Part shown: in pieces, positions 1-54,465 of the stretch
Numbering within the stretch: the stretch's first letter is position 1
Layout: each line of letters opens with the position of its first letter
The notes under the pieces: model-generated
Seen by the model: only the letters and a program-made list of their open reading frames with translations
Databases searched by the model: none
What the model was told of the DNA's origin: nothing
Position numbers and translations under genes: made by a program
Assembly: GCA_017547805.1 (NCBI GenBank)
Contig: JAFYOR010000107.1
Span: forward strand, 1 to 54,465
Reading direction: 5' to 3'
Length of the DNA stretch: 54,465 nucleotides
Source of the DNA: Clostridia bacterium
Lineage (GTDB): Bacteria; Bacillota; Clostridia; Christensenellales; Aristaeellaceae

Positions 1-159
1 AATGACACCTCAAAAATACATAAACGAATTAAGAGGATTTGAAAGGTTTGTTTTTGCCAAACTTTACGCAGGTGGCTTCTCAAAAAAACTGTATCGCTTA
101 TTTGAATATAAAAAGAAGTAATTACCAAATTCCAATTTGTCCGATAGGACAATCATGTC
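1..159. other. left-edge intergenic, nothing recognised
   Basis: AT-rich stretch at the window edge. A short open frame crosses it, but it has no ribosome binding site of note and no family resemblance. I see no gene or RNA here. Any gene belonging to this stretch would lie to the left of the window. Confidence 0.5.
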
Positions 160-163
160 TCTT

Positions 164-203
164 AGCAAAAAGATCGTGTATCCTTTTCCGATACACGACC
201 TTT
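164..203 (-). terminator. intrinsic terminator of the PG-binding lipoprotein gene
   Basis: Read on the minus strand, an 11-base stem (AGGTCGTGTAT with its partner ATACACGATCT, one G-U pair) closes a short loop and is followed by a run of five T. It sits about 20 bases after the stop codon. The plus strand also ends in six T, so it may work both ways. Confidence 0.75.
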
Positions 204-219
204 TTTAATATATTCACGT

Positions 220-3180
220 TCACAGCTGTACATACTGCGTATAGCCCTGACTATTTCCAACATAAAGCGTGCTGCCCGCGACGCTCGCCGTTTCAAATTT
301 ACCCGGAATGACCGTCGTCGCATTTTCACCGTTCGCATCGCAGATCACGACGCCGCGGCTCGTCAGCTGGATCACCTTGCTGGCGTACACGCCCATCCAC
401 GTTGCGCTGTCGCGGCGGATGGTGACGCTTCTGCCGTTGAGCACGCGGACAATCGCGCCGCCGGAGCGCACCATCAGCGCCTCTCCGCACATCGCCGCCT
501 GATCGGCCGATCCCGTATACAAAGCAACCTGTCTCCCCGTCTGGATGCCGAAGGAGACAACGCCCTCCTGCGTGACGCACACAAGCGCGTTGCCCGCCGC
601 ATCCACGCAGAAATCCGCCACGCCGCTCATCAGCTCGTTTTCATCGCCGGAAAGCGTGCGCTCCTTCAGTGCGGCATTGGCGTCCAGATAATACATCACG
701 CCGTCATGCAGCGCAAAGCGCGTGATGATCCCCGCGCGAAACAGCACCTCGCGGCTCGTGCCGTCTGCGTTCATGCGGATGACGCAGTCCTCGCCGCCGT
801 CGCTGGCGACATAGTATAGCCGACCGTTTGTCACATGCAGAAAGCGCGGCACATCATAGGAAAGCAGCGTCGGCGCCGTGCCGTTATAGGGCCGCCGGAT
901 CAGCGCGCCGCCGTTGTTGACGTCCGCGTAATAGAGGTTGCTGCGGTCGCTTACGGCGATGCCGCCGCCGGAAATGCTCAGCTGATATGCGCCGTTCAGG
1001 CGGTATTCCTCGTCCTGCCGTCCGGCGTTGCTCACCTGCACCTTCGCCACCTGCGCCGTCACCGCGCCGGAAGCATACAGCTTTGACTGCGTCGCGCTGC
1101 CCGCCTGTCCATCCACGGCAAGCCCGTTGGCGCTTTGAAACGCGCGGATCGCCTGCTGCGTCGCCTCGTCATACACGCCGGAGACAAAAGAACTCGACAA
1201 ATAACCAAGCGCCGCCAGGCGGCTTTGCACCTGGCGGACCTGCTGACCGGACATGCCGGCGGTGAGCACCTCGCTCACCGCCGTATTGCCCTGATATCCA
1301 ATCATATCCCCAACGCGGACGCCGTCGGCATTGATGGCGTCGTCGGAGTAAATGAGTTTTAGGGACTGCGGACCTGCCGCGCCGTCCACCTTGAGATCGT
1401 TTTTGCGCTGGAATTCCTTCGTCGCATCGACCGTCGGCTGATTAAAGACGCCGGTCACATACTTGCTCTGCAGGTATCCAAGCTCATTGAGGCGCCGCTG
1501 ATACTGGCGGACATCCTCGCCCTCGCTTGCCCACTGGATGACGATATCGGTGTTGGGCTTTGCCGTCGGTTCGGGCGTCGCCGCCGACACGCCGCCGGAC
1601 GCACTGCCGCCGAAGTATTCGCCGTAGGCCACCGCGCTGCCGCTGTAGAGGATCGCCAGCGTACCCTTGCCGGCAATGCCGTCCGCAGTCAGGCCGTTGG
1701 CCTCCTGAAAGAGCTTCACGGCGCGCTCCGTGCCGGAGCCGAACTGTCCGTCCGGCTGGCTGGAGAGGTAGCCAAGATCCAGCAGATACTGCTGCAGGAC
1801 GAGCACCTGCTTATTTTCATCGCCCCTGCGCAGCGTGGAGAGCGTTTCCGTGGGCACTTCCTCAATCGTGCCGTCCTCGCCTGCGGGAATCGCCGTGCCG
1901 CTGGAGAGCTTGCTTTGCGTACCCTTGCCGGCGATGCCGTCCGCCGTCAGGCCGTTGGCCAGCTGGAAGCGCGTCACGGCGACGGTCGTCTCCTCCGTGT
2001 AGCGTCCGTCAATTCTGCCGGTATAGTAACCCAGCTCGAAGAGCTGCGCCTGAAGGATATAGACATTTTCGCCCGTATCGCCCTCGCGCAGCGTCACCAC
2101 GCCGGAGGGCGCCGGGGTCGGCGTCGTCTTCGTGGCAGCCTTTGCGCTGCCCGCCAGCTTGCGCAGCGTCGTCGCGCCCGCCTTGCCGTCCGCGGTCAGG
2201 CCGTTGTTTTTCTGGAAGGCCGTCAGCGCAATCTGCGTCTCCTCGCCAAATACGCCGTCCGCCACGCCGGTCAGGTAGCGCAGCTCGATCAGGCGCTGCT
2301 GCAGGGCATACACATCGTTGCCCGTCATCCCCAGCTCCAGACTGCGGGACGCGCCGGGATCCGCGGTGGCGACGGGATTGCTGGCGTAGTTGGCGCTCGC
2401 GCTGTAAAGCTTTTTCTGCGTTTGTTCGCCCGCCTGTCCGTCGCCGGAGAGCCCGTTGTTGCGCTGGAACGCCTTAACTGCCGTCACTGTCGTCTCGCCG
2501 TACAGGCCGTCCGCGCCGCCGGCATAATAGCCAAGCTCCGCCAGACGCGCCTGCAGCTTGCGCACCTCCACGCCGGAAGAACCCTTCTTGAGCAGGGAAT
2601 ACGACTGTGCAGTCCCATCCACGGTGACGTATTTGGGCTGGGCGGAATGCGCATACAGCGCGTCCTGCGTCTTCCTGCCTGCAACGCCGTCGGCAGCGAT
2701 CCCGTGACGCTGCTGGAATTCCATAACCGCCGTCTGCGTGTTCAGCCCGTAGTTGCCGTCGACGACGCCGGTATAGTAGCCCAGCTCAGTCAGCCGGACC
2801 TGAAGATCCGCGACGTCGCTGCCTGTGGAACCCACGCGCAGCACGGGATAGCCCGCGTTGTAATCCTGTGTGGAGGTCTGCCAGGACTGCGCATTGGGAT
2901 CTGCCGTCACCACCGGGCGCGGCGTCGTCTCATTCACGCTGTCCTTCGTCCAGTCTTCCCATGTGCTCTGGTCGCTGGCCTGCCACTGGTCGGGCGTCGA
3001 CGTCGGCACGGGCGTCGGGCTGGGCGTCGGCGCGTCGGTGGGCAGCGGCTGCACCGTCCCGAACGGAATCACGCCCTCGGTGATCGTCAGCGGTTCCAGC
3101 GTCGGATCCGGCTGAATCAGACAGCCGCTGAGCATAAAGAGCATCGCCGCCAGATACAGCAAAAGAAGCGCTCGCTTCAT
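220..3180 (-). CDS. lipoprotein with seven peptidoglycan-binding repeats and a C-terminal beta-propeller
   Basis: A 986-residue exported protein. The start is the ATG giving MKRALLLLYLAAMLF, followed by a lipobox LSGC with Cys20, so it should be lipid-anchored outside the membrane. After a Pro/Thr-rich linker, seven PG_binding_1-type repeats run from about residue 114 to 710; each has the pattern LQxRLxELGYxxGxxDGxxG...AVxxFQxxNGLxxDGxAG. Such repeats usually bind cell-wall glycan. The last ~265 residues contain repeated YYxDxx/LYYV blades resembling the DUF5050-type propeller. No hydrolase domain is visible, so a wall-attached sensor or scaffold is inferred. The stop of the upstream HAD gene is only 4 bases away, so the two are probably co-transcribed. 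A longer in-frame start exists upstream but would lack a signal peptide at the N terminus. Confidence 0.85.
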   Translation of the reverse strand: MKRALLLLYLAAMLFMLSGCLIQPDPTLEPLTITEGVIPFGTVQPLPTDAPTPSPTPVPTSTPDQWQASDQSTWEDWTKDSVNETTPRPVVTADPNAQSWQTSTQDYNAGYPVLRVGSTGSDVADLQVRLTELGYYTGVVDGNYGLNTQTAVMEFQQRHGIAADGVAGRKTQDALYAHSAQPKYVTVDGTAQSYSLLKKGSSGVEVRKLQARLAELGYYAGGADGLYGETTVTAVKAFQRNNGLSGDGQAGEQTQKKLYSASANYASNPVATADPGASRSLELGMTGNDVYALQQRLIELRYLTGVADGVFGEETQIALTAFQKNNGLTADGKAGATTLRKLAGSAKAATKTTPTPAPSGVVTLREGDTGENVYILQAQLFELGYYTGRIDGRYTEETTVAVTRFQLANGLTADGIAGKGTQSKLSSGTAIPAGEDGTIEEVPTETLSTLRRGDENKQVLVLQQYLLDLGYLSSQPDGQFGSGTERAVKLFQEANGLTADGIAGKGTLAILYSGSAVAYGEYFGGSASGGVSAATPEPTAKPNTDIVIQWASEGEDVRQYQRRLNELGYLQSKYVTGVFNQPTVDATKEFQRKNDLKVDGAAGPQSLKLIYSDDAINADGVRVGDMIGYQGNTAVSEVLTAGMSGQQVRQVQSRLAALGYLSSSFVSGVYDEATQQAIRAFQSANGLAVDGQAGSATQSKLYASGAVTAQVAKVQVSNAGRQDEEYRLNGAYQLSISGGGIAVSDRSNLYYADVNNGGALIRRPYNGTAPTLLSYDVPRFLHVTNGRLYYVASDGGEDCVIRMNADGTSREVLFRAGIITRFALHDGVMYYLDANAALKERTLSGDENELMSGVADFCVDAAGNALVCVTQEGVVSFGIQTGRQVALYTGSADQAAMCGEALMVRSGGAIVRVLNGRSVTIRRDSATWMGVYASKVIQLTSRGVVICDANGENATTVIPGKFETASVAGSTLYVGNSQGYTQYVQL

Positions 3181-3184
3181 GGTA

Positions 3185-3886
3185 TCACTCCTTTTCCCCG
3201 GACAGAATACCGTCCACCTCGTCAAGGCTCGTAATTTCGTATGCGACGGGCAGTCCCTTCGTGTTCTTCGCCCCCTTGGGGTTGAACCAGCAGGCGTCGA
3301 TGCCCGCGTTCGCCGCAGCCGCAATATCGCTTGAAAGCGAATCGCCCAGCATCAGCACGCGGCGCTTGTCGGTGACATTCGCCATTTCCATGCCGATTTC
3401 AAGCATTCTGGGATCCGGCTTCGCCGCGCCGACCTCCTCGCTGATGACCAGCCCGGAAAGAAACGGCGCAATCGGGCAATGATCCATGCGCCCGTGCTGC
3501 ACCTTGGAAATGCCGTTGGTCACGATGATCACCGGCACCAGCCTGCTCCAGCGCTCAAGCGCCTCAAACGCGCCCGCAAGCGGCACGCCCTGGCGTCCCA
3601 GAGAATCGGTGAACGCCGTCGCCATCGCCGGCGCATTAAATTCATAGCCGATCTTTTCAAGGAACAGCTCAAACCGGCGCACGCGCAGCACGCTCTGCGT
3701 GATGCCGCCCCTTTCAAGCAGCTCCCAAAGAGACTGGTTGATTACCGAATAGGTATGAAGCAGCTGCGGCGTTGCCGTCAGCCCTGCCACAGCGCAGGCG
3801 TCGTAAAACGCCAGCTCCTCCGCCTTCTCAAAATCAAAAATCGTATTGTCCGCGTCGCACAGCAACAGATCATAACGCTTGCTCAT
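3185..3886 (-). CDS. HAD-superfamily phosphatase, YjjG/YfnB type
   Basis: A 233-residue cytoplasmic hydrolase. Haloacid dehalogenase motifs are in order: nucleophile motif I CDADNTIFDF near the N terminus, motif II VTNGISK, motif III lysine in GAAKPDP and motif IV MLGDSLSSDI. The C1 cap and the SSDIAAAANAG-DACWFNP ending match the YjjG/YfnB nucleotidase group, which dephosphorylates nucleoside monophosphates. The start is the ATG preceded by AAAGGAG; an upstream in-frame ATG has no such site. It is first in a pair with the lipoprotein gene. Exact substrate is not readable from sequence. Confidence 0.85.
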   Translation of the reverse strand: MSKRYDLLLCDADNTIFDFEKAEELAFYDACAVAGLTATPQLLHTYSVINQSLWELLERGGITQSVLRVRRFELFLEKIGYEFNAPAMATAFTDSLGRQGVPLAGAFEALERWSRLVPVIIVTNGISKVQHGRMDHCPIAPFLSGLVISEEVGAAKPDPRMLEIGMEMANVTDKRRVLMLGDSLSSDIAAAANAGIDACWFNPKGAKNTKGLPVAYEITSLDEVDGILSGEKE

Positions 3887-3938
3887 GGAATTTCTCCTTT
3901 TATCCCACGGGCAAAAAGCCCGATATCCTTGCAATTGT

Positions 3939-3966
3939 ATTTTATCATAATTCACCCGGATTGCAA
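3939..3966 (-). promoter_or_regulatory. putative sigma-A promoter of the HAD gene
   Basis: Minus-strand TTGCAA, 16 bases, TAAAAT, about 50 bases before the HAD start codon. The -35 box matches the consensus at four of six positions. Confidence 0.45.
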
Positions 3967-3984
3967 GGCTGTATATATAACGAA

Positions 3985-4009
3985 GCTGCGGATGGAATTC
4001 ATCCGCAGC
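3985..4009 (-). terminator. hairpin after the permease gene
   Basis: A perfect 10-base stem (GCTGCGGATG with CATCCGCAGC) 20 bases after the permease stop codon. The following minus-strand sequence is only moderately T-rich, so it is a probable but not classical terminator. Confidence 0.5.
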
Positions 4010-4028
4010 CCTCAGTTTGTATTCTGTT

Positions 4029-5351
4029 TTACACGCCCCAGATCATCCAGATGTAGGCATAGCCGGTGAGCACGGCGGCGAAGGTGAAGGGCACGCCGAT
4101 GCGCAGGAAATCCCCCGTCGTTACCGTTTCCCCATTCTTGCGCAGGATGCCGATGGCGGTGATGTTCGCGCTCGCGCCGATGGGCGTGAGGTTGCCGCCG
4201 AGCGTCGCGCCGGTCAGAAGACCGAAGTAGAACACATTGGGATCCATGCCCGCGCCGCCGTTCATGAGGCCCGCGATGCCGGTGACAACCGGAAGCATCG
4301 TCGCCACATAGGGGATGTTGTCGATGAACGCGGACAGCGCGACGGACGCAAAGACGAGCAGCGTATAGAGCAGGAACGGGTTATCGCCCGCGACGGCAAA
4401 GAAGAGATTCGCCACGGCGTCGATGACGCCCGCCGCGGTGATACCCTCGATGACGATGAACAAACCGCACAGCAGCAGCAGCGTATCGCGGTCAAGGTCT
4501 TCAATGACCTTCTTAAGCGGGCGCAGGCCGCCCTCCTTCATGCACTGGCGCACAACACCGATTACGCACAGGGCAAGGCAGATCAGTCCGCTGCGCAGAC
4601 CGTAAAGCGTGTAGAGCACGGTTCCCTGCGCAGGGGCGGGCAGGAAGGACGCAAGAATCAGCAGCACAACCACCCCGATCATCAGCGCGGAGGGAACATA
4701 ATCGCTCACCTGTGTTTCCACCTTCGCAGCGACCTTCTGCGTATGATCGCGGAAGAGCCAGAGCAGCACAAGAATACTCGCCAGCGCGCCAAACTCCACG
4801 CCAAAGAAGATGCCCGGCTTGCCCTGCATGAAGAAGAAGTCAAGGAAGTTCATGCCGGCATAGCCGCCCAGCAGGATACTCGTCGTATCGCCCACAAGCG
4901 TCGCAGCGCCCTGCAGGTTGGAGGATACCGCGATGGCGATGAGCACCGGCACGGGAGAAATTCTGAGCTTTCTGGAAATCGCCAGACCGATCGGCGCCAC
5001 CATCAGCACCGTCGCCACGTTATCCACAAACGCGCTGATCACGCCCGCAAAGAGCGCCAGCACCGTCACCGCCCACTTGACGTTGGGCACGCGGGTGAGC
5101 AGCATCTCGGCAAGACGCGCGGGCATCCTGCTCTCGATAAACAGCGTCACAATGCCCATCGTGCCGCCGATCATCAGCAAAACATTGTAATCAATCGCCC
5201 TCAGCGCACTCGGGATGCTCATGTCAAACACCCCCGCCAGACCCATCACCACAAAGAGCGCCGCCGCGCCCAGCGCAATCCACGGACGGTATTGCGTGAA
5301 GGTCAGCATCAGCGCATACATCACGACAAAAACAAGTAATGCAGGTATCAT
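4029..5351 (-). CDS. ArsB/NhaD/CitM-type anion permease (ion transporter superfamily)
   Basis: A 440-residue integral membrane protein with about eleven hydrophobic segments. The two halves carry the paired signature of this superfamily: SAFVDNVATVLMVAPI in the first half and SAFIDNIPYVATMLPVV in the second, each following a re-entrant stretch, plus NLQGAATLVGDTTS and NLTPIGASANITA. These are the substrate-binding loops of ArsB, CitM and P-protein relatives. The substrate (citrate, arsenite or Na+/H+) cannot be decided. The ATG start has GGAGGA six bases upstream. It stands alone, with no arsR or citrate-metabolism neighbour. Confidence 0.8.
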   Translation of the reverse strand: MIPALLVFVVMYALMLTFTQYRPWIALGAAALFVVMGLAGVFDMSIPSALRAIDYNVLLMIGGTMGIVTLFIESRMPARLAEMLLTRVPNVKWAVTVLALFAGVISAFVDNVATVLMVAPIGLAISRKLRISPVPVLIAIAVSSNLQGAATLVGDTTSILLGGYAGMNFLDFFFMQGKPGIFFGVEFGALASILVLLWLFRDHTQKVAAKVETQVSDYVPSALMIGVVVLLILASFLPAPAQGTVLYTLYGLRSGLICLALCVIGVVRQCMKEGGLRPLKKVIEDLDRDTLLLLCGLFIVIEGITAAGVIDAVANLFFAVAGDNPFLLYTLLVFASVALSAFIDNIPYVATMLPVVTGIAGLMNGGAGMDPNVFYFGLLTGATLGGNLTPIGASANITAIGILRKNGETVTTGDFLRIGVPFTFAAVLTGYAYIWMIWGV

Positions 5352-5466
5352 GAAAGTCCTCCTTATCCCCGATTACAGCAAGGCATATTCACACCGATAT
5401 TATATCAGCTGCGGAATGAATATGTTGACAAGAATTATTTGCCGGTCATTCACGCGTTATACAAAT

Positions 5467-5566
5467 GCGGGCAGTGCCCGCTTCCACATCCGAAAAACTC
5501 TGTGGTTCTTGTTTCTTCTGCGTCCGTGGCCGATGTTTTTGCGCAGTTTCTTACAGAGCAAAAAAA
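5467..5566. repeat. family A repeat, single unit
   Basis: One ~100 bp unit starting with the hairpin GCGGGCAGTGCCCGC, then CCACATCCGAAA, a TTCTTCTGCG block, a GGCCG block and an end CTTACAGAGCAAAAAAAG that runs into the terminator of the mbl-like gene. The same unit occurs in tandem at 19365 and 21899. Confidence 0.75.
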
Positions 5567-5585
5567 GACGGGCATACGCCCGTCT
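5560..5585 (-). terminator. intrinsic terminator of the mbl-like gene
   Basis: Minus-strand stem AGACGGGC with GCCCGTCT around a four-base loop, followed by seven T; 9 bases after the stop codon. Confidence 0.85.
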
Positions 5586-5593
5586 TGATTCAC

Positions 5594-6634
5594 TTAATCG
5601 TCCTGCCGGATATCGTCGCTGCGGCTGCCGGCGGTAAAGTCGATATTCTCATATCGATCCGCCTCGTCGATGAGCAGGGACAAGCCGCTGGCTACGCAAA
5701 GATCCGGCTCCTCCGCCAGCGTAACGGGAATGCCCAGAATCTCCGTGAGCACCTCGTCAAGGCCAAAGAGCTGCGCGCCGCCGCCGGAAAGGGTGATGCC
5801 CTCGTCGAAAATATCGCTGGCCAGCTCGGGCGGCGTGCGCTCGATCATCCTGTGCAGCGCGCTGCCCAGCTGACGCACGGGCTCATCCAGCGCTTCGATC
5901 ATTTCCTCGGAGTTGACCGTTACCGCGCGGGGCAGGCCGGTCACCAGACTCCGGCCGCAGGCGTCCATCTCCAGCTTCGCGCCGCGCATGCGCGCCGAGC
6001 CGATGTTGATCTTCAGATCCTCCGCCGTATGCGCGCCGATGAGCAGATTATGCTTTTTTCGCATGAAGTCGATGATCGCATCGTCAAACTTATCGCCGCC
6101 GACCGCGAGGATATCCCACACGATCTGATGCCCCATCGAGAAGACGGAAACGTTCGTACGGCCGCCGCCGATATCGATGTTCATGCGGCCATAGGGCTGG
6201 TCAATGCGCACGCCGCCGCCGATGGCGGAGGCGACGTTTTCATCCACCGGGATGACGCTGCGAACGCCCGCGTCCACCAGCACATCCACCAGCGTCTGCC
6301 GCTCGCTGGGCGCCATGCCGCAGGGCAGCGCCAGCGTCATCCTCGGGCGGAACGCCGCGCGCTTGCCCACCACCTTGCGGATGGAGTAGCGCAGCATCTT
6401 GCTCACCAGGTCAAAGCTGCGGATGCGTCCCTCGCGCAGCGGACGCTCGACCATCAGGTCCGCCGGCGTCCTGCCGTACATCCGGCGCGCCGCCTCGCCC
6501 ACCTCAATGACCTCGCGGCTCCTGCGGTGATAGGCGACGTAAGCCGGCTCGCTCAGCACGAGTCCCTTTCCCTTGACCACGATGTGCATCGTGGACGTAC
6601 CCAGATCCATTCCCAGTTCATCAACGCCAAACAT
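5594..6634 (-). CDS. mbl: MreB/Mbl-family bacterial actin
   Basis: A 346-residue actin-like ATPase that organises lateral cell-wall synthesis under the membrane. Phosphate-1 motif DLGTSTMHI, connect and phosphate-2 motif DIGGGRTNVSVF, and adenosine motif TLSGGGAQLFGLDE are all present, at the usual MreB positions and length. It lies 42 bases after spoIIID on the same strand; in Bacillus subtilis the gene after spoIIID is mbl, so the paralogue name is given from synteny as well as sequence. The sequence itself is rather divergent (for example GTSTMHIVVKGKG instead of the usual GTANTLVYVKGKG), so an MreB or MreBH assignment is possible. Confidence 0.85.
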   Translation of the reverse strand: MFGVDELGMDLGTSTMHIVVKGKGLVLSEPAYVAYHRRSREVIEVGEAARRMYGRTPADLMVERPLREGRIRSFDLVSKMLRYSIRKVVGKRAAFRPRMTLALPCGMAPSERQTLVDVLVDAGVRSVIPVDENVASAIGGGVRIDQPYGRMNIDIGGGRTNVSVFSMGHQIVWDILAVGGDKFDDAIIDFMRKKHNLLIGAHTAEDLKINIGSARMRGAKLEMDACGRSLVTGLPRAVTVNSEEMIEALDEPVRQLGSALHRMIERTPPELASDIFDEGITLSGGGAQLFGLDEVLTEILGIPVTLAEEPDLCVASGLSLLIDEADRYENIDFTAGSRSDDIRQDD

Positions 6635-6676
6635 GAAAGCTGTATTCCTCCATCCGTCCGCTCGCGCGGACAGCCC

Positions 6677-6994
6677 TTACTCATTACTCTTTGTCTGCAA
6701 ATCTTCAATCGACCGGCGTCGCACACAAACGTGCCGGTTTTCCTCTTTCATCCGCGCATAGCGCAGGCGCGTTGCCTCGCCGCCCCGGATATGGCGCTGC
6801 GCCTTATTAACGGCAAACACCCGCATGACTTCTCTGTACAGCGCCGGCGAAAGCCCCTTCAGCCGCGTTTCCATGTCCTTGTGCACCGTGGATTTTGATA
6901 CGCCCAGCAGGCGCGCCGTTTGCCGCACGGTCGCCCCGGTCAGGGCGATATGCTCCGCGGCCTTCAGCACCCTGCGCTCGATCTTCTCATTCAC
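6677..6994 (-). CDS. spoIIID: sporulation transcriptional regulator SpoIIID
   Basis: A 105-residue DNA-binding protein that controls mother-cell gene expression in sporulation. The helix-turn-helix VRQTARLLGVSKSTVHKDM and the following RLxxLxPxLYxEVxxVxxxNKAxRHIRGGEATRLRY are hallmarks of the family. I chose the GTG start (VNEKIE) because a G6 ribosome binding site ends six bases upstream of it; the ATG two codons earlier directly abuts that site. Operon with the mbl-like gene matches Bacillus order and marks the organism as a spore former or a close relative of one. Confidence 0.93.
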   Translation of the reverse strand: MNEKIERRVLKAAEHIALTGATVRQTARLLGVSKSTVHKDMETRLKGLSPALYREVMRVFAVNKAQRHIRGGEATRLRYARMKEENRHVCVRRRSIEDLQTKSNE

Positions 6995-7178
6995 GCGCAT
7001 CCCCCCAGAAGTCTGTCTGTTCCGGGGTATCCTATGCTGGAGGGATGTGCAAAAGGCATTGAACCGTTCGCGCAGAAGCGCGGTTTCTCTATTTATGATA
7101 CAGCAGAAAACGCCGTATCGTCAAGGGAAGACATCACAACCCCATCTGCCCTTTGTAGGGGAGGGGCTCTGCTCCTCC

Positions 7179-8024
7179 CTAAGCTTCTACCGGTTCATCA
7201 TCGAAATAGGAAAGACCTTTTGCTTCATCGCCCTCGTAGAGCACGCGCATGAGCATCAGTCCCTTTGCCGGGGCAGTCTGCCCCAGCGCAAGGCGGTCTC
7301 CGTTGGCGATCGCCTGTGCAATCGCGCCCGGTTCCCGTTTGCCCGTGCCCACTTCCATCAGCGTGCCGGCGATGATGCGCACCATGTTGTAAAGGAATCC
7401 GTCGCCCATGACCGTCAGCGTCACGACGTCGCCGCTGCGCTTTACTTCCGCTTTGTAAATCGTGCGCACAGTGCTTCTAACGACGCTGCCGCTGGCGGCG
7501 AACGCCGCGAAGTCGTGCGTGCCGATGAGCGCCTGCGCCTCTTCATGCATCAGCGCCTCATCGAGCTTGAGCGGAACATGCGCCATAAACTGCCGCCCCA
7601 CCGCGCAGTCGTGGCGGGAATTATAGAACGTATAGCGGTATACCTTTCCTGCCGCAGCGTAGCGCGCGTGGAATTTCTCCCGCGCCGGACCGCTTTCACG
7701 CACACGGATATCCGGCGGCAGCATCGTATTGAGCGCAAAGGCGATCTTTTCCGGCGGGATGCGCGTCGCGCTGTCAAAATGCACGCACAAGCCCAGCGCG
7801 TGAACGCCTGCGTCCGTGCGGCTGGATCCCGTGCAGGCGATAGCTTCGCCCGTCAGGCGGGAAAGCGCTTCCTCCAGCGTCTGCTGAACGGACGGACCGT
7901 TGATCTGCCGCTGCCAGCCGCAGTAATCCGTCCCGTCGTATTCCACGATCAGATAAAACCGCACAAGTCCCTGCGCCGGAACATCCGCCTCGCTCTCGCG
8001 GTGCTTTGAAACCAGCTTAACCAA
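7179..8024 (-). CDS. truA: tRNA pseudouridine(38-40) synthase TruA
   Basis: A 281-residue enzyme that isomerises uridines 38-40 in the tRNA anticodon arm. The catalytic Asp lies in SSRTDAGVHALG; YDGTDYCGWQRQ, NTMLPPDIRV, YRYTFYN and DGFLYNMVRIIAGTL are all typical. The start is a TTG preceded by GGAGGG with eight bases spacing and overlapping the last codons of ecfT by 8 bases; this gives a ~20-residue N-terminal extension relative to most TruA proteins. The order ecfA1-ecfA2-ecfT-truA is the common Firmicutes arrangement, here without the ribosomal protein genes that often flank it. Confidence 0.95.
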   Translation of the reverse strand: MVKLVSKHRESEADVPAQGLVRFYLIVEYDGTDYCGWQRQINGPSVQQTLEEALSRLTGEAIACTGSSRTDAGVHALGLCVHFDSATRIPPEKIAFALNTMLPPDIRVRESGPAREKFHARYAAAGKVYRYTFYNSRHDCAVGRQFMAHVPLKLDEALMHEEAQALIGTHDFAAFAASGSVVRSTVRTIYKAEVKRSGDVVTLTVMGDGFLYNMVRIIAGTLMEVGTGKREPGAIAQAIANGDRLALGQTAPAKGLMLMRVLYEGDEAKGLSYFDDEPVEA

Positions 8025-8823
8025 GGAGCATGCCCTCCGCGATGATGACCGCCATATACGCCGCCATCGCCAGCGCGCCGTAGAGATCCAGCTTCGTGTA
8101 CTTCAGCTCGCGCAGGCGGGTGCGGTGGTCGCCGCCGCGATAGCAGCGCGCCTCCATCGCCATTGCCAGGTCGTTTGCGCGCTTGAAGGCGCTGACAAAC
8201 AGCGGCACCAGCAGCGGAATCATCGCCTTGGCACGGGCCAGCAGGTTGCCGCTTTCAAAGTCCGCGCCGCGCGCCATCTGCGCCTTCTTGATCTTGTCCG
8301 TCTCCTCCAGCAGCGTGGGGATGAAGCGGAGCGCGATGGTCATCATCATCGCCAGCTCGTGGGAGGGGAAGTGGAACCTCTGCAGCGGATGCATCAGCCG
8401 CTCAAGGCCGTCGGTCAGGCGCACCGGGCTGGTCGTCAGCGTCAGCACGGAGGTGCCCATCACCAGAAATACAAGGCGCAGCGCGAAATATACCGCGTTT
8501 TCCACCGCCTCCAGCGTGAGGGTAAAAAAGCCGAGGGAAACAAGCGGCGTTTCGCCCTGCACAAAGAACAGATTGAGCAGGAAGGTAAAGATGATGATGA
8601 AGCGCAGGGGCTTGACGCCCTTGAGCAGATAGGAAAAACGGATGCCCGACAGGCGGACGACCAGATACAAAAACGCCAGCGCGATCACATAGCCCGGAAG
8701 GTTGGCGACCATGAAGACGCCGACGATGTAAATGATCGTCAGGATCAGCTTCATGCGCGGATCCATGCGGTGAATGACCGAATTGCCCGGGAAATACTGG
8801 CCCAGCGTGATATCGCTCAGCAT
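8017..8823 (-). CDS. ecfT: energy-coupling factor transporter transmembrane protein EcfT
   Basis: A 268-residue membrane protein that couples the two ATPases to interchangeable S components in group II ECF vitamin importers. It starts [20 protein letters not shown], has about five or six membrane segments, and carries two Ala-Arg-Gly-type coupling motifs seen here as MARGADF and MEARCYRGG. It overlaps ecfA2 by 7 bases and truA by 8 bases, so one mRNA is almost certain. No S-component gene is next to it. Confidence 0.95.
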
Positions 8824-9683
8824 GCGGCGCCTCCCTTCCCGAGGATCTTCTCGATCTCGTGCTTGATTTCCTCAATCAGATAGACACCCTGCGGAATGTC
8901 AAAGCCCTTTTCGCGCAGCTTGGCTGCCAGCTCGACAGCCTGCGGCACGTCAAGGCCCATCGCACGCAGCTCCTCCCCGCGGGAGAAAACGTCGCGCGGC
9001 ACGCCGTCCATGGCGACGGTTCCGTGGTTCATGACGATCACGCGCTCGGCAAGGGACGCCACGTCGTCCATTGAATGGCTGACCATGACGATCGTCGTGC
9101 CCGCCTCGCGGTGCAGCGCCTTGATCAGACCCATGATCTCCTCTCGGCCGCGCGGGTCAAGGCCGGCGCAGGGTTCGTCCAGCACCAGCACCTTGGGCTC
9201 CATCGCCAGCACGCCTGCAATCGCCACGCGGCGCATCTGGCCGCCGGAAAGCTCAAAGACGGAGCGTTCATGCAGCTTGTCATAATCAAGGGCGACACGG
9301 CGCATGGCGTCGCGCACGCGGCGGTCAATCTCCTCCTGATCCAGTCCCAGATTCTTCGGGCCAAAGGCGATGTCCTTTTCCACCGTCTCCTCAAAGAGCT
9401 GGTTTTCCGGATACTGGAAGACGAGGCCAACCTTCTGGCGGACGGCACGGCGGTCTGTTTTCTTGTCCGCCAGATCAAGTCCGTCGACCATGATCCTGCC
9501 GGATGTGGGCATGAGCAGACCGTTTAAGTGCTGCACCAGCGTCGATTTGCCGCTGCCGGTGTGGCCGATGAGCCCGATGAACTCGCCGTCCTCAATCGTC
9601 AGATTGATATCGGCAAGGGCCTTCGTCTCATACGGTCCGCCGGACATGTATGTATAATTCAGTTCCTCGATGACAATCGACAT
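8817..9683 (-). CDS. ecfA2: energy-coupling factor transporter ATPase EcfA2
   Basis: A 288-residue ABC ATPase. Walker [12 protein letters not shown]-loop [13 protein letters not shown], signature [16 protein letters not shown], Walker [14 protein letters not shown] and H-loop VSHSMDD are present, with the FGPKNLG and YENQLF features of the EcfA2 subfamily. It overlaps the end of ecfA1 by 25 bases. ATG start with GGAGG upstream. Confidence 0.94.
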
Positions 9684-10510
9684 ACTTCCTCCACCATTTC
9701 ATCCACAGTCAGCACATCCGCACGGACGTCGACGCCATCCGCGCGCAGCATATGCGAAAGATCCGTCATCTCCGGCACGTCAAGGCCGAGGGCGCGCACC
9801 TTTTCCACCTGCGTAAAGACCTCGCGCGGCGTACCGCTCATGGCAATCTTTCCCTCGTCCATCACGACAACGTAGTCCGCGGACGCCGCCTCGATCATAT
9901 AATGCGTGATGATCACGACGCTGATGCCCTCTTCGCGGTTGAGGCGATGAACGGTGTTCATCACTTCCTTGCGGCCGCTGGGATCCAGCATCGCAGTCGA
10001 TTCATCCAGAATGATCACATCCGGCTTCATCGCCAGCACGCCGGCGATGGCTACGCGCTGCTTCTGTCCGCCGGAGAGCATGTGCGGCGCCTTCTTGGCG
10101 TACTTGCTCATGCCAACCGCCTTGAGCGCATCATCGATGCGCACGCGGATAAGCGCCGGCTCCACGCCGTTGTTTTCAAGGCCGAAGGCCACGTCCTCCT
10201 CCACCACCGTCGCCACGATCTGGTTATCCGGGTTCTGGAAAACCATGCCCGCATGCTGGCGGATGTCAAAGACGAGGTCATCGTCCTTCGTGTCCAGTCC
10301 GCAGACCCAGACGGTGCCCGCGCCGGGGATGTACAGCGCGTTAAAAAGCTTGGCCAGCGTCGATTTGCCGCTGCCGTTGTGTCCAAGAATAGCCAGGAAT
10401 TCGCCGTTCTTCACGCGCATGGTCACGCCGTCCACGGCGTTCTTTGTCGCGTCGGGATAGGCGTAGGCCAGATTGCTGGCAATGATCCTGTTTTTGTTCA
10501 TGTCTGCCAA
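9659..10510 (-). CDS. ecfA1: energy-coupling factor transporter ATPase EcfA1
   Basis: About 283 residues. Walker [19 protein letters not shown]-loop [20 protein letters not shown], signature [16 protein letters not shown], Walker [14 protein letters not shown] and H-loop ITHYMIEA define EcfA1, the first ATPase of the ECF core. I favour a TTG start because GGAGGG ends seven bases upstream; the next ATG (MNKNRII, position 10501) would leave 16 bases of spacing. It is the first gene after the FMN riboswitch. The four genes ecfA1-ecfA2-ecfT-truA form one tightly overlapped unit. Confidence 0.94.
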
Positions 10511-10531
10511 GGCGTTTCCCTCCATAGCAAA

Positions 10532-10546
10532 CCGGCATAATGCCGG
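10532..10546 (-). promoter_or_regulatory. small hairpin just before the ecfA1 ribosome binding site
   Basis: Perfect CCGGCAT/ATGCCGG inverted repeat ending nine bases before the GGAGGG of ecfA1. It could belong to the expression platform of the FMN riboswitch, but no clear terminator or anti-Shine-Dalgarno pairing is visible by eye. Confidence 0.35.
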
Positions 10547-10679
10547 CTGCATTACCGAAAACTGCTGTAAACCTCACCCTTCGGCGCACGCGGCCGACTG
10601 CGTTCAGATTTACATAACAAAGAAACGACACCCAAAGAAACCTTCTTCGGGCGCCGCAAAAAGAAACCTTGCTTTTTAC

Positions 10680-10796
10680 GTCTTCTTCCATCCAGACTGT
10701 ACTGTCGGTTCCGGAATCTCGCCGGATCGCAAAGGACTGTTCATCCTCTGTCGCGGACTTTACCGCCGGTCGGGAATTGCACCCTGCCCTGAAGAC
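10680..10796 (-). promoter_or_regulatory. FMN riboswitch (RFN element)
   Basis: Minus strand carries the conserved blocks in order: closing arm GTCTTC, AGGGCAGGGTGCAATTCCCG, ACCGGCGGTAAAGTCCGCGA, a variable arm, GAGATTCCGGAACCGACAGT, ACAGTCTGGATGG and the closing arm GAAGAC. The two closing arms are perfectly complementary. It binds flavin mononucleotide and usually shuts off riboflavin synthesis or uptake genes. Here the next gene is ecfA1, about 170 bases downstream, with no open reading frame between. Confidence 0.95.
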
Positions 10797-10802
10797 AAAA
10801 TG

Positions 10803-10831
10803 ATTATAACATAGTTTGCATTGATTGAAAA
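10803..10831 (-). promoter_or_regulatory. promoter of the riboswitch-ecfA1-ecfA2-ecfT-truA transcript
   Basis: Minus-strand TTTTCA, 17 bases, TATAAT with an extended -10 (TGTTATAAT). The predicted start lies right at the first base of the riboswitch. Confidence 0.7.
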
Positions 10832-10844
10832 GAACCAATTCCCG

Positions 10845-11040
10845 CCCTGCGCGAAGCGCATGATGGGTCAAGGGCGCAGCCCTTGCCGGGTCTGGGCCCG
10901 GGGCCCAGCGTCTCCCTTATGCTCATCCTTACTTATCTCTTTCTTCAAACCGATGGATACGTTGGGCTGCCGCCCAAACCTGCCAAGGGGCTGGCCCCTT
11001 GACCCCCACTCCGCTTCGCGCTGTTTCAAGAAAGGCTTCA
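10845..11040. repeat. two family B hairpin modules facing each other
   Basis: Two copies of the family B module. The one at about 10960-11028 follows the stop codon of the first CobW gene in sense orientation (CGCGAAGCG block, CAAGGGGCCAGCCCCTTG hairpin, GGGCGGCAGCCC hairpin). The one at about 10850-10910 is in the opposite orientation and lies just behind the riboswitch promoter. No gene is visible in this stretch. Confidence 0.65.
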
Positions 11041-11054
11041 GGATGGAACTCATC

Positions 11055-11999
11055 TTAATAGTTGAACGTGACGACCTCTTCCTCCGGCTCGCTCGCGGGC
11101 TCAATGCTCATGGCATAGAGCACCGGGCCAAGGCCCTTGTACTGCTTGCGCTCCTCCACGCGGATCTGCGCGGTGACGGTGACCCACGTCTTCGCCTGCG
11201 GCAGCGGCAGCCCGTTGCCATTGGCGATGAAGCCGACAAAGCGTACGTCATCCGCACAGCAGACCATCGCCATGCGGCCCGGAACAAACTCGTCGCGGCC
11301 GACGTTGCGTCCGCGATAAACGTAGCCCTTGAAGCGGATGGTCTTGCCGTCGTACATCTCCGGGTTCTCGCTGGCATGCAGGTAGAACACGCCGAAGTGA
11401 TAGTCTTCAAGCTCCACAATCGGGGCGTCCAGATCATAGGGAGGCGGCATGCCCTCGCCGTAATCCTCGCTGGTGCCGTCGTCGTTTTCAAAGTAGATCG
11501 ACGCGCGCGGGTTCATTGAGCGTACATTGCGGTCGCGGATCAGCTGACGGGTTTCCTCCGTCGCGCGGTTGAAGACGACCATGTCCGCATCGGTGATATG
11601 CTGAAGCATGCGCTGGCCGATGTTCGCGGCATATACTTCAAACGTCTCGGCGTTGACGGTGGTGATGATCTGGAAGATCTCCAGCACCTTGGGCGTGCAC
11701 TCAATCGCCGCATCCAGATCCCACATGCCGTTCATCTCGATGATGACGCGGTCGGGGTGATGCTTGCGCACGAACGCGCGCAGCGTGTCGCCGTTGTATT
11801 CGTCCTCGTCCTCGATGCACTCAACGACCGTATGGGTCTTCTTGAGGAACTCGGGATCGTACTCCTCCATGCCCTCCTCGCACTGAATGATGAGGGTGTT
11901 TTCATCGCGGGTAAAGCCCGGATCGCCCAGAACGCTGGCGATGAAGGAGGTCTTGCCGCTTTCAAGGAAGCCGGCAAACATATAAACAGGAATAGCCAT
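11055..11999 (-). CDS. CobW/P47K-type GTPase with a DUF1980-like C-terminal domain
   Basis: A 314-residue protein. The N-terminal half is a G3E GTPase: P-loop FAGFLESGKTSF, then a Walker B-type region ending in VIIEMNGMWD and a guanine-specificity-like FNRAT in place of NKxD. The metal-binding CxCC motif of metallochaperone COG0523 proteins is absent; only a single Cys appears (IIQCEEG). The C-terminal ~90 residues (GKTIRFKGYVYRGRNVGRD, FVPGRMAMVCCADDVRFVGF, TWVTVTAQI) resemble the C-terminal domain of the DUF1980/TIGR03943 family, usually part of a putative two-component permease. The start has AGGAG seven bases upstream. It is followed downstream on the same strand by family B repeats and preceded by the second CobW gene, suggesting a shared metal-related role, which is inference. 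Confidence 0.75.
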   Translation of the reverse strand: MAIPVYMFAGFLESGKTSFIASVLGDPGFTRDENTLIIQCEEGMEEYDPEFLKKTHTVVECIEDEDEYNGDTLRAFVRKHHPDRVIIEMNGMWDLDAAIECTPKVLEIFQIITTVNAETFEVYAANIGQRMLQHITDADMVVFNRATEETRQLIRDRNVRSMNPRASIYFENDDGTSEDYGEGMPPPYDLDAPIVELEDYHFGVFYLHASENPEMYDGKTIRFKGYVYRGRNVGRDEFVPGRMAMVCCADDVRFVGFIANGNGLPLPQAKTWVTVTAQIRVEERKQYKGLGPVLYAMSIEPASEPEEEVVTFNY

Positions 12000-12054
12000 G
12001 TTGATTCTCCTGTAATCGATCGATAATTTGCATTGTTTCCCCGCCTGCGGGCGG

Positions 12055-12189
12055 GGACCTCATCCGCCCCTACGGGGCACCTTCCCCAGAGGGGAAGGCT
12101 CATTTTGTTGATCCTTTAACGCCGCAGTCCAGTAACTAAGCCTTCCCCTTTGGGGAAGGTGGCATGCCGAAGGCATGACGGATGAGGTG
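12055..12189. repeat. pair of family C hairpin modules in inverted orientation
   Basis: Two copies of a ~50 bp module (CCTCATCCGTC block, a GGCATGCCTTCGGC-type hairpin, and CCTTCCCCAAAGGGGAAGG hairpin) face each other across about 35 bases. The copy at 12139-12189 directly follows the stop codon of the His-rich CobW gene in sense orientation. A further copy lies at 51828. Confidence 0.7.
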
Positions 12190-13410
12190 TTAAACGCCAA
12201 ACAGCGCAGCGATCGCGTGCTCGTCGAGCTTGCTGCCGATCACGCACAGGCGGCCGGTAAAGTCCGCGCCGCCGCGGCGGATTTCCTGCTCGCCCGGGGT
12301 ATAGTCAAAGTGCAGCCAGCCGCCGTCCGTGCAGGGAATGATGCCCTTGGCGCGCAGCACGATGCCGTAACGCTCGTCCTCCAGCGCTTCAAGGATGCCG
12401 GCAAGCTCGTCCTCGCCGAACGCCTTGACCGTCTCCACGCCCCAGGAGGTGAATACCTCGTCGGCATGGTGGTGACCATGATGATGGTCGTGATCGTGGC
12501 AGCCGCAATCGCAGTGCTCGTCATGCTCATGGTGATGCTCGTGATCGTGGTGATGCTCGTGATCGTGGCAGCCGCAATCGCAGTGCTCGTCATGTTCATG
12601 ATGATGCTCGTGCTCATGATGGTGCTCATGCTCATGGTGGTGCTCGTGATCATGGCAGCCGCAATCACAGTGCTCATCATGCTCATGATGATGCTCGTGC
12701 TCATGGTGGTGCTCGTGATCGTGGCAGCCGCAATCGCAGTGCTCGTCATGCTCATGGTGATGATGCTGATGCTCATGCATGACGACTTCCAGCATCTCCT
12801 CCGCGAGGTTATGATCCTTCTCCATTGCAGAGAGGATCTGCGCGCCGGTGAGTTCGTCCCACGGCGTGGTGATGATGCGCGCCTTCTCGTTATGCTCGCG
12901 CAGCAGCGCAACCGCCTGCTCCAGCTTCTCCTGCTTCATCTTCTGCGTGCGGGAGAGGAGGATCGTGCCGGCGTATTCGATCTGGTTGAGGAAGAACTCG
13001 CCGAAGTTCTTGATGTACATACGGCACTTCATCGCGTCGGCGATGGTCACGAAGCTGCCCATCACAACGTCTTCAAGGTCCTTTTCAACGCCCTCGACCG
13101 CGCGGATAACGTCGGAAAGCTTGCCCACGCCGCTCGGCTCGATGAGGATGCGGTCCGGATGATACTGGTCGATGACCTTACGCAGCGCCTCGCCGAAATC
13201 GCCCACGAGGCTGCAGCAGATGCAGCCGGAGTTCATTTCGGTCACCTCGATGCCGGCTTCCTTCATAAAGCCGCCGTCGATGCCGATCTCGCCGAATTCA
13301 TTTTCAATGAGGACGACCTTCTCGCCGGAAAGCGCCTCCTTAAGCAGCTTCTTGATCAGGGTCGTCTTGCCCGCGCCAAGGAAGCCGGAGAAAATATCAA
13401 TCTTGGTCAT
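12190..13410 (-). CDS. CobW/COG0523 GTPase with a fourfold His/Cys metal-binding repeat
   Basis: A 406-residue putative metal chaperone or metal-insertion GTPase. P-loop FSGFLGAGKTTL, the canonical metal motif GCICCSLVGDF, ILIEPSGVGK and a C-terminal CobW_C domain ending ALFGV are present. Between them, roughly residues 215-325, sit four copies of DEHCDCGCHDHEHHH separated by HEHEHHH linkers, giving a very high density of His, Cys, Asp and Glu ligands. Zn, Ni or Co binding is expected from family knowledge; which metal is not readable. I chose the second ATG (MTKIDIF) because AGGAG ends nine bases before it and directly abuts the first ATG. It is near the other CobW-type GTPase, and a terminator-like hairpin sits in its short leader. 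Confidence 0.9.
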   Translation of the reverse strand: MTKIDIFSGFLGAGKTTLIKKLLKEALSGEKVVLIENEFGEIGIDGGFMKEAGIEVTEMNSGCICCSLVGDFGEALRKVIDQYHPDRILIEPSGVGKLSDVIRAVEGVEKDLEDVVMGSFVTIADAMKCRMYIKNFGEFFLNQIEYAGTILLSRTQKMKQEKLEQAVALLREHNEKARIITTPWDELTGAQILSAMEKDHNLAEEMLEVVMHEHQHHHHEHDEHCDCGCHDHEHHHEHEHHHEHDEHCDCGCHDHEHHHEHEHHHEHEHHHEHDEHCDCGCHDHEHHHDHEHHHEHDEHCDCGCHDHDHHHGHHHADEVFTSWGVETVKAFGEDELAGILEALEDERYGIVLRAKGIIPCTDGGWLHFDYTPGEQEIRRGGADFTGRLCVIGSKLDEHAIAALFGV

Positions 13411-13433
13411 GGAATTCATCTCCTATAACATAC

Positions 13434-13473
13434 AAACAAAAAACAATCAGCCGGGAGTCAATCCCGACTGATT
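13434..13473 (-). terminator. intrinsic terminator between malic enzyme and cobW, close to the cobW start
   Basis: Minus-strand stem AATCAGTCGGGA with TCCCGGCTGATT around TTGAC, followed by GTTTTTTGTTTG. It can end malic enzyme transcripts, but the T tract ends only ten bases before the cobW ribosome binding site, so a role as attenuator is possible. Confidence 0.75.
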
Positions 13474-13512
13474 ATTGTACACCATTTTTTCTGAAAATAC
13501 AAGGATTTGCAG

Positions 13513-13612
13513 GAAAAAGTCAAGAGCACGCGAGGCTGCCGCCCCGAACCCCGCCTGAGGGACATTGTCCCTCAGACTCCCTTCTTCGCTTCGCGGCGGC
13601 TTGAAGCTGCAA
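13513..13612 (-). repeat. family B module after the malic enzyme gene
   Basis: In sense orientation behind the stop codon: CGCGAAGCGAAGAAGGGAGT, TGAGGGACAATGTCCCTCA hairpin, then GGGGCGGCAGCCTC. Same order as at 24470, 43846 and 45776. Confidence 0.75.
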
Positions 13613-13615
13613 TGC

Positions 13616-14788
13616 TTAAAGCCGCGCCACGCCGCTTTCCCGCGCAGCCTTTGCCACAGCCGCCGCAACGGCAGGCCCGACGCGCGGGTCAAACGCCTTG
13701 GGAATGATGTAATCCGCGCGCAGCTCCTCATCGGACACCAGCTGCGCAATCGCATAGCTCGCCGCCATCTTCATCTCCTCGTTGATATCCTTCGCGCGCA
13801 CATCCAGCGCGCCGCGGAAGATGCCCGGGAAGGCAAGCACGTTATTGATCTGGTTATCATAATCGCTGCGTCCGCAGCCCACGACCGCCGCGCCGGCTGC
13901 AAGCGCCTCGTCCGGGAAGATTTCCGGCACGGGGTTCGCCATCGGGAAAACGCACGCGCCCGGCGCCATGGAAGCGACCATTTCCCGGCTGACCACGCCC
14001 GGCGCGCTCACGCCGATGAACACATCCGCGCCGCGCATCGCATCGGCGAGCGTTCCCGTGACCTTCCTCGGATTGGTTACGCGGCTCATCTCCTCGTGCG
14101 CGGAATTCAGTCCTTCCATGCCCTCGCAGATGATGCCGAAGCGATCCACGAGGATCAGGTCCTTCACACCCAGATTGAGCAGATGCCTGCCAATCGCCAC
14201 GCCCGCGCTGCCCGCGCCGTTGATGACGACCTTCACGCTGCCAATTTCCTTTTTCACAACCTTGAGCGCGTTGAGGATCGCCGCCGCCACGACGATGGCG
14301 GTGCCATGCTGGTCGTCGTGGAAGACGGGAATATCGCAGATCTCCTTAAGCCGTCTTTCAATCTCAAAGCAGCGCGGCGCGGCAATGTCCTCCAGATTGA
14401 TGCCGCCGAAGCTGCCGGAAATGAGATACACCGTGCGTACAATTTCCTCCACATCCTTGCTGCGCACGCAGATGGGGAACGCATCCACGCCGGCGAATTC
14501 CTTGAAGAGCACACACTTGCCCTCCATGACGGGCATGCCCGCCTCCGGGCCGATATCGCCAAGGCCGAGCACCGCCGTGCCGTCGGTCACAACGGCGACC
14601 ATGTTATGGCGGCGGGTCAGCTCAAAGCTCTTTTGGTAATCCTTCTGAATTTCCAGACACGGCTGCGCCACGCCCGGAGTATACGCCAAAGACAGCTCAC
14701 GGCTGTTGGTCACATGCGCGCGGGCGGTCACTTCCAGCTTGCCCTGCCATTCATAATGCTTTTGAAGCGCTTCCTGCTTAATATCCAT
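13616..14788 (-). CDS. NAD(P)-dependent malic enzyme (oxaloacetate-decarboxylating)
   Basis: A 390-residue enzyme converting malate to pyruvate and CO2. It has the short bacterial form without a phosphotransacetylase domain. N-terminal malic domain: SLAYTPGVAQPC, VVTDGTAVLGLGDIGP, catalytic Lys in MEGKCVLFKEFAGVDAFPI and the metal site FHDDQHGTA. The Rossmann fold follows at VVINGAGSAGVAIGRHLL, and NPVPEIFPDEA and NNVLAFPGIFRGALDV complete the signature. ATG start with AAAGGAG upstream. Likely a monocistronic gene supplying pyruvate and reducing power. Confidence 0.95.
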   Translation of the reverse strand: MDIKQEALQKHYEWQGKLEVTARAHVTNSRELSLAYTPGVAQPCLEIQKDYQKSFELTRRHNMVAVVTDGTAVLGLGDIGPEAGMPVMEGKCVLFKEFAGVDAFPICVRSKDVEEIVRTVYLISGSFGGINLEDIAAPRCFEIERRLKEICDIPVFHDDQHGTAIVVAAAILNALKVVKKEIGSVKVVINGAGSAGVAIGRHLLNLGVKDLILVDRFGIICEGMEGLNSAHEEMSRVTNPRKVTGTLADAMRGADVFIGVSAPGVVSREMVASMAPGACVFPMANPVPEIFPDEALAAGAAVVGCGRSDYDNQINNVLAFPGIFRGALDVRAKDINEEMKMAASYAIAQLVSDEELRADYIIPKAFDPRVGPAVAAAVAKAARESGVARL

Positions 14789-14972
14789 TGGTGTTCTCCT
14801 TTTATCTCGTCCCTCTCGCCTTCGGCGATCCCCCAGGAGAAGGGCTCATATTGTCCCCATCATACCGCGCTTCCCTGCAAAATGCAATCCCCGGCGGCAG
14901 GAAAACAGCATGCCTCTCCCGAAATATCCATAGAACCTCTCCGCTTTCAGAGCGCCGAAAGGAGCTTTTTTC

Positions 14973-15212
14973 ATGAAGCCAAGCAAGGAAAACGTCTTCC
15001 GCCTTCTCGCCGAAATCGAGCAGAGCGGCGGCATTCCCCACGACGGCCCCATCTCCGTCTTCGCCTCGGAATACAGGGGCGGTCTGCGCGGTCATCCGTA
15101 TCAGTTTGTCGTGCGCGTAGACGGAGACGCCGTCTTTGTTCGCGCCAGCCGTCTGCCCTTTGCCCGGCCGATGGTCTTTTCCCGTCAGGCGCTGCAGGAG
15201 GCAAAGCTGTGA
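14973..15212 (+). CDS. small conserved hypothetical protein
   Basis: A 79-residue soluble protein with no signal peptide or membrane segment. I do not recognise a family. It begins MKPSKENVFRLLAEIEQSG with GAAAGGAG nine or so bases upstream. Its last codons overlap the PPC-domain gene by four bases (GTGA), so the two are translationally coupled, which supports it as a real gene. Confidence 0.65.
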   Translation: MKPSKENVFRLLAEIEQSGGIPHDGPISVFASEYRGGLRGHPYQFVVRVDGDAVFVRASRLPFARPMVFSRQALQEAKL

Positions 15213-15601
15213 CCACGCACGCATTCAGGCTGCGCAGGGGCGACGACCTGCTGGCCTCCATCCGCCGCTACGCGCAGGCGCACGGCATCCGCGCCGCCGC
15301 GCTGGTATCGGGCGTGGGCTGTGTGACGCGCGCGATAATCCGTGACGCTTCAGGCGTTACGACGCACGAGCTTTCCGGGCGGTATGAAATCGTCTCCATG
15401 ACCGGCACAGTCAGCGCTGAAAGGACGCATCTGCACATCGCGCTGGCAGGCGAGGACATGCGCGTGATCGGCGGTCATCTGTGCGAGGGAACGCTGATCA
15501 ACACGACCTGCGAGGTCGTGCTGCTGGAGCTTGATGGCGTCACGTTTTCAAAGGAATTTGACCCGGAAACAGGATATAACGAGCTGCTCATCCGGCGCTG
15601 A
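15209..15601 (+). CDS. PPC/DUF296-domain protein
   Basis: A 130-residue single-domain PCC/PPC (DUF296) protein. Typical elements: LRRGDDLLASIRRYAQAHG, AALVSGVGCVTRA near the N terminus and a HLHIALAGEDMRVIGGHLCEG stretch with the conserved GGH and LL tail; the plant versions sit in AT-hook proteins, bacterial stand-alone versions form trimers of unsettled function. The GTG start has AGGAGG seven bases upstream inside the preceding gene. A strong terminator follows at 15621. Confidence 0.85.
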   Translation: MTTHAFRLRRGDDLLASIRRYAQAHGIRAAALVSGVGCVTRAIIRDASGVTTHELSGRYEIVSMTGTVSAERTHLHIALAGEDMRVIGGHLCEGTLINTTCEVVLLELDGVTFSKEFDPETGYNELLIRR

Positions 15602-15617
15602 CATCTTCATCGAATAC

Positions 15618-15930
15618 AAAAACGGGGCGGGAGAAATCTCCCGCCCCGTCCCTGTTTGTCAAAAAACCTCAATAGAACGCAAAATCAAATCGGTCGCGGC
15701 GGCGTGTACGGCGCGACCGCAGCGAATTTTCTGCAGGGAAATCCCATTTCCCGGAAGAAAAATCGTTTCCTTGCAGATTTTACGACCGGAAGCCGTAGGC
15801 TTCAAGTAAAATCCGGTAGGGGTGGTCGTGGCGGGGGAGCTTGCTCCCCCGTCCACCAGCCTGTCAAAATTCTTTTTTGACAGGCTGAAACGGGGCGGGA
15901 GAAATCTCCCGCCCCGTCCTTCGTTTCAGG
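15618..15930. repeat. block of nested hairpins bounded by two identical GC-rich hairpins
   Basis: No gene. From left to right: ACGGGGCGGGAGA hairpin; CGGTCGCG/CGCGACCG; CTGCAGGGAAA with TTTCCTTGCAG; GATTTTAC with GTAAAATC enclosing a GAAGCC/GGCTTC stem; GCGGGGGAGC/GCTCCCCCGT; CAGCCTGTCAAAA with TTTTGACAGGCTG; then the ACGGGGCGGGAGA hairpin again, ending 30 bases from the GH3 stop codon. Confidence 0.7.
15620..15656 (+). terminator. intrinsic terminator of the PPC-domain gene
   Basis: A stem of about 13 pairs, ACGGGGCGGGAGA with TCTCCCGCCCCGT and a very short loop, 20 bases after the stop codon. The T tract is imperfect. The same hairpin recurs at 15887. Confidence 0.7.
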
Positions 15931-15956
15931 CGAATAATTCCGTTATTTCAGCGGAA

Positions 15957-18257
15957 TCAGAAGCTCAGACCGAAGTAGGACTCATAGTAGTTGCCGTCAG
16001 CGTCGCGATACGCATAGGCCTTGCCGTTCTCGTCCTTCATCTCTTCCGGCATGTACTGATCCTTGGCATAGCCCGGAACGTCGTTGGGAGAGATGCAGTT
16101 GCCGTTCTCGTCGACCGCGATGACCGCGTCGTTCTTGGGCAGGGTCAGCGGCAGGACGCCGGTCGGGTTGTACGCGCCGAGGATGACGTCGATGGTCGCG
16201 TCGGTGAAGGTATCGAAGCCGCCCAGCAGAGCGTCAACATGCGGCTCGACATTGCCCGGCATGAAGGCCAGGGAGAAGTCGATGTTCGCGATGACCTTAC
16301 CGCCGTTGGCGTGCACAGCCTCCGCGATGACCGGGATGTTGTTGGCGCCGACCATGGTGGTCTCGGTGTGAGTGGTATCAACCGGAACGCCGGTCACTGT
16401 GTCAACGTCGGTAACGACCTTGCCATCGCAGATGTCCAGCTCGAGGTAGCCGGCGGTCGCAGAGAAGTAAGCGCCGGAGTTCGGGTCGCACAGCAGGATC
16501 GCGTAGTCGGCCTTGGTGTAATCGTTGGTGAGGGTCAGGCCGCGCTCCAGCAACGCCAGACGCAGCGCGTCGTTGGTGGCCTTGACATCGCCGGTGTCGT
16601 TGAAGTACTCGATGTAGGCAACCTTGCCGTCCAGCTTTTCGCCGGTCAGCGGCAGGGTGGCGTCAGAGTTCTTGAGCAGGACGACAGACTTCTGATGCGC
16701 GTTGTAGACACGCTCGTCCGCGCGGGCGGCAGCGACGACAGCGTCGGCGTTCGCCGGATCACGGTACGGATTCTCAAAGAGGCCCAGAGCGAACATTTCG
16801 ACCAGCAGGCGGACGTTCGCTTCGTCGATGCGCTCGGTGGTGAGGACATGCTCGGCCGGGTACTTGTCGGCTTCCTCCTGACCACGGCGCCAAGCTTCCT
16901 TGATGGACCAGATGTCGTTGGAGTCAGAGATGATATCCGTGCCGGCGTTGATGGCGTAAGCAGCGCGGGTCGGGACGTCGTAATCGGTCATGCCCCAGGC
17001 CATGTTGCCAATGATGCCGGAGTCGGAGTTGATGTAGCCCTTATGACCCATCTGGTCACGGAGCAGATTCTGGATGAACGCCTTGTTGAACGCGAAGCCG
17101 ACTTCCTCGGTCAGATCGAGCTCAACGCCCTGATAGGTCTGCGCAGCGCTCTTGGCCGCATACGGCTTGGCGTAGTACGGCATGATGGAGGAAACGCCCT
17201 TGTCAACCGCGATCTGGAACGGAGCGAGGTGATAGTTTTCCAGAGAGCCCTCGGTCGGGTAGGGGTTCCACTGGCCCAGAGAGTAGTGCGGGTCGAAGCC
17301 GTTTTCACGAGCGCCGCCGCCCGGGAAGTGCTTAACGGTCAGCGCGACGCCGTTCTCAGTAACGCCCTCAGCGCTGCCCTGGAAGCCTTCAACGATACGG
17401 CCGATGGCGTCGGTGATGAACGCCGGATCCTCGCCAAAGGTGCCGTAGGTACGCTGCCAGCGCGGGTCGGTGGTCACGTCGGCCATGTACATGTAGCCCT
17501 TCTTGATGCCGCTGGCATCCCACTCGCCGCGGGCGATTTCCGCGAAGTCGGTGATCAGCTGCGCATCGCCGCCGGCCTTGACATCGCCCATCGCAGCGGC
17601 AGCCAGACCGAGGGTGCCCGGCCAGGTGGAGAACACGCCGGAGGCGTCGTTCATGCCGAAGGTGGCCTTCGCATTCTCGTTACGGGAGTTGGAGTCGATG
17701 ATAACCGGGATGCCGTTGGGAGTTTCCTCAGCGACCTGGTTCATCGCGTTGATCCACTGGGCCAGCTGAGCCGGAGTCGGGTTCTGGCGCAGGATGAAGT
17801 GACGCAGGTGCTGCTCCTGAATGGTCGCAACAGAGCCCAGGGTGGAGGTGGTGCCGAAGATGGAGGTATCCTTCAGGCTTTCCACTTCGTCCAGCAGGCC
17901 GTCCATGCCACTCTTCGCCGCGTTGATGCCCAGACCGCGGGAACGAATAAGCATCATGCCGATCTTCTCATCAATGGTCATGCGGGTGACCAGGTCCTTG
18001 GCGCGCTCTTCGTCGCTCAGTTCCCAGTTCTCGTAAGCTTCGAGGGTGCCGTTGCCGTTGGAGTCCTTGTAGAATTTACCGTCAACTTCGACAACGCCCT
18101 TGACGGTATAGCCGATGGTCGGGCCGTTTTCATTAGCGACCCAAGTCGGCTCGATGTAGTGACGCTCGGTTTCCTCGCCCATAGCCGGGACGAAGGAGAT
18201 GAGCATCGTCGCGCACAGGAACATCGCCATAATGCGCTTGAACGTCATGTTCTTCAT
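15957..18257 (-). CDS. secreted glycoside hydrolase family 3 (beta-glucosidase-like)
   Basis: A 766-residue exported protein. The ATG start (MKNMTFKRIMAMFLCA) has AGGAGG seven bases upstream and begins a signal peptide ending near VPAMGEE without a lipobox. GH3 hallmarks: MTIDEKIGMMLI, TDPRWQRTYGTFGEDP, KHFPGGGARENGFDPH and the nucleophile region GYINSDSGIIGNMAWG, then a C-terminal alpha/beta sandwich starting SVVLLKNSDATLPL. It should release beta-linked glucose or related sugars outside the cell. No transporter or second hydrolase lies beside it. The divergent AraC regulator is the likely controller. Confidence 0.9.
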   Translation of the reverse strand: MKNMTFKRIMAMFLCATMLISFVPAMGEETERHYIEPTWVANENGPTIGYTVKGVVEVDGKFYKDSNGNGTLEAYENWELSDEERAKDLVTRMTIDEKIGMMLIRSRGLGINAAKSGMDGLLDEVESLKDTSIFGTTSTLGSVATIQEQHLRHFILRQNPTPAQLAQWINAMNQVAEETPNGIPVIIDSNSRNENAKATFGMNDASGVFSTWPGTLGLAAAAMGDVKAGGDAQLITDFAEIARGEWDASGIKKGYMYMADVTTDPRWQRTYGTFGEDPAFITDAIGRIVEGFQGSAEGVTENGVALTVKHFPGGGARENGFDPHYSLGQWNPYPTEGSLENYHLAPFQIAVDKGVSSIMPYYAKPYAAKSAAQTYQGVELDLTEEVGFAFNKAFIQNLLRDQMGHKGYINSDSGIIGNMAWGMTDYDVPTRAAYAINAGTDIISDSNDIWSIKEAWRRGQEEADKYPAEHVLTTERIDEANVRLLVEMFALGLFENPYRDPANADAVVAAARADERVYNAHQKSVVLLKNSDATLPLTGEKLDGKVAYIEYFNDTGDVKATNDALRLALLERGLTLTNDYTKADYAILLCDPNSGAYFSATAGYLELDICDGKVVTDVDTVTGVPVDTTHTETTMVGANNIPVIAEAVHANGGKVIANIDFSLAFMPGNVEPHVDALLGGFDTFTDATIDVILGAYNPTGVLPLTLPKNDAVIAVDENGNCISPNDVPGYAKDQYMPEEMKDENGKAYAYRDADGNYYESYFGLSF

Positions 18258-18310
18258 GTGAGTTCCTCCTTTTTTCTTTTCTGTGCATGTAAACACAGAT
18301 CGTTAGTTTC

Positions 18311-18339
18311 ATTATATTCTCAGCATTTTTCTCTGTACA
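18311..18339 (-). promoter_or_regulatory. promoter of the GH3 gene with a weak -35
   Basis: Minus-strand TATAAT about 55 bases before the GH3 start; 17 bases upstream is TGTACA, a poor -35 box. This is the pattern expected of an activator-dependent promoter, consistent with the adjacent AraC gene. Confidence 0.45.
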
Positions 18340-18437
18340 TTGCAAACTTCTGCATAATTTATTGCATTTTTCACCATTGTGCGTTATATTATATATGAAT
18401 ACTCTCCCTATTTGAACAAAATCAAAAGGAGGAATTT

Positions 18438-19346
18438 ATGCACAATACCGCACTCTTCACCTATGGCGAGGGCCGTACAATGCAATCTCCGGATTTTGAA
18501 ATATATCATTTCATCGATTCCCGCCCCAGCAACATCCATCTGCATCATCATGATTTTTTTGAGCTTTATTATTTGCTCTCCGGCGAAATGAATTATATCG
18601 TCGATGGGCAGCGCTATGTTCTGCACCCCGGCAACCTGCTCTTCATCGCCCCGGACCAGTTCCATCGTCCGGACGTTATGTCCACATCGGACTTTGAGCG
18701 CTTTGTTCTGTGGATCCACCCGGCCTTTATGAACAGTGCGCTCGAACATCTTCCCGGCCTCTCCGCCGATCTGTTCTCCGGCGCCCGCATTTCCAACTTC
18801 CTTTGTCTTAACGAAAGTCAGCGCAAAACGCTGGAAATGCTGCTCTCCTCTCTTGAGCAGGAATCCTGTTCCTCCCTGGCATATCGCCAAACCATGTGTC
18901 ATGCCATTCTGATCGCGTTAATCATCCATGTCAAACGGATGATGATTGATCTGCCGCAGGCAGACAGGCCCTCTTTTGCCGCCCATTCTCCCGCTGCGCT
19001 TCATCCCGTTACAGATATCTCCGGCGAACAGCTTCGGGAAGTATTCAGCTATATTCAGAATCACTTAAGCGAGGATTTGAGCACTTCCGCTCTGGCAGAA
19101 CGTTTTTTCTTTAATCCCAATACGTTGGCCCGGCGCTTTAAAAAGCATGCAGGCATCCCTATTGGGGATTACGTCCGAAAAAAACGGCTTGCCACCGCGC
19201 GTCTTCTGATCTATCAGGGAATGAATGCCGTTCAGGCCGGCACAGCAAGCGGCTTTTCCGATTACAGTACGTTTTACCGCGCTTTCCGCCAGGAGTATGA
19301 AATAAGTCCCAAGGCATTTGCCGCTTCCTGTCATACACAGCCCTGA
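18438..19346 (+). CDS. AraC-family transcriptional regulator
   Basis: A 302-residue regulator. An N-terminal cupin-like sensor domain (HLHHHDFFELYYLLSGEM, VLHPGNLLFIAPDQFHRP) is joined to a C-terminal AraC double helix-turn-helix: LSTSALAERFFFNPNTLARR and the conserved TASGFSDYSTFYRAFRQEYE-ISPKAF ending. Strong AGGAGG site seven bases before the ATG. It is divergent from the GH3 gene across 180 bases and probably senses a sugar to activate it. Confidence 0.9.
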   Translation: MHNTALFTYGEGRTMQSPDFEIYHFIDSRPSNIHLHHHDFFELYYLLSGEMNYIVDGQRYVLHPGNLLFIAPDQFHRPDVMSTSDFERFVLWIHPAFMNSALEHLPGLSADLFSGARISNFLCLNESQRKTLEMLLSSLEQESCSSLAYRQTMCHAILIALIIHVKRMMIDLPQADRPSFAAHSPAALHPVTDISGEQLREVFSYIQNHLSEDLSTSALAERFFFNPNTLARRFKKHAGIPIGDYVRKKRLATARLLIYQGMNAVQAGTASGFSDYSTFYRAFRQEYEISPKAFAASCHTQP

Positions 19347-19364
19347 GTCCTCCATTCTGCGCAC

Positions 19365-19562
19365 AAAAAGCGGGCAGTGCCCGCTCCCACACCCGAATCT
19401 GTCTTCACCTCTTCATCCTTGTGCGCACGCGGCCGAATGCTTCGCGCAATTTCCTATAAGGCAAAAAAGCGGGCAGTGCCCGCTCCCACATCCGAATCTG
19501 TCTTCACCTCTTCATCCTTGTGCGCACGCGGCCGAATGCTTCGCGCAATTTCCTATAAGGCA
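19365..19562. repeat. family A tandem array, two units of 99 bp
   Basis: Two nearly identical 99 bp units (19365-19463 and 19464-19562). Each begins AAAAAGCGGGCAGTGCCCGC and ends with TTTCCTATAAGGC. The next repeat of AAAAAGC is the left arm of the lepB terminator, so the array abuts that terminator. Read from the minus strand each hairpin is followed by TTTTTTGCC, which looks like an intrinsic terminator. Confidence 0.9.
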
Positions 19563-19583
19563 AAAAAGCACGGATCACCGTGC
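19562..19583 (-). terminator. intrinsic terminator of lepB
   Basis: Minus-strand stem GCACGG with CCGTGC around a four-base loop, followed by six T; 21 bases after the stop codon. Confidence 0.85.
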
Positions 19584-19604
19584 TTTCTTTATTTTTCTTC
19601 GCCG

Positions 19605-20186
19605 TTAGTCTTCAATGAAGCGGAACTTATTAAGCGGGAACACGACCGCACGGACATGACCCTTGATCATATCCCGCTCAAGCGGGCCGACCATGGCGCT
19701 GCGGCTATCCTTGGAGTTATTGCGGTTATCGCCCAGCACGAAGTAAGAATCCTCCGGCACCTCAATCGGACCGAAGTTCGTGCTGTTGGGCGTCATGTCA
19801 AAATCCTGCGCGACGTACTCGCCGTTGACGTACAGCTTGCCCATGCGCAGCTCAATCGTCTCCCCCGGCAAGCCGATGACGCGCTTGACGCGGTACATGC
19901 CGTCGGTGGTGTTGGGATAATTGCAGATGACGATATCAAAGCGCTCCGGATCGCTGAACAGATAATCAAACTTGGTCGCGATCATGAATTCGCTGTCGGT
20001 GAGCGTATTGAGCATGGAGCTGCCGTCCACGCGCACCGGTTCAAAGATGAACGTGCGGATCGGCAGGGCGATCGCCGCCGCAACGACAAACACCATGATC
20101 CACTCAAAGATCTCCTGCTTCAGGCTCTTTTTCGGTTTTTCCTTTTTCGCGGCGTCCTTCGCCGGCTTCTCGCTGCCATTGTTCAT
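19605..20186 (-). CDS. lepB: signal peptidase I
   Basis: A 193-residue membrane-bound serine protease that removes signal peptides. After a Lys-rich cytoplasmic start, one membrane anchor (IFEWIMVFVVAAAIALPI) leads into the catalytic Ser in VDGSSMLNTL and the catalytic Lys in YRVKRVIGLPGE; box E follows as YFVLGDNRNNSKDSR. Length fits the short Gram-positive type. It is followed by family A repeats and preceded by a DUF951 gene on the same strand. Confidence 0.95.
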   Translation of the reverse strand: MNNGSEKPAKDAAKKEKPKKSLKQEIFEWIMVFVVAAAIALPIRTFIFEPVRVDGSSMLNTLTDSEFMIATKFDYLFSDPERFDIVICNYPNTTDGMYRVKRVIGLPGETIELRMGKLYVNGEYVAQDFDMTPNSTNFGPIEVPEDSYFVLGDNRNNSKDSRSAMVGPLERDMIKGHVRAVVFPLNKFRFIED

Positions 20187-20259
20187 GGGATATGCGCCTC
20201 TTTCCTTATTTGATAGGGATTCTTCTTGTTCGTTTCACGGACAGGCGTTCTGGCCGCCA

Positions 20260-20481
20260 TCAGAAATCCGTTTCATTCGTGCCGCGGATCGGCTCTTCGC
20301 TGTGGGCGATAACCTTCTTCATCCGCTTGACAAAGTCCGCCCGGTCGAGCATTACAATCCGGGAACAGCCGCTGCAGCGGATCTTGATATCCGCACCCAC
20401 GCGGATAACTGTCCACTGATCGCTGCCGCAGGGATGCTTTTTGCGCATCTGCACCAGATCGCCCAGAAGGAATTCTTCCAT
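20260..20481 (-). CDS. DUF951 domain protein
   Basis: A 73-residue protein of the conserved Firmicutes DUF951 family: LGDLVQMRKKHPCGSDQW, TVIRVGADIKIRCSGC and a DRADFVKRMKKVI tail. Three Cys could form a metal site or be structural. Its function is unknown; nucleic-acid binding is often assumed because of its basic, zinc-ribbon-like look. GGGAGG lies before the ATG. Confidence 0.88.
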   Translation of the reverse strand: MEEFLLGDLVQMRKKHPCGSDQWTVIRVGADIKIRCSGCSRIVMLDRADFVKRMKKVIAHSEEPIRGTNETDF

Positions 20482-20538
20482 GTCTGCCTCCCCCTTTTCG
20501 CCGTTTGCCGTCTATTATAACAGCAAGAACGCACTTTT

Positions 20539-20946
20539 TCAAGCGCGCGGCGCACCCAGTTCCCTTTGGAGCAGACGGCATGCCGCCTCCACCGGGGCAA
20601 AGCAGCGCCGCTTTCCGGTCGGATCGGCATGCACCGGCTTGACCGCGCCGCACATGGTAGCGCCCAGCTCCTGTTCAAACGCTGCCGCAAACGCCGCGCA
20701 GCGTTCCCGGAATCCCTCCGCCGCATGCGCACGGTCCTCAACAAGCACCTGCCCCAGCACAGCGATTGCCCCGGCAAGCGCACCGCACACATGGCCGCAG
20801 CCAATGCCTCCGCCAAAGCCGCTGAGCAGGTGATGCGCATCCTGCGCAAGCCCCAGACCGTACGCCTCGTTCGCCGCCATGAGCACGCTCTCCGCGCAGT
20901 TATAATCCATGTCGAAATAATATTTTTCCGCCGCCGTGATCAGCAT
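20539..20946 (-). CDS. C-GCAxxG-C-C family putative redox protein
   Basis: A 135-residue protein with the spaced Cys pattern of the C_GCAxxG_C_C family: YNCAESVLMA near the N terminus, GFGGGIGCGHVCGALAGAI in the middle, and later single Cys residues (ERCAAF, TMCGAV, RRCFAPV). Members are thought to be electron-transfer or redox-active; no cofactor is established. I chose the ATG six bases after GGAGGGG rather than the GTG inside that site. Confidence 0.85.
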   Translation of the reverse strand: MLITAAEKYYFDMDYNCAESVLMAANEAYGLGLAQDAHHLLSGFGGGIGCGHVCGALAGAIAVLGQVLVEDRAHAAEGFRERCAAFAAAFEQELGATMCGAVKPVHADPTGKRRCFAPVEAACRLLQRELGAPRA

Positions 20947-21104
20947 CGCGTTCCCCTCCACTCTGTTCTGATATGATTATAGGTTCTTTTGACGCATTTG
21001 TCAACTATACTTTCCATTTTACGCACTTTACTTTCCAATTCACCAACCATCCGGCACATCAGTCCGGGCAAGCAGAAAGCGGCGCAATTCCCGCGCCGCC
21101 CGGC

Positions 21105-21785
21105 TTATTCAATTCTGTGGATGCGTTCGCGCAGGCGCATCATCTTTTCGTCCGTGCTGTGGATGATATCCGCGCACTCCCGAAGCTCGCGCATGATTTC
21201 CTCTGCATCCTCCACCTGCTTTTTATACTGCATATCGTGATCCAGCGTCGCCCAGAAGTCCATAGCGATCGTGCGGATCTGAATTTCGCAGCGGACAGGG
21301 CGCACCTGATCGGAAAAATACACCGGAATCTCCACGATCATGTGGTAGCTTCTGTATCCGTTATCCTTCGGGCACTTGATGTAGTCCTTGACGTTGATGA
21401 TCCTGACATCCTGCTGTCTGGCCAGCATGCGGGAAATCTCGTAGATATCGTCGATATACGCGCACAGCACGCGGATACCTGCGATATCCGAAAGATATGT
21501 CTGCATGTTTTCCACCGTCACATTATGCCCGAGCTTTTCCAGCTTTCTGGCGATGGAGGACGGCTTCTTCAGACGGCTCTCGATAAACTCAATCGGATTG
21601 CGGCGATAGCGCACGGTCATGTCTCTGGAGAGCACTTCCAGCTTCGTGCGCATCTCCAGCGTTGCGCAGTGGTAGCGCATCATGACTTCCTGATAAAGCG
21701 CTGCGTCCTTAAACACATGCTCGCTGTCCGAGGGAATGATGTCAATATCGATCGCCGTCGGTCCTCTTAGCTCGTTGTTCCTCAT
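21105..21785 (-). CDS. small alarmone synthetase (RelQ/RelP-type GTP pyrophosphokinase)
   Basis: A 226-residue protein consisting of a RelA/SpoT synthetase domain only, with no hydrolase, TGS or ACT domain. Key elements: KKPSSIARKLEK, DIAGIRVLCAYIDDIY, KDYIKCPKDNGYRSYHM (including the nucleotide-binding Tyr) and VRCEIQIRTIAMDFWATLDHD. It makes (p)ppGpp from ATP and GDP/GTP as a stress signal. The ATG start has AAGGA seven bases upstream. The promoter lies at 21846-21874, and the family A array separates it from the divergent DUF1858 gene. Confidence 0.92.
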   Translation of the reverse strand: MRNNELRGPTAIDIDIIPSDSEHVFKDAALYQEVMMRYHCATLEMRTKLEVLSRDMTVRYRRNPIEFIESRLKKPSSIARKLEKLGHNVTVENMQTYLSDIAGIRVLCAYIDDIYEISRMLARQQDVRIINVKDYIKCPKDNGYRSYHMIVEIPVYFSDQVRPVRCEIQIRTIAMDFWATLDHDMQYKKQVEDAEEIMRELRECADIIHSTDEKMMRLRERIHRIE

Positions 21786-21845
21786 GGTCGATTCCTTGCT
21801 AGGCCGCGTTTTCACCAAATCTACGGCTTTTTTTCTGTATAAATC

Positions 21846-21874
21846 AGTATAACATACTTTTTTTGTCCTGTCTA
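21846..21874 (-). promoter_or_regulatory. promoter of the small alarmone synthetase
   Basis: Minus-strand TAGACA, 17 bases, TATACT, about 60 bases upstream of the start codon. Confidence 0.65.
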
Positions 21875-21898
21875 TGCCTGTTTCCTGACCACAGGAAA

Positions 21899-22290
21899 GC
21901 GGGCTGTGCCCGCAACCGCATCCGAAATACCCCGCGATCTATCTTTCTTCTGCGCACGCGGCCGGCTATTTTTCATGTTTCCGCAAAGCAGGAAAGCGGG
22001 CTGTGCCCGCGCCCACATCCGAAACACTCCGCGTTCTATCTTTCTTCTGCGCACGCGGCCAATGGCTTTGCACAATTCCCTACAGAGCCTACGGCGGGCT
22101 GTGCCCGCGCCCACATCCGAAACGCCCCGCGTTCTATCTTTCTTCTGCGCACGCAGCCAATGGCTTTGCACAATTCCCTACAGAGCCTACAGCGGGCTGT
22201 GCCCGCGTCCACATCCGAAACGCGCCGTCTTCCCCGCTTCTCCCGCGTACGCGGCCAACTTTTTCAGGTTTCCACAAAGCAGGAAAGCAT
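21899..22290. repeat. family A tandem array, four units of 95-98 bp
   Basis: Unit starts at 21899, 21996, 22094 and 22192, each with GCGGGCTGTGCCCGC, then CC-CATCCGAAA, a variable core with TTCTTCTGCGCACGCGGCC, and an end of either CCGCAAAGCAGGAAA (units 1 and 4) or TTCCCTACAGAGCCTAC (units 2 and 3). The array fills the divergent region between the alarmone synthetase and DUF1858 genes and ends against a CATTGGAAATCCAATG hairpin plus T5. Open frames here arise from the repeat and are not genes. Confidence 0.92.
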
Positions 22291-22310
22291 TGGAAATCCA
22301 ATGTTTTTCC
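22289..22310 (+). terminator. hairpin closing the four-unit array
   Basis: CATTGG/CCAATG stem followed by five T on the plus strand, directly before the DUF1858 promoter. It would block read-through from the array into the gene. Confidence 0.6.
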
Positions 22311-22339
22311 TTGCCAAGGCGCGCAGAATGGTGTATCAT
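22311..22339 (+). promoter_or_regulatory. promoter of the DUF1858 gene
   Basis: TTGCCA, 17 bases, TATCAT, 37 bases before the ATG. Confidence 0.65.
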
Positions 22340-22375
22340 AGGAACGCAATGATTTTTGAAAGAAGGGTTTACTCC

Positions 22376-22576
22376 ATGATTACGTCTGATATGACCATCG
22401 CCTCCGTCATGAAGCTGGATCCGCAGGTTGCGCCGGTCTTCATGTCCTTCGGCATGCACTGCCTCTACTGCCCGCACGCCTCCGCCGAGTCCATCAAGGA
22501 AGCGAGCATGGTGCACGGCATCGACGCCGACAAGCTCGTGGAAGCGCTCAACGCGTTCTTCGAGAGCCGCAAGTAA
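22376..22576 (+). CDS. DUF1858 (hybrid-cluster-associated) redox disulfide protein
   Basis: A 66-residue protein: MTIASVMKLDPQVAPVFMSF then GMHCLYCPHASAESIKEA with a CxxC pair, the pattern of DUF1858/TIGR03980 proteins, often found near hybrid cluster proteins. A redox or metal role is presumed in the family; no hybrid cluster gene is in the window. Start: ATG with AGAAGGG eight bases upstream. Own promoter and terminator, so monocistronic. Confidence 0.88.
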   Translation: MITSDMTIASVMKLDPQVAPVFMSFGMHCLYCPHASAESIKEASMVHGIDADKLVEALNAFFESRK

Positions 22577-22585
22577 TTTCAGCAC

Positions 22586-22624
22586 AAAAAGCGCAGAGTC
22601 TGTAAAAGACTCTGCGCTTTTTTG
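22586..22624 (+). terminator. terminator of the DUF1858 gene
   Basis: AAAAAGCGCAGAGTC with GACTCTGCGCTTTTTT, a 12-base or longer stem with a U tract. Confidence 0.92.
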
Positions 22625-22660
22625 CGTTATCCGTCCCGGCTTTTTTGTGATGAATGCCTT

Positions 22661-22690
22661 TTGCCCACGCGAAATCCGCAATGGTATAAT
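22661..22690 (+). promoter_or_regulatory. promoter of the CarD-like gene
   Basis: TTGCCC, 18 bases, perfect TATAAT, 75 bases before the ATG. Confidence 0.65.
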
Positions 22691-22764
22691 GACTATACGG
22701 CGCACACCGCATTCACCTGCGGCATGCGCGGTTTTTTGTTATCATGACAAAGAGGAGGCGTTCT

Positions 22765-23265
22765 ATGTACAGCATCGGCGATGCCGTTATGCATCCAAGC
22801 GAAGGTGTATGCACTGTTGCCGACATTCGCAGCATGCAGTTTTCCGGTAGTCTCAAACGCGATTATTATGTTCTGATTCCGTCGACGGAAAAAAGCTCTT
22901 CCACCGTCTATCTCCCCGTCGAGCGCGGAAACAGCATTCTTCGCCGCCTTCTCTCCCGCGCGGATATTCTCTCCCTCATCCGCGAAAGCACCCTGATCGA
23001 CTTTGACTGGATTACCGACAGCAAGCAGCGAAAGGATGCTTTTTACAGGCTCATCCACAGCGGCGACATCGCCCGGGTCATCCGCATGATCTGCGAAATC
23101 TATGCGCACAATGCGCAGCGCATTGCCGAGGGCAAAAAGCCCTGCGCCTCCGATGAAAGCATTCTGGCAGAAGCGCAGCGGCTTGTGCATCAGGAGTTTT
23201 CCTATGTGCTCAGGCTCAGCGCAGAAGACACGGTCACATTCATCCAGAGCGAACTGAATAAATAA
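22765..23265 (+). CDS. CarD-family transcriptional regulator
   Basis: A 166-residue protein with an N-terminal CarD/TRCF RNA-polymerase-interaction domain (YSIGDAVMHPSEGVCTVADI, YYVLIPSTEKSSSTVYLPV) followed by an all-helical C-terminal domain. Such proteins bind the RNA polymerase beta subunit and stabilise open promoters. The start is the ATG six bases after AGGAGG; an in-frame ATG seven codons earlier lies before that site. Transcribed toward recA, with a shared hairpin between. Confidence 0.88.
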   Translation: MYSIGDAVMHPSEGVCTVADIRSMQFSGSLKRDYYVLIPSTEKSSSTVYLPVERGNSILRRLLSRADILSLIRESTLIDFDWITDSKQRKDAFYRLIHSGDIARVIRMICEIYAHNAQRIAEGKKPCASDESILAEAQRLVHQEFSYVLRLSAEDTVTFIQSELNK

Positions 23266-23280
23266 TCCTCCGCATACAGC

Positions 23281-23322
23281 AACAGGGCAAGCCGCGTCAA
23301 AACGGCTTGCCCTGTTATTTTC
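23281..23322 (+). terminator. terminator between the CarD-like gene and recA
   Basis: AACAGGGCAAGCCG with CGGCTTGCCCTGTT, a perfect 14-base stem followed on the plus strand by a T-rich tract. It may also hold back recA transcripts from the other side. Confidence 0.85.
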
Positions 23323-23341
23323 ATTTTTTCGGAAAAACGGC

Positions 23342-24454
23342 TCACTCGTCCCCGCCCAGCAGCGGCAGGTCGTCAAAGCCCTCGTCCTCATCCTCGCGGG
23401 CAGTCGGATCTTCGGGCATTTCCTTGCCCATCAGCTCTGCGCGCACGATGCCCTCAATCTCCGCGGCAATCGCCTTGTTTTCCTTGAGGAACTTACGGGT
23501 ATTCTCGCGGCCCTGACCGATGCGCTGATCGCCGTAGGAGAACCACGCGCCGGACTTATGGATGATATCCAGCTCCACCGCGCGGTCAAGCAGGCTGCCC
23601 TCGCGGCTGATGCCCTCGCCGTAGAGGATATCAAACTCCGCCACGCGGAACGGCGGGGCGACCTTATTCTTGACGATCTTCGCTTTCGTGCGGTTACCCA
23701 CGACGTTGCTGCCGTCCTTGAGCTGCTCGCCGCGGCGGATGTCGATACGAACCGACGCGTAGAACTTGAGCGCGCGGCCGCCCGGGGTCGTCTCCGGATT
23801 GCCGTACATGACACCGACCTTCTCGCGCAGCTGGTTGATGAAGATGCAGGTGCAGTTCGTCTTATTGACGATGCCCGTCAGCTTACGCAGCGCCTGGCTC
23901 ATCAGGCGGGCCTGCAATCCGACGAAGGAATCGCCCATCTCGCCGTCGATTTCCGCCTTGGGCACCAGCGCCGCAACGGAGTCGATGACGACGATATCAA
24001 TCGCGCCGGAGCGCACCAGCGCCTCGCAGATTTCCAGCGCCTGCTCGCCGGTATCCGGCTGAGAGACGTAGAGCTGATCGACATCCACGCCCAGCTTACG
24101 GGCATAAACCGGATCCAGCGCATGCTCTGCGTCGATGAACGCGGCGATGCCGCCCGCCTTCTGCGCCTCGGCGACGACATGCAGCGCAACGGTCGTCTTA
24201 CCGGAGGATTCCGGGCCATAGATCTCAATCACGCGGCCGCGCGGCAGACCGCCCACGCCCAGCGCCATATCCAGATCCAGACAGCCCGTCGGGATCACCT
24301 GAATATCCTGCTTGGCCTGTTCGCCCATACGGATGATAGAGCCCTTGCCAAACTGCTTTTCAATGCCGGCAAGCGCCATATCCAGCGCGTGCTGCTTCTC
24401 ATTGAGTTCCTTATCCACAGCCGCTGCGGCTTTGGTGGTCTTCTTCGCTGCCAT
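23342..24454 (-). CDS. recA: recombinase RecA
   Basis: A 370-residue RecA. The Walker [10 protein letters not shown], the [20 protein letters not shown] block, the L2 loop ending in [27 protein letters not shown]-type sequence, and the acidic C-terminal tail ([16 protein letters not shown]) are all standard. It catalyses homologous strand exchange and activates LexA cleavage. The ATG start follows GGGAG by seven bases; the frame extends upstream into repeat sequence but that part is not coding. Two family B modules separate it from cinA, the second ending at the recA ribosome binding site. Confidence 0.97.
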
Positions 24455-24469
24455 ATTGTTCTCCCTTCT

Positions 24470-24640
24470 CAGGGGCTGCCGCCCCTGAAACCCTGCCTGA
24501 GGGATATCATCCCTCAGACTCCCTTCATCGCTTCGCGCATTCTTCTCGTCGCTTTGGGTACGTTGGGGCGTCTGCCCCAAACCCCGACAAGGGATTTCAT
24601 CCCTTGACCCTTCATCGCTTCGCGCATGCAAAACACGCTC
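24470..24640 (-). repeat. two tandem family B modules between cinA and recA
   Basis: Sense orientation after cinA: GCGCGAAGCGATGAAGGGTC, AAGGGATGAAATCCCTT hairpin, TTGGGGCAGACGCCCCAA hairpin; then again GCGCGAAGCGATGAAGGGAG, TGAGGGATGATATCCCTCA hairpin, AGGGGCGGCAGCCCCT hairpin. The last hairpin ends at the recA Shine-Dalgarno. Confidence 0.85.
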
Positions 24641-24646
24641 GGCGGG

Positions 24647-25156
24647 TTATTCGTATTTCTTCGCTGCGGCAAGCGCCAGTTCAAGGACGCTAAGCACCGC
24701 CTGCTTCCGAACCTGCTGCCGGCTGCCGGAAAGGTTCAGCTTCCTGATCTGCGTTCCATGCTTTGACGCACAGGCGACATACACCAGCCCGACCGGCTTT
24801 TCCGCCGTTCCGCCGCCGGGGCCCGCGATGCCGGTCGTCGCCAGCGCAATATCCGCGCCGCTCTTCGCGCGCAGGCCTTCGGACATCTCCCGCGCCGTTT
24901 CCTCGCTCACCGCGCCATGCGCAGCCAGCGTTTCTTCCTTCACGCCGCAGAATTTCACCTTCGCTTCGTTTGCGTAGGTAACGTGTGCTTCGCCGAGCGC
25001 GGCGGAAATGCCGGGGTAATTCACCAGCGTTCCCGCGACGAGACCGCCGGTGCAGCTCTCCGCCGTGGTCACGGTCAGCCCGCGCTCAACCAGCAGATCG
25101 CCCAGCGTATTCACCAACGCGTCGGTTTCTTCGCGCAGCATATCGTCCATCATCAT
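24647..25156 (-). CDS. CinA C-terminal domain protein (nicotinamide-nucleotide amidohydrolase)
   Basis: A 169-residue stand-alone CinA_C (PncC-type) protein: TTAESCTGGLVAGTLVNYPG, VSEETAREMSEGLRAKSGAD and ATTGIAGPGGGTAEKPVGLV. PncC converts nicotinamide mononucleotide to nicotinic acid mononucleotide in pyridine salvage. The N-terminal MoeA-like half of full CinA is absent. The ATG overlaps the stop of pgsA by 4 bases. The order rimO-pgsA-cinA-recA is a common Firmicutes cluster. Confidence 0.92.
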   Translation of the reverse strand: MMMDDMLREETDALVNTLGDLLVERGLTVTTAESCTGGLVAGTLVNYPGISAALGEAHVTYANEAKVKFCGVKEETLAAHGAVSEETAREMSEGLRAKSGADIALATTGIAGPGGGTAEKPVGLVYVACASKHGTQIRKLNLSGSRQQVRKQAVLSVLELALAAAKKYE

Positions 25157-25755
25157 TTTGCGCCTCCCAGCACAGCCCTGTTCTGCCAGACGTACTCAAC
25201 CATGGAGTACAGCGTCATCACCGCAGCCGCAAGCATCAGCAGGAAGCTGGCAACGCTCAGCACTGTGCCAACGACCGCAAACAGCGCCGGAAGAAGCGAA
25301 AGCAGCCTGAGCACCTCCGGCAGGATCGTCAGGGTGATGGCCAGCGCCATCTGCAGCACCGTCTTGATCTTGCCGCTCATGCCCGCAGCAATCACGTGTC
25401 CCTGCTCCACAGCCACAAGGCGCAGGCCGGACACCACAAACTCACGCGCAATGAAAATGATGCACGCCGCGGCATTCAGGCGGCCCATCGCGCAGAGCAT
25501 GATAAACGCCGTATGCGTCAGCAGCTTATCGGCGATGGGATCCATGAACTTGCCGAAATTGGTGATCAGGTTATGCTTGCGCGCGATCTTGCCGTCGAAC
25601 AGATCCGTCAGCGACGCCGCAACAAACGCGATCAGCGCCAGCCAGTCAAGCCCCAGCGCAAGCAGCACCAGATACACCGGCACCAACGCGATGCGCAGCA
25701 TCGTGAGCTTGTTGGGAAGATTCATCTCCGCAAAAAAGGCGATCATCTTCTTCAT
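25153..25755 (-). CDS. pgsA: CDP-diacylglycerol-glycerol-3-phosphate 3-phosphatidyltransferase
   Basis: A 200-residue membrane enzyme that makes phosphatidylglycerophosphate, the first step to phosphatidylglycerol. The CDP-alcohol phosphotransferase signature is complete: D in DLFDGKIAR, then G and two D in NFGKFMDPIADK. The N-terminal NLPNKLTMLRI is typical. Overlaps rimO by 4 bases and cinA by 4 bases. Confidence 0.95.
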   Translation of the reverse strand: MKKMIAFFAEMNLPNKLTMLRIALVPVYLVLLALGLDWLALIAFVAASLTDLFDGKIARKHNLITNFGKFMDPIADKLLTHTAFIMLCAMGRLNAAACIIFIAREFVVSGLRLVAVEQGHVIAAGMSGKIKTVLQMALAITLTILPEVLRLLSLLPALFAVVGTVLSVASFLLMLAAAVMTLYSMVEYVWQNRAVLGGAK

Positions 25756-27062
25756 ACGCGCTCTCCCATCAGGTCATAGGCTTTCGCCGAAGTGATTTTC
25801 ACGTCAACAAAGCTGCCGATTTCAATCGGCTCCTCGCTGCCAAAGTAGATATTGCCGTCGGTTTCCGGCGCTTCAAACTCGCTGCGGCCGACATAGCGAT
25901 TGCCGCGCTTGCGCTCCACCAGCACGCGGCAGGTCGTGCCCACTCGCTCTCGGTTGAGTTCAAGGGAGATCCGGTGCTGCGCGGTCATCAGCTCGTCATA
26001 GCGCGCCTGCTTGATCTCTTCCTCCACCTGACCGTCCATGAGCTCCGCGACGGTGCCCTCCTCCGGGGAGAAGGTGAACGCGCCCATGCGGCCAAAGCGG
26101 GTTTCCTTCACGAAGTCCATGAGCTCCGCGAACTCCTCGTCCGTTTCGCCCGGGAAGCCGACCATCAGCGTCGTGCGCAGCATCATGCCGCGCGCCTTGA
26201 ACTTTTCGCACACCTCGCGGATATGCTCGGTCGTGTCGCTTCTATGCATGTCGTCCAGCACGCGCTGGTTGATGTGCTGCATCGGCAGATCGAGGTACTT
26301 ACAGACGTTGGGCAGCTTAGCAATGGTGTCAAGCAGCTTATCATTCACGCGCTCGGGATAGCAGTAGAGCGTGCGCAGCCATTCAACGCCCGGAATCGCA
26401 GCGATTTCCTCGATCAGCTCCGGCAGCTTGCTCTCCCCGCCCAGATCCGTGCCGTAGCGCGTAGTATCCTGAGAGATGAGGATAAATTCCTTCACACCCT
26501 CAGCCGCGAGCTTCTTGACTTCCGCGATGATGTCCGTCCTCGGACGGCTGCGGTAGCCGCCGCGGATCAGCGGAATCGCGCAGTAGGAGCAGCAGTTATC
26601 GCAGCCCTCGCCGATGCGGATATACGCGCTGTACTTGGGCGTGGTCAGCACGCGGCCAAACTCGCGGAAGCGTCCGTCGTCATCGACGTACACCGGGCGC
26701 TTGCCGCCCATCGCTTCCGCAATTGCCTGATCGAGCTTGTCGTATTCATTGACGCCCATGATCGCGTCGACCTCCGGCATCTCCTGCTCGATGGCCTCGG
26801 GATAGCGCTGCGCAAAGCAGCCGGTGGCGATCAGCAGGCGGCACTTGCCGGTCTGCTTATACTCCGCCATCTCAAAGATGGTGGAAATCGCCTCTTCCTT
26901 TGCCGGCTGGATGAAGCCGCAGGTGTTGACGATGATGACCTCAGCCTTCGCCGGGTCGGCGACGATCTGATAGCCGCGCTCCTTGAGGAAGCCGAGCGCC
27001 TGCTCGGAGTCCACGCGGTTTTTAGAGCATCCAAGAGAAATGAGTCCAACTGTCGTTGCCAA
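25752..27062 (-). CDS. rimO: ribosomal protein S12 methylthiotransferase RimO
   Basis: A 436-residue radical-SAM enzyme that methylthiolates Asp of ribosomal protein S12. N-terminal UPF0004 domain Cys residues are in SLGCSKNRVDSE, VNTCGFI and ATGCFAQR; the radical SAM cluster is CDNCCSYCAIP; a TRAM domain closes the protein. The start is a TTG (MATTVGLISLGC) seven bases after AGGAG; the GTG further upstream overlaps that site. The promoter lies at 27191-27219. Confidence 0.96.
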   Translation of the reverse strand: MATTVGLISLGCSKNRVDSEQALGFLKERGYQIVADPAKAEVIIVNTCGFIQPAKEEAISTIFEMAEYKQTGKCRLLIATGCFAQRYPEAIEQEMPEVDAIMGVNEYDKLDQAIAEAMGGKRPVYVDDDGRFREFGRVLTTPKYSAYIRIGEGCDNCCSYCAIPLIRGGYRSRPRTDIIAEVKKLAAEGVKEFILISQDTTRYGTDLGGESKLPELIEEIAAIPGVEWLRTLYCYPERVNDKLLDTIAKLPNVCKYLDLPMQHINQRVLDDMHRSDTTEHIREVCEKFKARGMMLRTTLMVGFPGETDEEFAELMDFVKETRFGRMGAFTFSPEEGTVAELMDGQVEEEIKQARYDELMTAQHRISLELNRERVGTTCRVLVERKRGNRYVGRSEFEAPETDGNIYFGSEEPIEIGSFVDVKITSAKAYDLMGERV

Positions 27063-27190
27063 TGCGATTCTCCTCACTATATGCGTCGGGGCAATGCCCT
27101 GAAAAGCAAAATGTCACGAATACATTTTATCATGCCCGTCATGCAAATACAAGCAAAAGGAGATGGTAAATTCGCCGCTTTGCGTTTCCC

Positions 27191-27219
27191 ATTATAACAC
27201 AGATTCAGAAAAATACAAG
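27191..27219 (-). promoter_or_regulatory. promoter of the rimO operon
   Basis: Minus-strand TTGTAT, 16 bases, TATAAT with an extended -10 (TGTTATAAT). The -35 is weak. Confidence 0.55.
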
Positions 27220-27239
27220 AACATTTGTTCGCGTTTCTT

Positions 27240-27605
27240 TCATTCTTTGTCGGATAGTTCCGGCCAGAACCAATGCAGATGGATTGGTTTTTCATTCAGG
27301 CATTCCATCGCCTGCTCTATATGCCTGTTTGCTTTTTCAAGCAGTGCCCGGGCATGAAGCAGCTCGCTGTCATTTTTTGCATTTGGATAGAGTATTGACG
27401 TGGATTCATCTGTGAGCGCATCAAGAGAAACACCCATTCCCTTCGCAAGAAGAACAGCATTTTCCAATGAAAGCTTTGTTTTTCCTTTCTCAATCCTGCC
27501 AATCGTCTCTGTGCTCAAACGCGTCCTGTCCGCTAGCTGCTGCTGTGTCATATTCATCTGCCTTCGATACTGAGTCACTTTTTCTCCCAACAACTTGTAA
27601 TCCAT
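27240..27605 (-). CDS. XRE-family HTH regulator
   Basis: A 121-residue protein with an N-terminal helix-turn-helix of the Cro/C1 type (LGEKVTQYRRQMNMTQQQLA, TETIGRIEKGKTKLSLENAV) and a ~50-residue helical tail. It is divergent from a second XRE gene across 108 bases containing an inverted repeat. Base composition is lower in GC than surrounding genes, hinting at transfer. Target genes are unknown. Confidence 0.82.
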   Translation of the reverse strand: MDYKLLGEKVTQYRRQMNMTQQQLADRTRLSTETIGRIEKGKTKLSLENAVLLAKGMGVSLDALTDESTSILYPNAKNDSELLHARALLEKANRHIEQAMECLNEKPIHLHWFWPELSDKE

Positions 27606-27648
27606 CGTTATTCCCCCTTTTCTTCAGTATACATCTCTCTTTTCGAAT

Positions 27649-27666
27649 TGTCTATCTTCGTAGACA
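27649..27666. promoter_or_regulatory. candidate operator between divergent XRE genes
   Basis: Perfect inverted repeat TGTCTA-TCTTCG-TAGACA in the 108-base divergent intergenic region, in the position expected for a regulator binding site. Confidence 0.45.
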
Positions 27667-27713
27667 TTTCTTACTCTGCATCGCTTTACACTATGGATAA
27701 AGGGTGTGAAAAC

Positions 27714-27950
27714 ATGCAGTTGGATTATATCAGTCTCGGGAAAGCGATCCGAAGCCTGCGTATTGCGCAGAACTGGTCGCAGGAAGTGCTCAGTGGTTTA
27801 TCAGATATTCCGCGCAGCCATCTCTCCGCCATCGAAACCGGCAGTAAAAAAGCCAATCTCGACACATTAGGAAAGATCGCAGCCGCATTTGATATGCCAC
27901 TGAGCGAACTGATCCGAAAAGCGGAAGAACTGAAATCGAATAACGAATAA
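27714..27950 (+). CDS. small XRE-family HTH regulator
   Basis: A 78-residue protein that is essentially one Cro/C1 helix-turn-helix: LGKAIRSLRIAQNWSQEVLS, IPRSHLSAIETGSKKANLDT and a short tail. Upstream AAAGGG is nine bases from the ATG; two earlier in-frame ATGs are possible. Divergent partner of the gene at 27240. A perfect terminator follows. Confidence 0.82.
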   Translation: MQLDYISLGKAIRSLRIAQNWSQEVLSGLSDIPRSHLSAIETGSKKANLDTLGKIAAAFDMPLSELIRKAEELKSNNE

Positions 27951-27983
27951 AAGAACCGCTTTATCTGCCGCGGTTCTTTTGTA
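27949..27983 (+). terminator. terminator of the small XRE gene
   Basis: AAAAGAACCGC with GCGGTTCTTTT, a perfect 11-base stem overlapping the stop codon. Confidence 0.88.
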
Positions 27984-28011
27984 TTATCCTGAGTAATTGT
28001 AAATCACAAAT

Positions 28012-28040
28012 AAAGGCTCTGCGTCAATGCGCAGAGCTTT
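28012..28040 (-). terminator. terminator of the VanZ-like gene
   Basis: AAAGGCTCTGCG with CGCAGAGCTTT; minus-strand continuation TTTATTTG. Confidence 0.65.
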
Positions 28041-28099
28041 CTTTATTCTCGCTGATTCTCTTCATGCTTGATCCAGATTATGACATGTCTGCCTCGGCT

Positions 28100-28507
28100 T
28101 CATCTTTTCACTTTTCTCTTTTTCATCAACCAGCAAAAAAGCATCACGATCAGCCGGTATGCCGTATACGCCGCAAAGAACGCCACAACGCCGTACAGTC
28201 CAGCAACGACATCGCCAAAGTCCATCTCGCCCGTGCCGGAAATGCGCTGACCGATTTCAATGGCAAAGCCAAACACCGTCATCACCGTAAAGACATAGAT
28301 GAAGGAAATCGCCGTTACGCTCCACTTAGCCAGCCGGACAAACACAAACTGAACGACGAAAAACAGCATCATCCCCAGCACAAGCATCACGGCAAAATGC
28401 ATTTCCTTATCGCCAAATCTCAGTTCAAAGCCGTCGTTGAGGCGCATCAGGGTATCATGCACATGCGCCATGAGGACAGTCAGCTCCCGAAGAAGCATTT
28501 CAAACAT
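28100..28507 (-). CDS. VanZ-like membrane protein
   Basis: A 135-residue protein with about three membrane segments and a basic C terminus. The stretch FGFAIEIGQRISGTGEMDFGD-VVAGLYG resembles the VanZ-family core (ExxQ...D.gD...N..G), but the Asn is replaced, so the assignment is tentative. VanZ relatives influence resistance to glycopeptides; nothing here links it to resistance. Independent terminator at 28012. Confidence 0.55.
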   Translation of the reverse strand: MFEMLLRELTVLMAHVHDTLMRLNDGFELRFGDKEMHFAVMLVLGMMLFFVVQFVFVRLAKWSVTAISFIYVFTVMTVFGFAIEIGQRISGTGEMDFGDVVAGLYGVVAFFAAYTAYRLIVMLFCWLMKKRKVKR

Positions 28508-28551
28508 ATGTTTTCTCCTTATTCATCGAATTGATGGTTTTCCATAAATAA

Positions 28552-28583
28552 CGAAAGAGGAACGCTTTTGCGTTCCTCTTTCG
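28552..28583 (-). terminator. terminator of glyS
   Basis: Perfect 14-base stem CGAAAGAGGAACGC with GCGTTCCTCTTTCG around four bases, just after the glyS stop codon; followed by TTATTT on the minus strand. Confidence 0.8.
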
Positions 28584-28589
28584 CAATGA

Positions 28590-29972
28590 TTAATATTCGA
28601 TCTTCTTGGCGATATACGCAACGAGGTCGTCGATATGAACCTTCTCCTGCTGCATGGTATCGCGGTCGCGGACGGTGACGATGCCCGTTTCCGGGGTATC
28701 GAAGTCGACGGTCACGCAGTACGGCGTGCCGATCTCGTCCTGACGGCGGTAGCGCTTGCCGATGGAGCCCGGCTCGTCGTAGTCGACCATGAAGTGCTTG
28801 GAGAGCATCTCGTAGACCTCGGTCGCCTTCGCGCCCAGCTTGTTCTTCTGCAGCGGGAGCACCGCGCACTTGAACGGCGCCAGCGCCGGATGCAGGTGCA
28901 GCACGTTGCGCACGTCGCCGCCCTCCAGCTCCTGCTCCTCGTACGCGTTGCACAGGAACGCCAGCACCATGCGGTCAACGCCCAGAGACGGCTCGATGCA
29001 GTACGGGATGAACTTCTCGTTCGTCACCGGATCCATGTACTCCATGCCCTTGCCGGAGTGATCCTGATGCTGCTTGAGGTCGTAGTCGGTGCGGTCGGCG
29101 ATGCCCCAGAGCTCGCCCCAGCCAAACGGGAACAGATACTCAAAGTCGGTGGTCGCCTTGGAGTAGAACGCGAGCTTCTCCGGCTCATGGTCGCGCAGTC
29201 GCAGGCTCTCCTCCTTGATGCCAAGGCCGAGCAGCCAGTCGCGGCAGAAGGAACGCCAGTAGTTAAACCACTCAAGGTCCTCGCCCGGCTTGCAGAAGAA
29301 CTCCAGCTCCATCTGCTCAAACTCGCGCACGCGGAAGATGAAGTTGCCCGGGGTGATCTCGTTGCGGAAGGACTTGCCGATCTGCGCGATGCCGGCCGGC
29401 AGCTTCTTGCGGGTGGAGCGCATGACGTTATTGAAGTTGACGAAGATGCCCTGCGCGGTCTCCGGACGCAGATAGATCTCGTTGGTGGAGTTCTCGGTCA
29501 CGCCCGCATGGGTCTTGAACATGAGGTTGAACTGACGGATACCGGTGAAATCCTTCTTGCCGCAGGTCGGGCAGACGAGATCGGCATGGTCGTTAATGAA
29601 CGCCTCAAGCTCCGCGTTGGTCCAGCCGTCGCCGGTCTCCGCGCCCTGCGTATAGTCCTCGATCAGCTTGTCCGCGCGGAAGCGGGCCTTGCAGGCCTTG
29701 CAGTCCATGAGCGGATCGTTGAAGCCGCCGACGTGGCCGGAAGCCACCCAAACCTCGCGGTTCATCAGGATCGCGGCGTCAAGACCGACGTTGTACTTGT
29801 TCTCCTGAACGAACTTCTTCCACCAGGCCTTCTTGACGTTGTTCTTGAATTCAACGCCCAGCGGGCCGTAGTCCCAGCTGTTCGCCAGACCGCCGTAGAT
29901 TTCGCTGCCCGGGAAGATGAAGCCGCGGCCCTTGCACAGGGCGACGACCTTGTCCATGGTGATGTTTGCCAT
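28590..29972 (-). CDS. glyS: glycine-tRNA ligase (single-chain, homodimeric type)
   Basis: A 460-residue class II aminoacyl-tRNA synthetase charging tRNA-Gly. [20 protein letters not shown] near the N terminus, motif 2 [21 protein letters not shown], motif 3 [11 protein letters not shown] and a C-terminal anticodon-binding domain are clear. CKACKARF and CPTCGKKDF may bind zinc. The ATG start has AGGAG nine bases upstream; the frame continues upstream without a start of similar quality. Controlled by the T-box leader at 30123-30292. Confidence 0.96.
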
Positions 29973-30122
29973 GATGATACTCTCCTTATCCTTGACTGCG
30001 ATATATTTCCACACGAAGATCCTGTGTCTGCGGGCACAGCCAAAGGGCTTATCGCTCGCCCTTTGGAAACCTTCTCTCGCCAAAAAGAAAGGGTTTTAAT
30101 CGCCGCGTTCGGGTTTTTTTCT

Positions 30123-30292
30123 AAACAAAAGAACCGCGCAAAGACACGCCCCGAATCCGTTCTTCACATGGATTCAAGGGACGAAAGTTGCCTTCCGCGG
30201 TTCCACCCTTGTTGACGCGCAATGCGCGCCCTCTTTTATATGCTTTTCATTCGTCCGCTCCGGGCTGCCAACCCCTTCATTGCAAACAGTAT
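30123..30292 (-). promoter_or_regulatory. T-box leader of glyS with its terminator
   Basis: The T-box sequence AAGGGTGGAACCGCGG and the pairing CCCTT define the antiterminator; UGGA would pair with the UCCA end of bacterial tRNA-Gly (discriminator U). The alternative terminator runs from GAACCGCG (30197-30204) to CGCGGTTC (30131-30138) with an inner stem CGTCCC/GAATCC against GGATTC/GGGGCG and ends in TTTTGTTT. Uncharged tRNA-Gly should allow read-through into glyS. Only about 80 bases lie between the predicted transcript start and the antiterminator, so stem I is unusually short; a GGC triplet occurs in a small hairpin there. Confidence 0.88.
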
Positions 30293-30296
30293 GGTC

Positions 30297-30325
30297 ATCA
30301 TACTAAAAAGGAGCGTTTTTGTCAA
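30297..30325 (-). promoter_or_regulatory. glyS promoter
   Basis: Consensus TTGACA, 17 bases, TATGAT on the minus strand, immediately upstream of the T-box leader. Confidence 0.88.
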
Positions 30326-30521
30326 GCGCAAGCACGCTTTTTCAGCAAATTCATCGCTTTCTTCCTGTCATTTCCGCAACGCATGTGATACCATTTTCAT
30401 ACGCGCTGACCGTTTTTTCCATCCGACAAGAATGTCCGGTTAAAAACAGTCCCATTCCCGCTTTGTGTCGTTGTTTCCGGCATGCAACTGCGCTATCCTC
30501 ATCGTGAAAGGAGAACCAACC

Positions 30522-31115
30522 ATGGATCAAAAGAAGATTGGCGCTTTCCTTAAAGCGCTGCGTAAGGAAAAAGCGCTCACGCAGGAAGGACTCGCGCAGC
30601 ATCTGCATGTGTCCGCCAGAACGGTTTCCCGCTGGGAAACGGGAAGCAACATGCCCGACATCAGCCTGCTCATCGAAATCGCGGAGTTCTACGACGTGAG
30701 CATACCGGAAATTGTCGCCGGAGAAAGGAAGAACGAAGCAATGAACGAAGAAACCAGAGAAGTTGCCAGAACGCTGTCTGAATATGCAGAAAACGACAAG
30801 GAACTCCTGCTGCGGAAGATCCGGGGCGAAAGCATTATAGGCGTGTGTTCGCTGGCAGTATATGCCCTGCTCGATCTCACAGGGCTTGCGCTGAAAAACG
30901 ATTTTCTCAGCAGTCTATCCACACTCAGCCTGACGCTTGTTGCCGTCACAACGATGATCATTCCTCTGTATGCCACCGGCCTGCTGAGCAAACTTGAAAA
31001 GAAGCGGAAGCCGATTCGACTGCCGCTGCCCGCCAAACTGCTGCTTGCTGCTGTCAGCGGCTATGCTTTCGCCTGGCTTCTTAAACTCATGTTTTCCCTC
31101 CTGCCGCTGGGCTGA
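30522..31115 (+). CDS. XRE-family regulator with membrane-associated C terminus
   Basis: A 197-residue protein. N-terminal Cro/C1 helix-turn-helix (IGAFLKALRKEKALTQEGLA, ARTVSRWETGSNMPDISLLI) is followed by a linker and, from about residue 105, three hydrophobic segments (SIIGVCSLAVYALLDLTGLA, LSLTLVAVTTMIIPLYATGL, LLLAAVSGYAFAWLLKLMF). This layout is common in Firmicutes regulators that may respond to membrane signals. ATG start with AAAGGAG nine bases upstream. Divergent from glyS. Confidence 0.85.
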   Translation: MDQKKIGAFLKALRKEKALTQEGLAQHLHVSARTVSRWETGSNMPDISLLIEIAEFYDVSIPEIVAGERKNEAMNEETREVARTLSEYAENDKELLLRKIRGESIIGVCSLAVYALLDLTGLALKNDFLSSLSTLSLTLVAVTTMIIPLYATGLLSKLEKKRKPIRLPLPAKLLLAAVSGYAFAWLLKLMFSLLPLG

Positions 31116-31120
31116 GCCTA

Positions 31121-31744
31121 TCAGCCTTCCCGATGCTTGGGTCTTCTCCCGCTTCTTTTCATCGCCCGGGAAAGCCACGCGCCGTCCCAGAGGGTGACGT
31201 CCGTCGCCTCGGCCAGCTCCTTCGCCCCGCGCGTAAACTCCCCGGGGCAGATCACCGCCGCGCGGTCGCAGCCGTAAAACTGCGCCGCAGCGTACGCCTC
31301 CTGCACGGCATAGTTGCCGACCGAGCCTTCGTAGTTTTTGCACTGGATCGCGTAGGAAATTCCGTTGCGCTCGGCAAGCACGTCCGCGCCCTGATCGCCG
31401 CTGCCCTTAGTGACCTGCACTTTTTTGAAGCCGTTGTCCTTCAAAACCTCCGCGACATACGCCTCAAACTCCCCGCCGGAGAGCTTCAGGCACCGCCACG
31501 CGCGGTTCCTTCTCCCGCGCCACAGCCGCCAAAGCCGCGAAAACGGCCAGCAGATTACCCTTACCGCGAGACAGACCAGCTTCCATGCGCCCAGCAGCAA
31601 AAGCCGCACCAGCGTAAGCAGGCCGTTAATCAACGCGACGGCAAGGCTTGCGATGCCTTCGCAGAGCCAGTCGATCAGCGACAGAACAGCGTCAACAAGT
31701 CGGGCAAGAAAGCCCGGCGTTTTTTTCTTTTTCTTCTTTGCCAA
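31121..31744 (-). CDS. membrane-anchored Mrr-type restriction endonuclease-like protein
   Basis: A 207-residue protein. The C-terminal half is an Mrr_cat nuclease domain: GGEFEAYVAEVLKDNGFKKV, the catalytic D in GSGDQGADVLAER and the Q-K motif in YAIQCKNYEGSVGNYAVQE. The N-terminal half is basic (poly-Lys) followed by ~60 hydrophobic residues forming two or three membrane segments, an arrangement seen in many Firmicutes Mrr-like proteins. I prefer the TTG start (MAKKKKKK) seven bases after AGGAG. A role in cutting modified foreign DNA is inferred from Mrr; no methylase is nearby. Its upstream region is an inverted repeat element. Confidence 0.8.
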   Translation of the reverse strand: MAKKKKKKTPGFLARLVDAVLSLIDWLCEGIASLAVALINGLLTLVRLLLLGAWKLVCLAVRVICWPFSRLWRLWRGRRNRAWRCLKLSGGEFEAYVAEVLKDNGFKKVQVTKGSGDQGADVLAERNGISYAIQCKNYEGSVGNYAVQEAYAAAQFYGCDRAAVICPGEFTRGAKELAEATDVTLWDGAWLSRAMKRSGRRPKHREG

Positions 31745-31770
31745 TGATTTTCTCCTGGATTTTGAAAGCA

Positions 31771-32104
31771 GGAGACGATCGGGGAGCTCCACTCCCCGAA
31801 CCCCAGGGGAGGAGGACCAGGGGGATTTTCGATTCTCCCCCTAGGCCCTCCTCCACCACCCTTACCCCCTGCAAACGACCAGGGTTGCGACCCTGGACCC
31901 AGAGTTGTTAACCTTCTTTGCACGAAAAAGCCACATCGGTACGAAAAGCAGCTTATACGAGCCATGGGTCCAGGGAGCCCGCAGGTCCCCTGGTCGTGAG
32001 AAGGGGTGTATGGGGTGCAGGGGATCTAGAGGGGGAACCTACGAAATGTTCCCCCTCTGGTCTCCTGCCTGGGGTTTGGGGACGGAGTTCCCAATCGTCC
32101 CCTC
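31771..32104. repeat. long imperfect inverted repeat beside ispDF
   Basis: No gene. Left arm 31771-31905 and right arm 31965-32104 are diverged inverted copies of one ~135 bp hairpin-rich sequence: in each, GACGAT(C/T)GGG, CCCC(G/A)AACCCCAGG, AGGAG-ACCAG, a CCCCCT block, CGACCAGGG and CCTGGACCCA appear in the same order. A ~60 bp AT-richer core lies between. The right arm ends at the ispDF stop codon. Confidence 0.75.
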
Positions 32105-33280
32105 TTACTTCTTCATGATACACGCCACCGCATGCGTGGAAATGCCCAGCCCTTCGCCCTCAAAGCCCAGCTTCTCGGTCGTCGTCGCCTTGACGTTCAC
32201 GCAGTCAAGTTCCACCCGCAGGTGCGCGGCGACGTTTTCGCGCATCATCTCGATGTAATCCTTAAGCTTAGGGCGCTGGCAGATGATCGTCACATCCACA
32301 TTGCCCACGACATAACCCTTCGCCCAGATGAGATTCATGACATGATCCAGCAGCATGCCGCTGTCCGCACCCTTGTACTTGGGATCGGTATCCGGGAAAT
32401 GCCTGCCGATATCGCCCATCGCCGCCGCGCCCAGCAGCGCGTCGGTCAGCGCGTGATACGCCACGTCCGCGTCGCTGTGTCCAAGCAGGCCAAGCGTATA
32501 GGGCACTTCAACGCCGCAAAGGATCAGCTTTCGCCCCTCCACGAGCCTGTGTACATCGTAACCATGTCCAATGCGGATCATCGCCGGTTCCTCCTTCTTC
32601 GCCTTGCCGCGGCGGATCATCACCTGCTCGGCGAGCAGCATATCCTCCGGCGTGGTCAGCTTGATGTTCTCCACGTCGCCCTCGGTCAGGCGCACAGCAT
32701 GACCCATGCGCTCCATGAGCATCGCATCGTCCGTCGCTCGCGCACCGGTCTTAAAGCGCTCATGCGCCTGCCGGATGAGCTGTGCGTCAAACGTCTGGGG
32801 CGTCTGCACGGCGCGCAGTGTATCGCGCGCGGGCGTGTCCACGACAATCCCGTTTTCATCGACCTGCTTGACCGTGTCCTTGAGCATCACCGCCGCCACG
32901 CCGCTGCCATGCGCCTTCGCGCTGTCAATCGTGCGGGCAATCACCTCGCGGGTGACGAGCGGGCGCGCGCCGTCGTGGATGGCGATGACGTCCGCATCCT
33001 GCGGGCAGGCGCAAATACCGTGATATACGCTCTCCTGCCGGTCCGCGCCGCCCGGCGCAAACGTCACGCAAAGTCCCGCCGCATCCATCATGCCGCGCAT
33101 TTCGTCCATATCGCATTCGCCGGTCACCACGACGATGCCGCCATCAAACAGTCCCGACTCCGCAAATGCGCGCACGGTATGCACGATAATCGGCGCGCCG
33201 CAGACGGGATAAAGCACCTTATTGCGGTCAAGCCCCATGCGCGTGCCGCGTCCGGCGGCAACGATCACCGCAGCGTTCAT
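32105..33280 (-). CDS. ispDF: bifunctional IspD/IspF, MEP pathway
   Basis: A 391-residue fusion. Residues 1-225 are IspD (2-C-methyl-D-erythritol 4-phosphate cytidylyltransferase): [34 protein letters not shown]. Residues ~235-391 are IspF (2-C-methyl-D-erythritol 2,4-cyclodiphosphate synthase): [11 protein letters not shown] with the metal ligands, [20 protein letters not shown] and [13 protein letters not shown]. These are the third and fifth steps of isoprenoid precursor synthesis; the fusion is known in several bacteria. The ATG overlaps the stop of rqcP by one base. Confidence 0.96.
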
Positions 33281-33537
33281 CAAAGATCCTCCTCGCCCTC
33301 AAGCAGCTCATACATCGCGCCGGCGTCGTTCTTGCGGACGACCTCCGCGACCTTGAGAATGCGGAAACGCGCCATCTTCTCGCCAAAGCGGATTTCCAGC
33401 ACGTCCCCTTCCTTCACCTCGGAAGAGGGCTTGGCCACCTTGCCGTTGATCGTCACACGACCGCCCTCGCTGGCCTCCTTGGCGACGGTGCGCCGCTTGA
33501 TGATGCGCGATACCTTCAGATACTTATCCAGTCTCAT
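33280..33537 (-). CDS. rqcP: RqcP (YabO), S4-domain ribosome quality-control factor
   Basis: An 85-residue protein that is one S4 RNA-binding domain: [40 protein letters not shown]. Near-identical architecture to Bacillus RqcP, which works with RqcH to add C-terminal Ala tails to stalled nascent chains. Upstream of ispDF in one operon. Confidence 0.93.
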
Positions 33538-33816
33538 ATTCTCCTCCTGCGCGCCGGCAGCATGCAGCGCCGGCCTGATTCATCTGTCTTTTCAAGTGTA
33601 ACACATGCGCCATGAAACCACAATCGTTTTACCCGAGTTTGCGCCGCTGACCGATCTCATTTGAGCGCACAGTTGCTACGCCCGCAACACATTTGCGCCA
33701 TATTCCGGTGCTACAATAAGCGTGCATGGGAGTTCCCCCCATTGCAGCCTTTGCCCAAGTCCCCTCCGAAGCAAAGGCATTCTTCCCATTTCCCTTCCTT
33801 AATTACCCTTCCACAC
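33538..33816. other. intergenic, nothing recognised
   Basis: About 280 bases upstream of rqcP and downstream of the DUF4364 gene. Open frames here are short and without ribosome binding sites. A promoter for rqcP-ispDF is expected but I see no convincing one. Confidence 0.4.
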
Positions 33817-33853
33817 GAAAACCGCCGTTTGGACAACCCAAGCGGCGGTTTTC
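33817..33853 (-). terminator. hairpin after the DUF4364 gene
   Basis: GAAAACCGCCGCTTGG with CCAAACGGCGGTTTTC around four bases; the T run is inside the stem, so it may end transcripts from either side. Confidence 0.75.
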
Positions 33854-33860
33854 ATTGTAT

Positions 33861-34406
33861 TCATTTCTGTTCATCGTCCTGCGCAGCGGTTTCGCCCAGC
33901 GCCTGCATGATCGTCTGGTAGAGCTCCGGCGCCTTTTTCGGCCATCGCTCGCAAAAGCGCTTGGCCTGCACCTTGGTCGCAGCGGTCAGCGTAAGATTGA
34001 AGATCTCCGCGCCGCCCTCCAGCGCGCGCAGGGTCACCACATAGCCGTTGTCCGTTTCCTTCCAGTCCGCCGGCATCTGCTGTTCATCGCGGATGCGCCT
34101 GCGCCATGCCCGCACATTTTCCGCAAGCTTCTGCTGCTGAGAAGCGCGGATGCGGGCGCCAAAGAGCTCCATGCTCTGCCTGCCCTCGGGCGTGAGGATG
34201 AGCAGCATGCCCTCCAGATGGCGCGCCTCCCGCACAAAGCCGGTCTCCCGGAGTCCGCCCAGCGCGAGATAAAAACGAAACTGCGTGATCAATCCGGTCT
34301 CCACGACAAAGCGCAGGAGCTGTTCTTCTGTACATCCGCCGAGGCGGTCAAGCGCGCAGAGCAGGACCAGCTTATCCTCTTCTTCCGTAGCATGTACATC
34401 AAACAT
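33861..34406 (-). CDS. DUF4364 family protein
   Basis: A 181-residue soluble protein resembling the Firmicutes DUF4364 family: an N-terminal winged-helix-like region (EDKLVLLCALDRLGGCTEEQ, LLRFVVETGLITQFRFYLALGGL) and a C-terminal domain (GYVVTLRALEGGAEIFNLTL). A DNA-binding role is presumed from the fold. The ATG (MFDVHA) follows GGGAGGA by six bases. Function unknown. Confidence 0.7.
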   Translation of the reverse strand: MFDVHATEEEDKLVLLCALDRLGGCTEEQLLRFVVETGLITQFRFYLALGGLRETGFVREARHLEGMLLILTPEGRQSMELFGARIRASQQQKLAENVRAWRRRIRDEQQMPADWKETDNGYVVTLRALEGGAEIFNLTLTAATKVQAKRFCERWPKKAPELYQTIMQALGETAAQDDEQK

Positions 34407-34453
34407 GGATATTCCTCCCCTCAAAGCGGAGTCTGCGTCACGCGGGTTCCTGC

Positions 34454-34690
34454 TTATTCCTTTACGATATATCCTTCAAGCGCAGCGAGCAGGTCGTCGC
34501 AGTCGTCGCTGTAGATATCCATGCGGATCGGGCGGGAGAGATCGATGGAGAAGATGCCCAGAATTGACTTCGCATCCACCACAAAACGCCCGGAACGCAG
34601 ATCCATATCATACGGATACTTGTTCACAAGGCTCACAAAATTCTTCACATGATCGGTCATCATCGTCAGCCGGATGTTTACGGTTTTCAT
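34454..34690 (-). CDS. HPr-like protein
   Basis: A 78-residue HPr-fold protein. The Ser46 region AKSILGIFSIDLSRPIRM is conserved, and a His (TDHVKNFVSLVNKY) aligns with the active-site His15, but the usual Arg-Pro after it is replaced by Lys-Asn and the first helix is three residues shorter. It may be a regulatory rather than a phosphotransfer HPr. ATG start assumed; AGGAG is 12 bases upstream, and a TTG two codons earlier would fit the site better. Confidence 0.75.
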   Translation of the reverse strand: MKTVNIRLTMMTDHVKNFVSLVNKYPYDMDLRSGRFVVDAKSILGIFSIDLSRPIRMDIYSDDCDDLLAALEGYIVKE

Positions 34691-34848
34691 CTTCAATCGT
34701 CTCTCCTTCCGTCGCCATATGTCAGTATTATACAAGAAAGGGCGGGTGAATGCAAGCATCGGCAAGGCGGTATTCCCATGCTTTCATCCGGCCTTCGACG
34801 TCAGAAAAACAAATTTGAAAAAAAGTCGAAAAAAACGAAAAATAGGGG

Positions 34849-34877
34849 TTGACTTTTTCAAAGTCCCGAGGTATACT
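34849..34877 (+). promoter_or_regulatory. promoter of the tRNA-Val gene
   Basis: TTGACT, 17 bases, TATACT, 13 bases before the tRNA. Confidence 0.85.
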
Positions 34878-34890
34878 AATACACGTGCTT

Positions 34891-34967
34891 GGGGTCTTAG
34901 CTCAGCTGGTCAGAGCGCCACGTTGACATCGTGGAGGTCGTAGGTTCGAGCCCTATAGACCCCACCA
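34891..34967 (+). tRNA. tRNA-Val (anticodon GAC)
   Basis: Full cloverleaf: acceptor GGGGTCT/AGACCCC, D arm GCTC/GAGC, anticodon stem CCACG/CGTGG with loop TTGACAT, T arm with TTCGAGC, discriminator A and encoded CCA. Preceded by a promoter and followed by a terminator at 35000. Confidence 0.97.
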
Positions 34968-34999
34968 AGCTAAGTGTGAGTTAGTCGCCACACTGGGAG

Positions 35000-35026
35000 C
35001 CGCCATCTTCAGATGGCGGTTTTTCT
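35000..35026 (+). terminator. terminator after tRNA-Val
   Basis: CCGCCATCT with AGATGGCGG, two-base loop on paper (four after opening), followed by TTTTTCTTTT. Confidence 0.92.
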
Positions 35027-35120
35027 TTTATCTGTTTAATTTTTTGATGATTGAAGTGCGCTTCGCTTTTCTCTTTGGAGATGGGCTTACCCATAGTAAC
35101 TCTCAGGAGGTGTCTGCCCC

Positions 35121-35981
35121 ATGAAGAAACTCTGCCTGCTGCTTCTCGCGCTGATGCCCTTCCTCTTTTCTTCCCCTGCCCTTGCCCAGACTGAAGGCGA
35201 TTTCGCCTATTCCATCAGCGATGGTCAGGCGACCATCACCGCCTACACCGGCAGCGCTGCGGAGCTGACCCTGCCCGATACGCTGGGCGGGTGTCCCGTT
35301 ACGGCGATCCGTTACTGCGCCTTCCGGGACTGCAAAACGCTTGCGCAGCTCGTCATCCCCGAAGGCATCGTTTCCATCGGCAGCAATGCCTTTGCCGGCT
35401 GCACGTCGCTTTCGCAGGTTTCCCTGCCCGAAAGCCTCCGGCTCATCGGCTCGCATGCGTTCTACGGCTGCTGCGCGCTCACGCAGATCACGCTGAACGA
35501 CGGCGTGCAGCGCCTTCACCCGTATGCGTTTTATGGTTGCTCCGCCGTCCGGCTGTGCGCGCTTGACAGCCGGGTCGCCGCCGTGCTGACCGATTACGGC
35601 TACACCTTCACCAGCCCGGAATTCCCGGAGCTTTCCTTCTATGCCTACGATACGAACGGTCAGCGCACGTTCATCGTCGCGGACTGTCGCGATGACGCCG
35701 TCCGTGTCGCCCTGCCGCAAGGCGTTACCGCCATCGGTGACTATGCCTTCTTCGGCTGCGCGTCGCTTTCGGAAATCATCCTCCCCCAGAGCGTTGCCCA
35801 AATCGGTCATTCCGCGTTTGAGGGCTGCACATCGCTTGCGCAGATCACGCTGCCCGCCGGCGTGCAGCGCATCGAAGGCAGCGCCTTTTCCGGCTGCGCC
35901 GGTCTGCTGATCATCGCCCCGCCGGACAGCGCCGCGCAGGCCTTCGCCCAGTCGGGCGGCTTCGCGTGGCAGGCGCCGTAA
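35121..35981 (+). CDS. secreted BspA-type leucine-rich-repeat protein
   Basis: A 286-residue exported protein. Signal peptide MKKLCLLLLALMPFLFSSPA ends at ALAQ. Five BspA/LRR_5 repeats follow in two blocks, each like IGSNAFAGCTSLSQVSLPES: residues ~65-140 and ~205-265, separated by a ~60-residue spacer. No anchoring motif is seen, so it is probably released or wall-associated. BspA repeats often mediate adhesion; that is only a possibility here. GGAGGTG site eight bases before the ATG. Confidence 0.85.
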   Translation: MKKLCLLLLALMPFLFSSPALAQTEGDFAYSISDGQATITAYTGSAAELTLPDTLGGCPVTAIRYCAFRDCKTLAQLVIPEGIVSIGSNAFAGCTSLSQVSLPESLRLIGSHAFYGCCALTQITLNDGVQRLHPYAFYGCSAVRLCALDSRVAAVLTDYGYTFTSPEFPELSFYAYDTNGQRTFIVADCRDDAVRVALPQGVTAIGDYAFFGCASLSEIILPQSVAQIGHSAFEGCTSLAQITLPAGVQRIEGSAFSGCAGLLIIAPPDSAAQAFAQSGGFAWQAP

Positions 35982-36009
35982 CCCCACAAAAAACGCTGCA
36001 CAGCAAACA

Positions 36010-36058
36010 GCACGCCCGCCTCCCTTTTCAGGAAGACGGGACGTGCCTTTTTTTCTTT
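36010..36058 (+). terminator. terminator of the leucine-rich-repeat gene
   Basis: Imperfect long stem GCACG..CCG..CTCCC with matching GGAAG..CGG..CGTGC, followed by seven T. Lies between two convergent genes. Confidence 0.75.
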
Positions 36059-36060
36059 TA

Positions 36061-39305
<3,245 letters not shown>

Positions 39306-39346
39306 AAAAAACAGCCCTGTTCCCGCATTTTGCAGGAACAGGGCTG
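39306..39346 (-). terminator. terminator of the coiled-coil gene
   Basis: Perfect 12-base stem CAGCCCTGTTCC with GGAACAGGGCTG, followed on the minus strand by six T. Confidence 0.92.
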
Positions 39347-39382
39347 CACTGAAACGCAGCGTATGTTTTCTTGATGCAGCTA

Positions 39383-40420
39383 TCAGAACCACGGCGCAGA
39401 TTCTCTTTGCATCCGCTTCATATGCTTTTCATTCTCTTTGCGCTTTTTCTCCTCATCGACGATCTGGTCAGGACCTGTAAGAGCGTCCTCAATACCGTCT
39501 ATGCGCTCAGCTATAACTTCTATATGAGACAAAGGACCGCCGGACAGATCAGACGGGCTGATGGGGCGGGTTGCATGATACATAGCACCCGTGGCCATGG
39601 CCGCCGCTATCGTAGCCGCCATGGCAACCTGTTTTGTGCGCTGCGCAGCCTGTCCTTTGCTTGCAACCTGTTTTGTGCGCTGCGCAGCCTGTCCTTTGCT
39701 TGCACCCGCTTTGCTCGAACCGCCGGCCGGTCCGCCGGTGTCCGTCTGCGCCAACAGGGCATATTGATCCGCCAGCGAGGAAATCTGACCTGCCAGTGTC
39801 TTATACTTCGATGATGCAGCGGTTCTGTCCGCTTTCGCGTTCTGGGAAGCTCCACGGGCAAATCGGTTAGAAGACATCGAGCCGAATCCGCCAGCCTGAT
39901 TGGACGTTTTATCCGCCTCGAACTTCACCACCTCGGCATGCATCGACAGCGACTTTGCGAGATGTCCGCAGCTTTTGACCGCTTTTTTCAGCCTGTTCTG
40001 CGCCGCATCCGCCGCTTTCTGATGCACATCTTCGTCGTACATATATTGATCGCGCGCATCCTTGATGCGGTCAATCTCATCCTCCTCGGCCTCTTTCTCC
40101 TCTTCCAGCCGCTCAATCTCCTGGTCAATGCTGTCAAGGGAATCCTCGTCATCATCGTCAGAATCATCTCTGCTTCTGGCCGCTTCCCGGCGGCGCTCCT
40201 TCTGCTGGCGAATGCTCTCTTTGATATGCTCCAGTCTTCTCTGTGCAGAAGCCAGCTTCCTTTCCTCCTCCTGATATGCACGGCGCGCTTTATCGGCTTC
40301 TGCCCGCTCCGTCAGCATCGTCTCCCTGTCATTCTGGATCTGCGCCTTAATCTCGGGATATTGTCCTGACGTCTCCTGATAATACGCCTCAACCTCACCC
40401 ATGAATTTGCTTTCTCCCAT
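39383..40420 (-). CDS. orphan coiled-coil protein with a 13-residue tandem duplication
   Basis: A 345-residue protein I do not recognise. Residues ~10-150 are strongly charged heptad-type helix (EEERKLASAQRRLEHIKESI, an acidic DDSDDDDEDSLDS turn, then EIERLEEEKEAEEDEIDRIK), suggesting an antiparallel hairpin. A Ser/Gly/Ala-rich linker follows with two identical KGQAAQRTKQVA(S/M) copies, then a short hydrophobic stretch (MAATIAAAMATGAMY) and a charged tail. The start (MGESKF) has GGAGGGG just upstream and a consensus promoter lies at 40567. The N-terminal helical hairpin is reminiscent of type VII-secreted or tail-fibre-like helical proteins, but no such genes are nearby. Confidence 0.75.
   Translation of the reverse strand: MGESKFMGEVEAYYQETSGQYPEIKAQIQNDRETMLTERAEADKARRAYQEEERKLASAQRRLEHIKESIRQQKERRREAARSRDDSDDDDEDSLDSIDQEIERLEEEKEAEEDEIDRIKDARDQYMYDEDVHQKAADAAQNRLKKAVKSCGHLAKSLSMHAEVVKFEADKTSNQAGGFGSMSSNRFARGASQNAKADRTAASSKYKTLAGQISSLADQYALLAQTDTGGPAGGSSKAGASKGQAAQRTKQVASKGQAAQRTKQVAMAATIAAAMATGAMYHATRPISPSDLSGGPLSHIEVIAERIDGIEDALTGPDQIVDEEKKRKENEKHMKRMQRESAPWF
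39626..39704 (-). repeat. 39 bp perfect tandem duplication inside the coiled-coil gene
   Basis: The plus-strand sequence CCTGTTTTGTGCGCTGCGCA plus 19 further bases occurs twice in direct tandem, encoding two KGQAAQRTKQVA units. Identity across 39 bases implies a recent slip or duplication. Confidence 0.9.
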
Positions 40421-40566
40421 GAAACCCCTCCCGAGCCCATCGTCCGCTCCGTGTCGTATTGCGCCAGCGTCGGCTGCCGCCCAACTCATCGCGCAGCGGC
40501 AATAGGCAGACCGGTCGCGAAACCCTTTCGCATTAAGAAACAGTAAATACCCTTCACATTGAGTTT

Positions 40567-40596
40567 ATTATATATTAACCCCTATTTTTCTGTCAA
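40567..40596 (-). promoter_or_regulatory. promoter of the coiled-coil gene
   Basis: Minus-strand TTGACA, 18 bases, TATAAT; both boxes match consensus. About 150 bases before the start codon, so the leader is long. Confidence 0.8.
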
Positions 40597-40632
40597 CAGG
40601 ATGCGTTTTCATTATCCTTTGTGACTGATTCT

Positions 40633-41727
40633 TCAGATCTCCGCCGGGAACGGCACTGCGTATTCGCCCAGCTTCTTTTCAATTTCGCGCAGCTCACTAA
40701 GCGTCTTATCGTTGACCGGCACGCCCTTCTCCCTGCGCAGGATGCGCATGTCCGTTTCCTTTTCGCCGTGGGTATAAATCCGCTCGCAGCCCTGCGCCTT
40801 GTCGCTGTCGCGCAGCTTCTGCAGGTAGTCAGAAAAGCTTTTGCGGATCTGCGCCTTGTCTCCGAAAATCCCGTAATCAACAGCGATAAAGCTGTGGCAG
40901 ATGCCTGAGCCGCCATCCTCGGTCTTGTAAATGCGCTCCGCCGTCATGCCGCCGGCAAGGATGCCGCAGAACAGCTCGCAGATCACGCCAAGACCATAGC
41001 CCTTGTGGCTGCCCATCAGCTCATTGGAGCCGCCCAGCGGCAGGATGCCGCCGCCGATCTTGCTGATGATGTTGGCCAGCACGCGCGGCGCGTCGGTGGA
41101 GTCGCAGCCGTTTTCATCCACGCCCCAGCCCAGCGGCACCGGATCGCCGCGCTTGGTGAAAACCTCGAATTTGCCGCGCGGGACAACGGTCGTCGCGCAG
41201 TCAAAGGAGAACGGCACAGGATCCGCCGGCATGGCAAGGGCGATCGGGTTGGTGCCGATCATCGGCTGGCGACCGTAGGTGGGCACCATGATGGCCTCGG
41301 TGTTCGTCATGCAGATGCCCATCAGGTCTTCCTTTGCCGCCATCTCCGTGTAGTAGCCCGCAATGCCGTAGTGGTTGGAGCGGCGCACCGTGACCATGCC
41401 GCAGCCGGTTTTCTTCGCCTTGTCAATCGCCAGCTGCATCGCCATGCGTGAAACAACCTGGCCCATGCCGTTATGCGCGTCGATGACGGCGGAAATCGGC
41501 GTTTCGTGCACAATTTCGGGCTTGGCCTTCAGGTCAACCATCCCGCAGGAAATTTCATAGTCATAGCGAACCATGCGCTGCACGCCATGGGATTCCGTGC
41601 CGTTTAAGTCCGCCGCCAGCAGAATATCGGTGATCTCACTGCTCGTCTGTCCGTCAAATCCATAGGAACGGAAGGCCGCGCAGCAGAACGCATGAAGCTG
41701 CTCATAATCAAGATAATGATACGCCAT
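40633..41727 (-). CDS. Ldh2/malate-lactate dehydrogenase family oxidoreductase
   Basis: A 364-residue NAD(P)-dependent dehydrogenase of the Ldh_2 (YiaK/AllD/MDH) family. Typical motifs: AADLNGTESHGVQRM with the catalytic His, VTVRRSNHYGIAGYY, IGTNPIALAMPA, GSHKGYGLGVICELFCGILA. Members reduce 2-oxo acids such as oxaloacetate, 2,3-diketogulonate or ureidoglycolate; the substrate cannot be assigned. ATG with GGAGG five bases upstream. Monocistronic, promoter at 41765. Confidence 0.9.
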   Translation of the reverse strand: MAYHYLDYEQLHAFCCAAFRSYGFDGQTSSEITDILLAADLNGTESHGVQRMVRYDYEISCGMVDLKAKPEIVHETPISAVIDAHNGMGQVVSRMAMQLAIDKAKKTGCGMVTVRRSNHYGIAGYYTEMAAKEDLMGICMTNTEAIMVPTYGRQPMIGTNPIALAMPADPVPFSFDCATTVVPRGKFEVFTKRGDPVPLGWGVDENGCDSTDAPRVLANIISKIGGGILPLGGSNELMGSHKGYGLGVICELFCGILAGGMTAERIYKTEDGGSGICHSFIAVDYGIFGDKAQIRKSFSDYLQKLRDSDKAQGCERIYTHGEKETDMRILRREKGVPVNDKTLSELREIEKKLGEYAVPFPAEI

Positions 41728-41764
41728 ATGTGCCTCCAACTCTGGTCTGATTGTTGCTGATGAT

Positions 41765-41793
41765 ATTATACCGCGACTTTCCTTGCGCTTCAA
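41765..41793 (-). promoter_or_regulatory. promoter of the Ldh2-family gene
   Basis: Minus-strand TTGAAG, 17 bases, TATAAT, 38 bases before the start codon. Confidence 0.7.
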
Positions 41794-41814
41794 CCCGAAA
41801 CCACCCTTCTCCCG

Positions 41815-41843
41815 TTGACGCTGCGCTGTTGCTGTGCTATTCT
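41815..41843 (+). promoter_or_regulatory. promoter of the TetM-like gene
   Basis: TTGACG, 17 bases, TATTCT, about 55 bases before the chosen start. Divergent from the Ldh2 promoter. Confidence 0.6.
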
Positions 41844-41896
41844 GCTTCTATAAAAGAAAGCGCAGCGCAATGACGCGCTGCAGAAATGAGAAAACC

Positions 41897-43831
41897 ATGA
41901 AACGGGTATGTATCGGCATTCTCGCGCACGTTGACGCCGGCAAAACCACGCTCTCCGAGCAGATCCTCCTGCTCAGCGGCGCAATTCGCAAAAAGGGCAG
42001 CGTGGACAGCGGCACCGCGCACACCGACACGCTCCCCGTCGAGCAGCGGCGCGGCATCTCCGTCAAGGCAAGCTGCGTGTCCTTCACGTGGAAAGGCACG
42101 CAGGTCAATCTCATCGATACGCCGGGACACGTCGATTTTTCCGCCGAAGTGGAGCGCTCGCTCTGGGCGCTGGATGCCGCTGTGCTCGTCGTGTGCGGCG
42201 TGGAGGGCGTTCAGCCGCAGACGGAAGCGCTCTTCGCGGCGATTGCGGAAAAGAAGATTCCCTGTCTGTTTTTCATCAACAAGCTCGACCGCGAGGGCGC
42301 GGACGCAGGCCGCGTCGCCGCGCAGATCCGGCGCATGCTCACAAGCAGCGCCTGCCTCATCGGGGATGACGACGCCGTCGCGGACGTCCTGTGCGCGGAT
42401 GACGACGCGCTGATGGAGCGCTACCTTTCCGGCGAAACGCTTAATCCCGCGTTTATAAAGCGCCGTCTGGGCGAAATGACCCGGAACGCGCAGGCGTATC
42501 CCATCCTCTGCGGCTCCGCGCTCAGGGAAGAGGGCGTTGTCCCGCTGCTTGACGCGGTAACGGACTGGCTGACGCCCGATGCGCCGCCGTCTGACGCCCT
42601 GTGCGGCGTCGCATTCGCCGCCGCGCAGGATAAGCTGCTGGGACGCGGCGTATTCGTGCGGATGTTCAGCGGACGCTTGTCTGCGCGCATGCCCGTCACA
42701 CTCCCCGCCGGCACAGACCCGCTGACGGGCGAAGAAAAGTTCGTTCAGCCCAAGGTCACGCAGCTGCGCAGCGTGTCCGGCGCGCCGGTCGATGCGCTTG
42801 GCGCGGGCGAGGTCGGCGTGGTGTACGGCCTTGGCGCGCTGCGCATCGGACAGGTGCTGGGCGATGCATCGCTCCTGCCCCGCCCGGTGGAGACCGGCAA
42901 GCTGCGCACGCCGCTGATCACCGTGCAGGTTATCCCTGAGCAGGCGGAGGACATGCCTGCGCTGCGCGAGGCCTGCGACATCCTCTCCGGCGAGGACCCG
43001 CTGCTGCAATCCAGCTACATCCGGACGCTGAACGAGCTGCACATGAACGTCATGGGCACCATCCAGCTGGAAATCCTTGAAGAAATGCTGCGCACGCGCT
43101 TTTCGCTGCCCGTCCGTTTCGGCAAGCCCGCCGTGCTTTACCGGGAAACCATCTCAAGCGCCGCCACGGGCTTTGTCGCCTACACGATGCCCAAGCCCTG
43201 CTGGGCGGTGATGGAATTCTGCATCGAGCCTGCGCCGCGCGGCAGCGGCGTGACGTTTGAATCCCAATGCCATGTGCGCGATATTCTGGGACGGTATCAG
43301 AACCAGGTCAGGCAGGCGCTGCCCCTCGCCCTTGCGCAGGGACGGCTTGGCTGGCCGGTGACGGACGTGAAAATCACGCTCATGGGCGGCAGCCATCACC
43401 AGTTTCACACGCACCCGCTGGATTTTATCGTCGCCACACCCATGGGTATTCAGGACGGTCTGCGCCGGGGCGGCAGCACGCTGCTGGAGCCGATGCTGGA
43501 AATCCGGTTTCTGATTCCCCCGGAATGCGTCGGGCGCGTGATGAGCGACGTCGTCGCCATGCGCGGAGAGACGCTTGAAGCGCAGCCCTCGCAGGAACGC
43601 ACCCGCCTGACCGCGCTTGTGCCCGCCGCAACCAGCCTTGATTATTCCATGACACTTGCCGCCGTCACCGGCGGACGCGGTGTGATGAGCGTAAAGCTGC
43701 ATAGCTACCGCGAATGCCCGCTTAATCTGGGCGCAACGGCCCCGCGCAGGAATGTCGATCCGCTGGACGAAAGCCGCTATATCCTCGCCGCCAGAAGCGC
43801 GCTGGAGGGCGGCATCTTTGACCTCAGCTAA
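41897..43831 (+). CDS. TetM/TetO-like translation factor GTPase, probably not a resistance gene
   Basis: A 644-residue EF-G-like GTPase with the domain layout and length of ribosomal protection proteins. G1 AHVDAGKTTLSEQ, switch II DTPGHVDF, G4 NKLDREG, and domain IV/V sequences (YRETISSAATGFVAYTMPKP, CPLNLGATAPRRNVDPLDES) align along the whole length. The domain IV loop that in Tet(M) reads YSPVSTPADF and pushes tetracycline from the ribosome is here MGGSHHQFHTHPLDF, so the drug-displacing residues are not conserved. Chromosomal, with no mobile element. A house-keeping or stress translation factor is more likely. The start is uncertain: MKRVCIGIL lacks a strong site, and an ATG nine codons upstream is possible. 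Confidence 0.85.
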   Translation: MKRVCIGILAHVDAGKTTLSEQILLLSGAIRKKGSVDSGTAHTDTLPVEQRRGISVKASCVSFTWKGTQVNLIDTPGHVDFSAEVERSLWALDAAVLVVCGVEGVQPQTEALFAAIAEKKIPCLFFINKLDREGADAGRVAAQIRRMLTSSACLIGDDDAVADVLCADDDALMERYLSGETLNPAFIKRRLGEMTRNAQAYPILCGSALREEGVVPLLDAVTDWLTPDAPPSDALCGVAFAAAQDKLLGRGVFVRMFSGRLSARMPVTLPAGTDPLTGEEKFVQPKVTQLRSVSGAPVDALGAGEVGVVYGLGALRIGQVLGDASLLPRPVETGKLRTPLITVQVIPEQAEDMPALREACDILSGEDPLLQSSYIRTLNELHMNVMGTIQLEILEEMLRTRFSLPVRFGKPAVLYRETISSAATGFVAYTMPKPCWAVMEFCIEPAPRGSGVTFESQCHVRDILGRYQNQVRQALPLALAQGRLGWPVTDVKITLMGGSHHQFHTHPLDFIVATPMGIQDGLRRGGSTLLEPMLEIRFLIPPECVGRVMSDVVAMRGETLEAQPSQERTRLTALVPAATSLDYSMTLAAVTGGRGVMSVKLHSYRECPLNLGATAPRRNVDPLDESRYILAARSALEGGIFDLS

Positions 43832-43845
43832 TCCCCCTTAAAACC

Positions 43846-43925
43846 GCGCGAAGCGAAGAAGGGAGGCTGAGGGATGGAATCCCTCAGGCAGGGTTCCAGG
43901 GGCGGCAGCCCCTAACGTCCCCCAC
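43846..43925 (+). repeat. family B module after the TetM-like gene
   Basis: Sense orientation, 15 bases after the stop codon: CGCGCGAAGCGAAGAAGGGA, CTGAGGGATGGAATCCCTCAG hairpin positions, then AGGGGCGGCAGCCCCT hairpin. Same order and orientation as after four minus-strand genes. The rest of the gap up to 44030 holds an imperfect CGGGCACAGCCCG hairpin like the family A unit start. Confidence 0.8.
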
Positions 43926-44039
43926 GTTCCCCAACGTCCCCAAACGGGCACAGCCCGCACCCACCTGAACCGAACAGGCGACGCGCTCGGTTCGCACCAT
44001 CCCCAAAGAACCATCGCACACGAAAGGAGCACACGACCC

Positions 44040-45062
44040 ATGAAAGCCCTGTTTATCGGCGGAACCGGCACCATCAGCATGGCCATCACCCGTTTGCTTA
44101 GTCAGCATCCCGACTGGGAGCTGACCCTCCTCAACCGCGGCACGCGGCAGACGGAGCTGCCCGAAGGCGTCAAAACCATCACCGCGGACATCAGCGACGA
44201 AGCCGCCGCCGCCAAGGCGCTTGCAGGAAAAACGTTTGACTGCGTGTGCGACTTCATCGCCTTTGAGCCCGCGCAGCTGGAGCGGGATTTCCGCCTCTTT
44301 GCCGGAAAGACGAAGCAGTTCATCTTCATCTCCTCCGCTTCCGCTTATCAAAAGCCGCTAAGCGATTATCTGATCACGGAAAGCACGCCGCTTTGCAATC
44401 CGCATTGGGCATACTCCCGCAAGAAGATCGCCTGCGAGGAATTCCTCCTGCGCATGTACCGGGAAAACGGCTTCCCCGTGACCATCGTCCGCCCCAGCCA
44501 CACCTATGACGAGCGCAGCCTGCCGTTGGCCGTCAAGGGCAGCAGAGGCGCGTGGCAGGTAATCAGACGCATGCAGGAAGGCAAGCGCGTGCTCATCCAC
44601 GGCGACGGTTCGTCCCTGTGGACGATCACGCACAACACCGACTTTGCCAAGGGCTTTGTCGGACTGATGGGCAATGTGCATGCCATCGGTCAGGCGTACC
44701 ACATCACCAGCGATGAGTCCGTCACATGGAATCAGATCTACGGCATCATCGCGGACGAGCTGGGCGTCCCGCTGAAGGTCTGCCATGTGCCGTCCGACTT
44801 CCTCGCCGCCGTGGGCAGTTATGACTTTGAGGGCAGCCTGCTGGGCGACAAGGCCGCGACCGTCGTCTTTGACAACAGCAAGATCAAGCGCGCCGTGCCG
44901 GGCTTTGCCTGCACCGTGCGCGCGGATCAGGGCCTGCGCCGGACGGTCCGCCATCTGCTCTCCACCCCCGCGCTGCAGCAGGAGGATCCGGAGTTTGACG
45001 CCTTCTGCGACCGCGTCACCGCCGCGCTTGACGCCGCGAAGCAGGCCGTTCTCCGCGGATAA
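44040..45062 (+). CDS. NAD-dependent epimerase/dehydratase family protein
   Basis: A 340-residue extended short-chain dehydrogenase-like protein. Rossmann motif FIGGTGTISMAI near the N terminus, LLNRG at the end of beta2, VCDFIAF and FIFISSASAY on later strands, then YSRKKIACEE containing the catalytic-type Tyr-x3-Lys, and VRPSHTYDE. This subgroup acts on sugar nucleotides or related sugars; substrate unknown. AAAGGAG ten bases before the ATG. It is 53 bases upstream of the SGNH hydrolase on the same strand and may be co-transcribed. Confidence 0.85.
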   Translation: MKALFIGGTGTISMAITRLLSQHPDWELTLLNRGTRQTELPEGVKTITADISDEAAAAKALAGKTFDCVCDFIAFEPAQLERDFRLFAGKTKQFIFISSASAYQKPLSDYLITESTPLCNPHWAYSRKKIACEEFLLRMYRENGFPVTIVRPSHTYDERSLPLAVKGSRGAWQVIRRMQEGKRVLIHGDGSSLWTITHNTDFAKGFVGLMGNVHAIGQAYHITSDESVTWNQIYGIIADELGVPLKVCHVPSDFLAAVGSYDFEGSLLGDKAATVVFDNSKIKRAVPGFACTVRADQGLRRTVRHLLSTPALQQEDPEFDAFCDRVTAALDAAKQAVLRG

Positions 45063-45115
45063 TGCGAACATCTCCGCATCAAGACGACAGAATCTGAATT
45101 CATGGAGGGATATTT

Positions 45116-45679
45116 ATGCGCATTCTCATGCTAGGCAACAGCTTCACCTATTTCAACGACCTGCCCGATATTCTCGCCGCGCTCACCGGCTGGGAGGTTG
45201 TCTCCCACACAAGGGGCGGCGCGTATCTTTCCGAGCACCTTGACCCCTCCTGTGAGCTGGGGCTTAAAACCCTGCCCGCGCTGCGGGATCAGCGCTTTGA
45301 CTATGTGGTCATGCAGGGCCAGAGCCAGGAGCCCTTCCGCTGCCGGGCACAGTTTCTTGACGCGGTGCGCGGCCTTTGTCCGCTGATCCGTGCATCTGGC
45401 GCGACGCCCGTCCTCTACGCCACATGGGCATACAAGGAAGGCTCTCAGCGCCTTGCCGACACCGGCCTTTCCTACGCCGAGATGCTTGCAAGGCTCACCG
45501 AGGGCTACGAGATCGCCGCGAAGGAAAACGACGCGCTTCTCGCGCCCGCGGGCAAGGCGTTCTGCGACGCCCGCAAGGTGCTCGACCTCTACGTCGAGGA
45601 TGATTATCATCCCAGCCAGACCGGCTCGCTGCTCGCGGCGATGACGATTGCCAATACCATCCGGACGCATCAGAAATAA
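45116..45679 (+). CDS. SGNH/GDSL-type hydrolase
   Basis: A 187-residue cytoplasmic hydrolase with SGNH blocks: block I MLGNSFTYFND with nucleophile Ser, an oxyanion-type Gln/Gly region VVMQGQSQEP, and block V EDDYHPSQTG with the Asp-x2-His pair. Possibly an esterase acting on acetylated sugars, fitting its neighbour epimerase, but the substrate is unknown. Ends in an exceptionally long hairpin. Confidence 0.85.
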   Translation: MRILMLGNSFTYFNDLPDILAALTGWEVVSHTRGGAYLSEHLDPSCELGLKTLPALRDQRFDYVVMQGQSQEPFRCRAQFLDAVRGLCPLIRASGATPVLYATWAYKEGSQRLADTGLSYAEMLARLTEGYEIAAKENDALLAPAGKAFCDARKVLDLYVEDDYHPSQTGSLLAAMTIANTIRTHQK

Positions 45680-45734
45680 CCTCACACAAAAATCCCCGCT
45701 TTCCGTCTTGGGAAAGCGGGGATTTTGTGTGAGG
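45680..45734 (+). terminator. very long terminator hairpin
   Basis: CCTCACACAAAAATCCCCGC-TTTCC pairs with GGAAAGCGGGGATTTTGTGT-GAGG around a five-base loop: 24 pairs with one bulged A. It directly follows the SGNH stop codon and can act on both strands. Confidence 0.85.
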
Positions 45735-45775
45735 TGTATTGTATATCCGTCTGAAATGGAGATGAGAGGAATACG

Positions 45776-45847
45776 CCGGGCTGCCGCCCGTACCTGTCCT
45801 AGGGACATCGTCCCTCGGACTCCCTTCTTCGCTTCGCGCAGTTTAAG
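45776..45847 (-). repeat. family B module after the ABC permease gene
   Basis: Sense orientation on the minus strand after the stop codon: GCGCGAAGCGAAGAAGGGAG, CGAGGGACGATGTCCCT(A)G hairpin, CGGGCGGCAGCCCG hairpin. Confidence 0.8.
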
Positions 45848-45859
45848 TGTAGATTGAGC

Positions 45860-47521
45860 TTAAACGATCTTCACCTTGCCCTTGGTCAGGCGGAAGACGA
45901 TCAGCAGCGACGCGACGGTCGTCACCGACAGGATCGTCGCCAGCGCGGCAGCGGTGCCGTCGCTCATGCGCACGACCTCCTGATAGATCGCAACCGCGAT
46001 GGTCGAGGTCTTGCCGGAGTAGAGCATGATGGAGCTGGAAAGCTCGTTGATGCAGGTGATCCAGCTGAGCACCGCGCCGGACATGACGCCCGGAAGCATC
46101 ATGCGTGCCGTCATCGTGAAGAAGGTCTTCATGGGCGAGACGCCAAGGTTAATGGACGCCTCCTCCACCGAGGGATCCATCTGATAGAGGAACGCGCTGC
46201 CCGAGCGCACGGTGTAGGGCAGCTTGCGCACGATGTAAGAGATGATCATGATCGCCGCCGTGCCCACGAGGATCAGCGGCTTGCGGTTGAAGGCGACGAT
46301 CAGGCCGATGCCCAGAACCGAGCCGGGGATGACGTACGGGAACATGATCAGCGTATCGATGACGCTGGCCGCCTTGCCCTTTTTGCGCACGAGCACATAG
46401 GAAATCAGGATGCCGAAGATCACGATGAACACAATCGCCGCCAGAGAGAACGCGTAGGTATTGAAGATGTTCTGTCCAAGGCGGGAGAGGATCGCGCGGT
46501 AGTTATTGAGATTGACGCCCTGCACCACGCCCGAGAAGCTGCGCTCCACAAACGACTGGCAAACGACGACGATCTGCGGCAGCAGCGCGAAGAACACGAT
46601 CACATACACCGGGAACGCCGCGGCAAACCGCTTAAAGCCGTGCAGCTTCGTCTCCTGCGGCGGACGCAGCGTGCTCATGGTGTAGTTCTTCTTGTCGATG
46701 ATCAGTTTCTGGATGGCGAGCATGACCATCGAGCAGGCGACGATGATCACCGACAGCGCAGACGCCATGAACGGGTCGGTCGCGCTCTCGGACATGTACT
46801 CGTTATACACCAGCACCGGCAGCACGGTGTATCCCTCGCCCAGCAGCATCGGCGTGCCGAAGTCCGCAAGGCAGGTCATGAACACCATGATGCAGCCAGC
46901 CAGAATCGACGGCAGCACGACCGGCAGCGTGATCGTTATGATGCGGCGCAGCTTGTTCATGCCAAGGTTCTCCGCCGCCTCCTCAAGGGATGCATCGATG
47001 GAGTTCATCGCGCCGGAGGTGTACAAATACACATATGGGAACAAATGCAGCGTAAAGACGAAGATGATGCCGTCACGCCCGTATATCGTGGGCGCGGTGA
47101 GTCCTATCGCGCCAAACGCCTTGGCCAGCAGGCCATTGCGGCCCAGCAGCAGAATCCACGAATACGCGCCGATAAACGGCGGGCTCATCAGCGAGAGGAT
47201 GATGAGCACATGCAGGAAGGTTTTGCCCGGCACGTTAAAGCGCGTCATCACGTAAGCGATAAACACGCCGATGATGCAGGAAAACAGCGTCGTGAACGAG
47301 CAGATAACCACCGAACGGATGAGCGTGCGGTAGTAATACTTCTTGGCGAAGAACCGCTCAAAGTTATACAGCGTCATGCCCTCCACCTTGCTGGAGAAGA
47401 CGCTCTTGGTCAGGATGGTATAAAACGGATACACAATGAACAGGCACAAAGCCACCAGCACGATGGCCTTGACAAAGAACCAGAAATCCAGCCGGATTTT
47501 CCGGCGGGGCGCTTTTGTCAC
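45860..47521 (-). CDS. Fbp-type ABC transporter permease (fused double domain)
   Basis: A 553-residue inner-membrane permease with about twelve membrane segments in two homologous halves, each with the EAA loop that contacts the ATPase: SLEEAAENLGMNKLRRIITI and SVEEASINLGVSPMKTFFTM. This fused layout is typical of FbpB/iron(III) and related (2-aminoethylphosphonate, thiamine) importers. The GTG start overlaps the stop of the ATPase gene by 4 bases (GTGA) and has AGGAGGTG eight bases upstream. Third gene of the importer operon. Confidence 0.92.
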   Translation of the reverse strand: MTKAPRRKIRLDFWFFVKAIVLVALCLFIVYPFYTILTKSVFSSKVEGMTLYNFERFFAKKYYYRTLIRSVVICSFTTLFSCIIGVFIAYVMTRFNVPGKTFLHVLIILSLMSPPFIGAYSWILLLGRNGLLAKAFGAIGLTAPTIYGRDGIIFVFTLHLFPYVYLYTSGAMNSIDASLEEAAENLGMNKLRRIITITLPVVLPSILAGCIMVFMTCLADFGTPMLLGEGYTVLPVLVYNEYMSESATDPFMASALSVIIVACSMVMLAIQKLIIDKKNYTMSTLRPPQETKLHGFKRFAAAFPVYVIVFFALLPQIVVVCQSFVERSFSGVVQGVNLNNYRAILSRLGQNIFNTYAFSLAAIVFIVIFGILISYVLVRKKGKAASVIDTLIMFPYVIPGSVLGIGLIVAFNRKPLILVGTAAIMIISYIVRKLPYTVRSGSAFLYQMDPSVEEASINLGVSPMKTFFTMTARMMLPGVMSGAVLSWITCINELSSSIMLYSGKTSTIAVAIYQEVVRMSDGTAAALATILSVTTVASLLIVFRLTKGKVKIV

Positions 47522-48591
47522 TTGGAGAGCACCTCCTCCGCATCATCATACAGGCTGATGCGCGCAGCGTCGAAGCTGATATGCACCTTCTCGCCCACCT
47601 CGTGCACGTCGGTCGTGTCCTTGGTGTATTCGTTGATGATGAGCATCTGTCCGTCGTCCAGCTCCACCTCGTACTCGATGAAGTCGCCAAGGAAGGTGGA
47701 GAAGAGCACCTTGCCCGGCATGCCCTTTTCCGAGAAGAACAGCTGCTCGGGACGGGCGGAGATCTTCGCCTTGCCGGTATATGTTCTGCGCACCGGGATG
47801 TCGATATCCAGCTCGCCCTTGATGGACACGCGCGCGCTGTCCGCCTCGCACTTGGTCACCTCGCAGTTGAGGAAGTTGCTCACGCCGATGAAGCCGGCGA
47901 CAAACGGATTTTCCGGCTTGGCGTAAATATCCGTGGGCGTGCCGATCTGCATCACCTTGCCAAGGTTCATGACGGCGATGCGGTCGGAGATCGCCAGCGC
48001 CTCCTCCTGGTCGTGGGTGACGTAAATGGTGGTGATGCCCAGCCTGCGCTGGAGCTTCTTGATGATGGAGCGCATCTGCACGCGCAGCTTGGCGTCAAGG
48101 TTGGAAAGCGGCTCGTCCATCAGCAGCACGCTCGGCTCGATGACGAACGCGCGCGCGAGGGCGACGCGCTGCTGCTGGCCGCCGGAAAGCTCGCTGGGCT
48201 TGCGCTTGGCCAGCGGCAGAATCTGCACCAGTTCCAGCGCTTCCTTCACGCGCTCGTCGATTTCGCTCTTCTTGACGCCGCGCGCCTTCAGGCCGTAGGC
48301 GACATTCTCCTCGACCGTCAGGTGCGGAAAGATCGCGTAGTTCTGGAAGACCATGCCGATGTCGCGCTTGTGCGCGGGCACATCGTTGATGCGCCTGTCG
48401 CCGAAGTAAAAATCACCGCCCTCAATGGAGTTAAAGCCGGCGATCATGCGCAGCAGCGTCGTCTTGCCGCAGCCGGACGGCCCCAGCAGGGTGAAAAACT
48501 CGCCCTCTTTGATGTGAAGGGACACGTCGCTCAGCGCGGTAAAATCGCCGTAGCGCTTGACGGCATTTTTGATGATGACTTCGTTGCTCAT
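47518..48591 (-). CDS. Fbp-type ABC transporter ATP-binding protein
   Basis: A 357-residue ATPase. Walker A GPSGCGKTTLLRMIAG, Q-loop VFQNYAIFPHLTV, signature LSGGQQQRVALARAF, Walker B VLLMDEPLSNLDA, H-loop YVTHDQEEA, then a C-terminal TOBE-type regulatory domain (SARPEQLFFSEKGM, FLGDFIEYEVELDDGQ). It belongs to the CUT1/FbpC/PotA-like group. The ATG (MSNEVIIK) has GAGG eight bases upstream. A 380-base gap with three repeats separates it from the binding-protein gene. Confidence 0.93.
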   Translation of the reverse strand: MSNEVIIKNAVKRYGDFTALSDVSLHIKEGEFFTLLGPSGCGKTTLLRMIAGFNSIEGGDFYFGDRRINDVPAHKRDIGMVFQNYAIFPHLTVEENVAYGLKARGVKKSEIDERVKEALELVQILPLAKRKPSELSGGQQQRVALARAFVIEPSVLLMDEPLSNLDAKLRVQMRSIIKKLQRRLGITTIYVTHDQEEALAISDRIAVMNLGKVMQIGTPTDIYAKPENPFVAGFIGVSNFLNCEVTKCEADSARVSIKGELDIDIPVRRTYTGKAKISARPEQLFFSEKGMPGKVLFSTFLGDFIEYEVELDDGQMLIINEYTKDTTDVHEVGEKVHISFDAARISLYDDAEEVLSK

Positions 48592-48726
48592 AAGTGATTT
48601 CCTCTCTCCATTCGGGCGGCATCGCCCGCTTCTGAAAAAGGGGGACACCGAGTGTCCCACGACACTGGGCGTCCCCCGGTCAGTTGTTGTTTATGCCGTT
48701 CTTTCGGCATTGTGCGAAAAGGCTCA

Positions 48727-48970
48727 GGCCTCGATCGCTATAGCTGTGTAACCCACAGGTATGCGTCGGATGTGCCTGCAGCGCAGCCGTTCAGCTGATT
48801 CATCCGCCAGTTCTCGGCCTCGTCCGCTATAGCTGTGTAACCCACAGATATACGTCGGATGTGCCTGCAGCGCAGCTGCCTGCTCACCGGTATCGCGCAA
48901 AGCCTACGGCCTCGTCCGCTATAGCTGTGTAACCCACAGATATGCGTCGGATGTGCCTGCAGCGCAGCTG
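48727..48970 (-). repeat. three direct repeats of ~62 bp within the importer operon
   Basis: Copies at 48727-48788, 48816-48878 and 48908-48970, separated by unrelated 27-29 bp spacers. Each contains TCCGCTATAGCTGTGTAACC and CACAGATATGCGTCGGATGTG plus GCCTGCAGCGCAGC, including the hairpin CTGTG-TAACC-CACAG. The last copy ends one base before the stop codon of the binding-protein gene. The remaining gap to the ATPase gene holds no gene. Confidence 0.92.
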
Positions 48971-48971
48971 C

Positions 48972-49961
48972 TTATTCTTCGGCTTCGATGGTCAGGTCGT
49001 TCCACTTTTCAACGATCTCAGCCTTCTTGGTGGCGGCATACGCGAAATCGTAGTTGCCAAGGTCGAGGGTCTCAAGACCGACGAGGCCTTCCGGCACGAG
49101 GTCGGCGCGGACCGGGCGACGGGCCCAATCCTTGTTCTGGGCGGTCTGGCACTCAAGGCCGGTCACGAAGTCGATGAACAGCTTGGCGTTCTCTTCGTTC
49201 GGGCAGTTCTTGACGAGCGCGACGCCATCCGGCACAGCGGAGTTCTTCGCCGGGTAGACATAGCCGATATCCGGGTTGTCATTGTAGAGCACCGCGGACT
49301 TTTCGATGGTCACGCCGATGGCGTATTCACCGGAAGCAACCAGCTTATGGCAGTTGCCGGAGGAGGACTGCACCTTGCCGTCCAGGTTCTTGATGAAGTT
49401 GAAGACCAGCTCCCAGCCTTCGTCGATGGTCGGCTTGGAGAAGAGCATGGTGCACAGCTGGGTGTAGGCAGAACCGGACTTCGCCGGGGAGGCGTAGGCG
49501 ATCTTGCCCTTCAGGTTCTCGTTGCACAGGTCGTCCCAGGTCTTGGGCACGTCTTCCTCAGCGATGAGGTTCTTGTTGTAGATGATGACCATCGGCAGCG
49601 GAGATTCGCCGATCCACATATCGGCAGCATCCTTGTACGCATCGCCGATGACGGCGTCGTTCGCGCAGACGTACGGCGCGAAGTAATCGACATAGCCCGC
49701 GAGGGTATCCGCGCCGCCGCCCCAGAGGACGTCGCCCTGCGGATTAGCCGCCTCAGCAACGATGCGCTGGCACAGCTCGCCCGTGCCGGCAGCGATCACC
49801 TGCACGTCGATATCCGGATACGCAGCCTGGAACATCGCAACGCCCGCGTTGAGCGGATCGGCGTCATGCGGAGAATACACGACGAGGCTGCCGCCGGCCA
49901 GCGCGGCGGTCGCGCTCATCACCAGCATCACAGCGAGGACGAGAGCAAAAAGCTTCTTCAT
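48972..49961 (-). CDS. Fbp-type extracellular solute-binding protein
   Basis: A 329-residue exported binding protein of the iron/polyamine-type cluster (SBP_bac_6/FbpA-like): SLVVYSPHDADPLNAGVAMF, DVLWGGGADTL, PMVIIYNKNLI, GKIAYASPAKSGSAYTQL. The signal peptide MKKLFALVLAVMLVMSATAA ends ALAGG and has no lipobox Cys, unusual for a monoderm binding protein. Ligand not determined; iron(III) is one option. ATG with AGGAGG eight bases upstream; promoter at 50029. First gene of the importer operon, followed by the three 62 bp repeats. Confidence 0.9.
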   Translation of the reverse strand: MKKLFALVLAVMLVMSATAALAGGSLVVYSPHDADPLNAGVAMFQAAYPDIDVQVIAAGTGELCQRIVAEAANPQGDVLWGGGADTLAGYVDYFAPYVCANDAVIGDAYKDAADMWIGESPLPMVIIYNKNLIAEEDVPKTWDDLCNENLKGKIAYASPAKSGSAYTQLCTMLFSKPTIDEGWELVFNFIKNLDGKVQSSSGNCHKLVASGEYAIGVTIEKSAVLYNDNPDIGYVYPAKNSAVPDGVALVKNCPNEENAKLFIDFVTGLECQTAQNKDWARRPVRADLVPEGLVGLETLDLGNYDFAYAATKKAEIVEKWNDLTIEAEE

Positions 49962-50028
49962 AGAGATTTCCTCCTTATATTCTGAACGCCGTTTCATTTC
50001 GTTACGAAAGGCGTCCTGTGTTAAGTTC

Positions 50029-50058
50029 ATTTTATTACGCTTTCGCCAAACCTGTCAA
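50029..50058 (-). promoter_or_regulatory. promoter of the ABC importer operon
   Basis: Minus-strand TTGACA, 18 bases, TAAAAT, about 70 bases upstream of the binding-protein start. Confidence 0.75.
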
Positions 50059-50119
50059 GCATTTCCTATGCATTCCGGTCACAATTTGTCAACACGGCTT
50101 CCAAACCGGATTTTACCTG

Positions 50120-50146
50120 TTGTTTTGAGCGTTTTCATGCTATAAT
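50120..50146 (+). promoter_or_regulatory. putative promoter of the secreted-protein gene
   Basis: Perfect TATAAT at 50141 with TTGTTT 15 bases upstream; the spacing is short, so the -35 is doubtful. Confidence 0.45.
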
Positions 50147-50185
50147 AATGCAGATACCAATCTCTGACAATGGAGTGATTTAACC

Positions 50186-50692
50186 ATGAAAATCCGTTTG
50201 ACCGCGCTCGTTTGCGCATGCCTGCTTGTGCTCGCTGCGCCGGCGCTTGCCGCCAAGTCCCCCACGTGCGAAACCCTCGGCGCACAGAAGGCTGCGGAGC
50301 ATCTTTCCACGCACCTCTACGCCTACACCTGCGACTGGGACGGCGTATCTGCCGTTCCCTGCGTCGATGAAGCCTGCGCCGAATACGGCCATCTGCACTG
50401 CTATGGCACGCAGGTCTCCCTGCGCGTCACCCCCGAGAGGAGCAAGGGCAGCGTTGTGTACTATTCCGACCGCCGCAGTGACAAGGTCGGCCCGGAAACC
50501 CAGTTCCAGCTCATCGACGTTGTCCAGTGGCGCGGCAAGTACTACGCCGCCGTCCGCGTTCTTGAAAACTATCAGCCGATTGGCACCGGCTACGTCAGCA
50601 CCGACTACATCGGCTGCGACTGCGAAAGCTACGAAACCTTTGAAGCCGTTCCGGAATACGACAACCGCTTTGATCCTTTCACCGAGCAGTAA
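50186..50692 (+). CDS. secreted Cys-containing protein of unknown function
   Basis: A 168-residue exported protein. Signal peptide MKIRLTALVCACLLVLAAPA ends ALAA. The mature part has six or so Cys (SPTCETL, YTCDWDG, VPCVDEACAEYGHLHCYG, IGCDCESYE) that may form disulfides, and a C-terminal beta-rich stretch (GKYYAAVRVLENYQPIGTGY) that looks SH3-like. I do not recognise the family. TGGAG eight bases before the ATG. Its stop is 23 bases from the next gene, so an operon with the SGNH hydrolase is likely. Confidence 0.75.
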   Translation: MKIRLTALVCACLLVLAAPALAAKSPTCETLGAQKAAEHLSTHLYAYTCDWDGVSAVPCVDEACAEYGHLHCYGTQVSLRVTPERSKGSVVYYSDRRSDKVGPETQFQLIDVVQWRGKYYAAVRVLENYQPIGTGYVSTDYIGCDCESYETFEAVPEYDNRFDPFTEQ

Positions 50693-50715
50693 TCATGCAT
50701 CATGAGGTGAGCACC

Positions 50716-51783
50716 ATGAAGCGCCTTGAAGACATCGACGTCAACTTCCGCCTGTCCGGCGATATCCCCGCGGATACCGCGTTTTACAGCGCATATGACG
50801 CGCCGTTTACCATCGCCGGCATCGCGCCCAACGCGCCCGGCGTGCTCTGCCGCCTTCCGGTTTCTTTCCTGCCCGAATGCAACGACGGTGTGCAGCAGCT
50901 TGCGTGGCATCTGGCGGGCGCGGTCGTCCGCTTTTCCACGGATTCGCCGTACATTGCAGTCGCCCATCATCTCACGACCAAGGCTGTCATGCCGCATTTC
51001 ACCGCCTGCGGACAGAGCGGCATGGAGCTCTTCGAGGAAACGGACGATGGCAGCCGCCATGTGAAGAATTTCATCCCGAAGCTTGATAACGGCTGCGGCA
51101 CGCTCCTTGAGCAGAGCGCTTATGCGCCGCTGCCCGGCGGCATGCGCCACTATGCGCTGTATCTGCCGCTGTATAACGGCGTGACCGGGCTGTCCCTCGG
51201 CTTTGCGCCGGACGCCGCCGTGCTTCCCGGAAGAACGCCGTCAATCGAAAAGCCCATCGTGTTCTACGGCTCTTCCATCACGCAGGGCGGCTGCGCGACC
51301 AAGTGCGGCTCGTGCTACACGAGCATCGTCGCCCGCCGGCTCGACGCCGCGCAGATCAACCTCGGCTTCTCCGGCAGCGGACGCGGCGAAAAGAACATGG
51401 CGGAGTATATCGCATCGCTCGACATGAGCGCATTCATCATGGACTACGACCACAACGCGTGGGATCCGCCCCACCTTGAAAAGACGCACGAAGTCTTCTT
51501 TAAGACCATCCGTCAGGCGCATCCCGATCTGCCGATCCTCATCATCTCCCGTCCGGACTACGACCGCGATCCGGAGCTGGCGAAGGCGTGCTTTGCCATC
51601 ATCAAGCGAACGTATGAAAACGCAATTGCAGACGGCGATAAGCACGTCCGCCTGATTAACGGACGCACGCTCTTTGGCGATACCGACCGCGAGCTTTGCA
51701 CCGTAGACGGCAGCCATCCCAACGATCTGGGCTTTCTGCGGATGGCGGATGTCGTAACAAAGCAGCTGAAAGAGATGCTTTAA
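50716..51783 (+). CDS. two-domain SGNH hydrolase
   Basis: A 355-residue protein. The N-terminal ~170 residues are a beta-rich accessory domain (IPADTAFYSAYDAPFTIAGI, AVVRFSTDSPYIAVAHHL), the C-terminal part a SGNH hydrolase: block I IVFYGSSITQGGCATKCG with nucleophile Ser, block II LGFSGSGRGEKNM, block III DYDHNAW with the Asn, and block V DGSHPNDLGF with Asp-x2-His. This is the layout of bacterial carbohydrate esterases. No signal peptide, so intracellular. I chose the ATG six bases after GAGGTG. Confidence 0.88.
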   Translation: MKRLEDIDVNFRLSGDIPADTAFYSAYDAPFTIAGIAPNAPGVLCRLPVSFLPECNDGVQQLAWHLAGAVVRFSTDSPYIAVAHHLTTKAVMPHFTACGQSGMELFEETDDGSRHVKNFIPKLDNGCGTLLEQSAYAPLPGGMRHYALYLPLYNGVTGLSLGFAPDAAVLPGRTPSIEKPIVFYGSSITQGGCATKCGSCYTSIVARRLDAAQINLGFSGSGRGEKNMAEYIASLDMSAFIMDYDHNAWDPPHLEKTHEVFFKTIRQAHPDLPILIISRPDYDRDPELAKACFAIIKRTYENAIADGDKHVRLINGRTLFGDTDRELCTVDGSHPNDLGFLRMADVVTKQLKEML

Positions 51784-51827
51784 AAAAAACGCTCCGGCGA
51801 AAGCATTATCGGCCTGCAGGTAAAGAC

Positions 51828-51880
51828 CTCATCCGTCTCGCCTTCGGCGATCCACCTTCCCCAAAGGGGAAGGTTTTTAT
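51828..51880 (+). terminator. family C module acting as terminator of the SGNH gene
   Basis: CCTCATCCGTC block and CTCGCCTTCGGCGA hairpin followed by ACCTTCCCC-AAA-GGGGAAGGT and TTTTTATTT. It is the same module as at 12055-12189, here with a proper T tract 70 bases after the stop codon. Confidence 0.8.
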
Positions 51881-51928
51881 TTGCTGCTTTATGCTGCCTT
51901 GTACAGTCTCCACATATCGCCGGGGCGC

Positions 51929-51962
51929 AAAAAAAGGAGTCTTCCTTTCGGAAGACTCCTTT
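51929..51962 (-). terminator. terminator of the hydrogenase operon
   Basis: Perfect 13-base stem AAAGGAGTCTTCC with GGAAGACTCCTTT around four bases; on the minus strand the T run continues for seven bases. It is about 100 bases after the hydrogenase stop codon. Confidence 0.9.
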
Positions 51963-52061
51963 GTTCTTTGCTTATTCCCGCCCCGGCAAGAAACCGGAGA
52001 CCCTCCGTCGACGGTTTCGCTTAAAACCGCCGCGAAGCGATGCGGGCATGGGCACTGCCCA

Positions 52062-53798
52062 TTACTTGCTGCGATCGGTGTAATGCGTGTGCAGCAGCTC
52101 GTGGCTCTTGTGGCCGTTCGGCTCGCCGAGGAACTCGTCGTAGAGCTTCTTGACGTCCGGGTTCTCGTGGCTCTTGCGCAGGACCTTCGCCTCGTCCTCG
52201 GCGTACAGGCCGGCAGCGCGGGCCGCGCGCTGATCGACTTCCATGCGCTTGAAGGCGGAGACGATCGGCTGGCCGCCGCCGTTGACGCAGCCGCCCGGGC
52301 AGGCCATGACCTCGACGAAGTGATAGGTCGCTTCGCCGGACTTGATGCGCTTGATGAGCTCCTTGGCCGCGCCGGTGGAGTGCGCGACAGCAGCCTTCAG
52401 CTCCACGCCGCCCAGCACGACGGTCGCTTCCTTGATGCCCTCAAGGCCGCGGACAGCTTCGTACTTGACCTCTTCGATGGACTTGCCTTCCAGCACGTCC
52501 GCCGCGGTACGCAGCGCGGCTTCCATAACGCCGCCGGTCGCGCCGAAGATCGGAGCAGCGCCGGTGGACTCGGCAACCAGCTCGTCAAACACTTCCTCAT
52601 CCGGCAGCTTGACGAAGTCGATGCGCGCTTCCTTGATCATGCGGGCAAGCTCGCGGGTGGTGATGGACACGTCCACAGAGCGCAGACCGCCCACTTCCAT
52701 CTCCGGACGCTGCGCCTCGAACTTCTTGGAAGTACACGGCATGACAGCGACGACGAAGATCTTCTTCGGGTCGATGCCGGCCTTCTCGGCGTAGTAGCTC
52801 TTGATGATCGCGCCTTCCATCTCCATCGGAGACTTGCAGGTGGACAGGTTCGGGATCATCTCCGGGAAGTTGTGCTCGACATACTTGATCCAGCCCGGGG
52901 AGCAGGAGGTGAACATCGGCAGCGCGCCGCCGTTCTTGATGCGGGAGAGCAGCTCGGTGGCTTCTTCCATGATGGTCAGGTCCGCGCCGAAGTCGGTATC
53001 AAACACCTTGTCAAAGCCAAGGCGCTTGAGAGCCTGGGTCATCTTGCCGGTGACGCGGGTACCGATTTCCATGCCGAACTCCTCGCCCAGCGCCACGCGC
53101 ACGGCCGGGGCCGGCTGCACGACGACGAACTTGTCCGGATCGGCGATCGCCGCCCAAACCTTGTCGGTGTCATCCTTCTCACGCAGGGCGCCAACCGGGC
53201 AGGCGTTGATGCACTGGCCGCAGAAGATGCAGTTGGTCTCCAGGATGTTCTTTTCAAACGCCGGAGCGATGATGGTCTTGAAGCCGCGGTTCACAGCGCC
53301 GATCGCGCCGATCTTCTGCACATTGCGGCAGGCAGACACGCAACGGCGGCACAGAATGCACTTGTTGGGATCGCGGACGATGGACGGGGAGAAGGTATCC
53401 AGCGGATACTCGATGTTCGCGCCGTCAAACTTGGTCTCATCCGCGCCGAGCTCCTTGGCCAGCGCCTGCAGCTCGCAGTTCTGGCTGCGCACGCAGGAGA
53501 GGCACTTACGCTCGTGGTTGGAGAGGATCAGCTCAAGAACGGCCTTGCGGGCAGCGCGGACAGCCGGGGTGTTGGTCTTGACGACCATGCCCTCGGAAGC
53601 CGGCATCACGCACGCAGCAGCGAGGCTGCGGCCGCCGCAGTCCACAACGCACATACGGCACGCGCCGATCTCGTTGATGTCCTTGAGGAAGCAAAGGGTC
53701 GGGATATGGATGTTCGCCTGGCGCGCAGCCTCCAGCACGGTGGTACCCGCCGGAACGCTGACCTTGACGCCATCGATCGTCAGATTAATCATTGCCAT
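52062..53798 (-). CDS. [FeFe] hydrogenase catalytic subunit, HndD/HydA type
   Basis: A 578-residue iron-only hydrogenase. In order: N-terminal [2Fe-2S] ferredoxin domain (IPTLCFLKDINEIGACRMC, then a fourth Cys in CVMPASEG), a His-ligated [4Fe-4S] domain (HERKCLSCVRSQNCELQ), two [4Fe-4S] clusters (CILCRRCVSACRN, CIFCGQCINACPVGAL) and the H-cluster domain with L1 FTSCSPGW, L2 MPCTSKKFEAQRPEM and L3 EVMACPGGCVNGGGQP. It ends LLHTHY as usual. With the NuoF/HndC-like gene upstream this fits the NAD(P)-linked, probably electron-bifurcating type that re-oxidises ferredoxin and NADH while making H2. ATG with AAGGAG nine bases upstream. Confidence 0.96.
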   Translation of the reverse strand: MAMINLTIDGVKVSVPAGTTVLEAARQANIHIPTLCFLKDINEIGACRMCVVDCGGRSLAAACVMPASEGMVVKTNTPAVRAARKAVLELILSNHERKCLSCVRSQNCELQALAKELGADETKFDGANIEYPLDTFSPSIVRDPNKCILCRRCVSACRNVQKIGAIGAVNRGFKTIIAPAFEKNILETNCIFCGQCINACPVGALREKDDTDKVWAAIADPDKFVVVQPAPAVRVALGEEFGMEIGTRVTGKMTQALKRLGFDKVFDTDFGADLTIMEEATELLSRIKNGGALPMFTSCSPGWIKYVEHNFPEMIPNLSTCKSPMEMEGAIIKSYYAEKAGIDPKKIFVVAVMPCTSKKFEAQRPEMEVGGLRSVDVSITTRELARMIKEARIDFVKLPDEEVFDELVAESTGAAPIFGATGGVMEAALRTAADVLEGKSIEEVKYEAVRGLEGIKEATVVLGGVELKAAVAHSTGAAKELIKRIKSGEATYHFVEVMACPGGCVNGGGQPIVSAFKRMEVDQRAARAAGLYAEDEAKVLRKSHENPDVKKLYDEFLGEPNGHKSHELLHTHYTDRSK

Positions 53799-53822
53799 GT
53801 CAATTCACTCCTTTAAGCACCA

Positions 53823-54465
53823 TTAGCCCTTGCTGATCGCGCCGAACTTACAACGCTCCATACAGGCGCCGCACTTGAGGCACTTGCTGGTGTCGATGAC
53901 GTGCGCTTCCTTGACCTTGCCGCTGATGCAGCCGGCCGGACAGACGCGGGCGCACAGCGTACAGCCCTTGCACTTCGCCGGATCGATCTTGTAGTTGAGC
54001 AGCGCCTTGCACTGGCCCGCCGGGCAGCGCTTCTCGTAGATGTGGGCCTCATACTCGTCGCGGAAGTAGCGCAGGGTGGAGAGGACCGGGTTCGGGGCAG
54101 ACTGGCCAAGGCCGCACAGCGCGGTGGTCTTGATGGTGTTGGCCAGGTTCTCCAGCTTCTCGATGTCGCCGTCCTGACCCTTGCCCTCGACGATGCGCTC
54201 GAGGATCTCGAGCATGCGCTTGGTGCCGATACGGCACGGCGCGCACTTGCCGCAGGACTCGTCGACCGTGAAGTCGAGGAAGAAGCGGGCGATGTCGACC
54301 ATGCAGTTGTCTTCGTCGATAACGATCATACCGCCGGAGCCCATCATGGAGCCGATCTCAAGCAGGTTGTCGTAGTCGATCTGGATGTCCAGATGGCTGG
54401 CCGGGATGCAGCCGCCGGACGGGCCGCCGGTCTGCGCCGCCTTGAACTTCTTGCCGTTCGGGCAG
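53823..54465 (-). CDS. NuoF/HndC-like hydrogenase subunit, partial (5' end outside window)
   Basis: The last ~213 residues of a flavoprotein subunit; the open frame runs to the window edge, so the true start is not visible. Seen: [14 protein letters not shown] and the NuoF [4Fe-4S] site [20 protein letters not shown] with its distal Cys in [18 protein letters not shown], then a C-terminal 2[4Fe-4S] ferredoxin domain ([28 protein letters not shown]). This is the HndC/HydB layout that transfers electrons between NAD(P)H and the hydrogenase. It is 24 bases upstream of the catalytic subunit gene. Confidence 0.93.

Follow-up and report, generated by a model that had tools for sequence, protein, structure and literature searches.

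The locus described here raises the question of what an FMN riboswitch controls when the genes behind it encode neither a riboflavin-specific S component nor a riboflavin synthesis enzyme. Such riboswitches are commonplace before ribU and rib genes. In the window, that is, the whole stretch of 54,465 nucleotides that we analysed, the riboswitch instead precedes the core genes of an ECF transporter and truA. With a probability of about 0.82, we conclude that a transcription-attenuating FMN riboswitch controls the shared core EcfA1-EcfA2-EcfT, together with truA, in a probable riboflavin auxotroph.

The aptamer was identified as a full-length match to RF00050 on the minus strand, at 10800-10676, with 116.7 bits against a gathering score of 66.2 (E 1.3e-26), and it is the only FMN riboswitch that the Rfam scan detected in the window. 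A first-pass annotation had placed an intact element with its own promoter at 10680..10796, directly before ecfA1-ecfA2-ecfT-truA; these coordinates are correct within a few bases, and a consensus scan located a promoter-like site at 10803..10831 on the same strand, composed of TTTTCA, a 17-nt spacer and a TG-extended TATAAT. The aptamer (10676..10800) is followed by an intrinsic terminator hairpin (10625..10657, minus strand) of 15 pairs, with a dG of -22.0 kcal/mol and a U-rich tail, TTCTTTGTT, which constitutes the expression platform. No further promoter was found by the consensus scan between the terminator and the ecfA1 start codon; a weak site starts at 10510, inside ecfA1. The gene upstream, a CobW/TIGR03943-like gene (11055..11999, minus strand), is not proposed as a member of the regulated unit; it identifies the corresponding site in relatives, whether or not these carry the riboswitch. 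Since the element lies between this gene and ecfA1 and the scan showed no other promoter in between, read-through from upstream would be gated as well.

The riboswitch and the four genes behind it are all on one strand, and each gene overlaps the next: ecfA1, an ATPase of the ECF core (9659..10510; TIGR04520, 383.7 bits, cut-off 315, scanned from 10501), ecfA2, the second ATPase (8817..9683; TIGR04521, 402.4 bits, cut-off 330), ecfT, the transmembrane coupling protein (8017..8823; PF02361, 171 bits), and truA, a tRNA pseudouridine synthase (7179..8024; TIGR00071, 198 bits, cut-off 142.85), the ecfT-truA overlap being 8 nt. The start of ecfA1 is more likely the TTG at 10510 than the ATG at 10501, because the TTG and the purine-rich site preceding it recur by eye in the sequences of relatives. 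EcfT falls below the NCBIfam cut-off (CbiQ, 78.6 bits versus 111.8) and matches the solved EcfT chains 4huq, 4hzu and 5d3m in the PDB (E 5e-62). Thus, two EcfA ATPases and EcfT are encoded in one operon without an S gene, for which the overlapping ecfA1, ecfA2 and ecfT leave no space. Immediately behind ecfT, truA was found in all 30 of the regions that reach that far, whether the riboswitch is present or absent; since this order is independent of the riboswitch, a link between flavin and tRNA modification through truA may be a by-product of old gene order.

The first-pass annotation had stated that no ribU lies between the riboswitch and the core, and had named a ribU overlooked in the gap, or one at the same site in relatives, as the findings that would speak against its reading. 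Neither was found. The distance from the aptamer to the ecfA1 start codon is 165 nt, which is too short to hold an S component, and tblastn with two RibU proteins of the genus (E 1e-4) detected no RibU in the window, nor any near ecfA1 in 80 named loci (among the matches listed) and 32 further regions; with two queries at this threshold, the search could miss a very distant RibU.

The genome that contains the window (G000) is a draft assembly of 2.67 Mb in 113 contigs, 83% complete, from a genus that includes Candidatus Ventricola gallistercoris. The window copy of EcfT is the only PF02361 match in the whole assembly, while six S components over the cut-off and one weak match below it were found elsewhere with PF12822, a family that does not include S components such as BioY. 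One EcfT and six S components suggest that the core is probably common to several S components, as the first-pass annotation had supposed from the general organization of such systems; because the assembly is 83% complete, a further EcfT or S component could be absent from it. One of the S components over the cut-off is FolT, which stands behind a THF riboswitch, and another is ThiW; both also exceed the cut-offs of their own models. A further one lies beside a putative coaX, read from its neighbourhood, and the remaining ones have no assignment. On contig C95 (L008), ThiW adjoins putative thiM and thiE, likewise read from the neighbourhood, and no TPP riboswitch matched at the gathering score within 1.5 kb of it.

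G000 contains two FMN riboswitches. The second is located on contig C6 before an S component that matches solved RibU chains (PDB 3p5n, E 4.8e-24), although no NCBIfam model names it, and the two aptamers score almost equally (116.7 bits at ecfA1, 116.8 at ribU). The earlier proposal that the riboswitch acts on the core instead of on a riboflavin S component therefore does not hold: control of the core is in addition to control of RibU. The genome-wide search for S components and their riboswitches that had been recommended yielded six S components, with FolT under its own THF riboswitch, and also a RibU with an FMN riboswitch of its own.

The host is a probable riboflavin auxotroph. DHBP synthase (PF00926), the only riboflavin synthesis gene that we sought, was not found in G000 or in any of the 29 genus genomes, while the controls were detected in 14 of 14. 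Its absence suggests that riboflavin is probably imported obligately, and for this gene the first-pass statement that no riboflavin synthesis gene lies nearby is upheld. RibU-like genes were found in 27 of the 29 genomes, with two matches in six of those. Both observations would suit a core for which riboflavin is the dominant client, that is, one working almost only with RibU, so that other vitamins would be hardly affected by its regulation. However, G000 has six S components and a single EcfT, and FolT, with its THF riboswitch, and ThiW need a core too; we regard such dominance as unlikely.

The genus RibU proteins are of two types, 54-73% and 35-40% identical to the RibU of G000, each with a distinct FMN aptamer class (L118, L121, L091 and others). 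The one type-B protein that was checked matches solved RibU. By eye, no link was seen between the absence of the riboswitch at ecfA1 and the possession of one or two RibU genes.

Our survey of relatives revealed that the arrangement is conserved but rare. We searched upstream flanks of up to 1.5 kb, shorter in some loci, with an aptamer model (R1) built from 28 aptamers, including nine ecf aptamers of the genus, which match by construction; the sites in the genus g26 are outside the model, and RF00050 alone found the same genus sites. Among the 29 genus genomes, ecfA1 was detected in 27 (E 1e-80 or better), and the riboswitch lies beside it in eight of these 27 loci, in all three g26 loci and in none of 16 other loci of the family. 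A ninth genus case, G200, is assigned across a contig break, where the CobW-like gene and the aptamer end one contig and ecfA1 starts another. Relatives therefore keep the element before ecfA1, the point that the first-pass annotation had asked to check, in 9 of 27 genus loci and 3 of 3 g26 loci, but not in the other 18 genus loci, which indicates that the riboswitch is dispensable. Where it is missing, the CobW-like gene and ecfA1 are separated by a short gap or by as much as a few hundred nucleotides that contain no aptamer. The CobW-like gene is upstream of ecfA1 in 26 of the 27 genus loci irrespective of the riboswitch; in the 27th, G200, it lies on a different contig. For g26, the search gave no CobW-like match ahead of ecfA1, yet the riboswitch and ecfA1 are still together. 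Terminator-like hairpins were seen by eye before ecfA1 in the aptamer-less G116, G206, G217, G201-G204 and G214; these may be relics or reflect the recruitment of an older terminator.

Wider samples gave the same picture. In a family sample (among the matches listed, 115 of 200 genomes), we counted the riboswitch and ecfA1 as together when they share a strand and lie no more than 3 kb apart; this holds for 3 of 11 genus genomes, 3 of 3 g26 genomes and 0 of 101 others. A class sample comprised 118 genomes, of which 103 gave an ecfA1 match and 102 an FMN riboswitch; 96 have both, and G000 is the one in which they are together. Among the named ecfA1 loci, one of 80 in the matches listed has the riboswitch (L150, Ventricola), with the same layout as G165; three of the loci have less than 300 nt upstream. 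The FMN riboswitch on the ECF core is an old riboswitch class on an unusual target, in a small group of gut Clostridia.

Comparison of the nine genus leaders, aligned over 197 columns, revealed selection on the structure. Standard pairs occupy 97.0% of the 429 pair cells in the aptamer, spacer hairpin and terminator, compared with 43.0-56.1% for structures slid along the alignment. Changes on both sides of a pair were found in 12 of 48 pairs: five in the variable helix (columns 51-71), one in P5, four in the spacer hairpin and two in the terminator. In the shuffle control, none of 500 shuffles equalled the leaders in four measures out of five; for the remaining one, the number of pair types, 16 of 500 did so. 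With 82.4% paired, the spacer hairpin is the weakest part. The structure of the aptamer is kept in all nine species, in which the core positions are invariant and most core pairs never vary. All 9 aligned leaders preserve the 13 terminator pairs that were counted, and a terminator was found in 11 of 12 leaders, g26 included; G215 has a U-poor tail, yet its stem pairs in the alignment. Terminator dG lies between -22.0 and -28.4 kcal/mol in eight leaders of the genus and between -14.4 and -17.8 in g26. The promoter-like site, taken as the best site within 110 nt upstream in a scan without shuffled control, occurs in 9 of 9 genus leaders with a 17-nt spacing and a TG-extended -10, and with TTTTCA in eight; it ends 2-4 nt before the aptamer, or 41-42 nt before it in G165 and G200.

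Phylogenetic analysis suggests that the association of flavin sensing with the core dates far back within the genus without having become fixed, since the trait changes five times on the five-gene tree while the ecf aptamers of the genus form one clade. The number of changes is 4-5 over bootstrap trees, and three are required when strongly supported branches alone are considered. The sister group of G000 consists of seven riboswitch-less species (96/96). The aptamer clade (98/97, with a bootstrap that had not fully settled) stands apart from both types of ribU aptamer. Holding all 12 ecf aptamers together was not rejected (p-AU 0.367), while the best tree groups g26 with the G182 aptamer (95/98). 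The tree of EcfA1 alone, in which G200 is labelled as lacking the switch, is poorly resolved.

Two routes to the present arrangement were considered and set aside. A fresh copy of a ribU leader at ecfA1 was rejected for the genus, as the ecf aptamers cluster apart from the ribU ones. The loss of a ribU gene from between the switch and the core was not supported either, as the upstream CobW-like gene is retained with and without the switch and the tblastn search with two RibU proteins found no RibU nearby.

The riboswitch might also be a relic or neutral passenger, left by a ribU-ecf operon or a duplication. Its patchy occurrence, with five changes on the best tree, and the spacing of about 460-480 nt between aptamer and ecfA1 in G211 would be compatible with this. 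In contrast, the invariant aptamer core, the compensatory changes in the variable helix, spacer and terminator, and the retention of the promoter-like site and terminator speak against it; moreover, the ecf aptamers are not recent copies of ribU aptamers and no RibU was found at the ecfA1 site of relatives. We therefore consider this explanation very improbable. That a ribU leader was misjoined to ecfA1 in a metagenome bin, as the fragmentation and incompleteness of the G000 draft might allow, can practically be dismissed, since seven further genus assemblies and three g26 genomes, one of them in only 3 contigs, have the same junction within a single contig, and the ecf aptamer differs from the ribU aptamer of the same genome.

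For the switching itself, we propose an antiterminator in which the 5' strand of P1 and the bases after it (10786..10795, minus strand) would pair with 10652-10644 within the 5' arm of the terminator (10644..10652, minus strand), the predicted partner being GCCCGAAGA. In this model of 9 pairs, 95.1% of 81 cells are paired, against 40.7-55.6% when slid, and no covariation was observed. The number of shuffles per 100 that equalled the complementarity was 0-2 in G212, G211 and the three g26 leaders, where the pairing is thus strong; it is intermediate in G187 (6), G215 (11) and G000 (12) and weak in G209 (31) and G210 (60); in G165 and G200, the best pairing of this type falls elsewhere. The g26 terminator arm, CCTGAAG, is unlike that of the genus, yet also matches CUUCAGG. 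Support for the predicted pairing is mainly positional. In the same test, type A ribU leaders gave 8-93 of 100 and type B leaders 11-47, which adds no support to the antiterminator.

Within the preferred reading, control of the shared core by attenuation, we infer FMN binding, the sign of control, the antiterminator and the effect on other vitamins. Known FMN riboswitches are generally off at high FMN. This behaviour and the presence of a terminator suggest the same sign at ecfA1. When FMN is low, the P1 5' strand would pair with the 5' arm of the terminator, the terminator would fail and the core would be transcribed, while the second FMN riboswitch would raise RibU simultaneously. When FMN is high, closure of P1, competing with the antiterminator pairing, would free the terminator to form, and core transcription would drop. 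Flavin status would then govern how much core is available to the folate and other S components. The anatomy of the locus suggests that all ECF vitamins are throttled by FMN: as one riboswitch would set the amount of the only ECF core, riboflavin-replete cells would cut folate and other ECF uptake. We put forward only tentatively the broader proposal that FMN is the master signal for the import of several vitamins in this clade, in a hierarchy repeatedly gained or lost in related species.

The riboswitch at ecfA1 belongs to the same aptamer family, RF00050, as those of ribU (ypaA) and rib operons in Firmicutes, and in the genus ribU leaders, of which one per type was checked, a terminator hairpin also follows the aptamer. 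It differs from them in preceding the shared core and truA rather than an S component or riboflavin synthesis genes. Sun et al. 2013 (PMC3766115) assign FMN regulons to two groups, riboflavin biosynthesis with seven gene orthologs and riboflavin transporters with five. The operon resembles group II ECF transporters with a shared EcfAA'T core in its ecfA1-ecfA2-ecfT order, its one EcfT and its several unlinked S components; in contrast to them, the core is here behind the riboswitch of one vitamin. In acI Actinobacteria, cobalamin riboswitches precede an ECF module, which the authors of that study take as a putative cobalamin transporter (PMC5301498). There too an ECF module lies behind a cofactor riboswitch; here, however, no S gene is beside the core, which, judging from gene content, would serve several. 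In our literature search, no description of an FMN riboswitch before a shared ECF core was found; an earlier mention in Rodionov et al. 2009 (PMC2612444) is possible.

Competition of S components for one core has been proposed (PMC7755397). Distinct from this competition is the question of what determines how much core there is, and sister species that differ in whether the core has a flavin switch would permit a direct test of whether one vitamin rations the uptake of others. Our study also carries a warning for annotation, in that the gene behind an FMN riboswitch is not necessarily specific to riboflavin.

Other FMN-riboswitch loci yielded a separate observation. In 10 of 56 loci examined by script, mostly the best-scoring rather than a random set, a MalF-type ABC permease lies early downstream (L011, L018, L019, L023, L034, L035, L036, L038, L058 and L062), 54-91% identical to the permease of G186. 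We found nothing on a flavin ABC permease in our literature search, and regard the protein as a candidate flavin ABC importer. G116, which has such a permease, gave no RibU match, and the terminator arm of its permease-associated FMN riboswitch likewise matches CUUCAGG (2 of 100 shuffles). In the two regions checked with Pfam, L267 and L268, a solute-binding protein follows the permease, and L267 also has a phosphodiesterase/nucleotide pyrophosphatase.

Upstream of the riboswitch in the window, a CobW-type GTPase with long His-rich repeats (12190-13419) precedes the CobW/TIGR03943-like gene on the same strand. A dispersed intergenic repeat occurs in the window at 10957-11026 and 45771-45844, with 77% identity over 74 nt. 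By eye, similar stretches can be recognized before ecfA1 in several relatives, and in G211 the aptamer and ecfA1 are separated by additional sequence.
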